64,000 nucleotides of DNA from Neobacillus dielmonensis (GTDB lineage Bacteria > Bacillota > Bacilli > Bacillales > Cytobacillaceae). Below are positions 1 through 64,000 of the stretch, in pieces. Positions within the stretch are counted from its first letter, which is position 1. Each line of letters starts with the position of its first letter. Position numbers and translations under genes: made by a program. The stretch spans positions 1 through 64,000 of the forward strand of contig NZ_HG942057.1 of assembly GCF_000612665.1 (NCBI RefSeq), given 5' to 3'. The notes under the pieces were generated by a model. It was not told the origin of the DNA and did no database searches. It saw only the letters and a program-made list of their open reading frames with translations.

Positions 1-13
1 ATGCTGGGCGCAC

Positions 14-48
14 ATAAAAAGGCCACAGGATTGTTTTCCTGTGGCCTT
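14..48 (-). terminator. Rho-independent terminator after yqeY
   Basis: A perfect 10-bp stem (21-30 with 37-46, six-base loop) is followed on the minus strand by a run of T. It ends the rpsU-yqeY transcript, whose last stop codon is 15 bases upstream. Confidence 0.85.
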
Positions 49-62
49 CGCGTGTCAGAATA

Positions 63-509
63 CTATGAAAGGTGTTGTTGTACAAATTTATTTACAAGTG
101 AACCGTCTGCCCGACCTTTAACCTTTGGCATGATGGCAGACATCACTTTTCCCATATCCGCTTTTGATGTAGCACCGACTTCAGAAATGGTTTGTTTTAC
201 AATTTCAGCGAGTTCGTCCTCGGAAAGCTGCTTTGGCATATACAGCTCTACGATCGCGATCTCAGTACGTAATTTTTCAACCAGATCTTCACGACCCGCT
301 TTATCAAACTCATGGAGGGAGTCTTTGCGTTGTTTTAATTCGCGAGAAAGGACCGTTAACTCATCTTGTTCGGATAGCTCTTTGACGCCAAGCTTAATCG
401 CTTCATTTTGCATAGAAGCCTTAATCATCCGAATCACAGATAATTTGTCTTTTTCCTTATTTTTCATCGCTTGTTTCATGTCATTATTTAAACGCTCGAG
501 AAGACTCAT
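63..509 (-). CDS. yqeY: GatB/YqeY domain-containing protein
   Basis: A 148-residue YqeY-family protein. The family resembles the tail domain of GatB, the tRNA-dependent amidotransferase subunit, but stands alone here; its precise role is not established. The N-terminus ([18 protein letters not shown]) is a charged helix and the C-terminal [12 protein letters not shown] segment is the conserved end of the family. Length is typical. The ATG is preceded by AGAGGGTG at an eight-base spacing. It begins 15 bases after the rpsU stop, the usual Bacillus pairing, so both share the rpsU promoter and the terminator beyond the stop. The identification is secure, the function is not. Confidence 0.93.
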
Positions 510-524
510 GTGTATTACACCCTC

Positions 525-698
525 TTAATACTTACGTTTTCTTGCTGCTTCAGACTTTTTCTTACGTTTTACACTTGGTTTTTCGTAGAATTCGCGCTTT
601 CTAGCCTCTTGCAAAGTACCTGTTTTTGATACAGAACGTTTGAAGCGACGAAGAGCATCTTCAAGCGATTCGTTTTTACGAACGACGGTTTTAGACAT
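525..698 (-). CDS. rpsU: 30S ribosomal protein S21
   Basis: S21 is a small basic protein of the 30S subunit that helps base-pairing of the anti-Shine-Dalgarno sequence with mRNA. The 57-residue product starts [20 protein letters not shown] and ends in a strongly basic tail ([12 protein letters not shown]), both typical. The frame is open for eight more codons upstream, but the ATG at 698 has a GGAGGGAGGG site just before it and matches the family N-terminus, so this start is preferred. First gene of an rpsU-yqeY operon, with a good sigma-A promoter about 55-85 bases upstream. Confidence 0.97.
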
Positions 699-753
699 TC
701 TCTTTCCCTCCCTCCGAAACACAACACACTTACATCAATCCATGTACCATGCA

Positions 754-782
754 ATTATAATATAACCTTGAAACAAGGTCAA
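754..782 (-). promoter_or_regulatory. Sigma-A promoter of rpsU-yqeY
   Basis: On the minus strand TTGACC (777-782) and TATAAT (754-759) are separated by 17 bases, a near-consensus vegetative promoter directly upstream of rpsU. Confidence 0.8.
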
Positions 783-922
783 CTGAATTTCACAGCATGA
801 ATATGAAGAAATTAAATTTTATGCATAAAAAACAATATTTGTTATCACAAATTTTAAATTTTCAATGAAATGGCATGTCCCATGTTAACCAGCCATAAAA
901 TGAAAAAGGAGGTGCCTTATAC

Positions 923-1858
923 ATGCTATATGTAGTATTATTTGTACTTTGCATTTTATTATTTATCTTTGGAATGACAATTATCAGATTTGGTTTATTC
1001 AATTTGTCCGCTAAGAATTTAAAAACATGGTTGACCAGATTAACTGATACACCGCTAAAAGGAATGCTTACAGGAACCCTTATTACTGCTCTGCTGCAGA
1101 GTAGTTCTGCCGTGATGGTCATTACCATTGGATTAATTTCTGCAAGGATTATGACATTTCCGCAATCAATTGGCATTATTCTTGGGACTAATATTGGGAC
1201 AACTTTTAAAACTGAGTTAATTACCTTTAATATAGATGTTGTTCTTGTACCGTTTGCTATTATTGGGGCTTTGTTAATTCTTGTACCAAAGCAGAAAATT
1301 AGAAGCATTGGGATGCTATTGTTGGGTATTGCATCAGTTTTCACTGCGATGAAGGGATTCGAGCTTTTAGCAGGCCCACTCACCTCCATGCCAATTATCC
1401 GACAATTTATTATAAGCATCAATGATCATATTCTTCTTAGCCTGATAACGGGTGCAGCTATTACCGCCATCATCCAATCAAGTACAGCCATGACAGGGAT
1501 AACGATGGGCTTTTTATCGGCTGGTCTACTGCAACTTGAGGCCGGGATAGCCATTGTATTAGGGGCTAATATTGGTACGTGCATTACAGCTGTGATTGCG
1601 TCGGTTGGGGGCGGCCGAGAATCAAGACTAGCTGCGTTTGCACACGTATGGCTAAACGTTTTAGGCGTTTTAATGTTTATCCCCCTTATCCCCTACTTGA
1701 CCGAAAATGCACCATTATTAGCCAGCAGCATCAATGTTCAATTAGCGCATATCAGTGTCATTTTTAACGTTGTTTCCTCGCTGATCGTACTCCCGTTCGC
1801 GACAAAGTTTGGTGAAATGATATTGTTCTTGCATGATCGAAAACCGAAGGGAGCTTAG
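923..1858 (+). CDS. yqeW: Na/Pi cotransporter family protein
   Basis: Integral membrane protein of the Na+/phosphate symporter (NptA/PF02690) family, expected to import phosphate with sodium. The 311 residues are mostly hydrophobic and show the internal duplication of the family: two QSSS/QSST motifs (residues 59-62 and 185-188), each with a nearby G-T/A-N-I-G-T motif. It lacks the C-terminal PhoU-like domain of longer family members and matches the short Bacillus form. A strong AAAAAGGAGG precedes the ATG by ten bases. It stands alone, divergent from rpsU and convergent with mtaB across a shared terminator. Substrate is inferred from family. Confidence 0.9.
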   Translation: MLYVVLFVLCILLFIFGMTIIRFGLFNLSAKNLKTWLTRLTDTPLKGMLTGTLITALLQSSSAVMVITIGLISARIMTFPQSIGIILGTNIGTTFKTELITFNIDVVLVPFAIIGALLILVPKQKIRSIGMLLLGIASVFTAMKGFELLAGPLTSMPIIRQFIISINDHILLSLITGAAITAIIQSSTAMTGITMGFLSAGLLQLEAGIAIVLGANIGTCITAVIASVGGGRESRLAAFAHVWLNVLGVLMFIPLIPYLTENAPLLASSINVQLAHISVIFNVVSSLIVLPFATKFGEMILFLHDRKPKGA

Positions 1859-1886
1859 AATTGCCGAAGCTCACAATAATTGATAT

Positions 1887-1916
1887 AAAAAAAGGACCTG
1901 CAAGGTCCTTTTTTTA
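1887..1916. terminator. Bidirectional terminator between yqeW and mtaB
   Basis: Stem AAGGACC/GGTCCTT (1892-1898 with 1904-1910) has A-runs and T-runs on both sides, so it can end transcripts from either strand. The mtaB stop codon lies at its edge. Confidence 0.85.
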
Positions 1917-3269
1917 AACAGCTTCTTGATTCTTTCCAATCATTGAATGTTCAAGTACACGGACAAATTGTCCCTGATTGAATGGGTAGCCAGCTTTCGT
2001 AATCTTTACTTTAACCAGTTGGCCTATTAAGTCTTCTGACCCTTCAAAGACAACTCTTAAGTAATTATCTGTATAACCTTCAATCAAACCTGAGTTGGGA
2101 TCTTCACGGAACTTTTCTTCAGGGATGACTTCTAAAACTTCATCCTCAAAGTGAGAAGCATATTCTTTTGCAAGCTGGTCATTTAGTGTGATTAAACGGT
2201 GTACCCGTTCGTTTTTCACTTCTTCATCCACTTGGTCTTCCATTCTAGCTGCGGGCGTACCTGTACGCTTCGAGTATGGGAAAACATGCAGTTCAGAGAA
2301 TTTATGCTCTTTAATGAAATTATAGGTTTCCATAAATTCTTCCTCTGTTTCTCCTGGAAAACCTACAATAACATCGGATGTAACAGCAAGACCTGGCAAT
2401 ACTTCTTTCAAGCGCTCCAGCCGATTAGCAAAGAACTCCATCGTATATTTACGGCGCATCCGTTTCAGGACCGTGTTGGATCCTGATTGGATAGGAATAT
2501 GAAGATGGCGGACGACAATATTTGAGTTTTTAATTACCTCAATTACTTCATCGGTAATTTGGCTCGCTTCAATAGATGAAATCCTCAAACGTTCGATACC
2601 TTTAACCTCTGCTTCCAAGTCACGGAGCAGCATCGCTAGGTTATAATCTTTCATGTCTTCTCCATAGCCGCCTGTATGAATACCGGTCAAAACAATTTCC
2701 TTATAACCCGCATCCACCAATTGTTGTGCCTGACGAATGACTTCCTTTGGATCACGTGACCGCATCAATCCACGCGCCCAAGGAATAATACAGAATGTGC
2801 AGAAATTGTTGCAGCCTTCCTGTATTTTCAAGGAAGCACGTGTTCTGTCTGTAAATGCTGGAACATCTAGTTCTTCATATACACGGTTTTTCATAATATT
2901 GCCTACACCGTTGATCGGCTGGCGTTCCTGCTTATATTGCTCAATATACTCAAGCATTTTAACACGATCTTGTGTACCGACTACAATATCGACACCAGGA
3001 ATAGCCATAATTTCTGCTGGGGACGTTTGAGCATAACAGCCTGTTACACAAATAACAGCATCAGGGTTTTTTCTGACGGCACGACGAATGACCTGACGAC
3101 TCTTTTTATCACCAGTGTTTGTTACAGTACAAGTATTAATCACATATACATCAGAAGTGGCTTCAAACTCAACCCGTTCATAGCCCTCCTGTTTAAATAA
3201 TTGCCAAATGGCCTCAGTTTCATAATGATTGACTTTACATCCAAGTGTATGAAAAGCAACTGTTGGCAT
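1914..3269 (-). CDS. mtaB: tRNA (t6A37) methylthiotransferase MtaB
   Basis: Radical-SAM methylthiotransferase that converts t6A37 to ms2t6A37 in ANN-decoding tRNAs. The 451 residues show the three cysteines of the N-terminal MTTase cluster (C11, C47, C78), the radical-SAM CxxxCxxC motif (C153, C157, C160 in EGCNNFCTFC), and a C-terminal TRAM-like region. The ATG has GAGGTG seven bases upstream. It is the last gene of the hrcA-to-mtaB cluster, six bases after rsmE, as in B. subtilis (yqeV). Full length with all motifs present; MiaB-type alternatives are less likely given gene order and the shorter N-terminus. Confidence 0.95.
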   Translation of the reverse strand: MPTVAFHTLGCKVNHYETEAIWQLFKQEGYERVEFEATSDVYVINTCTVTNTGDKKSRQVIRRAVRKNPDAVICVTGCYAQTSPAEIMAIPGVDIVVGTQDRVKMLEYIEQYKQERQPINGVGNIMKNRVYEELDVPAFTDRTRASLKIQEGCNNFCTFCIIPWARGLMRSRDPKEVIRQAQQLVDAGYKEIVLTGIHTGGYGEDMKDYNLAMLLRDLEAEVKGIERLRISSIEASQITDEVIEVIKNSNIVVRHLHIPIQSGSNTVLKRMRRKYTMEFFANRLERLKEVLPGLAVTSDVIVGFPGETEEEFMETYNFIKEHKFSELHVFPYSKRTGTPAARMEDQVDEEVKNERVHRLITLNDQLAKEYASHFEDEVLEVIPEEKFREDPNSGLIEGYTDNYLRVVFEGSEDLIGQLVKVKITKAGYPFNQGQFVRVLEHSMIGKNQEAV

Positions 3270-3275
3270 AGATGA

Positions 3276-4025
3276 TCACCTCAATAAATCAAAATGATAG
3301 GAAACAGCCGCAAGAGAATATAATGGTGCCGTTTCCGTCCTTAAAATGCGCGGTCCAAGCCCGCAAAGTTGAAAACCATAATCCTTTAATGCAAGGACTT
3401 CTTGTTCTGCCAAACCACCTTCTGGACCAAAAACCATAAGAAGAGAATCACCTTTCTTCATTTGTTTTAAGGTAGATGAAAAAATGGAGACCTCCCCATT
3501 TCTGCTTTCATCCTCAAAGGCGGCTAATTTATAATCAAAATCGTTACTAATAACGAGCAAATCCCGGAAACTCAGCGGCTGGACAATATTAGGCACTTGG
3601 CTGCGGTGAGATTGTTCAGCCGCTTCTTTAGCGATTTTTTGCCATCGTTCCAATTTTTTGCCAGCTTTTTTTTCATCCCATTTCACGACTGAACGTGTTG
3701 CAGAAAACGGAATAAATTGCTTTGCTCCCAACTCAGTGCCTTTTTGAATAATCCACTCCAGCTTGTCCCCTTTTGGAAGACCGCTTGCAATAGTAACAGA
3801 GATTGGAAGCTCTGAATTCCCTTCATTCCATTGTACAACGTCTGCAACGACTGTTTCATCGGTAATTTCTGCAAGCCTGCAAACAGCCTGATTTCCTTCA
3901 GGATCAACACAGATGATTTGATCACCAATTTCCATCCGCATCACTTTTACAATATGATGTCGGTCTTCTCCTTTGATATAGAAATGCTGATCGCTTGCTC
4001 TGTGGGTAACAAAGTAGCGTTGCAC
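3276..4025 (-). CDS. rsmE: 16S rRNA m3U1498 methyltransferase
   Basis: SPOUT-family methyltransferase that modifies U1498 of 16S rRNA. The knot motifs FGPEGGL and LGLGPRILRTETAPL-like C-terminus are present. A GTG start at 4025 is chosen, giving 249 residues beginning with VQRYF as in homologues: AGAGAGG lies seven bases before it, whereas the in-frame ATG at 4049 has no ribosome site. The gene follows prmA after an 86-110 base gap that contains a terminator, and runs on into mtaB with a six-base gap. Known as yqeU in B. subtilis. Confidence 0.93.
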   Translation of the reverse strand: MQRYFVTHRASDQHFYIKGEDRHHIVKVMRMEIGDQIICVDPEGNQAVCRLAEITDETVVADVVQWNEGNSELPISVTIASGLPKGDKLEWIIQKGTELGAKQFIPFSATRSVVKWDEKKAGKKLERWQKIAKEAAEQSHRSQVPNIVQPLSFRDLLVISNDFDYKLAAFEDESRNGEVSIFSSTLKQMKKGDSLLMVFGPEGGLAEQEVLALKDYGFQLCGLGPRILRTETAPLYSLAAVSYHFDLLR

Positions 4026-4100
4026 ACGAAGCACCCTCTCTAAAAACATTTTACTCTTTATTTTACTAAAAGAGTTGGAGCATTTAAAGATAAATAACGT

Positions 4101-4128
4101 AAAAAAAGGGGTATATTCTCCCCTTTTT
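4101..4128 (-). terminator. Terminator after prmA
   Basis: GGGG/CCCC stem extended by A/T pairs (4108-4111 with 4120-4123), followed by seven T on the minus strand. It lies inside the dnaK-cluster, between prmA and rsmE, and would limit read-through into rsmE-mtaB. Confidence 0.7.
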
Positions 4129-4135
4129 CAACAGA

Positions 4136-5077
4136 TTATACCTTTTTAGCAATTAATGCAACCCAGTCTTCCATGAGAATCGTTTCAATAATTTCAAACC
4201 CGGCTTCATTTAACGCCTGTTTTACCTGATCCTTTTTTGGCTGGATAATGCCGGATGCAATAAAGCTGCCTCCCGGTTTAAGCACTCTTGCCGCATCTTC
4301 CGTAAATCGAACAATGACCTCTGCTAAAATATTGGCGACAATTAAATCAGCTGAATTTTCTTCAACCCCATCCAAGAGGTTATTTTGTCCAATCCTTACT
4401 TTTTCATGGACTTTATTAAGCTTAATGTTTAACCTCGCCTGTGTAACAGCTACTTCATCTAAATCAAACGCCCGGACGTCCTCTGCCCCTAGCATGGCTG
4501 CTGCAATGCTCAATACACCAGAACCAGTTCCCACATCAATGACTTTGTCACCAGGCTTAACTGTCCGCTCTAGTGCTTGGATACACATAACAGTTGTTGG
4601 ATGAGTACCTGTCCCAAATGCCATGCCTGGATCTAACTCAATAATTAATTCATCGCTGCTGACAGGCTCATATATCTCCCAGGTCGGGACGATTGTAAAT
4701 CGTTCCGAGATTTTTACAGGATGATAGTATTTCTTCCATGCGGTAGCCCACTCTTCTTCATGTACTTCACTGATAGTCACTTTATTCAAGCCAATATCAA
4801 TGTTGAATAAAATTAAGTTATTAATTGAATCCTTAATGGCTTCAACCGTTTCTCCTAAAAAACTGTTGACCGGCAAATATGCTTTAACAATAACGCCTTC
4901 TTCTGGGTAGTCATCAGGATTGAGCTGGTAGATTTCTCCGAATTGATCTTGCCTTTCCTTTGTCAACTCAAACGGATCTTCAATTACAACCCCACTCGCT
5001 CCAGCTTCATGCAAGATATTAGAAATAGGTTCGATCGCTTCGTTTGTTGTGTGGATACTTATTTCCGACCACTTCAT
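4136..5077 (-). CDS. prmA: Ribosomal protein L11 methyltransferase
   Basis: Trimethylates ribosomal protein L11. The 313-residue protein has an N-terminal substrate-recognition region, a linker containing [14 protein letters not shown], the binding segment [16 protein letters not shown] (about residues 147-162), and the SAM-binding motif DVGTGSG (181-187) of a Rossmann methyltransferase. ATG with GGAG eight bases upstream. It starts 17 bases after dnaJ, so it belongs to the heat-shock operon (yqeT in B. subtilis). A terminator follows immediately. Confidence 0.95.
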
Positions 5078-5094
5078 TCTGCCAACTCCAATCC

Positions 5095-6234
5095 TTACTC
5101 GCCTTTAAAGGCACGTTTAAATTTAGAAAAAAGGGTTTCCTCATGTTCGCCCATCGGAGCTGACCCACTTAATTCAGCAAACTCTTTTAACAGCTGCTTT
5201 TGCTTGTCTGATAGCTTCGTCGGCGTGACAATTTGAACGGTCACGTATTGATCGCCAATGCCAAATCCGCGCACATTTGGCACCCCTTTTTCTTTCAATC
5301 GGAACTTTTTGCCAGTCTGGGTACCAGCTGGTATTTTTAATTTTACTTTACCATGGAGCGTCGGGACTTCTATCTCATCCCCTAATGCTGCCTGAACAAA
5401 AGTAATCGGGGTTTCGCAATATATGTCATCATCCATTCTTTGGAAGAATTCATGTGGGCGGACATGGAATACGATATATAAGTCTCCGGCTGGACCGCCA
5501 TTGATACCCGCTTCCCCTTTACCAGACATTCTTAGTTGCTGGCCGTCATCAATACCAGCAGGAATTTTCACTTGAATTTTGCTGCGCTTCTTGATTCTTC
5601 CGGAACCGCCGCAAGTTGAACACTTTTGTTTAATTTCTTTTCCTGTTCCGTTACAGTTATGGCAAGTTCTTCGATTGACAATTCTGCCAAAAGGAGTATT
5701 TTGCTCAACGCTTACTTGCCCTGAACCATTACAATGACGACATGTTTCTGGTTTCGTTCCAGGCTTTGCCCCAGAACCATGACAAGTTGAGCATGTTTCT
5801 TCCCTTGGTATTTCAATTTCAGCCTCTTTTCCAAAAGCTGCTTCCTCAAAACTAATCGTCATATTATACTGTAAGTCAGCACCTTGCCTTGGTGCATTTG
5901 GGTCTCGTCGTCGCGAGCCGCCACCACCGCCGCCGAAAAATGTGTTAAAAATATCTTCAAAGCCGCCAAAGCCACCAAAATCACTACCTCCGCCAAAACC
6001 ACCGAACCCTTGGTTAGGATCCGTATGACCAAATTGGTCATAGTGTGCTTTCTTTTGGTCATCACTTAACACTTCATATGCTTCAGCAATTTCCTTAAAC
6101 TTTTCGGCAGCATCTGGTTCTTTATTAATATCTGGGTGATATTTTTTTGACAGCTTGCGATATGCCTTTTTTATTTCATCCTTAGAAGCGCTCTTGCTGA
6201 CTCCAAGCACCTCATAGTAATCCCGTTTACTCAT
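5095..6234 (-). CDS. dnaJ: Chaperone protein DnaJ
   Basis: Hsp40 co-chaperone that delivers substrates to DnaK and stimulates its ATPase. The 379 residues contain the J domain with HPD (33-35), a Gly/Phe-rich linker, four CxxCxGxG zinc repeats ([32 protein letters not shown]), and the C-terminal substrate domain. The ATG at 6234 is chosen over an upstream in-frame start because GGGAGTGG precedes it by five bases and the protein then starts [11 protein letters not shown] like homologues. It is separated from dnaK by about 145 bases with a stem-loop. Confidence 0.97.
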
Positions 6235-6319
6235 GATTACCACTCCCGAATCTGTCACATAAAGATTATTTTAACACCCCAAAGAAGCAGAACGCAATAA
6301 AAACAGTTCTATTCAAAGA

Positions 6320-6357
6320 AAAAGCCAAAGCCTTGTGTGTCTGACTTTGACCTTTTC
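6320..6357 (-). terminator. Terminator-like stem-loop between dnaK and dnaJ
   Basis: On the minus strand a 14-pair stem with a few G-T wobbles (6344-6357 with 6320-6333) is followed by a short T-rich tract. It could reduce dnaJ-prmA expression relative to dnaK or stabilise a processed dnaK 3' end. Structure read directly; the effect is inferred. Confidence 0.6.
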
Positions 6358-6380
6358 CTGGTTATGTTAGGTGTAAGTGT

Positions 6381-8228
<1,848 letters not shown>

Positions 8229-8250
8229 TTAAAACGTTATGTAAACTAAA

Positions 8251-8856
8251 CTATTGATTTACTTTCACCATCGCAGGTCGAATCACACGATCCTTTAACA
8301 GGTAGCCCTTTTGGAACTCTTCTATTACTGTATTGGAACCATAGTTAGGGTCTTCTCCTTGCATGACCGCTTGATGCTGATGTGGATTAAATTCTTTGCC
8401 GATAGCTTCAATTGGCTCTACACCTTCTTTTTTCAATGCATCTGTGAGGCTCCGGTAAACCATTTCCATTCCTTGCAAGAGTGACTTTGCTTGATCATTG
8501 TCAACTTCAATTTGCAAAGCTCTTTCGAAGTTATCCATGACTGGCAGTAAATCTGTGACTAATTTTTGTGCTCTATATTTTTCGCTCGCCTCCTGATCTA
8601 ACCTTGTACGGCGGCGGAAATTATCAAAGTCTGCTTGAAGGCGCAAATACCGATTATCAGCTTCGTCTACCTTTTGCTGTAAAGCTTGAATTTGCTCCTG
8701 TAATTCTTGGACTGGATTGGCTTCTTTTACTTCTTCTTCAACTTGAACTGATGTATCATCTTCTGTATTCATTTCAGCAGCCTGATCCTCAGTAAGTTCA
8801 GTAGTATTATTTAATAAATCCTCTTCCGTGCTGGCAGTCTTTTTGGTCTCTTCCAT
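8251..8856 (-). CDS. grpE: Nucleotide exchange factor GrpE
   Basis: Exchanges ADP for ATP on DnaK. The product has an acidic, low-complexity N-terminus, a long coiled coil ([20 protein letters not shown] onward), and the conserved C-terminal head ending [15 protein letters not shown]-like. The ATG at 8856 gives 201 residues; a TTG one codon upstream is better spaced from the GGGAGGTGAG site, so the exact start is uncertain by one codon. Second gene of the heat-shock operon, between hrcA and dnaK. Confidence 0.95.
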
Positions 8857-8909
8857 CAACTTACTCACCTCCCTCAAAGAAAAATCTCATATGATCATAG
8901 TAAAATGTC

Positions 8910-8937
8910 AATAGGGGTGTAGGGATTCACCCCTATT
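8910..8937 (-). other. Perfect stem-loop between hrcA and grpE
   Basis: A 10-bp perfect inverted repeat (8910-8919 with 8928-8937, eight-base loop) lies in the 95-base hrcA-grpE gap. It lacks a good T-run, so it looks more like an mRNA processing or stability element than a terminator. In B. subtilis the dnaK transcript is processed in this interval; applying that here is inference. Confidence 0.55.
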
Positions 8938-8951
8938 CAATATTGCCAGAG

Positions 8952-9986
8952 CTATTTATAATGATACAGTTTAGTTAAAGCTGAGCTCAAATCGCTGCTT
9001 AGCAGTTTGAGCAAACCGATTACCCGTGAGTACTCCATTCTTGTAGGACCCAGGATGGCAATGGTCCCTAACTTTTCTGATCCCGCAGAATAAGTGGCAG
9101 TTATTAAACTGCAATTTTCCATGATACTGTTTTGAATTTCACTACCTATTTTGACATTAATCCCCGTTGAATTACTCCTAATCATATCGGTAATCCATTC
9201 TTCATGATCAATGATTGTTAACAGATTTCGAACTTTCGAAATATCATGGAATTCCGGCTGGCTTAACATATTTGTCTTGCCGGCGAAAAATAGTTTCTCC
9301 GTATTCGGGATTTTAACGGTTTCCGCAATGGATTGAAGGAACCAATCATAATGAATGATATGCTGCTTAAGAAGTGAAGCCACTTCTTTGTATATTTTAT
9401 CGTGCAGTTCATCCATTGGAACTCCATTCAATCGTTCATTCAAAATGTTTACGGTCTTTTCCAACTCATTAGAGTCAATAGAAGCCGGCAGAGAAAAGGT
9501 TCTGTTTTCTACATGCCCAGTGTCCGTCACGAGGATAGCCACAGCAGTTTCTTTATTCAATGGAACAATCTGTATTCTTTTTAATTTATTCACACTGACA
9601 GCCGGTCCCAAGACAATAGACGTATAGTTTGTTAGTTCCGACAACATTTTGGCAGACTTTTGAATAATATTTTCAAATTCAAAAATTTTTCCAGCAAATA
9701 TGGAGCGGATAATTTTAATATCATGCTGGTCTAAGGCCTGAGGCGAAAGTAAATGGTCAACGTAATAACGATAACCTTTTTCAGATGGAACACGCCCTGA
9801 AGAAGTATGAGTCTTCTCAATATAGCCCATTTCTTCTAAGTCGGCCATTTCGTTTCGGATTGTTGCCGAGCTGAAGGAGATTTCCTCCTTTTTCGACAAG
9901 CTTCTAGAGCCGACTGGTTGTGCAGATCGAATAAAGTCATCCACTATTACTTGTAGAATTAGTAATTGCCGATCTGTTAACAACAT
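8952..9986 (-). CDS. hrcA: Heat-inducible transcription repressor HrcA
   Basis: Repressor that binds CIRCE and is kept active by GroEL. The 344 residues begin with a winged-helix domain ([20 protein letters not shown], then the [17 protein letters not shown] recognition region, about 1-70), followed by the HrcA dimerisation and inserted domains. The ATG has AGAGGTG four bases upstream. It is the first gene of the operon, and its own leader contains a perfect CIRCE, so it is autoregulated. Full length. Confidence 0.97.
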
Positions 9987-9998
9987 TCATCACCTCTG

Positions 9999-10025
9999 TT
10001 AGCACTCTTTGTTACCGAGTGCTAA
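9999..10025 (-). promoter_or_regulatory. CIRCE operator (HrcA binding site)
   Basis: A perfect consensus TTAGCACTC-N9-GAGTGCTAA inverted repeat lies 13 bases before the hrcA start and just downstream of its promoter. HrcA bound here blocks the whole hrcA-grpE-dnaK-dnaJ operon until heat shock. Confidence 0.97.
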
Positions 10026-10035
10026 TTATATTAAT

Positions 10036-10064
10036 AAATTATCAAAAAGGGGTGTTGCTGTCAA
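10036..10064 (-). promoter_or_regulatory. Sigma-A promoter of the hrcA-dnaK operon
   Basis: TTGACA (10059-10064) and TAATTT (10036-10041) on the minus strand are spaced by 17 bases and sit immediately upstream of CIRCE, so transcription would start at or inside the operator. Confidence 0.75.
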
Positions 10065-10130
10065 TCATAAAAGCCTGAGAAAACTAGTGCTTTCCTCACA
10101 GCTTTCCCGAAGTATCCACAGTGGGAAATC

Positions 10131-11270
10131 CTAAATTGCCCCGATAAAGGCTTGAAACACTTCATTTCCTAACAACCGCCCCGTTTTAGTTAAATATATA
10201 TTATCTTGATTGACTTCTATCCATTGTTTTCTAAGTAAATCCTCTATCTCGTTATGAAATAATCGCATGAGATCCTCTGAAAATTTTTCTTTAAAGCGCG
10301 TCATCGAAACGCCCATGGTTTTCCGAAGTCCTAAGAACATTTCCTCTTCCATTTGTTCAATCTTAGAAACCCTATGTTCTTCCAAAACAGGGAGGTTACC
10401 ACGTTTGACCGCTTCGATGTATTTGTTTACAGGTCCAATATTGGAGCGCCTAAATCCATTCACATAACAATGGGCTCCCGCTCCAAATCCGTAATACTCC
10501 TCATTATTCCAATACGTTAAATTGTGACGGCTCTCATAGCCAGGCTTTGAAAAGTTACTAATTTCATATTGATGGTATCCATGTCTTTCCATTTCTTCCA
10601 TTAACAATTCATACATTTGTGCCTCAATGTCTTCGCCAGGGGTCTGAAGCTTTCCTTTTCTCATCAAATTGTAAAAAACAGTTTTCGGCTCGATAATCAA
10701 AGAATAGGCTGAAAAGTGAGGAATCTCTAACGAAAAAGCCGTCTCTAAAGATTCTTTAAAATCAGCTATCGTTTGTGTTGGGAGACTAAACATAAGATCA
10801 ATGCTGATATTATCGAAGCCAAGTTTTTTGACAGATTCAATTGTTTGAAATACGTCCTTAGCCCGGTGGACCCGTCCAATTTTTTTAAGAAGCTCATCAT
10901 TAAAGGTTTGAACTCCTAGACTAATACGATTTACACCAGCCTCCTTTAATATTTGCAACTTTTCCTCCGATAAGTCTCCTGGGTTCGCTTCAAACGTAAA
11001 TTCATAATCTGATTCAACAGGCAAATAATGACGAATCGTTTCACAGAATCGATATAATTGCTGTTCATTTAAAGAAGTTGGTGTACCGCCACCAACAAAA
11101 ATCGTGTGTAACCTTTCCTGTGGATGGTTCTTTAAGGTCAATATAATTTCCTGCTCAAGTACAGTCAAGTAATCATCCACCGGTTGTCCCTTTAGGAACA
11201 CCTTATTAAAATCACAATAATGGCAGATATGTTCACAAAATGGGATATGCAAATAGGCTGCTTTTACCAT
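10131..11270 (-). CDS. hemW: Radical SAM family heme chaperone HemW
   Basis: Resembles coproporphyrinogen dehydrogenase (HemN) but belongs to the HemW group, which binds haem and is thought to deliver it to haemoproteins. The 379-residue product has the radical-SAM cysteines in PFCEHICHYC (C12, C16, C19), the GGGTPTSL glycine motif, and a C-terminal HemN-type domain. ATG at 11270 is preferred over an in-frame GTG three codons upstream because AGAAGGTG lies six bases before it. Located between hrcA and lepA as in B. subtilis. Confidence 0.93.
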   Translation of the reverse strand: MVKAAYLHIPFCEHICHYCDFNKVFLKGQPVDDYLTVLEQEIILTLKNHPQERLHTIFVGGGTPTSLNEQQLYRFCETIRHYLPVESDYEFTFEANPGDLSEEKLQILKEAGVNRISLGVQTFNDELLKKIGRVHRAKDVFQTIESVKKLGFDNISIDLMFSLPTQTIADFKESLETAFSLEIPHFSAYSLIIEPKTVFYNLMRKGKLQTPGEDIEAQMYELLMEEMERHGYHQYEISNFSKPGYESRHNLTYWNNEEYYGFGAGAHCYVNGFRRSNIGPVNKYIEAVKRGNLPVLEEHRVSKIEQMEEEMFLGLRKTMGVSMTRFKEKFSEDLMRLFHNEIEDLLRKQWIEVNQDNIYLTKTGRLLGNEVFQAFIGAI

Positions 11271-11296
11271 GCTTAACACCTTCTTTTCCTAGTAAC

Positions 11297-11340
11297 AAAA
11301 GGAGGCAGGAATTGCCTATTTTAGGCTGTTCCTTACCTCC
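11297..11340 (-). terminator. Terminator after lepA
   Basis: An interrupted inverted repeat built on GGAGG..CCTCC and AGGAA..TTCCT arms with an inner AGCC/GGC pair is followed by TTTTG on the minus strand, just after the lepA stop and before hemW. Confidence 0.6.
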
Positions 11341-11349
11341 CCGCTGCGT

Positions 11350-13185
11350 TTATTTTTTTGTATTATTGTCATCCATTCTTAATACAGCCATAAATGCTTC
11401 TTGCGGCACCTCAACAGAGCCGACTTGTTTCATCCGTTTTTTACCCTCTTTTTGCTTTTCTAACAATTTGCGTTTACGGGATATATCTCCTCCGTAACAT
11501 TTAGCCAATACGTTCTTACGCATCGCTTTAATAGTTGAGCGGGCAACAATTTTCTGACCGATAGCAGCCTGTATAGGCACCTCAAACTGTTGACGCGGGA
11601 TTAATTCTTTCAGCTTTTCCACAATCACTTTCCCGCGGTCATAAGCAAAGTCTTTATGGACAATGAAACTTAAAGCATCGACCTTTTCAGCATTTAATAA
11701 AATGTCCATTTTTACCAGGCTGGATGGTTTGTAGCCAATTAACTCATAATCAAAGGAAGCATATCCTCTGGTGCTTGATTTAAGCTGGTCAAAAAAGTCA
11801 TAGACAATTTCAGCCAAAGGGATTTCGTAGACAATGCTGACGCGATTTTCCCCTTGATATTGCATATCAATAAAGATTCCTCGTTTGTTCTGGCAAAGCT
11901 CCATGATGGCTCCCACATAGTCATTCGGGGCCATCATCGTTGCTTTGACATACGGTTCTTCCACACGGTCTATTTTCACCGGTTCTGGCATATCAGAAGG
12001 ATTATCGACATGGATTACTGTACCATCCGTCATATAAACCTGATAGATAACACTTGGGGCTGTTGTAATTAAGTCAATCTTAAATTCACGCTCTATACGT
12101 TCTTGAATAATTTCCATATGGAGCAATCCTAAAAATCCACACCGGAACCCAAACCCAAGTGCTTGGGAGGTTTCAGGTTCAAATTGCAGGGCAGAATCGT
12201 TTAATTGCAGCTTTTCCAATGCTTCACGAAGGTCATTAAACTTTGCTGTATCAATTGGATACATCCCGCAATATACCATTGGATTTAACTTGCGGTAGCC
12301 CGGCAGTGGTTCGGTAGCCCCATTTTTTGCATTGGTGATGGTGTCACCTACCCGGGTATCACCGACATTTTTTATAGAAGCAGATAAGAAACCAACATCA
12401 CCGACAGATAGTTCATCGCGAAGTACTGCTTTAGGTGTAAACACTCCTACCTCATTGACTTCGAATTCTGCTCCAGTAGCCATCATTTTAATTTTATCGC
12501 CGACTTTAACCGTTCCTTCCACGACACGGATATAGGCGACAACACCGCGATATGCATCATAAAGAGAATCAAAAATTAAGGCCTTTAGTGGACCTTCTGG
12601 GTCACCTGCAGGGGCTGGAACTTTCTCAACTATTTGTTCAAGAATTTCTTCAATACCAATCCCTGCTTTTGCAGAAGCTAGCACAGCTTCTGAGGCATCC
12701 AATCCAATGACTTCTTCGATCTCACTACGAACCCGCTCGGGATCGGCACTTGGAAGGTCAATTTTATTAATGACAGGCAAAATCTCCAGGTCATTATCAA
12801 GTGCTAGATATACATTCGCCAAGGTTTGTGCCTCAATTCCCTGTGCCGCGTCAACAACTAAAATGGCACCCTCACAGGCAGCAAGACTGCGGGAAACCTC
12901 ATAAGTAAAATCGACGTGCCCGGGTGTATCAATCAAATGGAAGGTATATTCTTCCCCATCTTTTGCCTTATATTTCAATTCAACTGCGTTTAACTTAATG
13001 GTAATGCCGCGTTCTCTTTCAAGGTCCATCGAATCTAGTAACTGGTCCTTCATTTCACGCGAAGACAGTGCATTTGTTTTTTCAAGTATCCGGTCAGCCA
13101 AAGTGGATTTACCGTGGTCAATATGGGCGATAATTGAAAAGTTCCTTATTTTCGACTGCCGTTTCTTTCTTTCTTCACTATTCAT
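11350..13185 (-). CDS. lepA: Translation elongation factor 4 (LepA/EF4)
   Basis: Ribosome-associated GTPase linked to back-translocation and to ribosome assembly. The 611-residue protein contains the GTPase motifs [10 protein letters not shown] (G1), the DTPGH (G3) and NKIDLP (G4) boxes near the N-terminus, then EF-G-like domains and the LepA-specific C-terminus. The ATG at 13185 ([12 protein letters not shown]) has TAGGAG eight bases upstream and is chosen over an extension of eight codons. Transcribed alone or with hemW; a terminator lies between them. Confidence 0.97.
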
Positions 13186-13324
13186 GTCGTTCACTCCTAC
13201 TATCTTCACACACGTAAACTATTCTTGATTATATCAGCAGGAAAAACAAGATTCAATGATAAAGAAAACTCGCAGATTCGTGAATGCCGCGGCGAGAACC
13301 GCCTTATGCCTGTTCAGCTAACAA

Positions 13325-13350
13325 CAAAAGCGGCTTTGACAGCCGCTTTT
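13325..13350 (-). terminator. Terminator after yqxA
   Basis: Stem AAAAGCGGCT/AGCCGCTTTT with a five-base loop and flanking A/T runs ends the spoIIP-yqxA transcript. Confidence 0.85.
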
Positions 13351-13359
13351 AATCTTTCA

Positions 13360-13686
13360 TCAGTCAATTAGTTTGTTGATCAGATTTTCTGAAGCCCCCG
13401 TTAAACCGTCAGACAACTTCTTTCCCATGGAGGAAAAGAAGTTGTACGCATTCATTTCTTCGAGCTTTTTCTTTTTTGCCTCAATATCATGACTAGAGAT
13501 ATCATTCCCTAGAAACGTCGCACTAAAATCTTCTTCCGATTCCTTTATGGAAACGGCATTTTGAAAATTAGGGTCATCGTATCCCTTCATTTTATGAATG
13601 CCATGGTTAGCTATTTCCATTCCAGTTAATACAGAAATGAACATTAGGGCAATAATCACCAGACTTTTTGCGATAAACATCTTCAT
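13360..13686 (-). CDS. yqxA: DUF3679 family protein YqxA
   Basis: A small protein of about 108 residues of unknown function. One N-terminal hydrophobic segment (about residues 5-23, FIAKSLVIIALMFISVLTG) suggests a membrane anchor or uncleaved signal; the rest is polar and charged. The start is chosen at ATG 13686 (a second ATG two codons on is equally good) because AGGAAAGG lies there; the longer open frame has no ribosome site. It follows spoIIP by 17 bases, as in B. subtilis, which suggests expression in the mother cell or forespore, but no function is shown. Confidence 0.8.
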   Translation of the reverse strand: MKMFIAKSLVIIALMFISVLTGMEIANHGIHKMKGYDDPNFQNAVSIKESEEDFSATFLGNDISSHDIEAKKKKLEEMNAYNFFSSMGKKLSDGLTGASENLINKLID

Positions 13687-13703
13687 CCTTTCCTGCCCCC
13701 TTA

Positions 13704-14897
13704 TTAATTGGATGATTGATTTACATTTCCGTTTACACTTTCGGCCTGCCAATAATATTCACTAAATACATCTGCCAAAGCATCAGCCGAGTTATTTAGC
13801 TCTTCAAATGTATTATCAACCCCGCCAAATTCAATCAGTATTGCTTTATCTGACAGATTTTGATTGTAAACGCCGTTAAATCCACTTTTATTTTGAATGG
13901 TTACTCCCCAGCTTAACCCTTTATATTTGCTTTCCAACAGGTTATGGAGATCCGTTGCCAGCTTGGCATTTTTCTCGTAGTTTGGATTTTTTCCGCCAAT
14001 AATAAAGGATAGCTTAGCATATGGTTTTCCATTGATGTCGACAGTGGTTTGTTCTTTGCGTTTGGCATCCCGATGAATATCAATTAAATAGCTTAAATCC
14101 CGATTAGATGTCATGGCAGCTTGTACAACAGAATTTGATTCCTTATAGGCGCTTGGCATTGTTAAGCCTTTTTTCGTTAAATTGCCCATAATATCAGTTT
14201 TATCAACCTCTGTACCAATCCCTTTTTGTTCTAGACTGGCTTTTAAATGGTCTCCGATTTTAGTAACGTTTATTTGTGAATGGTAGGCTAAGTTTGGATC
14301 CGTAACGCCTTTTAAGTATGGCAAATAGGATTCACGGTTATGAGAAAAATAAAGATAAACGACTTTCCTGTCCCCTGTAGTCTGTCCAGGTTCTGAAGGA
14401 GGGGTCGAGGAGTCCGGATTTTCTATTCCTTCTAAATTTTGCAAGGCTGCTTCTCGCTCTGCCTTCATGATTTCAATTGGCGGAGAGGATTCTACCGGCA
14501 TATTGGTATAGTTGGTTCCCTCTCCTGCAACTAAAATCTTTCCATCGAATTGATAAAAGCCTGGCAGTTCTCGTCCTAAAAGACTGCGTGGGTCATTTAA
14601 ATTTATATTGCTTGTTAAACTAAATATAACGTTCGTCCACTTAGGTGCAGTTGCATTCGGTTTGACTGCCAAAAAGTGATGGTTCTCCCAACCTATTAAT
14701 TGGTAAAGCAGTTCTCCGTTCACTTGTGTTGCAGCTTGATTAACAGATGAAGATGATAACTTATACTGCGGTTTTAACGATGTCATGACACCGCTAATTG
14801 AAAAAATCAATAGGATAAATAAAAAAAATGCTGCAGCCAGTTTCAGAACACTAGTCCCCTGCACCATAATAAACGTACCGGATGCCTTTGATTTCAT
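13704..14897 (-). CDS. spoIIP: Stage II sporulation protein P
   Basis: Peptidoglycan amidase/endopeptidase of the SpoIIDMP engulfment machine. The 397 residues start with a membrane anchor (about residues 16-37), a linker rich in Pro/Ser/Thr near 140-165, then the amidase-3-type domain with YFSHNRESYLPY, the IDIHRDA motif and a C-terminal LIEFGGVDN motif that supply metal ligands and the catalytic Glu. GGGGTGG lies six bases before the ATG. It follows gpr, as in B. subtilis, but is separated from it by a strong hairpin that abuts its ribosome site. Confidence 0.96.
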   Translation of the reverse strand: MKSKASGTFIMVQGTSVLKLAAAFFLFILLIFSISGVMTSLKPQYKLSSSSVNQAATQVNGELLYQLIGWENHHFLAVKPNATAPKWTNVIFSLTSNINLNDPRSLLGRELPGFYQFDGKILVAGEGTNYTNMPVESSPPIEIMKAEREAALQNLEGIENPDSSTPPSEPGQTTGDRKVVYLYFSHNRESYLPYLKGVTDPNLAYHSQINVTKIGDHLKASLEQKGIGTEVDKTDIMGNLTKKGLTMPSAYKESNSVVQAAMTSNRDLSYLIDIHRDAKRKEQTTVDINGKPYAKLSFIIGGKNPNYEKNAKLATDLHNLLESKYKGLSWGVTIQNKSGFNGVYNQNLSDKAILIEFGGVDNTFEELNNSADALADVFSEYYWQAESVNGNVNQSSN

Positions 14898-14909
14898 GGT
14901 TCCACCCCT

Positions 14910-14948
14910 AAAAAAAGATTCTAGTAAAACCTATGCCATTACTAGAAT
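14910..14948 (-). terminator. Terminator/leader hairpin between gpr and spoIIP
   Basis: A perfect 10-bp stem (14939-14948 with 14918-14927) is followed by CTTTTTTT on the minus strand. The T-run ends only a few bases before the spoIIP ribosome site. A second imperfect repeat (about 14978-15008) lies upstream without a T-run. Confidence 0.7.
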
Positions 14949-15019
14949 TGATAGAACCATTATTCAATTTTTTGGAATGATTTTGAAATAGTAGATTCCA
15001 AAATCATCCCCTATACCTT

Positions 15020-16138
15020 TTATCTAGTATAATATCCTGCATTATCTTGATTGATGGAATTGTGTAAGGAGGAATTCAAGCCATTGGCTATTAGGTTCGC
15101 CATATCCTCGATAAAAACATCGACTTCCTTTGGTGTGACCATTAAATTATGACCAAGCGGAGACAATACCTCATAGATTAACTTTCGTTTTTCATCATCA
15201 GGCAACGTTCCGATGATTCCCAAAAACGTTTTACGATGCTGCTCCTCAGGCAAGTCTTCATCAGTCAGTACCCGGCGTTCACCGAAACTCAAACCGGCAG
15301 GTGCCAGCGCTCTGGATGGACGGTTTCCTTCCCGCATCTCCCGGCCAAAATGTTTGAGGATAAAATCAATCGTATCACTGGTAATCGAAACAGCGTCCAC
15401 TACGGTCGGAACACCGATTGCGATAACCGGAACACCTAAAGTTTCCTTGCTTAATTCCTTTCGTTTGTTTCCGACACCAGAACCAGGATGGATGCCAGTA
15501 TCAGAAATTTGAATCGTTGAGTTTACCCGTTCAATCGATCGTGAGGCAAGCGCATCAATCGCAATAACAAAATCCGGCTTTGTTTTTTCAACAATGCCAA
15601 ATATAATATCGCTCGTCTCTATTCCCGTTAGCCCCATGACTCCCGGTGCTAGTGCACTAACTGGGCGATAGCCATCTTGTACGCTTTCCGGCTGGAGTTG
15701 AAACAAGTGCCGTGTGATGAGTAAGTTTTCGCAAACCATTGGGCCAAGGGCATCTGGTGTGACATTCCAATTTCCCAACCCTACGACTAAGCAGGAGTCT
15801 GTCTTTTTTACCCCAGAACTCTCTAAGAAATGCGAGAATTCTCGTGCAAAAATTTCTTCCACCTTCTGCTGGGTCTCAGTATTTTGCTCGCGAATCCCCT
15901 GAACCTCCATAGTTAAATATCTGCCAGCTTTCTTGCCTATTTGCTCTTCTCCCTGTTTGGTCACTTCTACTAACGATATTTTGATATCGTCTACATCTTT
16001 TTCCTTAATAATAACTCCTTCAATTTGCGAAAGATTTTGTCCTTGTTCAACAGATGCCTGTGCCAACACCATTTCACTTGCTTCAATGGCTAAATCTGTT
16101 CGGACCGAATATTGACTCAAATCAATGGATTCGTTCAT
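15020..16138 (-). CDS. gpr: GPR spore endopeptidase (zymogen)
   Basis: Germination protease that degrades small acid-soluble spore proteins. Made as a zymogen in the forespore and activated by removal of a short propeptide; the N-terminus ([20 protein letters not shown]) carries the known cleavage region around RTD-LA. The 372 residues keep the [17 protein letters not shown] motif and the conserved TGIETSDI and DALASRS segments of family A25. GGGGTG precedes the ATG. Upstream lies a possible forespore promoter. Full length and very close to the characterised Bacillus proteins. Confidence 0.97.
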
Positions 16139-16182
16139 GTTGAATCACCCCTAAAAATTTCCTAACATGTGAAACTATTTCC

Positions 16183-16213
16183 TATTTTTGCCCTTAAGCG
16201 AAAAAAACATGCA
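16183..16213 (-). promoter_or_regulatory. Possible sigma-F/G promoter of gpr
   Basis: On the minus strand TGCATG (16208-16213), 17 bases, then CAAAAATA (16183-16190) resembles forespore sigma-G type promoters, 45 bases upstream of gpr. The match is partial; gpr being a forespore gene supports it. Confidence 0.35.
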
Positions 16214-16338
16214 GGCGAATATGATGAATTCCATTGCATTCTAGTTCCCTGTTTGATAAAATATCATTTGTTGCGAATATGTTAATGAATGTACAGTCGA
16301 GTTCACATAGTCTCGATTCTTTGTAGGAGGTGAAAGTA

Positions 16339-16599
16339 ATGCCTAACATTAAATCTGCTATTAAGCGTGTAAAAACAAGCGAAGCTCGTAATGCTCAAAA
16401 TACAATGGCGAAATCTGCAATGCGTACTGCAGTTAAAAAAGTAGAAGCTGCTGTTACAGTTAATGATGCTGCTACTGCTAAAGAAGCTTTAGTTTCTGCT
16501 GCAAGCAAATTGGACAAAGCTGCTGCAAAAGGCCTTATCCACAAAAATGCGGCTGCTCGTCAAAAAGCCCGCCTAACAAAAAAAGTAAATAGCCTATAA
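16339..16599 (+). CDS. rpsT: 30S ribosomal protein S20
   Basis: Basic primary 16S rRNA-binding protein of the small subunit. The 86-residue product starts [18 protein letters not shown] and is rich in Lys, Arg and Ala along long helices, as usual. The ATG at 16339 is preferred over an in-frame GTG three codons earlier because GGAGG at 16327-16331 is then seven bases away. It is divergent from gpr and convergent with holA. Its terminator carries a transposable element remnant (see 16648-17003). Confidence 0.97.
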
Positions 16600-16618
16600 T
16601 TATAGAGCTCAAACAACA

Positions 16619-16647
16619 AAAAACGATTCCTCTCTCAGGAATCGTTT
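16619..16647 (+). terminator. rpsT terminator hairpin, promoter-proximal copy
   Basis: Perfect stem AAACGATTCC/GGAATCGTTT (16621-16630 with 16638-16647). It now lacks a long T-run: the original T-run lies after a second copy of the hairpin at 17004-17030, on the far side of the inserted element. Confidence 0.8.
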
Positions 16648-17003
16648 CAGACTGTAGGTAAATTCGAAGAAATTTGGATTTGCCGACAGTCTTTTTTTGC
16701 TTCTCGGACCTTAGGGCATTTGCGGTGATCCTCCTCGGCGAGTACCGCGCCCGCGGGGTCTCTCCCCTGCTCCTTACTCCCGATGGAGTCTTCGCGCCTT
16801 CCGCTCCAATCAACAGGACTAACAACTTAGATGACCTGTATATTACCTTTTTTGTATAATTAAGTATCTACATTTTTGTGAGGTAAATGGCATAAAAATT
16901 GATCCCCAAGGGGTCAATTTGAACACAACTTTAGTAAAAAAGGACATTATGAGAAAAAGGCACCCGAATGTGGACATTCGTAATGCCTTTTGTCTTCAAT
17001 CTA
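16648..17003 (+). mobile_element. Internally deleted IS1182-like element (copy A)
   Basis: A 356-bp non-coding element with imperfect terminal inverted repeats (left CAGACTGTAGGTAAA, right reversed TAGATTGAAGACAAA). Left and right ends align with those of the transposase-bearing copy at 31616-32467. All transposase sequence is gone: the left leader up to the ATG joins directly to ATGGCATAAAAATTG. The left end folds into a terminator-like hairpin with T7 (to about 16698), which may now end rpsT transcription. Flanked by 27-bp direct copies of the rpsT terminator hairpin. Family is inferred through the other copy. Confidence 0.8.
16703..16816 (+). repeat. GC-rich dispersed repeat, 5'-truncated copy A
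   Basis: GC-rich block nested in the element, nearly the same as 31712-31817 and, reversed, as part of 23212-23466. It keeps the right terminus (AATCAACAG at 16808-16816) but has lost about 30 bases, including the left terminus. Confidence 0.75.
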
Positions 17004-17030
17004 ATACGATCCCTTTCTCAGGAATCGTTT
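17004..17030 (+). repeat. Duplicated rpsT terminator hairpin (distal target repeat)
   Basis: Matches 16621-16647 at 24 of 27 positions and is followed by the T-run (17028-17034). Interpreted as the second copy of a target-site duplication created when element A inserted after the hairpin. Confidence 0.8.
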
Positions 17031-17042
17031 TTTTGTTTGCTT

Positions 17043-18059
17043 TTATTTCTGTAGCTTGAATAATAACATCTCTATTAACAACGATTTGTTGGCTCCCCCA
17101 GTTTTCATTTGATAATCCGCCTCCGCCAGCAGTTCCATCAGATTGGCCAATTCCTCATCAGTAAATTTTCCCGCCTGTCCAAGCGCCAATTTTACACGGA
17201 ACGGGTGTGTTTTTAAGAGCCCCGCTATTTGCTGTTGGCCATAACCTCTTCTTGAAAGTTCCTTCACTTGGTAAATCAGCCTAAATTGACCAGCGAGTAA
17301 GGCTAATATTTTAATTGGCTCCTCATTTTGTTTCAACAAATCATAATAGATTCGTAGCGCTTCATCCAGCCTGCGCTGAACCACTTTTTCAATTAAAGTA
17401 AAAATATTTTGTTCCAATGACCTGGCTGCTAATTTTTCGACAAGTTCCCGATTAATCTTTGTCTCTTCCCCGGCATATAACGAAAGCTTTTCCACTTCAC
17501 TGGAAATCATAAACATATTGGTGCCGACCAGTGCCAGTAAATGCTCAATGGCATCAGGCTCAAATACTTTTCCTCGTGCTTTTGCCGTATCTTGCACCCA
17601 AGACTTCAGCTCATGTTCTGATAATTTCTTAGCTTCAAGAACTTCTCCCCGTCGTTTTAATTCTTTTGTCAATTTCTTCCGTTCATCTAGTTTTTCGTAG
17701 GGCGCGGATATAACCATGACTGTAAACGGTGCAGGTTGACCTAAGTAAGCCTCAAATCTTGCTAAATTATGGTCAATTTTTCCCTTTGATTTCTCAGCAG
17801 TTAAAAAAACTGGGTTATGTAAAAAGATAACCTTTCTGTCCCCGAAGAAAGGAAACGTTTCTGCATCCTCGATGGCAAGTTCAATTGGCGTTTCTTCCAA
17901 ATCATAGGCAGAAAAGTTAAAATCCCGCTCATCTTCAGATAATAATTGATTAAGTATTAATTGCTTGGTTTCATGGATTAAGTAAGCTTCTTTTCCATAT
18001 AATAAATAAATAGGAGCCAATTCTTCCCGTTTAATACTTTTCCACAGATCTAATATCAT
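17043..18059 (-). CDS. holA: DNA polymerase III subunit delta
   Basis: Clamp-loader subunit that opens the beta ring. The 338-residue product begins MILDLWKSIKREELAPIYLL, has the N-terminal AAA-like fold with LLYGKEAYLIHE, and the conserved SLEQNIFTLIEKV and FRLIYQVKELS regions of the collar domain. ATG 18059 is preferred (GGGGAG ten bases upstream, N-terminus like YqeN of B. subtilis); an ATG seven codons upstream cannot be excluded. Stands alone between rpsT and yqzM, as in B. subtilis. Confidence 0.94.
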   Translation of the reverse strand: MILDLWKSIKREELAPIYLLYGKEAYLIHETKQLILNQLLSEDERDFNFSAYDLEETPIELAIEDAETFPFFGDRKVIFLHNPVFLTAEKSKGKIDHNLARFEAYLGQPAPFTVMVISAPYEKLDERKKLTKELKRRGEVLEAKKLSEHELKSWVQDTAKARGKVFEPDAIEHLLALVGTNMFMISSEVEKLSLYAGEETKINRELVEKLAARSLEQNIFTLIEKVVQRRLDEALRIYYDLLKQNEEPIKILALLAGQFRLIYQVKELSRRGYGQQQIAGLLKTHPFRVKLALGQAGKFTDEELANLMELLAEADYQMKTGGANKSLLIEMLLFKLQK

Positions 18060-18363
18060 TTGTCCAGCGCTCCCCTTCATTTCACTCTTTCTTATCGTAA
18101 TGAAGCTTGGACAATTTGACAAGTAGTAAAAGGGAATTGACAGCTTTTGTCTATTGAGCGCCAATTCCCGATCTATGTGAACGCCAGTTACAGCAGTGTG
18201 ATTCTGCCAGTACTGACGGAGTTCATTGGGTAAAGTTATTATAGCCCTAAGCTAAACAAACTATTTTGACAACACTTGACAGGACAGAAAAGCCGGATTA
18301 AACAGAAGCTGGATTTTTTTTGATAAATATCTTATACTATATGTGAAATAGGGGGGACAGACT

Positions 18364-18498
18364 GTGAACGAATTTGAAAAAAATGTGCAAAGCAAACGTA
18401 ACGACGCAATTGATTCTGGGGTTGGATTCATCGTTTCATTCGGATTTTTTGCCACCATGTTTATTATTGCTACAGTCATCAAGCTAATTGGTTCTTAA
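18364..18498 (+). CDS. yqzM: YqzM family small membrane protein
   Basis: A 44-residue peptide (MNEFEKNVQSKRNDAIDSG at the N-terminus) with one C-terminal transmembrane helix rich in Phe, Ile and Val and ending KLIGS. It starts with GTG, preceded by GGGGGG seven bases upstream. Sequence, size and place between holA and comEC match YqzM of B. subtilis, whose function I do not know. A strong terminator follows. A TATACT at about 18333 could be its -10 box. Confidence 0.9.
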   Translation: MNEFEKNVQSKRNDAIDSGVGFIVSFGFFATMFIIATVIKLIGS

Positions 18499-18524
18499 AT
18501 AAAGCTTACATAGTGATACAAAAG

Positions 18525-18552
18525 AGACTGCCTCTTGTGAGCAGTCTTTTTT
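18525..18552. terminator. Bidirectional terminator between yqzM and comEC
   Basis: Stem AGACTGC/GCAGTCT (18525-18531 with 18541-18547) with T-runs in both directions ends yqzM on the plus strand and comEC on the minus strand. Confidence 0.85.
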
Positions 18553-18569
18553 ATATTGTCTGCTTTATC

Positions 18570-20882
18570 TTATGGCAAATATAGCGAAAAGGTTCCAGAT
18601 TGCCGATAAAATTGATAAGTGACTGCCCCCTGCTGGTCAGTTCGGTAAATTGTTGCTCCAGCTTCATTTAATTTATTCAATACCTCTTGATGAGGGTGAC
18701 CGAAATGATTATGTTCCCCTACTGAAATAAGAGCAATAGCCGGTGAAATTCTTTTAATAAACTCATTTGAGCTTGATGTTTTGCTGCCATGATGGCCTGC
18801 TTTCAAAACATCCACCTTGAGATTAGGATATTTTTGGATAATTCTTTGTTCCCCTTCTTGGTCAAGGTCGCCTCCAAAAAACCAATTAAGCCCTCCAACT
18901 TGGGCAAAAGTGGCTATCGACCCGCTGTTCCTTTCACCATTAAAATTTTCTTTTGGCCCCAATATCGTGAATGTTGCTGAACCACCTGACCACTGAAATC
19001 CCTCTGAGACTCTTATTACAGGGATTTTTCTTTTCTCCGCTTCCTTTATAATGTCTAGTTCTGTTTCAGAGGATTGTGCAACATCGGGTAATAAAATTTC
19101 TTTTACATGAAGTTCTTTTATGACAGATAATGCCCCTCCAATGTGGTCCATATCACCGTGCGTCAAAATCAATTTATTAATTGTTGTGATTCCTTTACTT
19201 TTTAATAACGGCACCACCACATCCCTGCCAACCTCAAATGGTTTCCGTTTTTGTTTCCAGCTTTCTCCTTCATACATTACCGTGCCACCTGTATCAATGA
19301 GATAGTTTCCTTTTCCATGTGGCATATGAATCAACAGGCTGTCCCCCTGCCCCACATCAATCATCGTGACCTCACCGTAAACATTTAACCAATTGTATCC
19401 AAATTGGAAAGTAAAAAGAATACAAAACATGCCGATTAAGCGCTGAGTATTGCGCTTCTTTTCCCAGTGAAAAAAAATGAGCATGATTAAGAAAATGTAT
19501 GCAATCAAGACAACAAGAGGCGGTCTTCCCGGGGTAAATACGGTCAAGGATCCATTCCCTAAATATTGCAGCAAATTGTCCGCAGCGTGAATCAACTGTC
19601 GATATAGCTGAATAAACAATTCAGGATTCTTTCCGAAAATGATTTCAATGATCAAAAGCAGGTAACTGAGTGGTAAATAAATGAAGGAAAAAAGAGGAAT
19701 GTAAATCATATTGGTTATTATTCCTATTAGCGACAATTCAAAAAAGTGATAGAGCAGACAAGGCATTGCGGCCAATTGGGAAACCACCGATACTTTAATC
19801 ATTTGAGGTACATGTCCGTTATTCTCTTTTAATATTTGATGAGAAGACAAGATGATGGCGAAACTTACGGAAAATGTTAATTGAAATCCTACATCTATAA
19901 TGATAAACGGTTGGAAGATTAAATAAGCCATAAACGTCAGGCTGATGGCATCTAGAGCGGTGAGTTGGTGTTTGCCTTTGCTTGATAAGAGGACCATACT
20001 AATCATCAGCACGGAGCGATTGACCGAAGGAGAGGCACCTGTTAAAACCGCATAGATCGGGAGAACGGTGACAAGAAAATTGGTCATGAACTGTCTAGTT
20101 ATGCCAACACGAATGCCCATAAAGAACACCATGCCAGTAAGTAAAGAAACATGGAGACCCGAAATTGCCAGCAAGTGAACAAGGCCAGTCTCTTGGTAAT
20201 TTTCAATTATATTTGGGTCAAACAAATTACGGTCCCCATATATTAAGGCTGATGATAACGCAGCGATTTCATTTGGAAAATGGGTATCAAGATAGCGGAT
20301 GCCATTGAAACGGAATTGTTTAAGTTTGATAAGTGGATTAGATGTAACCGAGGTACAATTTTGTATAGGGTTTTTATCCAGTTCTATAATCCAATAGATA
20401 TTTTTGGATGCTAAATACTTTTGATAATCAAAGCTATTTGGATTTTTAGCAATACTTGGTTTTTTCAACGTTCCAGTTGCATAACAGTTCACTTTGTAAA
20501 ACGACCGGTTTTGCAAGTTTTCTTGTTCTTGCTCGGTTTTAATTTTGTAACGGGCAATTATTTTTTCTTGATAACGAAGATCTTTTGCCTGAATCTGCAA
20601 AAGGTCACCGTCGATTAGTGGGTCTTGGGTAAATTCGAGGACAAAAGCGATTGTGGTATCGGGGATAACCGAGTGATTCTTGTTGACGATATGCAAGGCG
20701 CTTCCCATAAAAACGAGGCTCGATAGAACAAGGATGAATAACTGTTGTTTTTTCCACCTTTTGTATTTATATAAACAAAAAAGATAAACTCCCATTAACA
20801 AGAGAAAAGGAAGAAAGTCCACTATGATACTTAACACGGCTAAAAGTGCAGCAGCTGCAAAATAAAAATAGGTCCCTTTCAT
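18570..20882 (-). CDS. comEC: DNA internalisation competence protein ComEC/Rec2
   Basis: Membrane channel that carries single-stranded transforming DNA across the cytoplasmic membrane. The 770 residues comprise N-terminal membrane helices and an extracytoplasmic OB-like region, the Competence domain with many helices (about 200-490), and a C-terminal metallo-beta-lactamase-like domain with THGDMDHIGG (574-583) and GHHGSK (from 696). TTGGAG precedes the ATG. It is the last gene of the comEA-EB-EC operon. Intact with all motifs, so DNA uptake is plausible for this organism. Confidence 0.96.
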   Translation of the reverse strand: MKGTYFYFAAAALLAVLSIIVDFLPFLLLMGVYLFCLYKYKRWKKQQLFILVLSSLVFMGSALHIVNKNHSVIPDTTIAFVLEFTQDPLIDGDLLQIQAKDLRYQEKIIARYKIKTEQEQENLQNRSFYKVNCYATGTLKKPSIAKNPNSFDYQKYLASKNIYWIIELDKNPIQNCTSVTSNPLIKLKQFRFNGIRYLDTHFPNEIAALSSALIYGDRNLFDPNIIENYQETGLVHLLAISGLHVSLLTGMVFFMGIRVGITRQFMTNFLVTVLPIYAVLTGASPSVNRSVLMISMVLLSSKGKHQLTALDAISLTFMAYLIFQPFIIIDVGFQLTFSVSFAIILSSHQILKENNGHVPQMIKVSVVSQLAAMPCLLYHFFELSLIGIITNMIYIPLFSFIYLPLSYLLLIIEIIFGKNPELFIQLYRQLIHAADNLLQYLGNGSLTVFTPGRPPLVVLIAYIFLIMLIFFHWEKKRNTQRLIGMFCILFTFQFGYNWLNVYGEVTMIDVGQGDSLLIHMPHGKGNYLIDTGGTVMYEGESWKQKRKPFEVGRDVVVPLLKSKGITTINKLILTHGDMDHIGGALSVIKELHVKEILLPDVAQSSETELDIIKEAEKRKIPVIRVSEGFQWSGGSATFTILGPKENFNGERNSGSIATFAQVGGLNWFFGGDLDQEGEQRIIQKYPNLKVDVLKAGHHGSKTSSSNEFIKRISPAIALISVGEHNHFGHPHQEVLNKLNEAGATIYRTDQQGAVTYQFYRQSGTFSLYLP

Positions 20883-20912
20883 TGGTTATCTCCAATATTA
20901 AAAAGATAGTTG

Positions 20913-20930
20913 GCGCCGGCGGACCGGCGC
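20913..20930 (-). other. GC-rich hairpin between comEB and comEC
   Basis: GCGCCGG/CCGGCGC with a four-base loop, all G-C pairs, in a 58-base gap of an otherwise AT-rich region. The nearest T-run on the minus strand is about eight bases further on, so it is not a classical terminator; it may set the ComEB:ComEC ratio. Confidence 0.5.
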
Positions 20931-20940
20931 ACCTTTGACT

Positions 20941-21402
20941 TTAGACACTGATACTCCTAAAGTCTATTTCCTGTTCCGTTAATTCCACTTTCTCCACCTT
21001 TACTCCAGCCTGCTCAAACAATTCAATGGCATAAGGATGGTTTTTATAATCCATTGCATAATAAACCGTTTTAAGCCCCGCTTGGATAATTGCTTTACAG
21101 CATTGCAAACACGGAAAATGGGTCACATAAATTTCTGCATTTTCTGTTGGTACTCCAAACTTAGCACATTGAAGCAAGGCATTCATTTCAGCATGAATGG
21201 TCCGCACACAATGATTGTCGATGACATAACAGCCCTTATCGATGCAATGGTCACCGCCGGCAATTGACCCATTATAACCTCCGGCAATTATTCGTTTGTC
21301 CCTTACAATGGTAGCTCCCACTGTTAACCGAGTACAAGTGCTTCTTAAAGCAAGTAAATGGCTTTGAGCCATAAAATATTGGTCCCATGAAATCCGAGTC
21401 AC
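20941..21402 (-). CDS. comEB: ComE operon protein 2, dCMP deaminase family
   Basis: Zinc deaminase related to dCMP deaminase; dispensable for transformation in B. subtilis. About 153 residues starting at the third in-frame GTG (VTRISWDQYF aligns with the B. subtilis start, and GGGGAG lies 11 bases upstream). The zinc and catalytic motifs HAEMNA and PCLQCC are present. The product stops about 35 residues earlier than the 189-residue B. subtilis protein, after EIDFRSISV. Catalytic parts are complete, so it is probably active. Confidence 0.93.
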   Translation of the reverse strand: MTRISWDQYFMAQSHLLALRSTCTRLTVGATIVRDKRIIAGGYNGSIAGGDHCIDKGCYVIDNHCVRTIHAEMNALLQCAKFGVPTENAEIYVTHFPCLQCCKAIIQAGLKTVYYAMDYKNHPYAIELFEQAGVKVEKVELTEQEIDFRSISV

Positions 21403-21473
21403 TGTTGTCACCACTCCCCAAACTATTTTTATTAAAGTGTAATCCGGCTTGTCCCTTAGGTCAATGAAAAGAA

Positions 21474-22142
21474 TTATTGGACGGCAACTAAATCTTTTAA
21501 CTTTTCATACGTTTTGTCTCCTATCCCGCTAATATTTTTTAAATCCTCCGGGGTTTTAAACGGACCGCTCGTTTCACGATACTCAATAATTGCCGCTGCT
21601 TTGGACGGGCCAATCCCTGGAAGATTTTCCAATTCTGTTGCATCGGCCTTGTTTATATTAATCTTACCTTGCTTTTGCCCTTGTCCCGCAGAAACCGTCC
21701 CCCCTCCAGAAGCAACAACAGTTGAATCAGTTCCTTGTTCGCCCATTGCTGGAATATAAATAATCATTTCATCCTGGATATGCTGGGCCAAGTTTACTTG
21801 ACTTTGATCAGCAAGTTCCGTGAACCCACCTGCTCGGCTAATAACATCTATTACCCGATCACCAGCATTAGCAGTATAAACTCCTGGCTGATGGATTTGT
21901 CCCTTGATATCAACCATTAGCGGTTCCGATTTCTGGACTGTTTCTTCCTGTACCTTTGCTGTTTCCTCCTGTACCTTTGCTGTTTCCTCCTTTTCCTTAA
22001 GTTCAACATTTTGATTGGTCGTGTTTGTGGGGCTCGAGATAAGCTGTTGATTTTCTTGCTGAAAAAAATAATAACCACTGCCTATTGCTATAATGACAAA
22101 TATAATTGCATAAACTTTATGTTCCATCAGCCAGTCTTTCAA
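21474..22142 (-). CDS. comEA: Competence protein ComEA, DNA receptor
   Basis: Membrane-anchored receptor for double-stranded DNA during uptake. A TTG start at 22142 is chosen because AAAGGATG lies before it and LKDWLMEHK resembles homologous N-termini; 222 residues result. One membrane helix (about 9-27), a flexible acidic linker with a tandem EETAKVQ-EETAKVQ-EETVQK repeat, a SLBB-like domain (VDIKGQIHQPGVY), then a C-terminal helix-hairpin-helix pair (NLPGIGPSKAAAI and NISGIGDKTYEKL). Divergent from comER across an 86-base gap that may hold a degenerate ComK site. Confidence 0.94.
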   Translation of the reverse strand: MKDWLMEHKVYAIIFVIIAIGSGYYFFQQENQQLISSPTNTTNQNVELKEKEETAKVQEETAKVQEETVQKSEPLMVDIKGQIHQPGVYTANAGDRVIDVISRAGGFTELADQSQVNLAQHIQDEMIIYIPAMGEQGTDSTVVASGGGTVSAGQGQKQGKININKADATELENLPGIGPSKAAAIIEYRETSGPFKTPEDLKNISGIGDKTYEKLKDLVAVQ

Positions 22143-22228
22143 TCGAATCCATCCTTTCAAAAGGTATATTTTCCTATCAATCTTCATATGGTTATTAAAG
22201 AACTTGGAGAGAAGGAGGGTCGGAAACA

Positions 22229-23053
22229 ATGAAAATAGGTATTATTGGGACCGGTAATATGGGGAGAATTTTGGTGGAGGCCTTACTTGATGGAAAAGCA
22301 GTATCCCCTTCCTCAATGATAATCACCAACAGAACGATTGCCAAAGCAATGGCACTTAAAGATATATATCCGAGACTAAGGGTTGGGGGCAATGCGTCGG
22401 AAGTGGCCTCTCAATCCGATTTACTGTTTATTTGCGTCAAGCCGCTAGACGTTTTTAAAATAATCGATGAAATTCACCCCTTTCTAGATGAAAATAAATG
22501 TCTAGTTTCCATCACAAGCCCTATCAGTACCAGCCAAATCGAAACAAAAGTATCTTGCTCAGTCGCCCGGATTATTCCAAGCATCACCAACCGCGCTTTA
22601 TCAGGAGTATCTTTGATTTCTTACGGAAGTAATTGTCAAAAAGAGTGGAGAACTGTCATTGAACACTTAATGAAAAAGATCTCTGTGCCTGTAGACATTG
22701 ATGAGAAAATTACCCGAGTGGCCTCCGACATCGTCAGCTGCGGACCCGCCTTCTTCAGCTATTTACTTCAAGCGTTTATTAAAGCCGCAGTAAAAGAAAC
22801 GGAGATTGATGAAAAAACAGCCACCATTCTAACTAGTGAAATGGTTGTCGGATTAGGGGAATTATTAAAGCAGCAGCACTACACGCTGCCATCACTTCAA
22901 GCTAAAGTCTGTGTAAAAGGTGGAATTACCGGAGAAGGAATTAAGGTACTTGAAAATGAGCTTGGGGAGATTTTTGAGCATCTATTTCAAGCCACTCACA
23001 GCAAATTTAAAGAGGACCTTGAAAAAGTGGAACTACAGTTTACAAAGCAATAA
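22229..23053 (+). CDS. comER: Late competence protein ComER (ProC-like)
   Basis: A 274-residue protein of the pyrroline-5-carboxylate reductase family. The N-terminus has the Rossmann motif GIIGTGNMG (residues 3-11), and the C-terminal region with GITGEGIKVLE corresponds to the ProC dimerisation domain. Transcribed away from comEA, as in B. subtilis; there it is not required for transformation and has been linked to sporulation and biofilm control. GAAGGAGGG precedes the ATG. Whether it keeps reductase activity cannot be told from sequence. Confidence 0.92.
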   Translation: MKIGIIGTGNMGRILVEALLDGKAVSPSSMIITNRTIAKAMALKDIYPRLRVGGNASEVASQSDLLFICVKPLDVFKIIDEIHPFLDENKCLVSITSPISTSQIETKVSCSVARIIPSITNRALSGVSLISYGSNCQKEWRTVIEHLMKKISVPVDIDEKITRVASDIVSCGPAFFSYLLQAFIKAAVKETEIDEKTATILTSEMVVGLGELLKQQHYTLPSLQAKVCVKGGITGEGIKVLENELGEIFEHLFQATHSKFKEDLEKVELQFTKQ

Positions 23054-23088
23054 TTCGACAATTTTTTAATATCTCCTGCAAGGAATTA

Positions 23089-23117
23089 AAAAAGCCATCT
23101 TTTTTTGGATGGCTTTT
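23089..23117 (+). terminator. Terminator after comER
   Basis: Stem GCCATC/GATGGC (23094-23099 with 23108-23113) with flanking A and T runs, about 35 bases after the comER stop. Confidence 0.8.
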
Positions 23118-23150
23118 CATGCTGTCGAAAAACCATCATAGGGGCCAAAA

Positions 23151-23190
23151 TAAAAAAAAAGATTGCAACACTATAAAAGGTGTGTTGCAA
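23151..23190 (-). terminator. Terminator of the yqeG-yqeM operon, displaced from yqeM
   Basis: Minus-strand stem TTGCAACAC/GTGTTGCAA (23082-23090 region of the line, i.e. 23182-23190 with 23163-23171) followed by TCTTTTTTTTT. It is the first terminator after yqeM but lies about 320 bases past the stop; the dispersed repeat at 23212-23466 fills that interval. Confidence 0.75.
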
Positions 23191-23211
23191 TTTCATTAGG
23201 TTAATTTACTC

Positions 23212-23466
23212 CTGTTGATTGGAGCGGAAGGTGCGAAGACTCCTCGAAAATCCTCAATTATGCTTTCGGATAATTTCGTGCGATGAAAGCTCATGGATGC
23301 TTTTCCTTGTGCTATCACATTTTCTCCGTGCGTGGGCTGATACAAGGAAGTAATTCAATGTCCTGCAGGAGCACGGGGCTTAGGAAAGACCCCGCAGGCG
23401 CTTGCGCCGAGGAGGCTCACCGGCACGCCCTAAGGTCCGCAAAGCACCTGGAGCGGATCTCAACAG
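23212..23466 (-). repeat. GC-rich dispersed repeat, solo copy C with a 116-bp insertion
   Basis: In reverse orientation to the other copies: CTGTTGATT terminus at 23212-23220, the conserved GGAGCGGAAGG and GCCGAGGAGGCTCACC blocks, and a CAACAG terminus at 23461-23466. A 116-bp segment (23245-23360) flanked by TCCT on both sides splits it; its joining restores GACTCCTGCAGGAG. No IS ends are present here, so the repeat moves or spreads independently of the IS. It occupies the untranslated region between yqeM and its terminator. No gene is supported in 23118-23509. Confidence 0.75.
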
Positions 23467-23509
23467 GCCCCATAGCATGGATAATTAATTTCCAAAAACA
23501 GTGTTTTAT

Positions 23510-24253
23510 TTACTTTTGTGCGATAAAAAATATTCTCTCAGATTCTGACTGCGGTACTGTATGTTCGAAATCAGCATTGATTTCTAGCAGTTTAAAACCT
23601 GCCTGCGACAGCCACGACGCATATTGCTCAGGCGGATAAGTCCGTTGCGTGTGAAGTTCATCATATCGGTCATATTTTCCAGAAGCTTGATCCAATACAA
23701 AAAAACTGAGCTCATGTTCGACACTATAGGGGGCCTCCCCCGGAAAACTATTCCAAATATAGGAGATCGCTTCATCATTATAAGCAAAGGTTTGATCCAT
23801 AAAGATGTTTGTTATTTTATAAAGCGAATGCACATCAAAAATGAACAAGCCCCCATGCTCCAAGTGGTCAAATACACGCATGAATGTATCCTGAACTTCT
23901 TCCTCGGATTCCAGGTAGTTTAACGAGTCGCAATAAATGCCAACCACATCAAATGTTCCAGGCCCCTCTAATTCTGCCATGTTTTGCTGGTATAGAGGGA
24001 CTTTTACACCTTCTCGGTCTGCTTTTGCTTGCGCCACAGCGAGCATTTCATTAGACAAATCCACACCAGTTACCTGAAACCCCTGCTTGGCAAATCGAAT
24101 GGAAAGTTCCCCTGTCCCGCAGGCCAAATCCAGTATGCGGTGACCGGTTACGTTGTATTGATTCAGTTTTTCATTTGTAAACCGAACCCATTCATCATAC
24201 GGGGCGTCTTTCATCAATTCATCATAAAGATACGCAAACTGCTCGTAACTCAT
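23510..24253 (-). CDS. yqeM: Class I SAM-dependent methyltransferase YqeM
   Basis: A 247-residue Rossmann methyltransferase with motif I LDLACGTGELSIRFA (about 42-56) and motif VTGVDLSNEMLAVA. The substrate is unknown. Its ATG overlaps the rsfS stop by four bases, showing translational coupling. Last gene of the yqeG-to-yqeM operon, with its terminator displaced by a repeat. The same fold as YrrT exists in the family, but position after rsfS identifies it as YqeM. Confidence 0.9.
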   Translation of the reverse strand: MSYEQFAYLYDELMKDAPYDEWVRFTNEKLNQYNVTGHRILDLACGTGELSIRFAKQGFQVTGVDLSNEMLAVAQAKADREGVKVPLYQQNMAELEGPGTFDVVGIYCDSLNYLESEEEVQDTFMRVFDHLEHGGLFIFDVHSLYKITNIFMDQTFAYNDEAISYIWNSFPGEAPYSVEHELSFFVLDQASGKYDRYDELHTQRTYPPEQYASWLSQAGFKLLEINADFEHTVPQSESERIFFIAQK

Positions 24254-24606
24254 GAACTTAACTCACTGAGCACATCTACTTCGGGGGCATCCCCCCATAA
24301 GCGCTCCAAGTTATAATATGTTCTTTGATCTCGGTGAAAAACATGTGCTACCACATCACCCAAATCAATTAATACCCAGCCTGCCTCATCAAAGCCTTCC
24401 ATTCTCTTTACGTCGGAGCCATATTCTAAAGCCTTTTCTTTAATCTCTCTAGCAATCGCTTGTACCTGCTTATCTGAATTGCCATGACAAATGATAAAAT
24501 AATCCGCTATTAAAGAAATTCCTCTCATATCGAGGGCTAAAATATTCTCGGCCCGTTTATCATCAGCCGCTTTGACGGCGATTTTCAGTAATTCCTGATT
24601 ATCCAT
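24250..24606 (-). CDS. rsfS: Ribosome silencing factor RsfS
   Basis: Binds ribosomal protein L14 and blocks subunit joining when nutrients are scarce. The 118 residues contain the conserved DMRGISLIADYFIICHGNS segment (about 26-44), WVLIDLGDVVAHVF and YYNLERLWGDAP of the Iojap family. Starts four bases downstream of the yqeK stop and overlaps yqeM. Named yqeL in B. subtilis. Confidence 0.96.
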   Translation of the reverse strand: MDNQELLKIAVKAADDKRAENILALDMRGISLIADYFIICHGNSDKQVQAIAREIKEKALEYGSDVKRMEGFDEAGWVLIDLGDVVAHVFHRDQRTYYNLERLWGDAPEVDVLSELSS

Positions 24607-24610
24607 TCAA

Positions 24611-25177
24611 TCATTCCTTCCCAATTTTTATTAAATCATTATACGTATGAAACGTTTCCGGATAAACTTGTTGATTTTTCCTCATTAAAAACATGATCGT
24701 ATTTTGAACGGCTTTAATTAGCGCCTGGTCTAAATCTTCCTCCGCCATTTGCCTAACTTCCTCGACTCCCGGGAAATGCCGCCCCGGTTCAATGTAATCC
24801 GCTAAATAAACAATTTTCTCCAGCAATGTCATTCCAGGACGCCCCGAAGTGTGATAGCGGATGGCGTTTAAAACTTCCTGGTCTGTGACTCCTGCTTCTT
24901 TCTCTACCAAATACGCACCCACTGGAGCATGCCATAATTCAGCATTAAAGTCCAATAAATCCTGAGGAAAGTTTTGCTCGGTGATAATGGCCTTCATTTC
25001 TTCTTTTGGGCGGAATTTGGCATAATCATGAAAAATAGCTGCGATTTCTGCCTTTTTTTCATCGGCACCATATCTTTTTGCCAAAGTAATCGCTGTTTCC
25101 ATGACACCCAGTGTATGCTGGTAACGGTGCTCGGTCAATTGTGGTTTTACAAGGTTTAAAGCTGTTTCACGTTCCAT
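24611..25177 (-). CDS. yqeK: HD-domain Ap4A hydrolase YqeK
   Basis: Symmetrical bis(5'-nucleosyl)-tetraphosphatase of the HD superfamily that splits Ap4A to ADP. The 188 residues show the metal ligands in [12 protein letters not shown] (His), AAIFHDYAK (HD) and [12 protein letters not shown] (His), then ADYIEPGR. It overlaps the nadD stop by 11 bases, so the two are translationally coupled. Enzymatic role taken from characterised homologues. Confidence 0.93.
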
Positions 25178-25736
25178 ATAAGTGATTCTCCTCTATAAAA
25201 TGAATAACCGATTCTGGCAGTAAGTACCGCACCGTCCTCCCACATTTCAATCTGTCTCTAATCATACTGGATGAAATCTCCATACTGGGAACATCCACAT
25301 ATAGAATCGGATATTCGGTTTGGCAGCTATAAGACGGGCGGTCTACTCCAACAAATTGCACAAGCTCAATCAATTCATCAATCTTATGCCATTTAGGCAA
25401 ATACTCAATCATGTCCGCCCCAATAATAAAATAAAATTGATGGTCTCTGTAACGTGAATGGATAAGCTTCATCGTATCCACCGTATAAGATGGACCTGTC
25501 CTTTCAAGTTCAATCGGTTGAATTTGAAAGGCAGGATTCCCTTGGATGGCCAGATTTAGCATTTGCAAACGGTTATCATTGGTAACTGCTCCTGACTTTT
25601 CTTTATGAGGGGGCTCCCTATTGGGCATGAGCCAAATTTCATCCAGCTCTAGGGCAAAAAGAACCTCATTTGCGATTAAAAGATGTCCGTTATGGGGCGG
25701 ATCAAAGGTTCCTCCCAAAATGCCAACTTTTCTCAT
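25167..25736 (-). CDS. nadD: Nicotinate-nucleotide adenylyltransferase
   Basis: Adenylates nicotinate mononucleotide to deamido-NAD in NAD synthesis. The 189 residues carry the nucleotidyltransferase motifs [12 protein letters not shown] (about 8-19) and the [10 protein letters not shown] signature near 155-165. AGGAGG-type site before the ATG. In operon order yhbY-nadD-yqeK-rsfS. Known as yqeJ in B. subtilis. Confidence 0.96.
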
Positions 25737-25758
25737 GACAACCTCCTAAATATAAATA

Positions 25759-26049
25759 TTAAGGAAGAACAATTTGTTTATTTTCTTCAGATTCCTTGTA
25801 AAGGACAATCGTATTACCGATAATTTGGACAAGCTCCGCATTAGCCCCTTCAACAAGCTGGTGAGCAACAACCGTTTTATCCTCGTCACAATTCTGTAAA
25901 ACACTTACCTTTAACAATTCTCTAGCTTCTAGTGCATCCCCAATTTGTCTAACCATATTATCATTCACTCCACCCTTGCCTACTTGAAAAATAGGGTCTA
26001 AATGGTGGGCTTTCGAACGTAAAAACCGTTTTTGCTTTCCTGTTAACAT
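25759..26049 (-). CDS. yhbY: Ribosome assembly RNA-binding protein YhbY
   Basis: CRM-domain RNA-binding protein associated with pre-50S particles. The 96 residues include the GxxG loop QVGKGGVNDNM and the TVVAHQLVEGANAELVQ segment. GGAGG lies six bases before the ATG. It overlaps the aroE stop by seven bases. Called yqeI in B. subtilis. Confidence 0.94.
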   Translation of the reverse strand: MLTGKQKRFLRSKAHHLDPIFQVGKGGVNDNMVRQIGDALEARELLKVSVLQNCDEDKTVVAHQLVEGANAELVQIIGNTIVLYKESEENKQIVLP

Positions 26050-26882
26050 GTCGTTCCTCCTAGTTGTTTCAAGACATTTTCTCTCATTCTGTTCACATCA
26101 GGCGCAATCCCTGTCCACTTTTCAAAAGCGAGTGCTCCCTGATAAACAAACATGTCGATACCATTTTGTATAGTTGCTCCGTGTGTTTGGGCTCGTTCCA
26201 AGAATGTTGTTTTAAGCGGATTGTATATGATATCACATACAGTTGTCCCATCCTTTAGAGCCGTAAATTTTAATGGCTGCTCCACATCATGGGGAGCCAT
26301 GCCGATGGAAGTGGTTTGAACAATTAAATCATATTCTCTTATTAGTGTGTCTGCTTCAATTAAAGAATAAGCATTGGACTTCGTGGTATAAGGACAGGCT
26401 TCAATCAAGTCTTTTGCCTTATCTACTGTTCGATTGGTAATATCAATAGCGCAAGGTTTTTCCTTCGCAAGAGTAAAGTAAATCGCCCTTGCTGCCCCTC
26501 CAGCACCAATGATTAAGATCTTCTTTCCCTCAACAGTCGGAAAAATGGATGCTAAGCCCGTTAAAAAGCCAGGACCATCTGTATTGTATCCAATCAATTT
26601 TCCATTAGCATTTACAACTGTATTGACCGCACCAATCGCTTGTGCAAGCTCATCCACCTCATCTAAATAAGGAATAATCCTTTGTTTGTGGGGGACGGTT
26701 ACATTAAAACCGCCTATCCCAAGTGCCCTTAGGCCCTTGACCGCATCTTCCAAGTCATCTGCTTTCACACGAAATGGCAAGTATGTTGCATTTATCTGGT
26801 AAATAGCAAATAAGTCATTGTGCATCACAGGAGACATGGAGTGGGCAATAGGATCCCCAATTACCGCAAATAACTTTTTCAT
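26043..26882 (-). CDS. aroE: Shikimate dehydrogenase
   Basis: NADPH-dependent reduction of 3-dehydroshikimate to shikimate in aromatic amino-acid synthesis. The 279 residues start MKKLFAVIGDPIAHSMSPVM (shikimate-binding SxS region), with NVTVPHKQ (catalytic Lys), the Rossmann motif IIGAGGAARA, and the C-terminal QGALAFEKWTG. ATG 26882 is chosen over a GTG three codons earlier. Named aroD in B. subtilis. Lies between yqeH and yhbY, all in one operon. Confidence 0.96.
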   Translation of the reverse strand: MKKLFAVIGDPIAHSMSPVMHNDLFAIYQINATYLPFRVKADDLEDAVKGLRALGIGGFNVTVPHKQRIIPYLDEVDELAQAIGAVNTVVNANGKLIGYNTDGPGFLTGLASIFPTVEGKKILIIGAGGAARAIYFTLAKEKPCAIDITNRTVDKAKDLIEACPYTTKSNAYSLIEADTLIREYDLIVQTTSIGMAPHDVEQPLKFTALKDGTTVCDIIYNPLKTTFLERAQTHGATIQNGIDMFVYQGALAFEKWTGIAPDVNRMRENVLKQLGGTTC

Positions 26883-26904
26883 TCTCCTCACCCTTAACCA
26901 ACCT

Positions 26905-28014
26905 TTAAATTAATGATTTTCGAATTAATGTTTGGACACCCTTTGGTACATACGCGCTGACCTTGATTCCCGGGTCGTTGACAGTGATCCAGCCGAGACC
27001 GGAAAAGACGATATCAGTCTTCGCCTCTTTAATCATAAACTCTTGTTTCACCAATTCAGGAAAACTGTCCAAATCAGTACCTCGTGGAGGTGTTAACAAT
27101 TCTCCTAAATGCTTTTCGTAGAGTTCATCTGCATTTTCCGTTTTCGTTCGATGGATATTCAATTCGTTTGATAAATAACAAACGAAAGACCTTTTGTCCC
27201 CACCGCTTACATAATCAAACCGGGCCAAGCCGCCAAAAAATAATGTCTGCCCTTCATTTAATTGGAATATTTTTGGTTTAATTTCTTTTTTGGGTGTAAT
27301 CACTTTCAAATCCCGCTTGTCGACAAAGTGGGCCATTTGATGATGATTAATAATTCCTGGTGTATCCATTAATGCTTTCCCGTCATCTAGCGGGATTTCT
27401 ATAATATCCAATGTGGTACCAGGGAAGTGTGAGGTAGTGATCATATCTCCTTCTCCGGTTACCTCCTTGATAATCCTATTTATAAACGTGGATTTTCCCA
27501 CATTCGTGCAGCCTACCACATAGACATCCTTGCCGTTACGATATTCTTCAATGGCAGCAGCTGTTTCCTTGATCAACCATCCCTTTGCCGCACTAACAAG
27601 AAAAACATCATCTGGCCGGAGGCCCAGTTCCTTTGCTTGGGCTTTCATCCAGTTAATTAACTTGTTATGTTTAACCGATTTTGGAAGCAGGTCAACCTTG
27701 TTACCGACTAGCAGCACGTTATTTTTGCCTGCAAAGCGGTGCAATCCCGGCAGCCAGCTGCCATTAAAGTCAAAAATGTCGACTACCATGACGATCAATG
27801 AATCGGTTTTACTGATCCCATTTAAGATTTTCAAGAAATCATCATCAGTCAAACTAACATCTTGAACTTCATTATAGTGTTTTAATCGGAAGCATCTCTG
27901 GCAAATGACGATTTCTTTCTCTAAAGCAGAAGAAGGGGCATAGCCAATTTCTTCAGGATTCTCCGTTTGAATCTTAATCCCGCATCCGGTGCAAAAATGT
28001 TCTAATTCAGTCAC
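26905..28014 (-). CDS. yqeH: Ribosome biogenesis GTPase YqeH
   Basis: Circularly permuted GTPase needed for 30S assembly. The 369 residues begin with a zinc finger (FCTGCGIK then ICQRCFRL, about residues 7-40), followed by the permuted G motifs: NKVDLLP (G4) before GCTNVGKSTF (G1) and MDTPG (G3). A C-terminal domain follows. It starts three bases after yqeG, which fits one transcript. Confidence 0.96.
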   Translation of the reverse strand: MTELEHFCTGCGIKIQTENPEEIGYAPSSALEKEIVICQRCFRLKHYNEVQDVSLTDDDFLKILNGISKTDSLIVMVVDIFDFNGSWLPGLHRFAGKNNVLLVGNKVDLLPKSVKHNKLINWMKAQAKELGLRPDDVFLVSAAKGWLIKETAAAIEEYRNGKDVYVVGCTNVGKSTFINRIIKEVTGEGDMITTSHFPGTTLDIIEIPLDDGKALMDTPGIINHHQMAHFVDKRDLKVITPKKEIKPKIFQLNEGQTLFFGGLARFDYVSGGDKRSFVCYLSNELNIHRTKTENADELYEKHLGELLTPPRGTDLDSFPELVKQEFMIKEAKTDIVFSGLGWITVNDPGIKVSAYVPKGVQTLIRKSLI

Positions 28015-28017
28015 TGA

Positions 28018-28533
28018 TTAATCCTCCCATTGAAGCATCCCTTTTTTTCGAAACCAATTTAAAATCCTTCGTTCGACAAACCGGTTAAATTTCGTTGCCA
28101 ATCCATCGGTCTGTGCAACCGGGACAACAAGTATCGTATGAAAACCACTGCGATTGCCGCCAAGAACGTCTGTTAATAATTGATCACCGATTACCACTGC
28201 CTCTTGTTTTTGAATTCCCATTTGTTTTATTGCCCGTTTAAATGCAGGGCCTAGTGGTTTTCTTGCGCGAAAGATAAATGGAATTTGCAGCGGGTCGGCA
28301 AACGCCTTTACACGTTCTTCATTATTGTTGGAGACAATGGTGACGAGAATGTTATTCCGTTTCATTTCCTCAAACCATTTAATCAATGCAGGAGTAGCAC
28401 TGGGGCGGTCCCATTCCACGAGAGTATTATCCAAGTCTGTAATAATCCCTTTAACTCCTTTTTGCTTTAAATTTTCAGGCGTTATGTCGAGAACACTTTT
28501 AACATGTTCGTTTGGTAAAAATTGTTTTAGCAC
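28018..28533 (-). CDS. yqeG: YqeG family HAD-IIIA phosphatase
   Basis: A 171-residue HAD-superfamily protein with motif I GIITDLDNTLVEWD (two catalytic Asp), motif II TIVSNN, and motif IV region VVIGDQLLTDVLGGNR. Similar proteins dephosphorylate phosphatidylglycerophosphate in other bacteria, but the Bacillus substrate is not certain. GTG start with GAGGTG eight bases upstream. First gene of the eight-gene operon ending in yqeM. A 14-bp palindrome lies just before the ribosome site. Confidence 0.93.
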   Translation of the reverse strand: MLKQFLPNEHVKSVLDITPENLKQKGVKGIITDLDNTLVEWDRPSATPALIKWFEEMKRNNILVTIVSNNNEERVKAFADPLQIPFIFRARKPLGPAFKRAIKQMGIQKQEAVVIGDQLLTDVLGGNRSGFHTILVVPVAQTDGLATKFNRFVERRILNWFRKKGMLQWED

Positions 28534-28553
28534 TAAGCGTACACCTCATCGGA

Positions 28554-28567
28554 TTGATAATTATCAA
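28554..28567. repeat. Perfect palindrome upstream of yqeG
   Basis: TTGATAATTATCAA is a perfect 14-bp palindrome 21 bases before the yqeG start. It resembles part of Fur/PerR-type AT-rich operators but is too short for a firm call. Confidence 0.3.
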
Positions 28568-28711
28568 AAAGCCTTAGTTTCTTTTAAACACTCATCTTCA
28601 TTTCTTGTATCATCATACTCGTTTTTTCCCACTGTTTCAAAGAAAAAGCGAACACCAGTAAGAATGAGTTTTTCTTTATATTGTTCATCAAATCATGTCA
28701 AATATTTAAAA

Positions 28712-28915
28712 TGTGGATGATTCTATATTGTTGAAGAAACACTTTTTAGCTGAATTTTTGACGACTCAGGAAATTTTTTAAAAAACTTTTCGACAAAGTT
28801 CTGCATTTCCAACAGTTGTGGATAAAGTTATTAACATTATACCCATTGAATCATTCGGTTTCTTATCATTTATAAACAAGTTAACCACAACTTATCCACG
28901 GGATTCTGTGGATAA
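28712..28915. promoter_or_regulatory. DnaA-box cluster between yqeG and sda
   Basis: Two perfect DnaA boxes (TGTGGATAA at 28817-28825 and 28907-28915) and three one-mismatch boxes (TGTGGATGA 28712-28720, TTAACCACA 28881-28889, TTATCCACG 28892-28900) lie within 205 bases. In B. subtilis DnaA boxes in this same interval control sda and form one of the chromosomal DnaA-box clusters. Apart from these boxes and the sda promoter I see no gene in 28534-29039. Confidence 0.85.
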
Positions 28916-28924
28916 ACAGAACGA

Positions 28925-28953
28925 TTGTTCTACAGGAATAAATTTGGTAGATT
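28925..28953 (+). promoter_or_regulatory. Possible promoter of sda
   Basis: TTGTTC (28925-28930), 17 bases, TAGATT (28948-28953), directly after the last DnaA box and about 85 bases before sda. Confidence 0.4.
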
Positions 28954-29039
28954 AAGGTTACACCACTGAACCTACTAGTTTATGGCAGCTTCAAAATAAT
29001 TAGAACCATTAATTTTAAAAAATGGAGGTGGACCCTGAC

Positions 29040-29180
29040 ATGCGTAAACTGTCAGATGATTTGCTTATTGAATCTTACTTTAAAGCCCGAGAGCTGAACT
29101 TAAGTCCGGAATTTATTAGCCTTATTGAATCTGAAATTCGGCGGCGCTCCCTTATTCATAAAATAAAAAAGTCCTCATAA
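29040..29180 (+). CDS. sda: Sporulation histidine kinase inhibitor Sda
   Basis: A 46-residue helical-hairpin protein that inhibits KinA (and KinB) so that cells with blocked or ongoing replication do not sporulate. It reads [20 protein letters not shown] at the N-terminus and ends in a basic tail. GGAGGTG precedes the ATG by nine bases. The upstream DnaA boxes supply the known replication link. A terminator follows at once. Confidence 0.96.
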
Positions 29181-29191
29181 CTGGTTGTACT

Positions 29192-29219
29192 CCGCCCTTT
29201 AAGGGCTTTTCTTTTTTTA
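29192..29219 (+). terminator. Terminator after sda
   Basis: GCCCTTTAAGGGC hairpin at 29194-29206 followed by TTTTCTTTTTTT. Confidence 0.75.
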
Positions 29220-29251
29220 GAGACTTATAGCGCCCTAGTGATGGCAATACA

Positions 29252-30037
29252 TCAGCTTCGGGTGAAAGATCCGAGTTTTTCACCCATCCTAATATCCTTT
29301 GGCGTTTGTATGCGCGGATCGATCTGGAATATTCCTTGTTCAAACAATAACACCACTGTAGAACCAAAACTAAAGTAGGCTATCTCTCCACCCTTTGTCA
29401 ATGTGGAACCCTTATGCGTTGTTTCAATCGAGTTAACAAACATAGCGCCTACCTTCACGATTGAAACATGCCCATAGTCTGTTTTTACTTCTGTAATGAC
29501 ACGGAAGTTTTTCGCAAGTGTCCGGACACCATACTTTAATCCCCACTTATTTACGGGGTAAGATTTGGACCCTAGAGTCCATTGCTTTGTCACTGTTCCA
29601 TCTACAGGGCTATGGATTCGATGATAGTGACTTGGACTCAAGTAGAGAATTATGTAAGTACCATTCAAATATTTATGTAGAACATCTTGGTCCCCAAGCA
29701 TTTCCTCAATCGAATAAATTTTCCCCTTAACCGTAATCTCACTCGATGCTTTAATGGCTCCGATATCTTCTATTACCGCATCCACCGGACTAACAACCGA
29801 CTCCGTACTTTGATCAATGGAACGAGCATCTTGCTTTAAATTTCGTACAAACAATTCATGGAGGGTTTGATACTCCCGCAGCTCTCTTTCCATTTCGTCT
29901 TGATTTAATTGGTATACCTTTGCAAAGGATGGAACCACAAAGCGGCTGATCCGTGACCTGGAGAACCATTTTAAAACCACTGATGTCCATTTCCCATTGG
30001 TTAATTCGATTAACGTTCGGTATAGCATCTGAAACAT
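29252..30037 (-). CDS. psd: Phosphatidylserine decarboxylase proenzyme
   Basis: Pyruvoyl enzyme that makes phosphatidylethanolamine. The 261-residue proenzyme carries the self-cleavage motif as FGST with the pyruvoyl-forming Ser at residue 226, and conserved His in SPSHYHRIHSPVDG (about 133-146). Cleavage gives a small alpha chain of about 35 residues. GGGGG precedes the ATG. Divergent from pssA, the enzyme that makes its substrate, so the two form one pathway locus. Confidence 0.94.
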   Translation of the reverse strand: MFQMLYRTLIELTNGKWTSVVLKWFSRSRISRFVVPSFAKVYQLNQDEMERELREYQTLHELFVRNLKQDARSIDQSTESVVSPVDAVIEDIGAIKASSEITVKGKIYSIEEMLGDQDVLHKYLNGTYIILYLSPSHYHRIHSPVDGTVTKQWTLGSKSYPVNKWGLKYGVRTLAKNFRVITEVKTDYGHVSIVKVGAMFVNSIETTHKGSTLTKGGEIAYFSFGSTVVLLFEQGIFQIDPRIQTPKDIRMGEKLGSFTRS

Positions 30038-30164
30038 GCAACAACCCCCAAAAAGTGTAAAAATACTCTTTACGTACAGACATAAAAGACTTAGAATGAA
30101 ATAATATAGAGTAACTTACCTAATAAAATTCGCTTCTATAGTCAAAAAGGAGTGGTGCCGAGAA

Positions 30165-30704
30165 ATGTTCTTACAAAATGTTCTTGACCAGACAATTAAA
30201 AAGCTAAAATCCCAAACAGCCAATGTGATAACATTGTCGAATCTGTGTTTAGGGGGTTTCGCCATCGTGTTTGGCATTCATGGCAATCTCCGGCTCAGCT
30301 TACTGCTTATTTTTATTGCAGCTTTGGCAGACAGATTTGATGGGATGGTTGCCCGAAAGTTTAACATTGAATCTGACCTCGGCAAACAATTAGATTCCAT
30401 GAGTGATATTATATCATTTGGAATGGCACCAGCACTATTGTTATATCAAGGAATTCTGCATGAATTTGGCGGGCCCGGTTCTTTTTTTACGGTCTTTTAT
30501 ATAGGATGCGGTGCTTTTCGCTTAGCCCGTTTTAACATTACAGAAAGCAATGGTTACTTTACTGGTTTACCAATTACAGCTGCTGGCTGCATCGCTACAC
30601 TTAGTTATCTAGCGATCCCTTATGTTCCAGCCTATATGTTCTTATTTATTATGATCATTCTCTCATTTTTAATGGTTAGTACCTTTAAACTAAGAAAAGT
30701 ATAA
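30165..30704 (+). CDS. pssA: CDP-diacylglycerol-serine phosphatidyltransferase
   Basis: Makes phosphatidylserine from CDP-diacylglycerol and serine. The 179-residue membrane protein has the CDP-alcohol phosphotransferase motif D-R-F-D-G-x2-A-R-x8-G-x3-D-x3-D (ADRFDGMVARK then LGKQLDSMSD, about residues 56-82) and four to five further hydrophobic helices. AAGGAG lies about 11 bases before the ATG, slightly long. Divergent from psd. Confidence 0.94.
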   Translation: MFLQNVLDQTIKKLKSQTANVITLSNLCLGGFAIVFGIHGNLRLSLLLIFIAALADRFDGMVARKFNIESDLGKQLDSMSDIISFGMAPALLLYQGILHEFGGPGSFFTVFYIGCGAFRLARFNITESNGYFTGLPITAAGCIATLSYLAIPYVPAYMFLFIMIILSFLMVSTFKLRKV

Positions 30705-30727
30705 CACTAATTACTTATAAAATAACC

Positions 30728-30768
30728 AAAAGACCTGCAAATGGCACGTGCCAGTCAGGTCTTTTTAT
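30728..30768 (+). terminator. Terminator after pssA
   Basis: AAAAGACCTG/CAGGTCTTTT (30728-30737 with 30756-30765) encloses a second short TGGCACGTGCCA palindrome and ends in T-rich sequence. Confidence 0.8.
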
Positions 30769-30806
30769 TATTATCGGACTAATTTGAAATAAAATAAACT
30801 GGACAG

Positions 30807-30835
30807 ACACAATTACCCGTTTTCTTCATAGGAAT
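30807..30835 (+). promoter_or_regulatory. Possible sigma-E/K promoter of sigK
   Basis: ACAC (30807-30810), 16 bases, then CATAGGAAT (30827-30835), about 43 bases before sigK, resembles mother-cell promoters. Partial match only. Confidence 0.25.
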
Positions 30836-30877
30836 TAATAATAGGCTAAAGTCCAAAACAATGCGGGGTGGATGTGG

Positions 30878-31594
30878 ATGTCTGGAATCTTAACGGCTCT
30901 TGGATACTTAGTGAAGGAATTTTTATTTCTTGTTTCTTATGTGAAAAATAATGCCTTTCCCCAACCCCTATCCGCCGCAGATGAGAGAAAGTATTTGCGA
31001 TTGATGGCAGAAGGGGACTCCCATGCGCGGAATATGTTAATTGAGCATAATTTACGGCTTGTTGCGCATATCGTCAAGAAATTTGAAAATACCGGAGAAG
31101 ACTCGGAAGATTTAATTTCAATTGGAACAATTGGGTTGATCAAAGCAATTGAGAGTTATTCAGAAGGGAAAGGAACAAAGCTCGCTACCTATGCTGCTCG
31201 ATGTATTGAAAATGAGATTTTGATGCATTTAAGAGCGCTTAAGAAAACGAAAAAGGATGTATCTCTCCATGATCCAATTGGCCAAGATAAAGAAGGCAAT
31301 GAAATATCATTGATTGATGTGTTAAAATCCGAATCAGAAGATGTCATTGATACAATCCAGTTAAATATGGAGCTTGAAAAAATTAAAAAGTACATTGAAG
31401 TCCTCGATAATAGGGAGAAAGAAGTCATTATCGGGAGGTTTGGCCTCGATTTACAAAAGGAAAAAACCCAGCGCGAGATTGCCAAAGAATTAGGAATTTC
31501 CCGGAGTTATGTTTCCAGGATTGAGAAACGGGCCCTAATGAAAATGTTTCACGAATTTTATCGAGCAGAAAAAGAGAAAAAGAAAAAAAATTAG
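30878..31594 (+). CDS. sigK: Sporulation sigma factor SigK (pro-sigma-K), uninterrupted
   Basis: Late mother-cell sigma factor. The 238-residue protein starts [20 protein letters not shown], the hydrophobic pro-sequence removed by SpoIVFB near YVKNN (about residue 20). Region 2 ([17 protein letters not shown]) and the region 4 helix-turn-helix ([20 protein letters not shown]) are intact. ATG 30878 is chosen because GGGGTG is seven bases upstream; the ATG two codons earlier is too close. No skin-like element splits the gene. Its stop overlaps the terminator hairpin that was later duplicated by element B. Confidence 0.97.
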
Positions 31595-31615
31595 AGCAGG
31601 AGTTACGCCTGCTCT
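31593..31615 (+). terminator. sigK terminator hairpin, proximal copy
   Basis: Stem AGAGCAGG.../...CCTGCTCT with the sigK stop codon inside its first bases. It has no T-run of its own; element B starts directly after it with CAGACTGT. A second copy lies at 32468-32490. Confidence 0.8.
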
Positions 31616-31682
31616 CAGACTGTCGACAAATCCGAAGAAATTTTGGGTTTGCCGACAGTCTTTTTTTGCTCTTTTATAGGGG

Positions 31683-31817
31683 CTGTTGATTTGCGCTCCA
31701 GGCGCTTCGCTTTCCGCGGGCGTTGCGGTGAGCCTCCTCGGCGAGTACCGCGCCTGCGGGGTCTCCCCTGCTCCGTACTCCCGCAGGAGTCTTCGCGCCT
31801 TCCGCTCCAATCAACAG
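31683..31817 (+). repeat. GC-rich dispersed repeat, complete copy B
   Basis: A 135-bp block bounded by perfect 9-bp inverted ends (CTGTTGATT and AATCAACAG). Much higher GC than its surroundings, with blocks GCCTCCTCGGCGAGTACCGC and GTCTTCGCGCCTTCCGCTCC shared by copies A (16703-16816) and C (23212-23466). Non-coding; nested in the left end of element B. Confidence 0.8.
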
Positions 31818-31887
31818 GGCAAACAACATGACCTATAGATTACCTTTTTTGTACAATTAAGTATATATATTTTATGAGGCGGATGAA

Positions 31888-32357
31888 ATGTTAAAAAAAA
31901 ATACACTGATGAACCGTGACCAAGTAGAAATAGTCGCTCTAGAGCAGCTTGTACCTGAGGACCATTTGGTCCGAAAGATAGAAGCTGCCATAGACTTTTC
32001 TTTCATCTATCCACTTGTTCAAGATATGTATTCCTCTGATAAGGGCGTCCAAGCATTGACCCTATAGTATTAATTAAAATGACTTTCATCCAATATACCT
32101 TCGGTATTCGATCTATGAGGCAAACCATAGAAGAAATCAGAACCAATATGGCCTATCACTAGTTTCTTGGTTATGGTTTTTATGATAAGGTACCCCATTT
32201 TTTGATTTTCGGAAAAAACTATGAGCGCCGTTTCAAAGATACTGACTTATTTGAAAGAATATTCTATCGCATTCTAAAAGAAGCATCCGATAAGAATTTG
32301 ATTAGCCATGAACATGTGCTTATTAATTCTACTCATGTTAAACCAAAAATGGCATAA
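31888..32357 (+). pseudogene. IS1182-family transposase remnant
   Basis: The first 56 or so codons read as a normal IS1182 transposase N-terminus (MLKKNTLMNRDQVEIVALEQ, LVPEDHLVRKIEAAIDFSFI). A one-base deletion near 32050 then shifts the frame (original ..SIDPIVLIKM continues in another frame), and a TAG near 32160 replaces the expected Trp before FLGYGF. Homology runs on to THVKP and stops abruptly at a deletion joint, so most of the catalytic and C-terminal part is missing. Family call is from memory of transposase sequences. Confidence 0.85.
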
Positions 32358-32467
32358 AAATTGACCCCTAGGGGTCAGTTTGAACACCAAACTATAGTAA
32401 AAAAGGATATTATTAGAAAAAGGCACCCGAAATGTGGAAACTCGTAATGCCTTCTATCTACAATCTG

Positions 32468-32490
32468 AGAGCAGGAGTTACTCCTGCTCT
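32468..32490. repeat. Duplicated sigK terminator hairpin (distal target repeat)
   Basis: One base differs from 31593-31615. The stem is perfect here and the minus-strand gene at 32478-33452 ends inside it, so before insertion one hairpin served as the shared terminator of the convergent sigK and lipoprotein genes. Confidence 0.8.
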
Positions 32491-33452
32491 TTGCCGTTTT
32501 TTAGAAGGTTCATCCATGCTTTGCCGCCATCAGTTGATTCATATAAATCATTTTTATATGTAGAGAAGGCCATCTGATTAGGATTTTTAGGATTAACGCT
32601 CACATAGGTTATTGGATTATCGTAATCTAGAAACGGAATGGTTAGTTCGGCAATCTCCCCTGTTCCCGGATTTATCGTTTTAAACATAATTTTCTCATTC
32701 TCCACACTCGAATACAGAATAGAGTCTCCAGTGAAGGTCAAAGCAGTCACCATAACTGGGTCTGTAATCCGTTTCATGGTGTTTCCATTATCCAAGGAAT
32801 AATAAATCCCAGTTCTTGTGGACATTGCCATAATTGCGCCGTTCTGGTGGTGAACAGCGAGCATTCCAAAGGAGTTCGCATCAAATCCGGCCAAAAGGCT
32901 TTGTTTCCAAGAAGATCCGTTATTGGTTGAATAATTCACACCGAGAGCTAGTCCTTGTTTTTCCTGGTCACTTATAACATATATATTGTCATTTTGATAA
33001 CCAGCACCGATAAAGTTAAAATTGCCATTACCATAGAATGATAGTTTTTCTAATGTCTTCCCTTTATCTTTACTCAAAATAATCCCAAGCGGGTCCTTCA
33101 AACCACTACCTTTTTGTGGGTGTCCACTCCCGATAAAGCCAGTATCAATTGCTTGAAATCCCATATATTGATTGCGATTGGCCGTTGTTTCCAACCAAGT
33201 TCCCTGTTGGTACATTTTAATGCCGTTATTAGCTGCAACATATAATTCAGAATCATTGCCTGGATAGCCAATACCAAAAATCCGGCTTACTTTTATAGAT
33301 TTAGCCTTAACAATTTTAAACTTATTATTTGCCGTTTGGGTGCTCTTTTCATCTTCATTTTTAGAGCTGCTGTTGTTGTTTGAACAACCTGAGGAAATCA
33401 GAACGAAGCAGGCTAATAGAGCAAAGCAGGCAGCTTTCCACTGGATTTTCAC
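32478..33452 (-). CDS. Lipoprotein with BNR/WD40-like repeats (F510_1955-type)
   Basis: A 324-residue secreted lipoprotein of unknown function. The GTG at 33452 (GGGAGG seven bases upstream) gives a signal peptide with lipobox ISSGC at about residues 19-23, then an Asn/Ser/Lys-rich linker and several short beta-propeller-like repeats around LSKDKGKTLEKL, STNNGSSWKQ, SLDNGNTMKR and STDGGKAWMN (Asp-box motifs). It resembles proteins annotated as F510_1955 family glycosylhydrolase, including the GSGHPQKGSGLKDPLGI segment; enzymatic activity is not shown. Convergent with sigK; its last codons lie in the duplicated hairpin. Confidence 0.8.
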   Translation of the reverse strand: MKIQWKAACFALLACFVLISSGCSNNNSSSKNEDEKSTQTANNKFKIVKAKSIKVSRIFGIGYPGNDSELYVAANNGIKMYQQGTWLETTANRNQYMGFQAIDTGFIGSGHPQKGSGLKDPLGIILSKDKGKTLEKLSFYGNGNFNFIGAGYQNDNIYVISDQEKQGLALGVNYSTNNGSSWKQSLLAGFDANSFGMLAVHHQNGAIMAMSTRTGIYYSLDNGNTMKRITDPVMVTALTFTGDSILYSSVENEKIMFKTINPGTGEIAELTIPFLDYDNPITYVSVNPKNPNQMAFSTYKNDLYESTDGGKAWMNLLKNGKEQE

Positions 33453-33693
33453 TTTTTTTCCTCCCAAAATTATATTCATAAACTATTTAAATGAAGGATT
33501 CATCCATCCACTTATACCCTAGTGCAGAAGGTAATGTCAAATGATATAGTTTTGAAAATGGAACTCTCCCATAGATAATGAAAAATCATTTTCTGTGTTA
33601 GCATAAGTTTTTTTACTGAAAACATCTAAGTAATAGAATTATTTGAATATAAGCCCTATAATGAAACAGTACAAAATAAAAGGAGGATCCCAA

Positions 33694-35487
33694 ATGACAA
33701 CTAATACATATTCAGACGTATGGAATCTTGATTCAGTTTTTAACGGTGGGAGCCAATCTCCTGAATTCCACGATCATTTGGCGCATACTGAAAAATTGAT
33801 TGCTCAATTTCAATCCAAAGTTACTGCTTGGAAGCCACATAACACCACGGAAGATGCTCTATCTCTTCAACAGCTACTGAACGATTTTGTCACGATTGGT
33901 AAAAAAATTCGTCAAGCAGGAGCATTTACAGGGTGCCTATTAGCTCAAAATACCGCAGATAAACAAGCCTATTCACTAGATGCCAAGGTGACCAGTTTAA
34001 GTGCGTCTTTCCAGACAGCGCTTGGCTCATTTGACAGTCTGCTAACCGTTTTTAATGACGCTGTATGGCAGGAACTATTGGCTATTGAACCATTAAATGA
34101 ACTCTCGTTTGTGTTAACTGAGCGGCGTGAACGAGCAAAGGATAAACTGTCAAAAGAAGAAGAGGCCCTAATAAGCACACTTGGAGTAGATGGCTACCAC
34201 AGCTGGGGGCAATTATACGATTTGATTGTTAGTAAAATTAAAGTACCCGTTATCGAACAAGGGGAAGAAAAACTGCTTTCAGTTGGTCAAGCCCACAACA
34301 AATTTTCAAATCCTGACCGCAACATAAGAAAAACTGTTTTTGAGAGCTGGGAAAAGGCGTGGGGCGAACAGGAAGATTTGCTGGCAAAAACGCTTAATCA
34401 TTTAGCTGGCTTTCGTCTAAACGTCTATAAAAAACGCGGCTGGGAAGATGTGTTAAAAGAACCTCTAAACATCAGCAGAATGGAAAAGAAAACATTGGAA
34501 ACAATGTGGACAGTCATTTCAGAAAATAAACAAAAACTAGTCAGCTATTTAGAACGGAAGGCAAAACTGCTTGGCTTAGAAAAATTAAGCTGGTACGACC
34601 TTGACGCACCGCTCGGTAAAACCGAAACCAAAATATCCTATCAACAAGGGGCCGAGTTTATCGAACAAAATTTTGCCTTGTTTGGGGAAAAGCTGGCGGC
34701 GTTTGCTAAAAATGCGTTTGAAAATCGATGGATTGAAGCTGAAGACCGGCCAGGCAAAGCACCTGGTGGATTCTGTACCTATTTTCCGGAAAGTGGCCAA
34801 TCGCGGATATTTATGACCTACTCTGGCACTCCATCAAACGTCTCGACATTGGCACACGAACTGGGACACGGCTTCCATTCATTTGCCATGAAAGGCGTAC
34901 ATTTTCTAAATCGTAATTACGCGATGAACGTGGCCGAGACAGCTTCGACCTTTGCCGAAATGATAGTCTCAGATGCCTCAGTTAAAAATGCTAAGAATGA
35001 AGAAGAAAAGCTGATTTTGCTGGATGATAAAATACAAAGAACAGTCGCTCTGTTAATGAATATCCATGCCCGTTTTCTTTTTGAAACACGTTTCTATGAA
35101 GAAAGAAAGCAGGGCCCTGTGGAAGCAGAACGGTTAAATGAAATAATGCTGCAGGCTCAGAAAGAGGCATATGCAGACAGCCTGGTAGACTATCATCCAT
35201 TATTCTGGGCTTCCAAGCTGCACTTTTTTATTACCGATGTACCATTCTATAATTTCCCTTATACATTCGGTTATCTGTTCTCATTGGGGATATATGCACA
35301 GGCGATTGCAGAGGGAAAGGGCTATGAAGAAAAGTATATTGCCCTACTTCGGGATACGGCCTCGATGACCGTTGAGGATCTTGCGATGAAACATTTGCAG
35401 GTTGACCTCACCCAAAAGGACTTCTGGGAAAAAGCCGTCCGAATTTGTCTTGATGATATCGATGAGTTTTTAGAATTAACGAAATAA
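33694..35487 (+). CDS. M3 family oligoendopeptidase (PepF type)
   Basis: Cytoplasmic zinc metallopeptidase that cleaves oligopeptides. The 597 residues include the HExxH zinc motif HELGH (388-392) within AHELGHGFHSF and the third ligand region NVAETASTFAEM about 25 residues later. ATG 33694 follows AAAGGAGG by seven bases and is chosen over an upstream in-frame extension. Monocistronic, with its own terminator. The family includes PepF, but paralogues are common in Bacillaceae, so no symbol is given. Confidence 0.92.
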   Translation: MTTNTYSDVWNLDSVFNGGSQSPEFHDHLAHTEKLIAQFQSKVTAWKPHNTTEDALSLQQLLNDFVTIGKKIRQAGAFTGCLLAQNTADKQAYSLDAKVTSLSASFQTALGSFDSLLTVFNDAVWQELLAIEPLNELSFVLTERRERAKDKLSKEEEALISTLGVDGYHSWGQLYDLIVSKIKVPVIEQGEEKLLSVGQAHNKFSNPDRNIRKTVFESWEKAWGEQEDLLAKTLNHLAGFRLNVYKKRGWEDVLKEPLNISRMEKKTLETMWTVISENKQKLVSYLERKAKLLGLEKLSWYDLDAPLGKTETKISYQQGAEFIEQNFALFGEKLAAFAKNAFENRWIEAEDRPGKAPGGFCTYFPESGQSRIFMTYSGTPSNVSTLAHELGHGFHSFAMKGVHFLNRNYAMNVAETASTFAEMIVSDASVKNAKNEEEKLILLDDKIQRTVALLMNIHARFLFETRFYEERKQGPVEAERLNEIMLQAQKEAYADSLVDYHPLFWASKLHFFITDVPFYNFPYTFGYLFSLGIYAQAIAEGKGYEEKYIALLRDTASMTVEDLAMKHLQVDLTQKDFWEKAVRICLDDIDEFLELTK

Positions 35488-35489
35488 GT

Positions 35490-35525
35490 AAAAGCATCGG
35501 CATTGAACAGCCGATGCTTGCTTTG
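35490..35525 (+). terminator. Terminator after the M3 peptidase
   Basis: AAGCATCGGC/GCCGATGCTT (35492-35501 with 35510-35519), eight-base loop, followed by GCTTTGTTT. Confidence 0.8.
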
Positions 35526-35526
35526 T

Positions 35527-35607
35527 TTAGAATTCCGCGCTTAGTTCGGCGGAAATGACACAGCCGATCGTTCCAGTTATGACGAAGGCCATCACCATCA
35601 TAAACAT
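35527..35607 (-). CDS. Putative 26-residue hydrophobic peptide
   Basis: ATG is preceded by a very strong AAGGGGTGGAG and encodes a peptide starting MFMMVMAFVITGTIGCVISA, one probable membrane helix, then an acidic end (ELSAEF). I do not recognise it. It lies at the downstream end of the small-ORF cluster and ends next to the peptidase terminator. The ribosome site and clean hydrophobic profile argue for translation; the size makes chance possible. Confidence 0.45.
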   Translation of the reverse strand: MFMMVMAFVITGTIGCVISAELSAEF

Positions 35608-35715
35608 GCTCTCCACCCCTTAGAAAGATTCTGCTATTTTCTACTTTGAATTTATCATATTTTCACAGTATCAATCTTCAGGAAATGTGAACGTTTTGTT
35701 AACAACCAATCGTCT

Positions 35716-35775
35716 TCATGAATCCTTTTTCATCACTTTCAGGAAAACTGTCCATAATAAGATGTGTAGCGGCAA
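35716..35775 (-). CDS. Possible 19-residue peptide (weak)
   Basis: TTG start seven bases after GGGAGG, encoding MPLHILLWTVFLKVMKKDS. It loosely recalls the start of the YrzI peptides (short hydrophobic run, then Lys) and could be a truncated relative. Not firmly supported. Confidence 0.25.
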   Translation of the reverse strand: MPLHILLWTVFLKVMKKDS

Positions 35776-35900
35776 CTTGATCCCTCCCATTTTTTCTTGA
35801 CTAGGTGGTATCCTTCATACCCCATAAGCTTGCTCCACGTCCTTGCATTAAAAATATCATTAGAAAAACCACCTTTCTTCCACTAGATTTTTTAATTTCT

Positions 35901-36041
35901 TTACATAATACGATACATAGAAATTTGTCGGTCTTTGTGTTGTTCGTATATCTTTTCAACCATTTCCTGGTGTCTTGCTTGTTCAGCTGTCACTTTCCGT
36001 TTAGAAATGGTAATCGTTAAAAATAAGATATTCAGGGTCAT
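35901..36041 (-). CDS. YrzI family small protein, second copy
   Basis: A 46-residue peptide starting MTLNILFLTITISKRKVTAE, with a hydrophobic N-terminal strand or helix followed by a charged amphipathic region ending DRQISMYRIM. The family consists of very short Bacillus genes that occur as tandem paralogues; function unknown, sometimes called sporulation-associated. AAGGAAGTG lies before the ATG. It shares the pattern MTLNILF-TITI-K--VT-E-A-H---V---E-HKDRQI with the copy 28 bases upstream. Confidence 0.8.
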   Translation of the reverse strand: MTLNILFLTITISKRKVTAEQARHQEMVEKIYEQHKDRQISMYRIM

Positions 36042-36069
36042 GTCATTCACTTCCTTTTTTAACCCAGTT

Positions 36070-36210
36070 TTATATCAAATGATGCATCGTTATCTGCCGG
36101 TCCTTATGCTTTTCAAACAGGCTGTCTACGATTTCCTTGTGATTCGCTTCCTCACGTGTCACTTCGTGTTTTTTGATTGTAATTGTAAAAAATAAAATAT
36201 TCAGCGTCAT
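36070..36210 (-). CDS. yrzI: YrzI family small protein, first copy
   Basis: A 46-residue peptide starting MTLNILFFTITIKKHEVTRE and ending DRQITMHHLI. TTGGAGGTG precedes the ATG by seven bases. Preceded by a possible promoter (TTCACA, 18 bases, TATAAG, about 36254-36283 on the minus strand) and by two terminator-like hairpins that separate it from the 27-residue ORF. Position close to yrhC and mtnN agrees with the B. subtilis yrzI neighbourhood. Confidence 0.82.
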   Translation of the reverse strand: MTLNILFFTITIKKHEVTREEANHKEIVDSLFEKHKDRQITMHHLI

Positions 36211-36289
36211 CTCTTATCACCTCCAATGTGTTTTTGCAGCGGCACTTCCAGCTTATACCATACATATCCAATACGTGTGAAAAATAGGC

Positions 36290-36321
36290 AAAAAAAGGCC
36301 GCAGAAGAATACCCCTGCGGC
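36290..36321 (-). terminator. Terminator hairpin upstream of yrzI
   Basis: GCCGCAG/CTGCGGC (36315-36321 with 36298-36304) followed by CTTTTTTT on the minus strand. Confidence 0.75.
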
Positions 36322-36340
36322 TGTTATTATTTTTTGCACA

Positions 36341-36372
36341 AAAATACCGCAGGACGTCATTCTCCCTGCGGC
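36341..36372 (-). terminator. Terminator-like hairpin after the 27-residue ORF
   Basis: CCGCAGG/CCTGCGG (36365-36371 with 36347-36353) followed by TATTTTTG on the minus strand; similar in sequence to the next hairpin, as if duplicated. Confidence 0.6.
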
Positions 36373-36396
36373 ATGGATATGTATGGTAATAATAAA

Positions 36397-36480
36397 CTAG
36401 AAAATCCATTCCAATCCGGTCGAATGAGTGTTATTCAAATATTCTGTTTTAGCTCCCGGTTTAGTTGTCGCAAATAACAT
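36397..36480 (-). CDS. Putative 27-residue peptide with a very strong ribosome site
   Basis: AAAGGAGG nine bases before ATG; the peptide starts MLFATTKPGAKTEYLNNTHS and ends in GLEWIF. No family recognised and no clear membrane segment. It could be a small gene or a leader peptide for the terminators that follow it. Supported only by its ribosome site, open frame and immediate terminator. Confidence 0.45.
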   Translation of the reverse strand: MLFATTKPGAKTEYLNNTHSTGLEWIF

Positions 36481-36601
36481 ATTCTTCGACCTCCTTTGGA
36501 ATTAATTTGTTGCTACGGTAATTATATCCACTATTTCCAGCGTTGTAAACCTTTTTTTGGAAAGTTTTTGAATAAATTTAGATACATCAGGAAAATAGGC
36601 A

Positions 36602-36639
36602 AAAAAAATAAGCGCCCCCTATTGCGACGGGACACTTAT
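36602..36639 (-). terminator. Terminator after yrhC
   Basis: An 11-pair stem with wobbles (ATAAGTGTCCC against GGGGGCGCTTAT) followed by eight T on the minus strand; the yrhC stop codon lies in the 5' arm. Confidence 0.8.
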
Positions 36640-36893
36640 CCTTGTGAGAAAAAGTCATGATCTTCGTCCATATCCATCAATCTTATTTGGCATTGCTTAG
36701 ATATTGTAAAAAATAAAATGGATAATGCCAGAAATGACAAAGAAGCAAGGATCATAATATTTAATGCCATGTCAGTTTTTTCAGCCGGGACAATGACACC
36801 TAAGAAGAAGAATACTCCTACAGCTAACAGAATAATGGCAAACCGCTTAAAATCAACCATTTTCTCATAAAGCCGTTTCGCTTGCTGCTTCAC
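36636..36893 (-). CDS. yrhC: YrhC family membrane protein
   Basis: An 85-residue protein with two transmembrane helices (about residues 17-34 and 43-62) between charged ends. GTG start with AGGTGG four bases upstream. In B. subtilis yrhC ends the yrrT-mtnN-mccA-mccB-yrhC sulphur operon; here it lies close after mtnN but mccA and mccB are absent and a terminator separates the two. Function unknown. Confidence 0.85.
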   Translation of the reverse strand: MKQQAKRLYEKMVDFKRFAIILLAVGVFFFLGVIVPAEKTDMALNIMILASLSFLALSILFFTISKQCQIRLMDMDEDHDFFSQG

Positions 36894-36970
36894 GCGCCCA
36901 CCTGCTTTCTTTTAATCTACTAACTTACTTTAACACAGGTTATTAGATTAAAGCAGATGTAAATATTACT

Positions 36971-37000
36971 AAAAAGACCGGCTTATCTTAGCCGGCCCTT
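36971..37000 (-). terminator. Terminator after mtnN
   Basis: GCCGGCTAAGATAAGCCGGT hairpin followed by CTTTTTAG on the minus strand, 26 bases after the mtnN stop. Confidence 0.8.
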
Positions 37001-37025
37001 TAGCATATACAATATTATCTTCTCG

Positions 37026-37721
37026 CTATTTTAAAGCAGCCACCATTTTCATGACTAACGTGGCAGAATTTGTTGCCGCTTGATCAATGAATTGATCAAA
37101 AGAGATTTCTGATTGTTTGCCGGCAATATCCGACAGAGACCGGATAATGACAAAAGGAACCCCAAACCGATGGGCAACTTGGGCAATCGCAGCTGCTTCC
37201 ATTTCAACCGCCTGCAAATCTCCAAATTTTCCACGTATAAATGCTGCCCTGTTTGGATCTTCGATAAAAGAGTCACCCGATACAATTAACCCTTTTACAA
37301 TCTTAAATTTTTCAAGATCCCTTGCTGCAGATTCAGCAATTTTTACTAACTTTTCATCTGCTTGAAATGAAGCCGGCAGTTGAGGAACTTGGCCGTATTC
37401 GTAACCAAATGCAGTAACATCCACATCATGATGCCGAACTTCTGTAGAGAAAACGACATCCCCCACATTTAAGTCAGGATTTAATCCGCCTGCTGAACCG
37501 GTATTGATAATACCATCGGGCTTGTATTTTTCCAACAGGATCGTCGTTGACATAGCGGCATTTACTTTTCCTATTCCTGAACGAAGCAAAATGACATCCG
37601 CTCCATGCATGCGGCCGAAAGTGAATTCACAACCTGCAATGGTTTCCTCTGTCTTCTCTTCGATATTTTCTTTAAGCATTGCTACTTCTTCTTCCATTGC
37701 GCCGATTATGGCAATTTTCAT
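37026..37721 (-). CDS. mtnN: 5'-methylthioadenosine/S-adenosylhomocysteine nucleosidase
   Basis: Hydrolyses MTA and SAH to release adenine, feeding methionine salvage and the activated methyl cycle. The 231 residues start [16 protein letters not shown] (catalytic Glu near 12), with [29 protein letters not shown] (substrate-binding Met-Glu) and SLSDIAGK (catalytic Asp). It starts 24 bases after yrrS with no terminator between, so the two are probably co-transcribed. Confidence 0.96.
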
Positions 37722-37745
37722 GGTTTAACCTCTTTCATTAATTGG

Positions 37746-38438
37746 TCATTGAATTTGAGACAGTTCTTCCATTTTGGTCGGCATCCAGCCTTGACCATCT
37801 ACCCACTGAAGGTAAACATTATATTTTTGGGTTTTATCTTTTGAAGCGACCGTTGCAAACGAACCATTGGTGGTGGATTTATCTCTTCCCAGCCAGTAAA
37901 CGGTCATATTGCTTTGGTCAATTCCAGTTGCATAGGTAATTGCCTTTAACATTTCCTGCCAATCAACAGAGCTCTCATCATAAACAGCTGCATGCTCTCC
38001 AGACTGAGAGGTGCCTACTGGCTTCCATGCCGGGTTCACAATGGTTTTGACCACATTTGGTGAACTGCCACCATCCGTAACTGTGGCTTGTGCAGTATCT
38101 GCCTGCTCAGGATCATCGGCTTGGTTATTATTTGCCGTTTCAGAATCAGAGTCATCAGAAGTTTCATCAGCCTTAGCTGCCGTATCTTCGCTATCCTTAC
38201 TTGATTTTTCTGCTTGAGTTGACTTCTCTGTTTTATCTTTATTTGCAGCTGCCTTCTGCTCAGTCTTCTGAGTTGCTTTTGTTGATGAGGCATTTTCATC
38301 ATTTCCAGAAGCAAAAATATTATACGCAACTATAATAATTAACGCCAGAACTAAAATTATTAAACCATTTAAAATCAAATTGGTTTTCCTTCGTTTTGCC
38401 CGAACACCGGAACGAGACTTTTGGAAATCGTTATTCAT
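37746..38438 (-). CDS. yrrS: YrrS family protein (DUF1510)
   Basis: A 230-residue single-pass membrane protein. After a basic cytoplasmic N-terminus (KSRSGVRAKRRKTN) comes one helix (about 24-43), a long low-complexity Ser/Lys/Glu/Asp/Thr region (about 50-120), then the conserved DUF1510 domain (WKPVGTSQSGEHAAVYDESS to the end). AAGGAGTG precedes ATG 38438. In B. subtilis yrrS is co-transcribed with pbpI in sporulation; here an S9 peptidase gene lies between them. Function unknown. Confidence 0.9.
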   Translation of the reverse strand: MNNDFQKSRSGVRAKRRKTNLILNGLIILVLALIIIVAYNIFASGNDENASSTKATQKTEQKAAANKDKTEKSTQAEKSSKDSEDTAAKADETSDDSDSETANNNQADDPEQADTAQATVTDGGSSPNVVKTIVNPAWKPVGTSQSGEHAAVYDESSVDWQEMLKAITYATGIDQSNMTVYWLGRDKSTTNGSFATVASKDKTQKYNVYLQWVDGQGWMPTKMEELSQIQ

Positions 38439-38533
38439 TTGTATCACTCCTTATAAACAGTAGGCTTTCAATATTTTAACATGAATTCACGTTTACTTGA
38501 AGGAATAACCTTGGACGGTAAGATTTCTGTAAT

Positions 38534-38577
38534 AAAAGAAAAGAAACCGCATGCTATATGTAGCAAAGCGGTTTCCC
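38534..38577 (-). terminator. Terminator after the S9 peptidase
   Basis: GAAACCGC/GCGGTTTC (38543-38550 with 38568-38575) with an inner ATGCTA/TAGCA pairing, followed by TTTTCTTTT on the minus strand. Confidence 0.8.
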
Positions 38578-38586
38578 TCAAAATTA

Positions 38587-40572
38587 TTAGATATATTCCT
38601 TGAACCAGCCTGTGATATAATCCAAACGGTTCATCCTCAATTCGGGCTTGCCACTGCGGGACAGTTCATGATTTTGTTCCGGGAAGCGGACAAACTTGGT
38701 TTCTTTGCCAAGCCGTTTTAGAGCAATAAAAAATTGTTCTCCTTGTTCGATTGGGCAACGATAATCTTTTTCACTGTGAAGAATCAATAATGGTGTTTCC
38801 ACGTTTTCAACATAGGCTAACGGCGAATGCTTCCAAAGTGTTTGAATATCGCGAAAATCTGATTTGATTTGCCATTCTGTAAAGTAATAGCCAATATCAC
38901 TGACACCATAAAAACTAATCCAGTTTGAAATGGACCGTTGAGTGACTGCCGCTTTAAAGCGATTTGTCTGGCCGACAATCCAGTTTGTCATAAAACCACC
39001 GTAACTTCCGCCGGTTACACCGAGTCGGTCCTCATCGATGAAATCATAATGTTGTAATACAAAATCGACACCGTTCATTACATCTTTATAATCATTTCCC
39101 CCATAATCGCCCCGGACGGCATCAACAAACTGTTGGCCATAGCCGTGGCTGCCCCTTGGGTTGGTATATAAAACAGCATATCCTTGAGCGGCGAGAATTT
39201 GAAATTCATTCATATAGGTGTTTCCATACATCATGTGCGGTCCGCCATGAATTTCCAAGATAAGCGGATACTTTTCCCCCGTTTGAAATCCTATCGGCTT
39301 CATCAGCCATCCCTGAACCTTCCAGCCATTTTCACTTTCATATTCAATAGCTTCAGGCTGAGATAACTCAATGTCTTGTAAATAGTCTCCGTTCACTTCC
39401 GTTAAGCGGCCTACGATTTGCCCGTCATTTAATGACACTAAAAATAAGTCGCCAATTTGGGTGGGATGACTAATCGCACAAATGACTTTATTAGAATCAT
39501 TGATAGTAAATCCGTAAACATGATGATTACCCGTTGTAATGGGGTGAATTGTCCCATCAACAGTTCCATAATACAAATTGGTGTTCCCTCTGTCTGTTGC
39601 TAGGAAATAGACACCATCACTATTGTTATCCCACACCAATCCTGGGTCAGCAACTGATTGTTGAAAATCACCGACCATTAAATTGCCCACTGGTACATCC
39701 CAATTTGCGGTTATACATTTGAGCTCTTGCGACTTAAGCTCATAAATCCATACTTTTGGATGAGTGGCATTTTCATATTCACGTTCATTACCGATCATTC
39801 CGACCAATTGGCCATTGGGTGAGAAAACTGCCTTTTCAAAGTCACCTGTTCCTTTGGTGATCCGTGTTAACTTCTTAGTGTTAACCTCTAGTAGATAAAC
39901 ATCTTGATTAAAGGATGTATCCACAGGTTCCTCAAGATCGGCACCAATTAACAGGTTTTTCCCATCTGGGGACCAGCTGTAAAGTGCATAATCAAAATCG
40001 CCCTCAGTCAGTTGGGTTACTACGCCACTATTGACATCAATAACCGCTATCTGACTGTAATCTCCTTGCCAAAAGCCGCTGGAATCGGATTTATATTTCA
40101 TTTGCGTTACCTCAAGCGGCTTCGGCTTGTCCTGCTTTTTGACCGCTTCTTCTTGATCTAATAGATCGTGTCCCGGTTTTACTGACGTAACGAAGGCAAT
40201 CCTTTTGCCATCAGGTGACCATACAGGATTGCTGGCCCCGTTTGATAGAGAGGTCAGCTGTCGAGCTTCCCCGCCATGTTTACTTAACACATAAATTTCA
40301 CTTTTACCGCTTCGAGTTGAAACAAATGCAAGCTTTGTTCCATCAGGAGACCAGCAGGGAGAAATATTTTTTCCTTTTCCAAACGTCCATTGCACAGCTG
40401 CTTCATCGTCAGATAGGTTATTAAAAAATAGATGCGATTGGTATTCATCCGTTTCTTTATCAATCATTGTCTCGACGTAAACATAGGAGCTTCCGTCCGG
40501 AGCAAAAACCGGATTTGCTACTGACTTTAGTTTGTATAAATCCGTTGACTGTATCCCTTTTCTAGTTGTCAT
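38587..40572 (-). CDS. S9 family peptidase (prolyl oligopeptidase/acylaminoacyl type)
   Basis: A 661-residue serine peptidase. The N-terminal two thirds form a WD40/PD40-type beta-propeller with repeats such as PCWSPDGTKLAFVSTRSGKS and PVWSPDGKRIAFVTS; the C-terminal alpha/beta-hydrolase carries Ser523 in GGSYGG, Asp603 in SEKDYRCP and His635 in EQNHELS. The nearest Bacillus type is YuxL. Inserted between yrrS and pbpI, with terminators on both sides, so it is its own transcription unit. Substrate unknown. Confidence 0.92.
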   Translation of the reverse strand: MTTRKGIQSTDLYKLKSVANPVFAPDGSSYVYVETMIDKETDEYQSHLFFNNLSDDEAAVQWTFGKGKNISPCWSPDGTKLAFVSTRSGKSEIYVLSKHGGEARQLTSLSNGASNPVWSPDGKRIAFVTSVKPGHDLLDQEEAVKKQDKPKPLEVTQMKYKSDSSGFWQGDYSQIAVIDVNSGVVTQLTEGDFDYALYSWSPDGKNLLIGADLEEPVDTSFNQDVYLLEVNTKKLTRITKGTGDFEKAVFSPNGQLVGMIGNEREYENATHPKVWIYELKSQELKCITANWDVPVGNLMVGDFQQSVADPGLVWDNNSDGVYFLATDRGNTNLYYGTVDGTIHPITTGNHHVYGFTINDSNKVICAISHPTQIGDLFLVSLNDGQIVGRLTEVNGDYLQDIELSQPEAIEYESENGWKVQGWLMKPIGFQTGEKYPLILEIHGGPHMMYGNTYMNEFQILAAQGYAVLYTNPRGSHGYGQQFVDAVRGDYGGNDYKDVMNGVDFVLQHYDFIDEDRLGVTGGSYGGFMTNWIVGQTNRFKAAVTQRSISNWISFYGVSDIGYYFTEWQIKSDFRDIQTLWKHSPLAYVENVETPLLILHSEKDYRCPIEQGEQFFIALKRLGKETKFVRFPEQNHELSRSGKPELRMNRLDYITGWFKEYI

Positions 40573-40634
40573 AACATTACCGCCTTTTAAAATATTTACT
40601 CTAATTCATTTCGACACTAGAAATAATTTTTCCT

Positions 40635-40680
40635 GCAAAAAAACAGCCAAAATTATATTAATATATTTTGGCTGTTTTCT
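40635..40680 (-). terminator. Terminator after pbpI
   Basis: Perfect 13-bp stem (40641-40653 with 40665-40677) with flanking A and T runs. Confidence 0.85.
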
Positions 40681-40713
40681 ATAAACTTTTTTTGATACAA
40701 AAATACATTTGTA

Positions 40714-42462
40714 TCACTTATTTTCATACAGCATTTTTACGATATCAGCGAACAGTAAATTGACTCCACCTTCACTGTCTGAAACATCTAGATTAACGGC
40801 GACCAGTGCATATTGGGGATTTTGGTAAGGAAAGTAGCCCGCAAACCACTTATTATGCAGTTGTTCTCCATTCACGTATTTTCCCGTTTCAGCCGTTCCC
40901 GACTTTCCTGCAACTTCAAATGGCAGGTCCTGAAACCAGCGTCCTGTGCCGTTTGGATTGACAACCACCTCACGCAGCAATTTTTGCAGTTTAGAAGCTG
41001 TATAGGGGGAAATGGTTTCTCCTTCCAGACTCTTTTCTGGAAAATCAATCATGGTTGTCTCATTTTTATACTCTATTTTAAGCGCCGCCCGGACCATTTC
41101 TTTTTTTCCCCCACGGGCAATAGTGGCCATCATGTTTGCCACAGCCAAGGGCGTTGCCCGAACTTCATGCTGGCCGATCCCCGACATCGCCACATAATTT
41201 TTGTCTGTTCTCGCATCCTCCGATAGAAAAACACGCCCTTTATCTTCATCAGCAAGCTGCTTGAAATTACTGGTATGGAACACTTCACCCTGCCATCCAA
41301 CAGAACCGGTAAGTGATAACTTTGCAGCGTATTCTTCTAAAGTATTCGGGTCTTGCTTTTGCAACTCTTGAGCCAGTTCCCCGAACGTGCGATTACAGCT
41401 CCTTGCAAAGCTGTCCGAGAAATTAAGCATGCCATAGTTGTATTTTAACTCCGGATTGCCGTTAATTTTCTTACTGCAATCAAACAAGCGCATTGGATCA
41501 TCCAAGTTGCGGTCAATAGCTGCAGCTGCGACAACTGTTTTAAAGACAGACCCCATAATTTGTTGTTCCAACATCATATTCGTAATGCCTGCACTGCTAT
41601 AAGGGTCCTTTTTATTGACAGCTGGACGAGAGACCATGGCTAACACACTGTTATCCTCAATATTAAGGAGAACAAGACCTCCCTTTTTAATCTGATATTG
41701 ATCCACTAATGCTTCAGCCTTCTCCTGGATGGTTTTATCAATGGTTGTCCGAATATTGACAGGATAAAACGGATTAGCCGGATCCACATATTTAACATTG
41801 ATTCCGAATAGTGGCGCCCCACTGCCGTCAACATGGTAAACCAGTTTTGAGGGGCCCTCTGGCAGCAGAAATTCGTCAAAGCTTTCTTCTAGACCGGAAA
41901 CGCCAATCAGAGTTTTCTCTGGTAATTCTTTATTTGGATAGCGTTTGGCAAGTTCTTTTGAATTTTGACCTGTTAACCCAAGTAACTGTTCAGCAGGAAC
42001 AGAAGAACGTTCAAACTTTTTCTCAACCGCAAAAACGCCGGGTATATTTAGCTTATTTATTTTTTCCGTTTGTGATTTTGTCAACTCGATTGGGTCAGGC
42101 TGCCCGAAGGCAAATGGTTTCTTAGCTGAATCCACCGCTTTTTTCAAATCATCTGCAGGGATATTGGTAATCGCTGAAACTTTTTCAATGTCCCAATCCA
42201 GCTTTTTTAAAAATGGAAATAAAACCAAGACAGACACCATTTTATGGGTCAACATGGTACCATTTCGGTCAAGGAAGTTTCCTCTGCCATTATCTATGAC
42301 CAACTCTTGTGTTCTTTGTTTGACGCTCTCCTCAAGTAAATTGACATGATGTTTAGAAAAGGTCTCTGTATCGATTAATTGAACTTGAACTAATCGAACT
42401 AAAAGGAAAGTAAGACCTATCATACAAATGATTAACCAGCCAATTGCACGTTTTCTCCACAT
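40714..42462 (-). CDS. pbpI: Class B penicillin-binding protein (PbpI/YrrR)
   Basis: Transpeptidase that cross-links peptidoglycan; the B. subtilis counterpart is made in sporulation. The 582 residues have one N-terminal membrane anchor, a dimerisation domain, then the transpeptidase with SVFK (active Ser305, Lys308), the SCN motif in FARSCNRTFG, and KSGTAETG. ATG 42462 is chosen: GAGGTG is seven bases upstream. That ribosome site lies inside the 3' arm of the greA terminator hairpin. Confidence 0.94.
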   Translation of the reverse strand: MWRKRAIGWLIICMIGLTFLLVRLVQVQLIDTETFSKHHVNLLEESVKQRTQELVIDNGRGNFLDRNGTMLTHKMVSVLVLFPFLKKLDWDIEKVSAITNIPADDLKKAVDSAKKPFAFGQPDPIELTKSQTEKINKLNIPGVFAVEKKFERSSVPAEQLLGLTGQNSKELAKRYPNKELPEKTLIGVSGLEESFDEFLLPEGPSKLVYHVDGSGAPLFGINVKYVDPANPFYPVNIRTTIDKTIQEKAEALVDQYQIKKGGLVLLNIEDNSVLAMVSRPAVNKKDPYSSAGITNMMLEQQIMGSVFKTVVAAAAIDRNLDDPMRLFDCSKKINGNPELKYNYGMLNFSDSFARSCNRTFGELAQELQKQDPNTLEEYAAKLSLTGSVGWQGEVFHTSNFKQLADEDKGRVFLSEDARTDKNYVAMSGIGQHEVRATPLAVANMMATIARGGKKEMVRAALKIEYKNETTMIDFPEKSLEGETISPYTASKLQKLLREVVVNPNGTGRWFQDLPFEVAGKSGTAETGKYVNGEQLHNKWFAGYFPYQNPQYALVAVNLDVSDSEGGVNLLFADIVKMLYENK

Positions 42463-42497
42463 AAAAAAACACCTCGTCAAAAGTTTTGACGAGGTTT
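42463..42497 (-). terminator. greA terminator containing the pbpI ribosome site
   Basis: A 10-12 bp stem (42484-42495 with 42471-42482) then GTTTTTTT on the minus strand. The GAGGTG of pbpI is part of the 3' arm and the T-run runs directly into the pbpI ATG. Confidence 0.85.
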
Positions 42498-42538
42498 CGA
42501 ACTTTCAAACAATATGACACTGAATTAACAGTTAAATT

Positions 42539-43012
42539 TTACTTTATAGAAACGATTCGCACACTCATTTCGCCGCCTGGTGTTTGAACTGTTACTTGTT
42601 CGCCCACTTTTCTGCCAATCAAACTTTTGGCAATCGGTGAATCATTGGAAATTTTCCCTTCAAATGGGTCTGCCTCCGCACTTCCTACAATTGTGTAAGT
42701 CTCTTCCTCTCCGTCTGGTAGTTCAACAAAAGTCACTGAGCTGCCCAGTGAAACGGAATCGGCTAACTCTCCGCCTTCAATGATTTTCGCATTACGGATC
42801 ATGTTCTCTAAGGTAGTAATTCTTCCTTCAACGAAGGCTTGCTCTTCTTTGGCGGAATCGTACTCGGAGTTTTCCGACAAGTCGCCGAAGCTTCTAGCGA
42901 TTTTAATTCTTTCTACCACTTCTTTACGTTTAACAGTTTTTAGTTGCTCTAATTCCTGTTCCAATTTTTCTTTACCAGCCTGCGTCATCGGAAATACTTT
43001 TTCTGCAGCCAA
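42539..43012 (-). CDS. greA: Transcription elongation factor GreA
   Basis: Rescues backtracked RNA polymerase by stimulating transcript cleavage. The 157-residue protein has the N-terminal coiled coil with the acidic tip ([18 protein letters not shown], about 42-59) and the C-terminal FKBP-like domain. A TTG start at 43012 (AAGGAG eight bases upstream, product [10 protein letters not shown] matching homologues) is preferred over an extension of eight codons. Confidence 0.95.
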
Positions 43013-43070
43013 AATCCTCACTCCTTCTAGTCTCACAATCCCCCATTAGAATTGTGCAATATATGTAATT

Positions 43071-43134
43071 TATATTATGCCGAAACAGGCATAATATAAG
43101 CTTGCGCGTCCTATTGTTTAGGGCGCGCTTTTTT
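43071..43134 (+). other. Two adjacent hairpins with a plus-strand T-run between udk and greA
   Basis: An 11-bp perfect stem (43071-43081 with 43088-43098, loop GAAACA) is followed by a GC-rich 10-bp stem (43104-43113 with 43119-43128) and TTTTTT on the plus strand. The flanking genes are both on the minus strand and there is no T-run in their direction. It has the form of the 3' end of a short plus-strand RNA of 60-90 bases; a promoter is not clear. Confidence 0.45.
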
Positions 43135-43185
43135 AAAATTATAACTCTAAAATCAATTTTTGAAGTGTTTTCTTTTGCTATTGTG

Positions 43186-43818
43186 TCATAAAATTGATTT
43201 TTGTTCAAGAATTGTTTGAATTTTTGTGACCATTAAGTCAATGGCTACGTGATTTTGCCCGCCTTCTGGAATAATGATGTCTGCATACCGCTTAGTTGGT
43301 TCAATAAATTGGTTATGCATCGGCCGTACCACATTGGTATATTGGTCAATAACAGAATCAAACGTACGTCCGCGTTCTTTGATGTCACGGGACAACCGAC
43401 GGATAATTCTAAGATCCGCATCAGTGTCAACAAACAATTTAATATCCATTAAGTTACGTAGACGCTCGTCCTCCAAAATCAAGATTCCTTCTAAAATAAT
43501 GACTTCCTTTGGTTCCACATGGATGACTTGGTCGGAACGGGTATGAAGTGAATAATCGTAGACTGGCTTGTTAACTGGCTGATATCGCAGCAACTTTTCC
43601 ACATGTTCAATCAGCAGGTCATTGTCAAAAGCAAAGGGATGGTCGTAATTGGTTTTTAACCGCTCCTCAAAAGGCAAATGACTTTGATCTTTATAATAAT
43701 AATCCTGCTCAATCACTAAAAGAGAATGGTCTTTAAAACTCTCAGCTATCGCTCTCGTAACGCTTGTTTTTCCAGAGCCGGATCCGCCGGCTACTCCAAT
43801 AACAACTGGTTTGCGCAT
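43186..43818 (-). CDS. udk: Uridine kinase
   Basis: Phosphorylates uridine and cytidine in pyrimidine salvage. The 210 residues start [19 protein letters not shown] with the P-loop (about 11-18), then [16 protein letters not shown] and [15 protein letters not shown]-like nucleotide-binding segments. It starts four bases after the yrrO stop, so it is part of the yrrM-yrrN-yrrO-udk unit. Confidence 0.97.
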
Positions 43819-43822
43819 CTAG

Positions 43823-45094
43823 CTAGTTCTCCTTTCGCATCATGTTGTTAGGATAGACCGGTTTATCCAATTTAAAACGGACAATTTGAAGCGGATGTCT
43901 GGCAGCGTCCAGTTCATTTCCCTTTTCATCCCAGATTTTGTCGATGACATGAGTAAAGTTGTCAATTTCCGGTCCGAAGAATTCCACCTCATCACCCGGT
44001 TTAAAATGGTTTCTCTGCTGCAGGGTGACCATTTGTGTCGTTTCATCATAGTTCAAGACCAGACCGACAAAATCAAACGTTGTCTTCTTGCTATGATTAC
44101 CAAACATTTGCTCTTTATACCCTGGCACCCCTTCAAAGAAGGCTGGAGCTGTTTCCCGATTAGCGCATTTATCAAGCTCTTCCAGCCATTCGCGTTGAAT
44201 GACAAAATTGTCGGGATCAGCGCAATATGCGTCAATTACTTTTCGATAAACACTTACTACAGTTGCGATGTAGTGAATCGATTTCATTCGGCCTTCTATT
44301 TTTAAACTATCAATGCCTAGTTCAATCATTTTCGGAATCGACTGAATTAGATTTAAATCCTTCGGGCTCATGGCGAATGGCGCGTCCTCTGCCCCGAAAA
44401 GAGCCGATTCCCCGTTATTTCCTTCAAGCTGATATAAGTCATAATCCCAGCGGCACGACTGGCAGCAGCCCCCACGGTTCGAGTCTCTTGCTGTCATGTG
44501 GTTGCTCAAGGTACAACGGCCTGAATAAGCAATACACATAGCGCCATGAATAAACGTTTCAATTTCAATATCTACTTTTTCTTTCATTTCACGTATTTCT
44601 TCCGCACTGGTCTCACGGGCTAATACGACCCGCTCCAATCCTTCTTCCTGCCAGAACTTAATAGCTTTCCAGTTGGAAAGAGATTGCTGTGTACTTAAAT
44701 GAACTTCAATCTCTGGTGCAATTCGGCGGCAGGTTTCGATGATCAGTGGGTCTGCTACAATAATTCCGGCAATACCCGCTTCTTTTAACCCTTGTAGATA
44801 TTCCTCCAAGCCGGGAATATTTTCATTGTGGGCATAAATATTGGTTGTTACATAAATTTTCGCACCATATTTTTTGGCAAACTCTACGCCTTCTTTAATT
44901 TCTTCTAACGTAAAGTTGTCTGCATTGGAACGGAGTCCGTACTCTTGCCCGCCAATAAATACCGCATCTGCTCCATACTGCACGGCAATCTTTAATTTTT
45001 CCAGATTGCCTGCTGGAGCAAGTAGTTCCGGTTTTTTCACAATGACACGTTTTCCATCAATGATTTCAGAAATCTTGTCTTTTACTGTATTCAC
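43823..45094 (-). CDS. yrrO: tRNA wobble-uridine hydroxylation protein TrhP2 (U32 peptidase family)
   Basis: U32-family protein; in B. subtilis YrrN-YrrO form the prephenate-dependent system that hydroxylates U34 of tRNA to ho5U. The 423 residues contain the U32 signature ETFIHGAMCIAYSGRC (about 173-188) and further cysteines in GGCCQSCRWDY that can hold an Fe-S cluster. GTG start with GGAGGGG six bases before. Followed by udk and preceded by yrrN. Confidence 0.93.
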   Translation of the reverse strand: MNTVKDKISEIIDGKRVIVKKPELLAPAGNLEKLKIAVQYGADAVFIGGQEYGLRSNADNFTLEEIKEGVEFAKKYGAKIYVTTNIYAHNENIPGLEEYLQGLKEAGIAGIIVADPLIIETCRRIAPEIEVHLSTQQSLSNWKAIKFWQEEGLERVVLARETSAEEIREMKEKVDIEIETFIHGAMCIAYSGRCTLSNHMTARDSNRGGCCQSCRWDYDLYQLEGNNGESALFGAEDAPFAMSPKDLNLIQSIPKMIELGIDSLKIEGRMKSIHYIATVVSVYRKVIDAYCADPDNFVIQREWLEELDKCANRETAPAFFEGVPGYKEQMFGNHSKKTTFDFVGLVLNYDETTQMVTLQQRNHFKPGDEVEFFGPEIDNFTHVIDKIWDEKGNELDAARHPLQIVRFKLDKPVYPNNMMRKEN

Positions 45095-45119
45095 GTTGGA
45101 CCCCTCCCTTAATTTCAGT

Positions 45120-46049
45120 TTAATAAACTGTCTCCTTGAAGAAGAAACCTGTATCTAATGGACGGTTAGCCGGCTGTAATTCTTCGATAGCAGCTAACAG
45201 GTCGTCCTTCTTGTCTTCATAAAGGTCTGGATCTTCAAAATATAAATCAATGGCTTCACGGTAGATTTTAGTGACAGCAAGGATATATTCCGAATCTTTT
45301 AAGATGCCGTCAATTTTAAACGAATCAATGCCAGCTTCTAACATATCTTGGAACTCATCAATAATACAAATATCATTTGGGCTCATAATGTGGGTGCCAT
45401 TTTCATCCTCAAAAATCGGGTATTTGCTTCCCCGCTCTTTATCGTGAAGGAACATATTTTTTTGCTGTTTGCGATTCTCAATTTCCATGGCCTTCCCTTG
45501 GTATTCAAAGTAGTTTCCAAGCAATGACCGTTTAGATTGGAACATGCAGCTCATTCCATGTACCTGTACTTCAATTTCCACTTCGGCATTTTCCTTTATT
45601 TCGACAATCGCATCCATATTAATTTCACGCGCCAAGACTGCTCGTTTAGCCCCTTTTCTCCCCCAATAGTTGCAGGTATACCAGTTGGTCCCAGTTGTTT
45701 CTGTACTCCAGTGGAGCTTCATCTGAGGGGCTGTTTCTCTCACTGCCATTAACACGGCAGGGTCGCCAAAAATAATCGCATCTGCATTGGCGTCAGCTGC
45801 GAAACGGATATAATCATTTAACTCCTCAATTTTTTCATTATGAAAAATTGCATTCATCGCAATATATACTTTTTTTCCTGCAGAATGGGCTAGTTCAATC
45901 GCCTGTTTTACATCTTCACGGTTAAATTCACCGGCAAGCCTTAAGCCATAACGCTGTTCCCCAATCACATAGGCATCCGCCCCTGCTTCTACCAAAGGCA
46001 AAATATCATGAACAGATGTTGGTGTCACCAGCAGTTCAGGTTTTTTCAT
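45120..46049 (-). CDS. yrrN: tRNA wobble-uridine hydroxylation protein TrhP1 (U32 peptidase family)
   Basis: Shorter partner of YrrO, 309 residues. It has the U32-like fold but a degenerate signature (EVQVHGMSCMFQSKRSLLGN) and lacks the Cys-rich segment after it, as usual for this subunit. ATG 46049 (AGAGGTG six bases upstream) gives the length of the B. subtilis protein. Its stop is 25 bases before yrrO. Confidence 0.92.
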   Translation of the reverse strand: MKKPELLVTPTSVHDILPLVEAGADAYVIGEQRYGLRLAGEFNREDVKQAIELAHSAGKKVYIAMNAIFHNEKIEELNDYIRFAADANADAIIFGDPAVLMAVRETAPQMKLHWSTETTGTNWYTCNYWGRKGAKRAVLAREINMDAIVEIKENAEVEIEVQVHGMSCMFQSKRSLLGNYFEYQGKAMEIENRKQQKNMFLHDKERGSKYPIFEDENGTHIMSPNDICIIDEFQDMLEAGIDSFKIDGILKDSEYILAVTKIYREAIDLYFEDPDLYEDKKDDLLAAIEELQPANRPLDTGFFFKETVY

Positions 46050-46054
46050 CTTCT

Positions 46055-46693
46055 TCACCTCTTCTTTTTACTAATGGCCACCCCATCGCCTACTGGCAGG
46101 ATAACTGAATCATAATCTGGATGGCCCATTAACCAGCGGTTAAACTCATTAATTTTCTTAACAAGATTCCGCGTGCGCTTTGATTCAATTTCCTCCTCAG
46201 CAACAAGGCCTTTAAATAACACATTGTCAGTAATAATCATCCCGTCCAAATTCAGATACTTTGAATAAATCTCGAAGAACTTTTTATATTGCCCTTTTGC
46301 TGCATCAATAAAGATGGCATCAAAAGGAGCATAGTGGCTAACCTGTTCCGAAACCTCCAAAGCATCTCCTTTAATCAAGTGAATATTTTCACTAAGGCTT
46401 GTCCGTTTGAAAAATTCCTCTGCTGCAGAGATCCTTTCGCTATCACGTTCAATTGTTACAATCTGCGCGTTTGGAAGTGCCTCAGCCATCCTAAGCGCTG
46501 AGTAACCAATTGCGGTTCCAACCTCCAAAATGGTTTTAGAACGATGAATTCTAAGTAGCTGCAGCATAGCTTCAATGCCCTGCAGCTCCATGATCGGAAC
46601 TTGGTGCAGTTTTGCATAGTTCTCCATTTCGGTAAACAGGAAATGTCGGTCCGGAATAAGCTCTTCTAAATATGAATGCAGCTTTTCATTCAT
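46055..46693 (-). CDS. yrrM: tRNA 5-hydroxyuridine O-methyltransferase TrmR
   Basis: SAM-dependent O-methyltransferase that converts ho5U34 to mo5U34, the step after YrrN/YrrO. The 212 residues show motif I EVGTAIGYSALRMA (about 56-69), the VTIERDSERI motif and FIDAAKGQY with the metal-binding Asp. ATG 46693 or the TTG just before it. First gene of the modification operon; a structured RNA candidate lies 130-250 bases upstream. Confidence 0.93.
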   Translation of the reverse strand: MNEKLHSYLEELIPDRHFLFTEMENYAKLHQVPIMELQGIEAMLQLLRIHRSKTILEVGTAIGYSALRMAEALPNAQIVTIERDSERISAAEEFFKRTSLSENIHLIKGDALEVSEQVSHYAPFDAIFIDAAKGQYKKFFEIYSKYLNLDGMIITDNVLFKGLVAEEEIESKRTRNLVKKINEFNRWLMGHPDYDSVILPVGDGVAISKKKR

Positions 46694-46825
46694 CAAGCTG
46701 CGTCACCTCAATCCTAAAAATACTATAAGAACACCCGGCGAACTAACTTTACGGGCGTTGGAACTAAAAATAGTTTTTCGAAGTCAAATACTCTTATTAT
46801 TCGCTGAATTTCACCTATTTAGACA

Positions 46826-46939
46826 TAAAAAATAGCGTACACAGAAATTTACCAGTGAAGGTGGCCCGAGCAACATAACCGGGTATTCCACTCAATGTTC
46901 GTTTACTGTGAGTTACGCTATGATTTCCAAATAAACACC
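46826..46939 (-). ncRNA. Candidate structured small RNA or leader between mltG and yrrM
   Basis: Minus-strand transcript of about 114 bases predicted from an extended -10 (46946-46954) to a U6 run (46827-46832). It folds with an outer 8-bp stem (46914-46921 with 46832-46839), a three-base bulge, a 5-bp stem (46906-46910 with 46840-46844), and an inner hairpin of GUGG/CCAC and CCCG/CGGG pairs around a GUUAUGUUGCU loop. The outer stem plus U6 also forms its terminator. No RNA family recognised; it could be free-standing or an attenuator for yrrM-yrrN-yrrO. Confidence 0.5.
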
Positions 46940-46945
46940 TGAACC

Positions 46946-46954
46946 ATTCTACCA
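46946..46954 (-). promoter_or_regulatory. Extended -10 promoter element of the RNA candidate
   Basis: TGGTAGAAT on the minus strand (TG-N-TAGAAT), directly after the mltG terminator T-run. No good -35 hexamer at 17 bases, which an extended -10 tolerates. Confidence 0.45.
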
Positions 46955-46955
46955 C

Positions 46956-46984
46956 AAAAAAAGAGGGAATGCTATACTTCCCCC
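46956..46984 (-). terminator. Terminator after mltG
   Basis: GGGAA/TTCCC stem (46978-46982 with 46965-46969) followed by TCTTTTTTT on the minus strand, 11 bases past the stop. Confidence 0.8.
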
Positions 46985-46994
46985 TTCCATCGTA

Positions 46995-48119
46995 CTATTT
47001 TTTATTAGAAATATATTTTTCCTTTTCCTGGTTATGTTCTTCCAATGTTTTAGTAAAAATAATATCTCCTGTTTCAGTTGCTAAGAAATAATAATAATCT
47101 GTTTGTTCTGGTTCTAATGCGGCTTCAATCGATGACTTCCCGGAATTGGCAATCGGTCCCGGCGGAAGACCCGTGTGCAGATAAGTATTATATGGAGAGT
47201 TGACCTCCAAATCCTTATACATGACCCGCTCCTTGTGTTTGCCTTGTGCATATAGGACGGTGGGGTCCGTTTGCAGCGGCATGCCCTTATCCATCCGATT
47301 ATAGAATACACTCGCGATCTTTTTGCGATCCGTTTTTGCCGTTGCCTCTTCCTCCACAAGCGCTGCCATGGTTAACACTTGATGGACCGATACATTCTTT
47401 TGATTCATTTCCTCCGAATAGTCGGCTAAAACCTCCTGCGTTTTGCTAAGCATGGCGGACACCATTTCTTCTACAGTTGGATTTGGCTTATAGAATGGGT
47501 AGGTAGCCGGGTACAGATACCCTTCCAACGGATATTTCACAGCCGGATTGTTTATTTCAGTTGTTAAAAGGTCAGGAAACTTAGTCATGACCTGTTTAAT
47601 AAATTCACCGTCGTTTAGCTTATTAAATACTTCTGTTTCATTCTGGTTTGTGGCTTTTGCCATAATGGCGGCTATTTCCGTTAGCTGTTTGCCTTCCGGT
47701 ATGGTGATTTTAAAGCTAGCATTCGCCAGTACTTTACCCGTTTTTAACCTGCCGACAATTTCCGGGACATCCATGGATGGGCTTAGCTCATATTTTCCCG
47801 CCATAAAACCGCCTTCATTTTTTAACTTCACATAATATTTAAATACTTTTGCATCCTTTATAATTCCATTTTTTTCTAATGTTTCACCAATGCCTGTTAC
47901 AGAAGAGCCCAGTGGAATTTCCACTACCTTATTTTGTTTGCTGCCGGCATCTATTGGCTTTAAGGCAGATTGAATATAAAGATAGCCTCCGCCACCAATT
48001 ATAATGATTAATAATAGCAGTAAAACGGAAATGATTAATACAATTCGTCTGACGATTCTCGCTTCACTTTGATGTTCAAGCATTTTTTCTCGGATAATAT
48101 CTTTTTTGTCTGTTGTCAT
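46995..48119 (-). CDS. mltG: Endolytic transglycosylase MltG
   Basis: Membrane enzyme that cuts nascent glycan strands during peptidoglycan synthesis. The 374 residues have a cytoplasmic N-terminus, one membrane helix (about 25-47), a LysM-like domain, and the YceG-type catalytic domain with LEGYLYPATYPF (catalytic Glu) and LPPGPIANSGKSSIEAAL near the end. ATG 48119 follows AAGGAGGAAAGGG. Named yrrL in B. subtilis; transcribed from its own probable promoter. Confidence 0.95.
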   Translation of the reverse strand: MTTDKKDIIREKMLEHQSEARIVRRIVLIISVLLLLLIIIIGGGGYLYIQSALKPIDAGSKQNKVVEIPLGSSVTGIGETLEKNGIIKDAKVFKYYVKLKNEGGFMAGKYELSPSMDVPEIVGRLKTGKVLANASFKITIPEGKQLTEIAAIMAKATNQNETEVFNKLNDGEFIKQVMTKFPDLLTTEINNPAVKYPLEGYLYPATYPFYKPNPTVEEMVSAMLSKTQEVLADYSEEMNQKNVSVHQVLTMAALVEEEATAKTDRKKIASVFYNRMDKGMPLQTDPTVLYAQGKHKERVMYKDLEVNSPYNTYLHTGLPPGPIANSGKSSIEAALEPEQTDYYYFLATETGDIIFTKTLEEHNQEKEKYISNKK

Positions 48120-48200
48120 CCCTTTCCTCCTTCCCAATGATGCTTTAGATTCATTAGCTTTTCTAAATCATAATAAAAACACAGAAGTTACATTGTAATT

Positions 48201-48229
48201 ATTTCAGCATATAGTGAGAAAAATGTCAA
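48201..48229 (-). promoter_or_regulatory. Probable promoter of mltG
   Basis: TTGACA (48224-48229), 17 bases, TGAAAT (48201-48206) on the minus strand, about 80 bases before mltG and just after the yrzB terminator. Confidence 0.5.
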
Positions 48230-48245
48230 TTTTACATATAAAATG

Positions 48246-48277
48246 CAGAAAAAGAGCCGGCTATTGCCGACTCTTTC
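48246..48277 (-). terminator. Terminator after yrzB
   Basis: AAAGAGTCGGC/GCCGGCTCTTT stem (48266-48276 with 48251-48261), one wobble, followed by TTCTG on the minus strand. Confidence 0.8.
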
Positions 48278-48284
48278 CTTTGGG

Positions 48285-48611
48285 TTATTCTTCTTCTTCC
48301 TGGTCCTCGATAAATGTGTTGAATACTTCTTCAATCATATCCCATTCTTCATCCGACTCAACTGGTAACAATTCACCGATGCCTCCGTCTTCGGTTGGGA
48401 CATAAGCATAGGCATGCACAACGCCTTCCTCATCATCCTCAAGCTCTCCGACTGGGAAACATAATAGATATGATTTGTTAAAATCCTCTGAATCAAAAGT
48501 TAGCAGGATTTCAAATAATTCTTCATCACCATTTTCATTTACCAGTGTAATAAACTGCTCATCGTGGTCATGATCATGGTCATGATGGTTATGGTTGTGT
48601 TCGTTTGACAT
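48285..48611 (-). CDS. yrzB: DUF1292 protein YrzB with His/Asp-rich N-terminus
   Basis: A 108-residue acidic protein of unknown function. After MSNEHNHNHHDHDHDHDEQ, a run that could bind metal ions, comes the DUF1292 domain (FITLVNENGDEELFEIL, SYLLCFPVGE, YAYVPTEDGG), ending in Glu-rich sequence. GAGGTG precedes the ATG. It follows ruvX by 12 bases in the ireB-ruvX-yrzB operon. The metal role is inferred only from composition. Confidence 0.9.
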   Translation of the reverse strand: MSNEHNHNHHDHDHDHDEQFITLVNENGDEELFEILLTFDSEDFNKSYLLCFPVGELEDDEEGVVHAYAYVPTEDGGIGELLPVESDEEWDMIEEVFNTFIEDQEEEE

Positions 48612-48623
48612 TTCTTCACCTCA

Positions 48624-49040
48624 TTATTTAATACTATCAAGAAAACCCTGCAGAATCATCACAGCTGCCATTTTGTCGATGACTTTTTTACGTTTTTTCC
48701 GACTGACATCCGCTTCAAGCAATACACGTTCTGCGGCCATTGTTGTCAGACGCTCGTCCCACAGTACTGTGGGAACCGAAAATCTTCGTTCGATCTCCTC
48801 GGCATACTGTTTGCTTGCTTCACCCCGGGGTCCAATGGTCCCGTTCATGTTTTTGGGCAAACCGACGACGACTTTGCTAACCTGATACTCTTCTATTAAT
48901 TGACCAATTTCCTCAAAACCAAACACTTGCTTTTCTTCGTTGATTTTGAGCGTTTTCAGCCCCTGAGCTGTCCACCCCAGTTCATCACTAAGAGCGACAC
49001 CCACTGTCTTGGAGCCGACATCTAAACCCAATACACGCAT
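48624..49040 (-). CDS. ruvX: Holliday junction resolvase RuvX/YqgF
   Basis: RNase H-fold nuclease of the YqgF family, linked to pre-16S rRNA 5' processing and junction resolution. The 138 residues include [18 protein letters not shown] (first catalytic Asp), [17 protein letters not shown], and [13 protein letters not shown]. It follows ireB by three bases. Named yrrK in B. subtilis. Confidence 0.95.
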
Positions 49041-49043
49041 GCT

Positions 49044-49310
49044 TTAGACCTCTCGCTGTTGTTTAAGATAGGATTTGACTAACTCCTCAATGATTTCATC
49101 CCGTTCCAATTTACGGATGATATTACGGGCATCCCGGTGACGGGGAATGTATGCCGGGTCCCCGGATAAAAGGTAACCAACAATTTGATTAATCGGATTA
49201 TATCCTTTTTCCTGCAATGCCTCATACACTTGAAAAAGTACATCCTGTACGTTATGTTCAAACGGCTCTTCCGGAAAATTAAATCGCATCGTTTTGTCAA
49301 ATGAGCTCAT
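49044..49310 (-). CDS. ireB: IreB family regulatory phosphoprotein
   Basis: An 88-residue protein that in enterococci is phosphorylated on N-terminal Thr by the PASTA kinase IreK (PrkC) and affects cephalosporin resistance. The N-terminus [16 protein letters not shown] carries Thr7 next to Asp-Lys, in line with that site. GAGGTG precedes the ATG. Named yrzL in B. subtilis; 55 bases after alaS. Confidence 0.92.
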
Positions 49311-49365
49311 TCACGTGCACCTCAACTCGTCTTTGTTACCTTTATTCTACACTACTTTGTCCCTA

Positions 49366-52002
49366 TTACAAAACAGATTTTACCGATTCCTCCACAAATT
49401 GTAGGGCGCTCTCAAGCTGTTCTGGATTCTTTCCTCCAGCTTGGGCCATATCTGGACGGCCGCCGCCGCCGCCGCCGCATCTTGAAGCGACTTCTTTAAT
49501 AAGCTTGCCGGCATGGTAACCGCGCTCTATTAAATCTTTAGTAACAGCAGCGATTAAATTAACCTTTCCTTCATGGGCACTGCCTAGCACAATAACTGCG
49601 GAGCCCAGCTTTTGTTTGAGATCGTCAGCCATATTCCTCAAGTTATTCATATCTGCTGCTTGAACCTTGGCTGCTAGGACGGTTACGCCATTAATCTCTT
49701 TTGCTTTTGAGACAAGACTGCCAGCTTCGATATTTCCAAGCTTGGCTGCCAAAGATTCATTCTCCCGTTGAAGACCCTTAATTTCACCCATTAATCCGTC
49801 AATCCGGGTAACAATGTCTTTTGGATTGGTCTTTAATTTTTCTGCTGCTTCTTTCAGCAAACCAACCTGTTCATTCAATAGCACATAAGCTGCCTCTCCT
49901 GTTACAGCTTCAATCCGTCTAGTTCCAGCACCGATTCCGCTCTCAGATACAATTTTAAACAAGCCTATTACAGAAGTATTCGGCACGTGGCAGCCGCCGC
50001 AAAGCTCAAGGCTGTAATCACCCACTTTGACCACTCGGACAATATCGCCGTATTTCTCGCCAAACAGTGCCATGGCGCCCATTGCCTTTGCTTCAGCAAT
50101 CGGTTTTTGGGAGATAGTTACTTCCAAGCTGTTCCAAATTTTTTCATTCACGATTCTTTCAACCCGCTCCAGCTCATCTGGCTTCACTTGGCCAAAATGA
50201 GAGAAATCAAAACGGAGGCGATCCGGTTCCACAAGCGAACCAGCTTGGTTGACATGCTCACCGAGAACATCTTTTAATGCACGGTGCATCAAGTGGGTCG
50301 CTGTATGGTTTTTGATGATTCGTGCCCGATTTTCTGGGTCAACGGTGGCTGTAACTTGCTGGTTAACGGTTAATTGACCGGATTTGATCACTACTTGATG
50401 AAGGTTCTGCCCGTTCGGCGCTTTTTGCACATCCTTAATGGAAACCGTGACACCCTCACCCTCTAATACACCGCGGTCGGCAATTTGTCCGCCACTTTCA
50501 GCGTAAAACGGGGTAACATCGAGAATCAACTGAACTTCTTCACCCTGGTTAGCATTTTCCACTAGTTCTCCTTCTTTTACAATGGCCACTACAATGGAAT
50601 CCGTCTTAAGTTCGTTATAACCAACAAATTTACTTGAAACGATCAAATCTCTTAAGATACCGCCTTGTACATGCATGGAACTTTCATCTTGACGGGCGGC
50701 ACGGGCTCTCTCACGCTGTTCTTCCATTTCCTTTTCAAAGCCTTCATGGTCAACCGTTAATCCTTCTTCCTCTGCATATTCTTCCGTTAATTCCACAGGG
50801 AAGCCGTACGTATCATAAAGACGGAATACATTCTCGCCGCTAATCGTACTTGAACCATTTTCTCTTGCATTCTTAATAATGCCGGATAAAATCGCTAATC
50901 CCTCATGCAGCGTTTCATGGAATCGTTCCTCTTCATTTTTAATAACCTTTTGGATAAAATCAGTCTTGTCTTTTACTTCAGGGTAAAAATCATGCATAAT
51001 CTCGCCTACTACTGGCACAAGTTCATACATAAATGGACGCTCAATATTAATTTGCTTTGCATAGCGAACGGCACGGCGAAGCAAGCGGCGCAAGATATAA
51101 CCGCGGCCCTCGTTTGATGGAAGCGCCCCGTCACCAATGGCAAAGGCAACTGTACGAATATGGTCAGCAATTACTTTGAAGGCAACGTCCTTTTCTTTAT
51201 CTACACCGTACTTTTTACCGGAAATCTCTTCAGTTGCCCGGATAATTGGAATAAATAAGTCTGTATCGAAGTTGGTTGGAACATTTTGCACAACCGATGC
51301 CATCCGCTCCAGACCCATTCCGGTATCAATGTTTTTCTTTGGCAGTGGAGTATACGTGCCATCAGGATTATGATTGAATTGGGAAAAGACCAAATTCCAT
51401 ACTTCGAGATAACGCTCATTCTCCCCGCCTGGGTACAATTCAGGATCACTTGGGTCATCTCCATATTCTGGACCACGGTCATAGAAGATTTCAGAGTTTG
51501 GTCCACTCGGGCCTTCCCCGATGTCCCAGAAGTTGCCTTCCAAACGGATAATCCGCTCCTCCGGAATGCCAATTTCTTTATTCCAAATCTCAAAGGCTTC
51601 CTCGTCTTCTGGATGGATGGTTACAGAAAGCAATTTTTTATCAAAGCCAATCCATTCTTCATCGGTTAAAAATTCCCATGCCCAATGAATCGCTTCTTTT
51701 TTAAAATAATCACCAATGGAGAAGTTACCTAGCATCTCAAAGAAAGTATGGTGCCGGGCAGTTTTTCCGACATTTTCGATATCATTGGTTCTGATTGATT
51801 TTTGGGCATTAGTGATTCGCGGATTTTCCGGTATAACCCGACCATCAAAATATTTTTTTAGGGTTGCCACCCCGCTGTTAATCCACAACAGGGTAGGGTC
51901 ATCATGTGGAACCAATGATGCGCTTGGTTCAACGGAGTGACCTTTTTCCTTAAAGAAATCTAAATACATTTTTCGGATTTGTGATCCCGATAAATTTTTC
52001 AT
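49366..52002 (-). CDS. alaS: Alanyl-tRNA synthetase
   Basis: Charges tRNA-Ala. The 878 residues contain the class II catalytic core ([16 protein letters not shown] region), the tRNA-binding part, the editing domain with HTATHLMH and [10 protein letters not shown] zinc motifs (around 560-680), and the C-terminal DHHA1-like domain with [22 protein letters not shown] lies seven bases before ATG 52002. Controlled by an upstream T-box leader. Confidence 0.98.
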
Positions 52003-52089
52003 CAAACTTCCTCCTTTTTATGTGCAGGCATGTTATAGGGCAGTATTGATCAAGAACCAATATGAACAAACCGCATTATTAAAAATGCA

Positions 52090-52350
52090 TACAAAAAAGC
52101 CCTCATCCCCAAAACAGGGACGAGAGCTTGTCTCGCGGTACCACCCTGATTATGAATACAAAAAAATTGTACTCATCTCTCAATATCGCCTTAACGCGGC
52201 TTATGACGGCAGTGGTTAGCTGCACTCCGGATTAGCGTTCTGTTATCCTTCATCTGGAATCTCTTTCAGCCAAGGGGACTCCTCTCTTCTGCGCATTTAA
52301 CCGCTACAGATGGACTATAACATACTCGATCCTTCTTCATTTTCCATATA
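52090..52350 (-). promoter_or_regulatory. T-box leader of alaS
   Basis: The invariant T-box core AGGGTGGTACCGCG lies at 52134-52147. Downstream is the terminator GCTCTCGTCCC/GGGGATGAGGGC with T6 (52093-52127). A long Stem I region lies upstream with an AGAGGAG-type loop and GGAGTGCAGCTAACC, compatible with an Ala (GCN) specifier. Uncharged tRNA-Ala would stabilise the antiterminator and switch alaS on. Specifier position is not proven. Confidence 0.93.
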
Positions 52351-52356
52351 TGACGA

Positions 52357-52385
52357 ATTATATCGACGGAAAAAAGGTTTGTCAA
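52357..52385 (-). promoter_or_regulatory. Sigma-A promoter of alaS
   Basis: Perfect TTGACA (52380-52385), 17 bases, TATAAT (52357-52362) on the minus strand, just before the T-box leader and four bases past the yrrI stop. Confidence 0.92.
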
Positions 52386-52388
52386 ATC

Positions 52389-53468
52389 CTATGTTGAAGA
52401 TTCATGGCGCCGGACATCGATGAAATGATTTTTTACGTGGATGAGGCCCACCTTCATAATGGCAAAAACCGGTACAGCCAAAATCAAACCGAGAATTCCG
52501 CCTATCTCTCCCCCTGCTGTCAGCGCGGCCATGATCCATAATGGATGCATGTGCAGACTTTTGCCAACAATATAAGGCGATAGTATATTCCCTTCAATAA
52601 ATTGAAGGCCGAACACAATAATGATGGTAACGATGATTAATTTAACCGAAGTCGTTGCCGCCACGATTACTGCCGGAATCGCTCCAATGATTGGTCCGAA
52701 GTAAGGAATTACATTGGTTACCCCAACAATCAGACCTAACAACAATGGATATTTTAGCTGAAATGCCCAAAATAAACAGGAAGCAATTGTCCCCATAATC
52801 AAACACACAAGCAACTGGCCCCTTATGTAATTCCCTAATGATTTATCCACATCTCTTAGGAACAATATACCTTTTTTTCGCCAGCTTTTCGGTGTTAAAT
52901 ACCAGATTGTCTGTCTAATTTTTGCAAAATCTTTAAGCATATAAAAAACGATAAAAGGGATTATCGCTAAAATAACCGCTGAGTTTAAAAACTGGATTAG
53001 CACATTTACGATAGTAGTCAGGAGACTATCCAATTTATCCTCAAACGCGTCAATCCCCTCGTTTACACGATTTTGCAATCCGTCCGGCCACTCCCTTGTG
53101 TGAGATTGGAGAATTTTGATCCACTCGCGGTACTGCTGGGCAAAAACAGGGGCACTTTCAGACAAGTCCTTTATTTGATCGATAATCGCAGGTATGCCTT
53201 TATAAAGGGCAAAACCAATACCGCCAAAAAACAGGAGATAAATTAAAAAAATAGCTACTCCTCTGTGCAGTCCTTTTTCATGCAATTTTTCAATAATGGG
53301 ATGCAACAGGTAAGTAATAAAAGCAGAAATGCCAAATGGAAGCAGGATAATAAGAATTAACTTAATAACTGGCAGCCAAACAACCCGCAGCTTTAAAAAG
53401 ATATAGATGGCAATTAATAAAAGGAGTGTAAAACCGATTCGATAAAACCACTTCATCCGATTTTCCAA
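52389..53468 (-). CDS. yrrI: AI-2E family transporter YrrI
   Basis: A 359-residue polytopic membrane protein of the AI-2E/PerM family, with about seven to eight helices and the conserved C-terminal block PYFGPIIGAIPAVIVA and PYIVGKSLHMHPL. A TTG start with AAAGGAGG eight bases upstream. Substrate not known; members have been linked to autoinducer-2 export or ion exchange. It precedes alaS on the same strand, but alaS has its own promoter. Confidence 0.9.
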   Translation of the reverse strand: MENRMKWFYRIGFTLLLLIAIYIFLKLRVVWLPVIKLILIILLPFGISAFITYLLHPIIEKLHEKGLHRGVAIFLIYLLFFGGIGFALYKGIPAIIDQIKDLSESAPVFAQQYREWIKILQSHTREWPDGLQNRVNEGIDAFEDKLDSLLTTIVNVLIQFLNSAVILAIIPFIVFYMLKDFAKIRQTIWYLTPKSWRKKGILFLRDVDKSLGNYIRGQLLVCLIMGTIASCLFWAFQLKYPLLLGLIVGVTNVIPYFGPIIGAIPAVIVAATTSVKLIIVTIIIVFGLQFIEGNILSPYIVGKSLHMHPLWIMAALTAGGEIGGILGLILAVPVFAIMKVGLIHVKNHFIDVRRHESST

Positions 53469-53525
53469 AGCTTTAGCCTCCTTTTACCGTTAGTGTTGGA
53501 GACCCAATATGTAAATATACATAAA

Positions 53526-53550
53526 TCCCCCTCGAAAAACCCGAGGGGGA
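53526..53550 (-). terminator. Hairpin after yrzQ
   Basis: Perfect 9-bp stem TCCCCCTCG/CGAGGGGGA with a seven-base loop, followed by TTTAT; a moderate terminator between yrzQ and yrrI. Confidence 0.65.
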
Positions 53551-53561
53551 CACGCGAAATA

Positions 53562-53696
53562 TTAAAACATAGCCCGTTTTACTTTTCTTGCCATTTTTCT
53601 CATTTGGCGGCCTGACATTAAATGATTTTTCTGTGCCATGGTATACGCAGCTGCTCCGATTCCGAGTACAGCCATCGATGTCATTGCTTTTTTCAT
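53562..53696 (-). CDS. yrzQ: YrzQ family small protein
   Basis: A 44-residue peptide: a short hydrophobic Ala/Gly-rich N-terminus (MKKAMTSMAVLGIGAAAYTM) and a strongly basic end (GRQMRKMARKVKRAMF). AGAGGTG lies before the ATG. Matches in size, sequence type and position (between yrrD and yrrI) the YrzQ/DUF3918 family; function unknown. Confidence 0.75.
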   Translation of the reverse strand: MKKAMTSMAVLGIGAAAYTMAQKNHLMSGRQMRKMARKVKRAMF

Positions 53697-53785
53697 ACTT
53701 TTCACCTCTTCATCGGGAATGGGAAAGTACTATTTTGACTTCGGTTTACAGGCTCATAGCCCCGTTCTTACGGGCGTTTAATTGA

Positions 53786-53977
53786 TTACATTGTAAATCG
53801 GCGGACATCTTCCTCAAACAGATCATCCAATGAACTTAATGTCCCATCCTCTTCGACCTGATGAGTATTAATCAATCCTTTTGACACAGATAACTCAATA
53901 AAACAGTTCCAGCAGTAATACTGGTTGATGCCGATTTTACCAATATCCTTGCTTTGGCAGTTTGGACACTTAAACAT
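53786..53977 (-). CDS. Small zinc-ribbon protein
   Basis: A 63-residue cytoplasmic protein. CPNC (4-7) and CWNC (22-25) form a likely zinc ribbon, followed by an acidic C-terminus (SSLDDLFEEDVRRFTM). It lies between yrrD and yrzQ on the same strand, and a similarly placed small gene (yrzR) exists in B. subtilis, but I am not sure of that match. Role unknown. Confidence 0.75.
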   Translation of the reverse strand: MFKCPNCQSKDIGKIGINQYYCWNCFIELSVSKGLINTHQVEEDGTLSSLDDLFEEDVRRFTM

Positions 53978-54031
53978 GGAAAAGACACCTCACGCATTCT
54001 TCAGCTAAATCGCTAATAAAATTTCTGCGGT

Positions 54032-54535
54032 CTATTCACCTCGTGTGTTAATAGACGGTTCCATTTTATTTACGTCTACGATGATGGCATCTTTTCCAAT
54101 CGTTAAGGGCTTCTTGGAATGAATCACTTGTTTCCCTTCCGTAATATCCGAAAAGAAGCCATCCGTGATTTCGTACCCTACGATTGTGCCCAATTCTTCC
54201 TGAAAATATACGTCGTTTAGCAGTCCCAGTGATTCACCGCTTTTCGAAAGCATCATTTTCCCTTCAAGAGAATGCTGGTGACCTAAGGTATATTCTGGCA
54301 TTTCTTTTGCTTTTTCCAAAAGACCGGCATCCTCAATCATGACCCCGTCCCAGCCGAAGGAATCCACCTTTTGAATGTCAAGAAAGCAGGATTGCTTAAA
54401 TAATGTTCCTTTTTTCACTAGCAAGCCTTTAACGATTCCCTCTGGTGAAATATATAAGTCGCTGATTTCTCCAATCTTTGTGCCGCTTTTTGTTTCAAAT
54501 ACAGGCTGCCCTTTTAATAAGGAAAATGTTCGCAA
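54032..54535 (-). CDS. yrrD: PRC-barrel domain protein YrrD
   Basis: A 167-residue protein with two PRC-barrel-like halves (KGQPVFETKSGTKIGEISDL near the start; LSKSGESLGLLNDVYFQEEL in the middle). PRC barrels bind RNA or act in sporulation and photosynthetic proteins; no function is known here. GGAGGTGGG lies before the ATG. It follows recD2 by 33 bases and is probably co-transcribed with yrrB-recD2. Confidence 0.87.
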   Translation of the reverse strand: MRTFSLLKGQPVFETKSGTKIGEISDLYISPEGIVKGLLVKKGTLFKQSCFLDIQKVDSFGWDGVMIEDAGLLEKAKEMPEYTLGHQHSLEGKMMLSKSGESLGLLNDVYFQEELGTIVGYEITDGFFSDITEGKQVIHSKKPLTIGKDAIIVDVNKMEPSINTRGE

Positions 54536-54568
54536 AGAGTACCCACCTCCTATTGAACATTTTTAGTT

Positions 54569-56980
54569 TCAGTTTTTCGCCATAAAATCATAAGGTGTAA
54601 CGTTTTCCATCCCGATCATTGGGTCCACCCGCATTAGAAATTCTTCATATGAGATGGATTTGGTTTCGGGTGTTATGCTTTGATTTTGATCTGGGACAGG
54701 TATGGCGTCTTGTAGTTTTTCGCAAAGGGTTGTCAATCTTGACATTTCGTCAGCCCGTTCTACTCCCATCCTTAGTGCTTCTTCTTCGCCGCAGATAATT
54801 AACGATTGCTTGGACCGGGTGATGGCGGTATAAATCAAATTTCTTTGCAGCATCCGGTAATAGCTTCGAGTAACTGGCAATAGGACGATTGGAAATTCAC
54901 TACCCTGCGATTTATGTACCGAACAACAGTAAGCATGCGTGATTTGATTTAAATCCTGCTTTGTATACTCCACTTCATGGCCTTCAAAAGAGATATAAAT
55001 TAAATCCTGCTTTTCTGTATTTTCCTTAGCATAGATAATCGAAATGATTTCACCAATATCCCCATTGAATACGTTATTCTCAGGCTGGTTGACTAGCTGC
55101 AGAACCTTATCGCCAATCCGGTATTTCACATCTCCGTAGGTGATTTCTTTTCTGGTACCGCTCGGATTAGGATTAAAAATTTCCTGCAATAGGACATTTA
55201 ATCGGTCAATGCCTGCAGGCCCACGGTACATCGGAGCAAGCACCTGAAAATCCATCGCCGTAAACCCTTTATTTTTTGCGTTTAAGGCGATTTTTTCAAC
55301 CACTTGTGCAACCTGTGCGGTACTGCACTTAATAAACGAGCGGTCTGCTTGTTTCATGGCAATATTGGCCGGCAGTCTGCCCTTTTTAATTTCATGGGCC
55401 AATTCAATGATGGATGACCCTTCAGCTTGGCGGTAAATATCGGTTAACCTGACTGTAGGAATTCGTTCTGATCGCAACAAATCCTTTAGTACCTGACCTG
55501 GTCCGACAGACGGCAACTGATCCTCATCCCCTACAAGAATGACTTGAATATGCTCTGGCAATGCTTTAAACAATTGGTTAGCCAGCCAAATATCGAGCAT
55601 GGAGGTCTCATCGACGATGAGAATTTTACCTTCAAGCGGGCTTGCATCATCACGGTCAAAGTTTTCTGTCCCATTATAGCCTAGCAGCCGGTGAATAGTG
55701 ACCGCAGGCAGTCCTGTAGACTCACTCATTCGCTTGGCAGCTCTTCCAGTAGGGGCGGCAAGTAAAATTGGGAATGGCTCTTGCTTTTTATGATAATCTT
55801 TAGGGTCAAGCGAGCAGCCATGCAACTCAGCATAGAGCTCGACAATCCCTTTTATAACGGTGGTTTTGCCGGTTCCTGGGCCCCCTGTTAAAATCAACAT
55901 AGGAGACATTAAAGCAGTTTGGATAGCTTCCCGCTGGGTCGGTGCATACTGTACGGCTAATCGTTCTTCTAAGCTGCCCAGCGCCAATAAAAACTCAGAT
56001 TCAGGAAATTGTTCTTCATACTCTTTCTGTTCTAAAATTCGACGGATGCTCGTAACCAGGCCTTTTTCGGCAAAAAATAACGATGGCAGATAGACACGCT
56101 GTTCCTCCCCGATAATCTTCCCTTCTTCTTGAAGTTTGATGATTTCCGTTGAAATATTTGTATAGTCGATAATATCACGTTGGTTATCTTCAAGAAGCAA
56201 CTTTACCTGTTCGAGCAAATCCTTCGCTTGCATATAAACATGGCCCGTTTGCATGCATTCATTCTCTAAAATATACAGGCAGGCTGCCTTGATACGGTCT
56301 GGATGATTCCCGGAAATCCCCATTTGGTAGCCTAGCTCATCTGCTCTGCCAAAACCAATCCCCTCAATAGCTTCAACGAGCTGATATGGATTTTTTTGAA
56401 TAATTTCAAGCGTTTCTTCCTTATACACTTGGTAAATTCTCATTGAAAGCTGTGGACCAAAGCCATATTGATTCAAAGCAATTAAGACCTGCTCTAAGCC
56501 CTGATGTTCCATTAGGGTATCATACAGCAGTTTTGCCTTATCTGGAGGAAGTTTTGGAACAGTGTCCAGCAGGGACGGCTGATTTAAGATTTTCGATATG
56601 GCGTTTTCCCCTAGGGTTTCAACTATGTTCTCTGCCGTTTTTTTCCCAATCCCTTTGAACATTTCCCCAGACAAATAGGCAATAATACCTTGTTTCGATT
56701 GCGGCATGTCTTTGCGGAAATGGGTAGCGTGGAATTGCATGCCAAACTTGGGATGCTCCTTAAAATCTCCGTAAAAGGTATAAGTCTCTTGTTCGTGAAT
56801 TTTAGGGAAATAGCCGGTCACGACTGCTTCCTTATCCTCATATGTATGGTTGGTTTCATCCACTCGGATTCTTATCACAGTATATAAATTCTGTTCATTA
56901 TGAAAAATCGTGACGAATGGCCGCCCTTTAATATACGTCCCCTGTTCGGTAAATAAATCAAGCGATTGCTGGTTTTCCAA
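54569..56980 (-). CDS. recD2: ATP-dependent DNA helicase RecD2
   Basis: RecBCD-independent 5'-3' SF1B helicase involved in DNA repair and replication-fork maintenance. The 803 residues have the RecD2 N-terminal domain with helix-hairpin-helix (FKGIGKKTAENIVETLG), Walker A GGPGTGKTTV (about 353-362), DEE-like motif VDETSMLD, and helicase motif VI AITRSKQSL. TTG start with AAAGGAGG seven bases upstream. Named yrrC in B. subtilis. Confidence 0.95.
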   Translation of the reverse strand: MENQQSLDLFTEQGTYIKGRPFVTIFHNEQNLYTVIRIRVDETNHTYEDKEAVVTGYFPKIHEQETYTFYGDFKEHPKFGMQFHATHFRKDMPQSKQGIIAYLSGEMFKGIGKKTAENIVETLGENAISKILNQPSLLDTVPKLPPDKAKLLYDTLMEHQGLEQVLIALNQYGFGPQLSMRIYQVYKEETLEIIQKNPYQLVEAIEGIGFGRADELGYQMGISGNHPDRIKAACLYILENECMQTGHVYMQAKDLLEQVKLLLEDNQRDIIDYTNISTEIIKLQEEGKIIGEEQRVYLPSLFFAEKGLVTSIRRILEQKEYEEQFPESEFLLALGSLEERLAVQYAPTQREAIQTALMSPMLILTGGPGTGKTTVIKGIVELYAELHGCSLDPKDYHKKQEPFPILLAAPTGRAAKRMSESTGLPAVTIHRLLGYNGTENFDRDDASPLEGKILIVDETSMLDIWLANQLFKALPEHIQVILVGDEDQLPSVGPGQVLKDLLRSERIPTVRLTDIYRQAEGSSIIELAHEIKKGRLPANIAMKQADRSFIKCSTAQVAQVVEKIALNAKNKGFTAMDFQVLAPMYRGPAGIDRLNVLLQEIFNPNPSGTRKEITYGDVKYRIGDKVLQLVNQPENNVFNGDIGEIISIIYAKENTEKQDLIYISFEGHEVEYTKQDLNQITHAYCCSVHKSQGSEFPIVLLPVTRSYYRMLQRNLIYTAITRSKQSLIICGEEEALRMGVERADEMSRLTTLCEKLQDAIPVPDQNQSITPETKSISYEEFLMRVDPMIGMENVTPYDFMAKN

Positions 56981-57013
56981 AGGACTCCCTCCTTTCAATA
57001 AAAATTAATTTGC

Positions 57014-57667
57014 TTATTGGTTGGCTTCGATTAACTGTTTAGCATGTCCAGCTAAAAGATGATCCGGCTGAATTTCGAGCGCCTTGTTAAACATATCAAT
57101 TGCCTTATCTGCCTGTTCCTTAAAGGCATAGGACACTCCCAGATTATAGTAAGCATCGGAATGATTCGGATCGATCTCCAAGCATTTTTCAAATTGCTCC
57201 ATTGCCTGGTCCAGCAACTCAAGCTGTGCCAAGCATAGTCCATATTGGAAACGGGCTTCGGCGTCGGTTCCGTTCAGTTCTACGCTTCTTTGCAAATAAG
57301 CCAGCGCAAATTTACCTTGCTCCAAGTTCATTAAGGTCAGTCCGAGCATAAAATAATTATCGCTTGTTTCCATGCCTCGTTTCATCGCTTCCTCAAACAT
57401 CTTCTTTGCCTGTTGAAAACGGTCGTTACTAAAGTACAGATTGCCCGCACTGTAATAAGCGGCTGCAGCATTTTCATCTATTTCAATGGCCCTTTGGTAA
57501 AATTTTAATGCCTTATCCGTTTCTCCTAATTCAGATAAAACATGTCCAAAATTAATATAGGCCGCAGGGTCGCGAGGATTCTCATTAATGGCTTCATTAA
57601 AAGCTTTGGCTGCTTCCTCCAAATTTCCTTCCTGGAGAAATTGCACACCTCTTTGATTATGGTCCAT
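57014..57667 (-). CDS. yrrB: TPR repeat protein YrrB
   Basis: A 217-residue protein made almost wholly of tetratricopeptide repeats (about six; for example AYINFGHVLSELGETDKALK, AYYSAGNLYFSNDRFQQAKK, AYYNLGVSYAFKEQADKAID). It is a scaffold for protein contacts; partner unknown. ATG 57667 has GGAG eight bases upstream and an extended -10 (TGATATACT, 57693-57701) about 25 bases before, so it probably starts a yrrB-recD2-yrrD transcript. Confidence 0.93.
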   Translation of the reverse strand: MDHNQRGVQFLQEGNLEEAAKAFNEAINENPRDPAAYINFGHVLSELGETDKALKFYQRAIEIDENAAAAYYSAGNLYFSNDRFQQAKKMFEEAMKRGMETSDNYFMLGLTLMNLEQGKFALAYLQRSVELNGTDAEARFQYGLCLAQLELLDQAMEQFEKCLEIDPNHSDAYYNLGVSYAFKEQADKAIDMFNKALEIQPDHLLAGHAKQLIEANQ

Positions 57668-57710
57668 ATTTTCAACTCCATTTCTATAACGAAGTATATC
57701 ATATTTCAGA

Positions 57711-57743
57711 GAAAAACCCTGACTCCATTCGAGGAGACAGGGC
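57711..57743 (-). terminator. Terminator after mnmA
   Basis: Ten-pair stem with one mismatch (57733-57742 with 57717-57726) followed by TTTTTCTC on the minus strand, just past the mnmA stop. Confidence 0.8.
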
Positions 57744-57748
57744 ACTTC

Positions 57749-58873
<1,125 letters not shown>

Positions 58874-58904
58874 TCACCTCACTTTAGCTGGAATGGTTCT
58901 GGAT

Positions 58905-60047
58905 TTATTTTGTAAGGCGCTGCACAGCCTTAGCTGTCTCTGCAGCTGCCTTTAATATTTCTTCGGTTGTTGTCGTAAAGCCAAAACTAAAACGAATTGA
59001 ATTAGTGATTTTATCAGAATCTTTTCCAAACATCGCCACTAGCACATGGGAAGGTTCGATGGAACCGGCTGTGCAGGCAGACCCGCTGGAAACCGCAATA
59101 CCTGCTAAATCCAAATTCACCAGCATAGCTTCGACATTCGTTCCCGGAAAGCTTAAGTTTAATACATGCGGTAAGGAATTTTCAAGAAATCCGTTCACAT
59201 AAAACTCGATGTCTTGTTCCTTTAAAGTTTTTATAAGAAGTTCTTTGTAGCTGATAAACTTTTGCCGCTTGCTCTCCATTTCCTTGGCTGCGATCTGAAC
59301 CGCTTCATGGAACCCGACGATGGAAGCAACGTTTTCTGTACCAGCCCGCCGTTTCCGCTCCTGTTCACCGCCAAAAAACCGCGGCGCCACTTTGACATCT
59401 GAACGTACATAAAGAAACCCGATTCCTTTTGGTCCATTAATTTTATGAGCAGAAACCGACAATAAATCAATCATGCACTCATTCACGTCAATTTTTTCAA
59501 CGCCATAGGCCTGAACGGCATCGGTATGAAATTTAGCAGGATGATCCTTTAGCAGCTGGCCAATTTCTTTAATTGGCTGAATGGTTCCGACTTCATTGTT
59601 TCCGTACATAACAGATACGAGGATTGTGTCATCTCTTAATGCAGCTTGGAGATCCTGGATGGAGATTCTCCCTGTCACATCAACAGGTAAATAGGTCACT
59701 TCAAAGCCCATTTTTTCTAACTTTTCGCAGGCATGAAGGACGGCATGGTGTTCAATTTGGGTGGTAATGATGTGCTTGCCGTTCTGCTGATAACTTTCAG
59801 CCACACCAAATAACGCCATGTTATCTGCTTCTGTTCCGCCACTTGTAAAAATAATCTCGTTTTCCTTTGCACCAATGCTATCAGCCATTGCTGCACGCGC
59901 CAAATCAATATAATGACGCGCTTCTCTCCCAAACGAGTGAATACTAGAAGGATTCCCAAAGGTGGTGTTCATCACTTCCAACATTTTTTCAATGACCTGC
60001 GGATGCATCGGAGAGGTAGCCGCATGGTCAAGATAGATTCGGTCCAT
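58905..60047 (-). CDS. iscS: Cysteine desulphurase (IscS-like, YrvO)
   Basis: PLP enzyme that releases sulphur from Cys for tRNA thiolation. The 380 residues start MDRIYLDHAATSPMHPQV, with the PLP Lys in SVSAHKINGPKG (about 200-211) and the catalytic Cys in SSGSACTAGSIEPSH (about 322-336). ATG 60047 has GAAGGTG five bases upstream. Organised cymR-iscS-mnmA on one strand. Could also be called nifS; the pairing with mnmA fixes its role. Confidence 0.94.
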   Translation of the reverse strand: MDRIYLDHAATSPMHPQVIEKMLEVMNTTFGNPSSIHSFGREARHYIDLARAAMADSIGAKENEIIFTSGGTEADNMALFGVAESYQQNGKHIITTQIEHHAVLHACEKLEKMGFEVTYLPVDVTGRISIQDLQAALRDDTILVSVMYGNNEVGTIQPIKEIGQLLKDHPAKFHTDAVQAYGVEKIDVNECMIDLLSVSAHKINGPKGIGFLYVRSDVKVAPRFFGGEQERKRRAGTENVASIVGFHEAVQIAAKEMESKRQKFISYKELLIKTLKEQDIEFYVNGFLENSLPHVLNLSFPGTNVEAMLVNLDLAGIAVSSGSACTAGSIEPSHVLVAMFGKDSDKITNSIRFSFGFTTTTEEILKAAAETAKAVQRLTK

Positions 60048-60092
60048 TGTTACACCTTCATTCAACAAAATTCACCAGTATCATTTTTCACA

Positions 60093-60512
60093 TTAAATAT
60101 AAAACATATAACCTTCCGGCTCAGAATCCGTGCTATGGTTGGCTAAATCCTCAAGCGTTGTGTTGTCCAATACATTTCTGATGGCATCGCGAATTCTAAT
60201 CCAAAGCTCTTTCTGGGCAGCTTCTTCATCTTCAATTCCCTCTACAATAATGATGGGACCTTCTAACACGCGAATCACATCGCCAGCTGTAATCTTGGCT
60301 GGTTCATTGGCTAAAATATAACCACCATAAGCTCCCCTGATACTTTTTACTAATCCGGCATTACGTAACGGCGCGATTAGCTGCTCTAGGTAATGCTCTG
60401 ATAAATTATTGGCCTGAGCAATCGCTTTAAGGGATGTAGGCCCTTCGCCGAAATTCTTGGCAAGTTCAATCATAATCGTCAAGCCATAACGGCCTTTGGT
60501 AGATATCTTCAT
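60093..60512 (-). CDS. cymR: Rrf2 family cysteine-metabolism repressor CymR
   Basis: Master repressor of cysteine and sulphur genes in Bacillus, acting with CysK. The 139 residues have the Rrf2 winged helix (MKISTKGRYGLTIMIELAKN, LSEHYLEQLIAPLRNAGLV, SIRGAYGGYIL). There is no cysteine in the protein, so it cannot be an IscR/NsrR-type Fe-S sensor; this supports CymR. First gene before iscS-mnmA and divergent from rarA, with a TATAAT (60578-60583) upstream. Confidence 0.92.
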   Translation of the reverse strand: MKISTKGRYGLTIMIELAKNFGEGPTSLKAIAQANNLSEHYLEQLIAPLRNAGLVKSIRGAYGGYILANEPAKITAGDVIRVLEGPIIIVEGIEDEEAAQKELWIRIRDAIRNVLDNTTLEDLANHSTDSEPEGYMFYI

Positions 60513-60668
60513 ACGTGCACCTCATTTCATATATATAAACATCAATGTTATCCTTAGTAATTTGATAGGCATTAAGAATTATATCATATTCTTCCCTAAT
60601 ATGCTTTTTGCTAAATAAATGGTATTGTAGAAATAGGTAATTTTCTTAAAATGTTGGAGAGATGTAGG

Positions 60669-61937
60669 ATGCAGCAAAAACCATTAGCATACCGGATGCG
60701 GCCGCGGACCATTGAAGAAGTGGCCGGTCAAGAGCACCTTGTCGGTGAGGGAAAAATCATTGCCAGAATGGTAAAAGCGAAACAGCTGACTTCGATGATT
60801 TTATATGGACCTCCAGGCATCGGTAAAACCTCGATTGCCAGTGCCATTGCCGGCAGTACGAAATATGCATTTCGGACGCTCAATGCGGTTACAAATAATA
60901 AAAAGGACATGGAAATTGTCGCCGCAGAGGCCAAAATGTCGGGAAAAGTGATTCTTCTACTTGATGAAGTCCATCGGCTAGATAAAGCCAAGCAGGATTT
61001 TCTTTTGCCCTACCTAGAAAATGGCATGATTGTGTTGATTGGGGCAACCACGAGCAACCCGTATCACGCCATCAATCCGGCCATCCGCAGCCGCTGTCAA
61101 ATATTTGAATTGAAGCCCTTGTCCCCGGATGACGTCAAAACCGTCTTACTTCGGGCCCTTCAAGACGAGGAGCGCGGCTTTGGAAAATTAAATGTTGAAG
61201 TTTCTGACGAAGCCTTACAACACTTTGCCCAGGGCTCAAACGGAGATGTCCGCAGCTCGTTAAATGCGTTAGAGTTAGCGATTCTATCGACTGACCCGGA
61301 TGAACAGGATGTCATTCATATAGATGTTCGAACAGCAGAAGAATGTTTGCAAAAGAAAAGCATAGCGGCGGACCGAGACGGAGATGCCCACTATGATGTC
61401 ATTTCGGCATTTCAAAAATCAATCCGTGGCAGTGACGTGAATGCCGCCCTCCATTATCTTGGCCGGTTAATTGAGGCAGGTGACCTGGTTAGTATCAGCC
61501 GCCGGTTGATCGTCATTGCCTATGAGGACATTGGCCTTGCGAATCCACAAGCCGGAGCCCGGACACTCGCAGCAATTGAAACAGCCGAACGGCTCGGGTT
61601 TCCCGAAGCGAGGATTCCACTTGCAAACGCCGTGATTGAGCTCTGTTTATTGCCAAAATCGAACTCTGCGATTATGGCGATTGATACTGCCCTTAGTGAC
61701 ATTCAAAAAGGCATCGGCGGAGAAGTGCCAGACCACTTAAAGGACGCCCATTATAAAGGGGCCAAAGCGCTTGGCAGAGGGATTGACTACAAATACCCCC
61801 ATGACTACGAAAACGGCTGGGTCAAGCAGCAGTATCTGCCTGACCGAATTAAACACAAGCAATACTATCAGCCGAAAAAAACAGGCAAATTTGAACAAGC
61901 GCTGGCGACTGTTTATGAACGGCTGTCCCGCCAATAG
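60669..61937 (+). CDS. rarA: Replication-associated recombination protein RarA
   Basis: AAA+ ATPase (MgsA/WRNIP1 family) acting at stalled forks. The 422 residues contain Walker A GPPGIGKTSI (about 47-56), Walker B LLLDEVHRL, sensor ATTSNP and the C-terminal tetramerisation region. ATG 60669 (GGAGAG seven bases upstream) starts MQQKPLAYRMRP. Divergent from cymR, terminated by a strong hairpin. Named yrvN in B. subtilis. Confidence 0.96.
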   Translation: MQQKPLAYRMRPRTIEEVAGQEHLVGEGKIIARMVKAKQLTSMILYGPPGIGKTSIASAIAGSTKYAFRTLNAVTNNKKDMEIVAAEAKMSGKVILLLDEVHRLDKAKQDFLLPYLENGMIVLIGATTSNPYHAINPAIRSRCQIFELKPLSPDDVKTVLLRALQDEERGFGKLNVEVSDEALQHFAQGSNGDVRSSLNALELAILSTDPDEQDVIHIDVRTAEECLQKKSIAADRDGDAHYDVISAFQKSIRGSDVNAALHYLGRLIEAGDLVSISRRLIVIAYEDIGLANPQAGARTLAAIETAERLGFPEARIPLANAVIELCLLPKSNSAIMAIDTALSDIQKGIGGEVPDHLKDAHYKGAKALGRGIDYKYPHDYENGWVKQQYLPDRIKHKQYYQPKKTGKFEQALATVYERLSRQ

Positions 61938-61972
61938 AAGGGTGTCAGGAATTATTCCTGACACCTTTCTTG
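61938..61972. terminator. Bidirectional terminator after rarA
   Basis: Perfect 11-bp stem GGTGTCAGGAA/TTCCTGACACC (61941-61951 with 61955-61965) between rarA and the convergent ABC permease. Confidence 0.85.
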
Positions 61973-61976
61973 TTGT

Positions 61977-62927
61977 TTATGCGGCGATATCCCGTTTCTT
62001 GAAAACATAGAAAGAGAAAAATAGAAATAAGGCAAAATAGAGCAATAGCATTAGAATAGAGAATGGCATCGTCATTCCTTCTAACATAGGTGTCCCTTCG
62101 ATGTATTGCATTAAATCCGTGTTGGCAAATAGGATGTATTTGGCCCAACTGAATTTAAGCGCCAACAAGCTTGTTATTTGTTCGCCCGTTAACAATAGAA
62201 ATAACGATAAACCAATCGCCAAAGAGCTGTTCCGGAATACAGATGAAATCATAAATGCCATCGTCACGAGCATAACCATACTAATGGAATTCAAACCATA
62301 GTAAATTAGCAAATGAATGACAATATTTTGCTCAGCCACTTTTCCATTGTAGTAATTCAAATATGGCTGGGGATCTGACGGTAATCCAAATAAAATAGCC
62401 CCAAGAGTGCCCGAGAAAACAAACAATATTCCCAGCATAAATAAAGCATACAGTAGAACCGTTAAGTATTTGGAAAGCAAGATTTTCATTCTGTTAATCG
62501 GCCGAATCAGCAATAGCTTAATGGTTCCCCAGTTAAATTCACTGGCCACAATACTGGCAGCCACAATAATAGTAAACAAGCCAGCTAGAGTAATTAATTC
62601 AGAGGCATCTTTAACAAATGACCATACATTGTATTTTTCTCTTGGCGGGATGTGGTGCTCAATTCGGTAACCATTAATGGCAATTTGCTTTTTAAATAAA
62701 TCTCTTTCAATTTTCGATTGGCTCTGACTCATTTGACGATCCAGCGCCATATTTTCTTCTTTCAGCGTTTGCTCCCAATTTGCTTCGACTGCTCCATTAT
62801 TTGTGTCCTCTTGCGATTTAAAAAACAACGCAATGACGCAGGTAATCACGATGAGTAAGGCGATCATGACAAAGGTACCGGGACGTCTAAAAATTTTCAT
62901 CCACTCATTTTTAATTAAATTAACCAC
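61977..62927 (-). CDS. ABC-2 type transporter permease
   Basis: A 316-residue membrane subunit with six helices: one near the N-terminus (about 19-33), a large extracytoplasmic loop (about 40-105), then five helices to the end. GTG start with GGGGG nine bases upstream. It overlaps the ATPase gene by eight bases and so forms a complete two-gene exporter. Similar systems export peptides, antibiotics or lipids; the substrate is unknown. Confidence 0.9.
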   Translation of the reverse strand: MVNLIKNEWMKIFRRPGTFVMIALLIVITCVIALFFKSQEDTNNGAVEANWEQTLKEENMALDRQMSQSQSKIERDLFKKQIAINGYRIEHHIPPREKYNVWSFVKDASELITLAGLFTIIVAASIVASEFNWGTIKLLLIRPINRMKILLSKYLTVLLYALFMLGILFVFSGTLGAILFGLPSDPQPYLNYYNGKVAEQNIVIHLLIYYGLNSISMVMLVTMAFMISSVFRNSSLAIGLSLFLLLTGEQITSLLALKFSWAKYILFANTDLMQYIEGTPMLEGMTMPFSILMLLLYFALFLFFSFYVFKKRDIAA

Positions 62928-63846
62928 GGCCCGCTGCCCCCTTTTCCCCTGTCACTTCAAGGAAACGGTCCTCTAATGTTTTTCCCGCTTCTTTTATCCC
63001 AAAAATATGTATCTCTTGGTCCACTAAAAGCTTCACTAATGATGGTATTTCTTGTTTAGGCAATGCGATGGTAACCCCATCACGGGAATAGGTGGGCCTT
63101 GCTTCAGGATAATGCTGCTGCAAGATGACTGCGGCTTTTTCGGCTGGCGTGACTTCTAATTCGAAGGCGGTACCGCTTGCCTGGACAAATTCCTTTATTT
63201 GCTGAACGTCGATTAGCCGGCCGTCCTGGATAATGCCGATTCGGTCGCACATCATTTCCATTTCTGAGAGCAAATGACTGGAAACAATGACAGCCATGTC
63301 TTTTTCGCGGGCGAGACGGCGTACATAATCCCGGATTTCACGGATGCCCGCTGGGTCCAATCCATTGGTTGGCTCGTCCAAGATTAATACCTGCGGTTCA
63401 TGCAGCAGGCACTGAGCCAATCCTAAACGCTGCCTCATACCAAGGGAATAGGTTTTGACTTTGTCATGAATCCGGTCGGTTAATCCAACAAGTTCAACGG
63501 TTTCTGCTATTTTCTGTTTGGTGACGTTAGTTGTCATTCTGGCATAATGGATAAGGTTTTGATAGCCTGTCAAAAACTTGTACATTTCCGGGTTTTCGAC
63601 AATGGCTCCGATATGGCGGACTGCATCCTCAAACCCTGTTTTGATGCTGGAGCCGCCGATGGTGATGTCTCCTTGGGTGATGGCCATTAAACCGACGATC
63701 ATCCGGATAGTAGTGGTTTTTCCGGCACCATTGGGTCCTAGGAACCCGAACACCTCTCCTTTGTTGACCTGGAAACTGATCTTGTCAATAATCGTTCTTC
63801 CTTTAATTACTTTTGTTACATTTTTAAGTTCGACAATAGGCTCCAA
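62920..63846 (-). CDS. ABC transporter ATP-binding protein
   Basis: A 308-residue ATPase of the drug/peptide exporter (BcrA/NatA-like) type. Walker A GPNGAGKTTT (about 37-46), the ABC signature YSLGMRQRLG, Walker B LILDEPTNGLDP and the H-loop VSSHLLSEME are intact, followed by a C-terminal extension (about 220-308) common in this class. TTG start with AGGAG seven bases upstream. Pairs with the overlapping permease gene. Confidence 0.92.
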   Translation of the reverse strand: MEPIVELKNVTKVIKGRTIIDKISFQVNKGEVFGFLGPNGAGKTTTIRMIVGLMAITQGDITIGGSSIKTGFEDAVRHIGAIVENPEMYKFLTGYQNLIHYARMTTNVTKQKIAETVELVGLTDRIHDKVKTYSLGMRQRLGLAQCLLHEPQVLILDEPTNGLDPAGIREIRDYVRRLAREKDMAVIVSSHLLSEMEMMCDRIGIIQDGRLIDVQQIKEFVQASGTAFELEVTPAEKAAVILQQHYPEARPTYSRDGVTIALPKQEIPSLVKLLVDQEIHIFGIKEAGKTLEDRFLEVTGEKGAAGRG

Positions 63847-63931
63847 GATTGTTCTCCTCTCTTTACCAAATATCTCCTTTACAAGTGTACCTTATTGGCC
63901 GGCATCTTTCAGGTAAATTTCACAAAAAATA

Positions 63932-63971
63932 AAACGTTAACAAAAATTTCATGGACCTTTTGTAAACGTTT
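63932..63971. repeat. Imperfect inverted repeat upstream of the ABC operon
   Basis: AAACGTTAACAAAA (63932-63945) and TTTTGTAAACGTTT (63958-63971) pair at 13 of 14 positions. It could be an operator for the ABC genes or the end of a transcript entering from outside the window; the window edge prevents a decision. Confidence 0.35.
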
Positions 63972-64000
63972 GGCAGTTTTTTTATAAAATAAAATCAGAC

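Follow-up and report, generated by a model that had tools for sequence, protein, structure and literature searches.

A conserved leader upstream of the yrrM-yrrN-yrrO genes of Neobacillus dielmonensis is probably a transcription attenuator

The window analyzed here is a stretch of 64,000 nucleotides of Neobacillus dielmonensis (contig NZ_HG942057.1, positions 1 to 64,000). In it, mltG, yrrM, yrrN, yrrO, udk, and greA all lie on the minus strand; among the yrrM relatives in named genomes, that of N. muris is the closest (85% identity). In B. subtilis, mo5U34 is reported to be made by YrrM, YrrN, and YrrO, whose genes lie in one operon (PMC6599085). The udk and greA products meet NCBIfam cut-offs, those of yrrN and yrrO match TrhP below its cut-off, and yrrM met no NCBIfam cut-off. 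The gap between mltG and yrrM measures 298 nt and holds the leader element, also on the minus strand. Read 5' to 3', the gap consists of the mltG terminator, an extended -10, a start region, a stem named P1, an inner hairpin, a U6 run, AUGUCUAA, and 122 nt leading to yrrM. The features are as follows.

48137-46995, minus strand: mltG, the upstream gene
46959..46988, minus strand: intrinsic terminator of mltG, from the terminator scan and the sequence
46975-46970, minus strand: -35-like hexamer ATAGCA in the loop of the mltG terminator, 18 nt upstream of the -10, assigned by eye
46946..46956, minus strand: extended -10 element TGTGGTAGAAT (TGTGG-TAGAAT; consensus TATGnTAAAAT), from sequence and alignment
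46932..46940, minus strand: predicted transcript start and conserved 5' end AGGUGUUUA (consensus AAGUGUUUU), the start being placed from the -10
46906..46921, minus strand: 5' arm of P1, with AUAGCGUA at 46921-46914, the ACU bulge at 46913-46911, and CACAG at 46910-46906, from sequence, folding, and relatives
46845..46905, minus strand: variable interior, one imperfect hairpin in the window, from folding and relatives
46891-46888 with 46864-46861 and 46883-46880 with 46868-46865, minus strand: interior pairs, GUGG with CCAC and CCCG with CGGG
46832..46844, minus strand: 3' arm of P1, with CUGUG at 46844-46840 and UACGCUAU at 46839-46832, from sequence, folding, and relatives
46827..46832, minus strand: U6 tract, its first U paired; predicted termination site, from sequence
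46819..46826, minus strand: conserved tail AUGUCUAA downstream of the U tract (CAUGUCUAA in most aligned relatives)
46697..46818, minus strand: spacer to yrrM, ending in the ribosome-binding site GAGGTGA; its length varies among relatives
46055..46696, minus strand: yrrM (trmR), methyltransferase, first gene of the group
45120-46058, minus strand: yrrN
43823-45094, minus strand: yrrO
43186-43818, minus strand: udk
42539-43036, minus strand: greA, 149 nt downstream of udk

An earlier note had described an extended -10, a stem of 8 and 5 bp with a three-base bulge, and a hairpin of GUGG/CCAC and CCCG/CGGG pairs, and all of these can be read on the minus strand. P1 consists of an outer helix of 8 bp (AUAGCGUA/UACGCUAU), a 3-nt bulge, and an inner helix of 5 bp (CACAG/CUGUG). 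The run of six U that had been placed after the outer stem is present; its first U is, however, the last paired base, so that five U follow the stem here, and 130 nt separate the U tract from yrrM. The extended -10 was missing from the consensus promoter scan, which demands a better -35. The mltG terminator and the putative yrrM promoter overlap, since the -35-like hexamer sits inside the terminator loop; in relatives this position often reads TTCGCA or TTAGCA. The leader element occurs as a single copy in its own genome, which ruled out a repeat or mobile element. In the udk-greA gap (43037-43185), GCGCGCCC and GGACGCGC make up a hairpin whose T run belongs to the opposite strand, and there is a TTATATTATGCC inverted repeat; the terminator scan of the window gave no terminator-like site on the coding strand of this gap.

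For the 100-nt core the predicted folding energy is -29.2 kcal/mol, with a z of -3.62 that 1 of 200 shuffles matched; the bare stem-loop has a z of -3.04 (2 of 200 as good). The whole 129-nt span of the earlier note reaches a z of only -0.86, with 37 of 200 shuffles as good, and the plus strand of that span scores better (z -1.89). A search of the window with Rfam 15 at the gathering cut-off returned no match; at E values up to 10 there were three, all far under their cut-offs and on the opposite strand, the best being Hairpin ribozyme with 19.2 bits against 65. The T-box leader model had no match. No Rfam family fits, in line with the earlier opinion that the element is neither a T-box nor a known riboswitch. 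Folding by itself would have left the matter undecided; as we read it, the related genomes settle it.

Eighty yrrM loci in named genomes yielded 49 gaps with the element, which together with the window make 45 long leaders (44 distinct) and 5 short ones. Alignment A1 contains 39 of the 45 long leaders; L014, L021, L043, L048, L051, and L052 were dropped for long inserts or odd ends, and none of the five short leaders is included. The mean share of the commonest base in these 39 sequences, omitting columns in which a gap is the commonest state, reaches 0.91 for the -10 region and 0.90 over the next 14 bases; the two arms of P1 have 0.93 and 0.98, the U run 1.0, and CAUGUCUAA 0.92. The interior, with 0.51, is the least conserved part. 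In five leaders the interior is nearly absent, and only a 10-bp hairpin (a 24-25 nt terminator) and U6 are found; L023 and L179 have a different hairpin.

From the 39 leaders we built a covariance model, R1, comprising P1 and its flanks. R1 matched 153 of 193 family genomes, some of which had supplied its own sequences, in 20 of 25 genera, with one match per matched genome among the matches listed. In an even order-wide sample it matched 13 of 299 genomes, 7 of them from its own family. The six matches outside the family include four with a P1-like stem (L122-L125) and two without P1 (L128, L130), which therefore rest on the promoter and the U run. Among the 93 matched loci inspected, which include the window and in part repeat genomes of the 80-locus set, yrrM lies downstream in all 93, and mltG was recognized upstream in 92. 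The proposal of a structured, conserved candidate attached to the tRNA U34 modification operon is borne out by these matches; judged by comparison of sequences, the element is real and conserved. An early pattern search allowing up to 2 mismatches had given hits in 43 of 60 genomes; since the reversed control pattern hit many as well, we regard this search as a lead only.

A terminator-like hairpin was picked downstream of the promoter in 127 of 149 rows, a few of the picked hairpins not being P1. The other 22 rows comprise 7 gaps shorter than 60 nt, 9 without a recognized -10, and 6 without a hairpin (L053, L061, L064, L067, L070, and L073; in L067, inspection does show one, its U run preceded by a C). 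Inserts of about 50 to 250 nt, some with hairpins, lie between promoter and P1 in L048, L153, L154, L156, L181, L127, L129, L131, L163, and L142-L145; the 5' end therefore lies at no fixed distance from P1. L039 and L003, whose records bear the names Pseudomonas sp. ISL-84 and Paenibacillus sp. BSR1-1, have a yrrM locus of the Bacillaceae type, and the record titles are probably wrong.

The compensatory changes that the earlier note had named as a check were found in one of two comparisons. In a MAFFT alignment of the 39 sequences, P1 pairing was not above that of shuffles (97.0% of cells paired vs 96.9%); the share of paired cells was reached in 234 of 500 shuffles and the covariation score in 43 of 500. 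P1 hardly varies in close relatives, so the covariation test is uninformative there. For wider sets, 131 of 174 and 139 of 240 gaps were kept, anchored on GCG[TC] and CGCT; this anchoring makes the core of the outer helix invariant by selection, so that the test applies to the five inner pairs only. In 63 distinct arm pairs from the 139 loci, the inner P1 has 15 further pair types vs 7.9 (sd 1.4) after shuffling, a value reached in 0 of 2000 shuffles, and 11 cells changed on both sides vs 3.5 (reached in 1 of 2000), though the rows are related, so that these figures overstate independence, and a few mis-anchored rows are left in the set (e.g., L052, L107, and L137). Double changes are A-U to G-C in L177, C-G to U-A in L164 and L160, and G-C to A-U in L142; the outermost pair shows one from A-U to G-C (L035/L148). 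The comparative support for the predicted P1 pairing comes from the wider set alone.

The bases directly after the U run are strongly conserved (CAUGU). Of 180 distinct leader gaps, 121 have at least one C[ATG]TG site directly after four or more T, and outside the gap 69 of 4247 T5 runs, or 4 of the 171 behind a stem, are followed by C[ATG]TG; the two counts differ in run length and units, and many of the 180 gaps are interrelated. Across the order, unrelated hairpins occupy the same place, namely AGAAAGCU/AGCUUUCU (L186, L190, L200), CUCGGC/GCCGAG (L185, L193), and UGUCAUU/AAUGAC (L128, L227), and behind them a U run is again followed by C(A/U)UG. These short, altered, and unrelated hairpins at one place suggest that a terminator is kept while its sequence is exchangeable. 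In the mltG-yrrM gaps of L124, L125, L197, L199, L238, and L248 we observed nested twin terminators, in which a larger stem, with its own U run and (C)AUG or CGUG, encloses a small hairpin that has another U run and CAUG.

Counted by eye with the strict pattern U4 plus C(A/U/G)UG, this layout of U run and C(N)UG occurs in 10 of 45 families (f1, f19, f22, f27, f28, f30, f31, f39, f40, and f41) and is absent in 35; a loose pattern marks 14 of the 45. Two further families, f12 and f42, carry the tail layout by eye, the promoter pattern having failed there, and in f24 and f44 a hairpin and a U run are present but the tail is missing. By inspection, families with the layout tend to start the transcript with AAGUnUUUU, and many others, without the layout, have a UAUAUCGAGUUG-like start. 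In L054, L055, L056, L066, and L069 (the last titled B. subtilis) the mltG-yrrM gap is only 0 to 6 nt long. The operon can do without the leader, as these gaps and the families lacking the layout show, and this speaks against the attenuator proposed below.

We consider it likely that the element is the 5' leader and transcription attenuator of a yrrM-yrrN-yrrO-udk(-greA) transcript. The marks of an attenuator leader, that is, a promoter, a stem with a U run, and then the gene, in conserved synteny, are all found in the sequence. RNA polymerase would start just past the mltG terminator and make about 110 nt; the P1 stem and the U tract would act as an intrinsic terminator, and only polymerases that read through would get to yrrM. 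We infer that both promoter and terminator are active in vivo and that a single transcript spans the genes. The leader is probably a switch that decides how often the tRNA-modification genes are read, and on the best reading it would be neither primarily an sRNA gene nor a ligand aptamer.

The earlier note had offered both a small RNA gene and an attenuator. As an independent sRNA gene, the element would have its own promoter and terminator and give a stable RNA of about 110 nt pairing with other mRNAs, and yrrM would have a promoter of its own. The order of promoter, fold, and terminator and the conserved 5' end AAGUGUUUU suit this explanation. We count with it a mixed form, an attenuator whose released RNA also acts in trans; the precedent is GraL, the greA leader of E. 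coli, whose reported targets are nudE mRNA (in trans) and greA (in cis) (PMC6829880). Against the sRNA gene stand 33 loci in which the U tract ends at most 45 nt before yrrM (one place is included twice, as L122 and L205, and L025 and L112 are identical sequences). In 23 of them the scan found no promoter-like site; the other 10 have weak ones, all with the TATTTT of the U run as -10, and three have another as well. With so short a spacer, which leaves little room for another promoter, yrrM would depend on read-through, or else on transcription from mltG that passes two terminators, which argues for a leader and against a free-standing RNA gene. The interior, moreover, turns over and almost vanishes in the five minimal leaders, and the element is tied to yrrM at every locus inspected, though vertical descent alone could fix its place. 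The attenuator is thus favored by the short-spacer loci and the minimal leaders, and an independent sRNA gene is unlikely. The 130-nt spacer of the window could hold a weak second promoter; one candidate in the tail, CTGTGA-16-TCTAAA, was rejected, as it lacks key -10 bases and, by eye, is not kept in other genera.

P1 might also be a second terminator that merely insulates yrrM from mltG read-through, with no regulation. It does come directly after the mltG terminator, and terminator-like sites are frequent in this stretch (14 on both strands vs 5.1 after shuffling, P1 itself being too long-looped for the scan). Between the two terminators, however, lies the strongly conserved promoter-like sequence, whose supply to yrrM P1 can only reduce, and both stem arms and post-U tail are conserved beyond the needs of a terminator. 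We hold pure insulation to be very unlikely.

The window's own interior, folded alone, has a z of -0.79. Interiors of relatives were taken from the 114 of 174 gaps with recognizable arms, giving 87 distinct sequences; z is negative in 82 of the 87 (mean -1.51), 32% reach p 0.05 or better, and in several relatives the interior folds as two hairpins on a junction. Interiors that fold despite sequence turnover suggest that the structure is better preserved than the sequence. RNAalifold on 18 Neobacillus-type leaders gave no covarying pair, and the interior was not resolved. A riboswitch or tRNA-sensing leader, with an interior aptamer whose ligand (e.g., a metabolite of the wobble-uridine pathway) shifts P1, would fit the folded interiors and their junctions but is highly improbable, because the interior is not conserved and is nearly absent in the minimal leaders, and because the element matches nothing in Rfam.

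Returning to the attenuator, no conserved antiterminator pairing was seen by inspection, and no leader peptide by eye. The one candidate antiterminator noticed, of 5' GUGUU with AACGC of the 3' arm, was rejected by eye; it is broken and uncompensated in leaders that start with AAGUAUU or AGGUAUU (e.g., L018, L024, and L049; at least 12 of 180 starts). As no antiterminator was found, the regulated state is hypothetical, and constitutive partial termination would look alike. Our guess is that read-through would be set by a protein acting on the polymerase or on the stem, and not by a small ligand or tRNA, because P1 is conserved in sequence, the post-U bases are conserved, and a conserved antiterminator was not seen. 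The invariant arms and tail suggest that a protein, or RNA polymerase itself, recognizes them. The first candidate factors would be NusA, NusG, or the operon's own GreA. Feedback by GreA may be the most economical guess, though only a guess, since greA is the last gene of the group and its leaders act as attenuators in E. coli and are reported as such in bacilli.

In the way it would work, the leader most resembles the rimP-leader of Naville and Gautheret (2010; PMC2965389), whose terminator stem carries the motif GGGc...gCCC and is, in those authors' view, recognized by a protein. As described there, both are short leaders with a sequence-conserved terminator stem, of a general form without visible antiterminator, on an operon that also encodes a transcription factor (NusA in theirs, GreA in ours). 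The present leader differs in its stem (AUAGCGU/ACGCUAU and CACAG/CUGUG), long interior, conserved post-U tail, and operon; with stem and gene different, it is not, on its sequence, a member. The greA-leader of bacilli is reported in the same paper as an attenuator upstream of greA with a clear antiterminator (PMC2965389). Compared by description only, it shares with our locus greA, the fifth gene of the yrrM group; the present leader, however, is about 3.8 kb upstream of that gene. GraL, too, is a leader with a terminator, which yields short RNAs, and its effect needs the 5' and terminator sequences; it lies directly before greA, and its post-U sequence is reported to be dispensable (PMC6829880), whereas that of the present leader is conserved.

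In the parts of the open literature available to us, we did not find this leader described, though an unnamed 5' UTR or 3' end in a B. subtilis transcriptome table may correspond to it; nor did we find there a description of how the genes for wobble-uridine hydroxylation and methylation (mo5U34) are controlled in bacilli. A conserved attenuator, if true, would give a direct handle on that control. If the post-U sequence is kept while hairpins exchange, the leader would also be an unusual natural case for termination at and beyond the release point. Going further, and more probably wrong than right, we propose that it may represent an undescribed, family-wide class of attenuators. In such a class the information would reside in a fixed terminator stem and a fixed release-point sequence (U tract and C(A/U)UGU) and not in an aptamer-like interior; the sequence would be reused behind unrelated, sometimes nested hairpins, and a factor acting on the polymerase, possibly GreA, would set the supply of the wobble-uridine enzymes.

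The spacer of some Neobacillus contains a second similar stretch, AATAATAAAAGTATTTGACTT-like, at 46780-46810 in window coordinates. Such a stretch is also present in L005, L006, L008, L010, L017, L018, L020, and L031, where it is sometimes followed by an inverted repeat.
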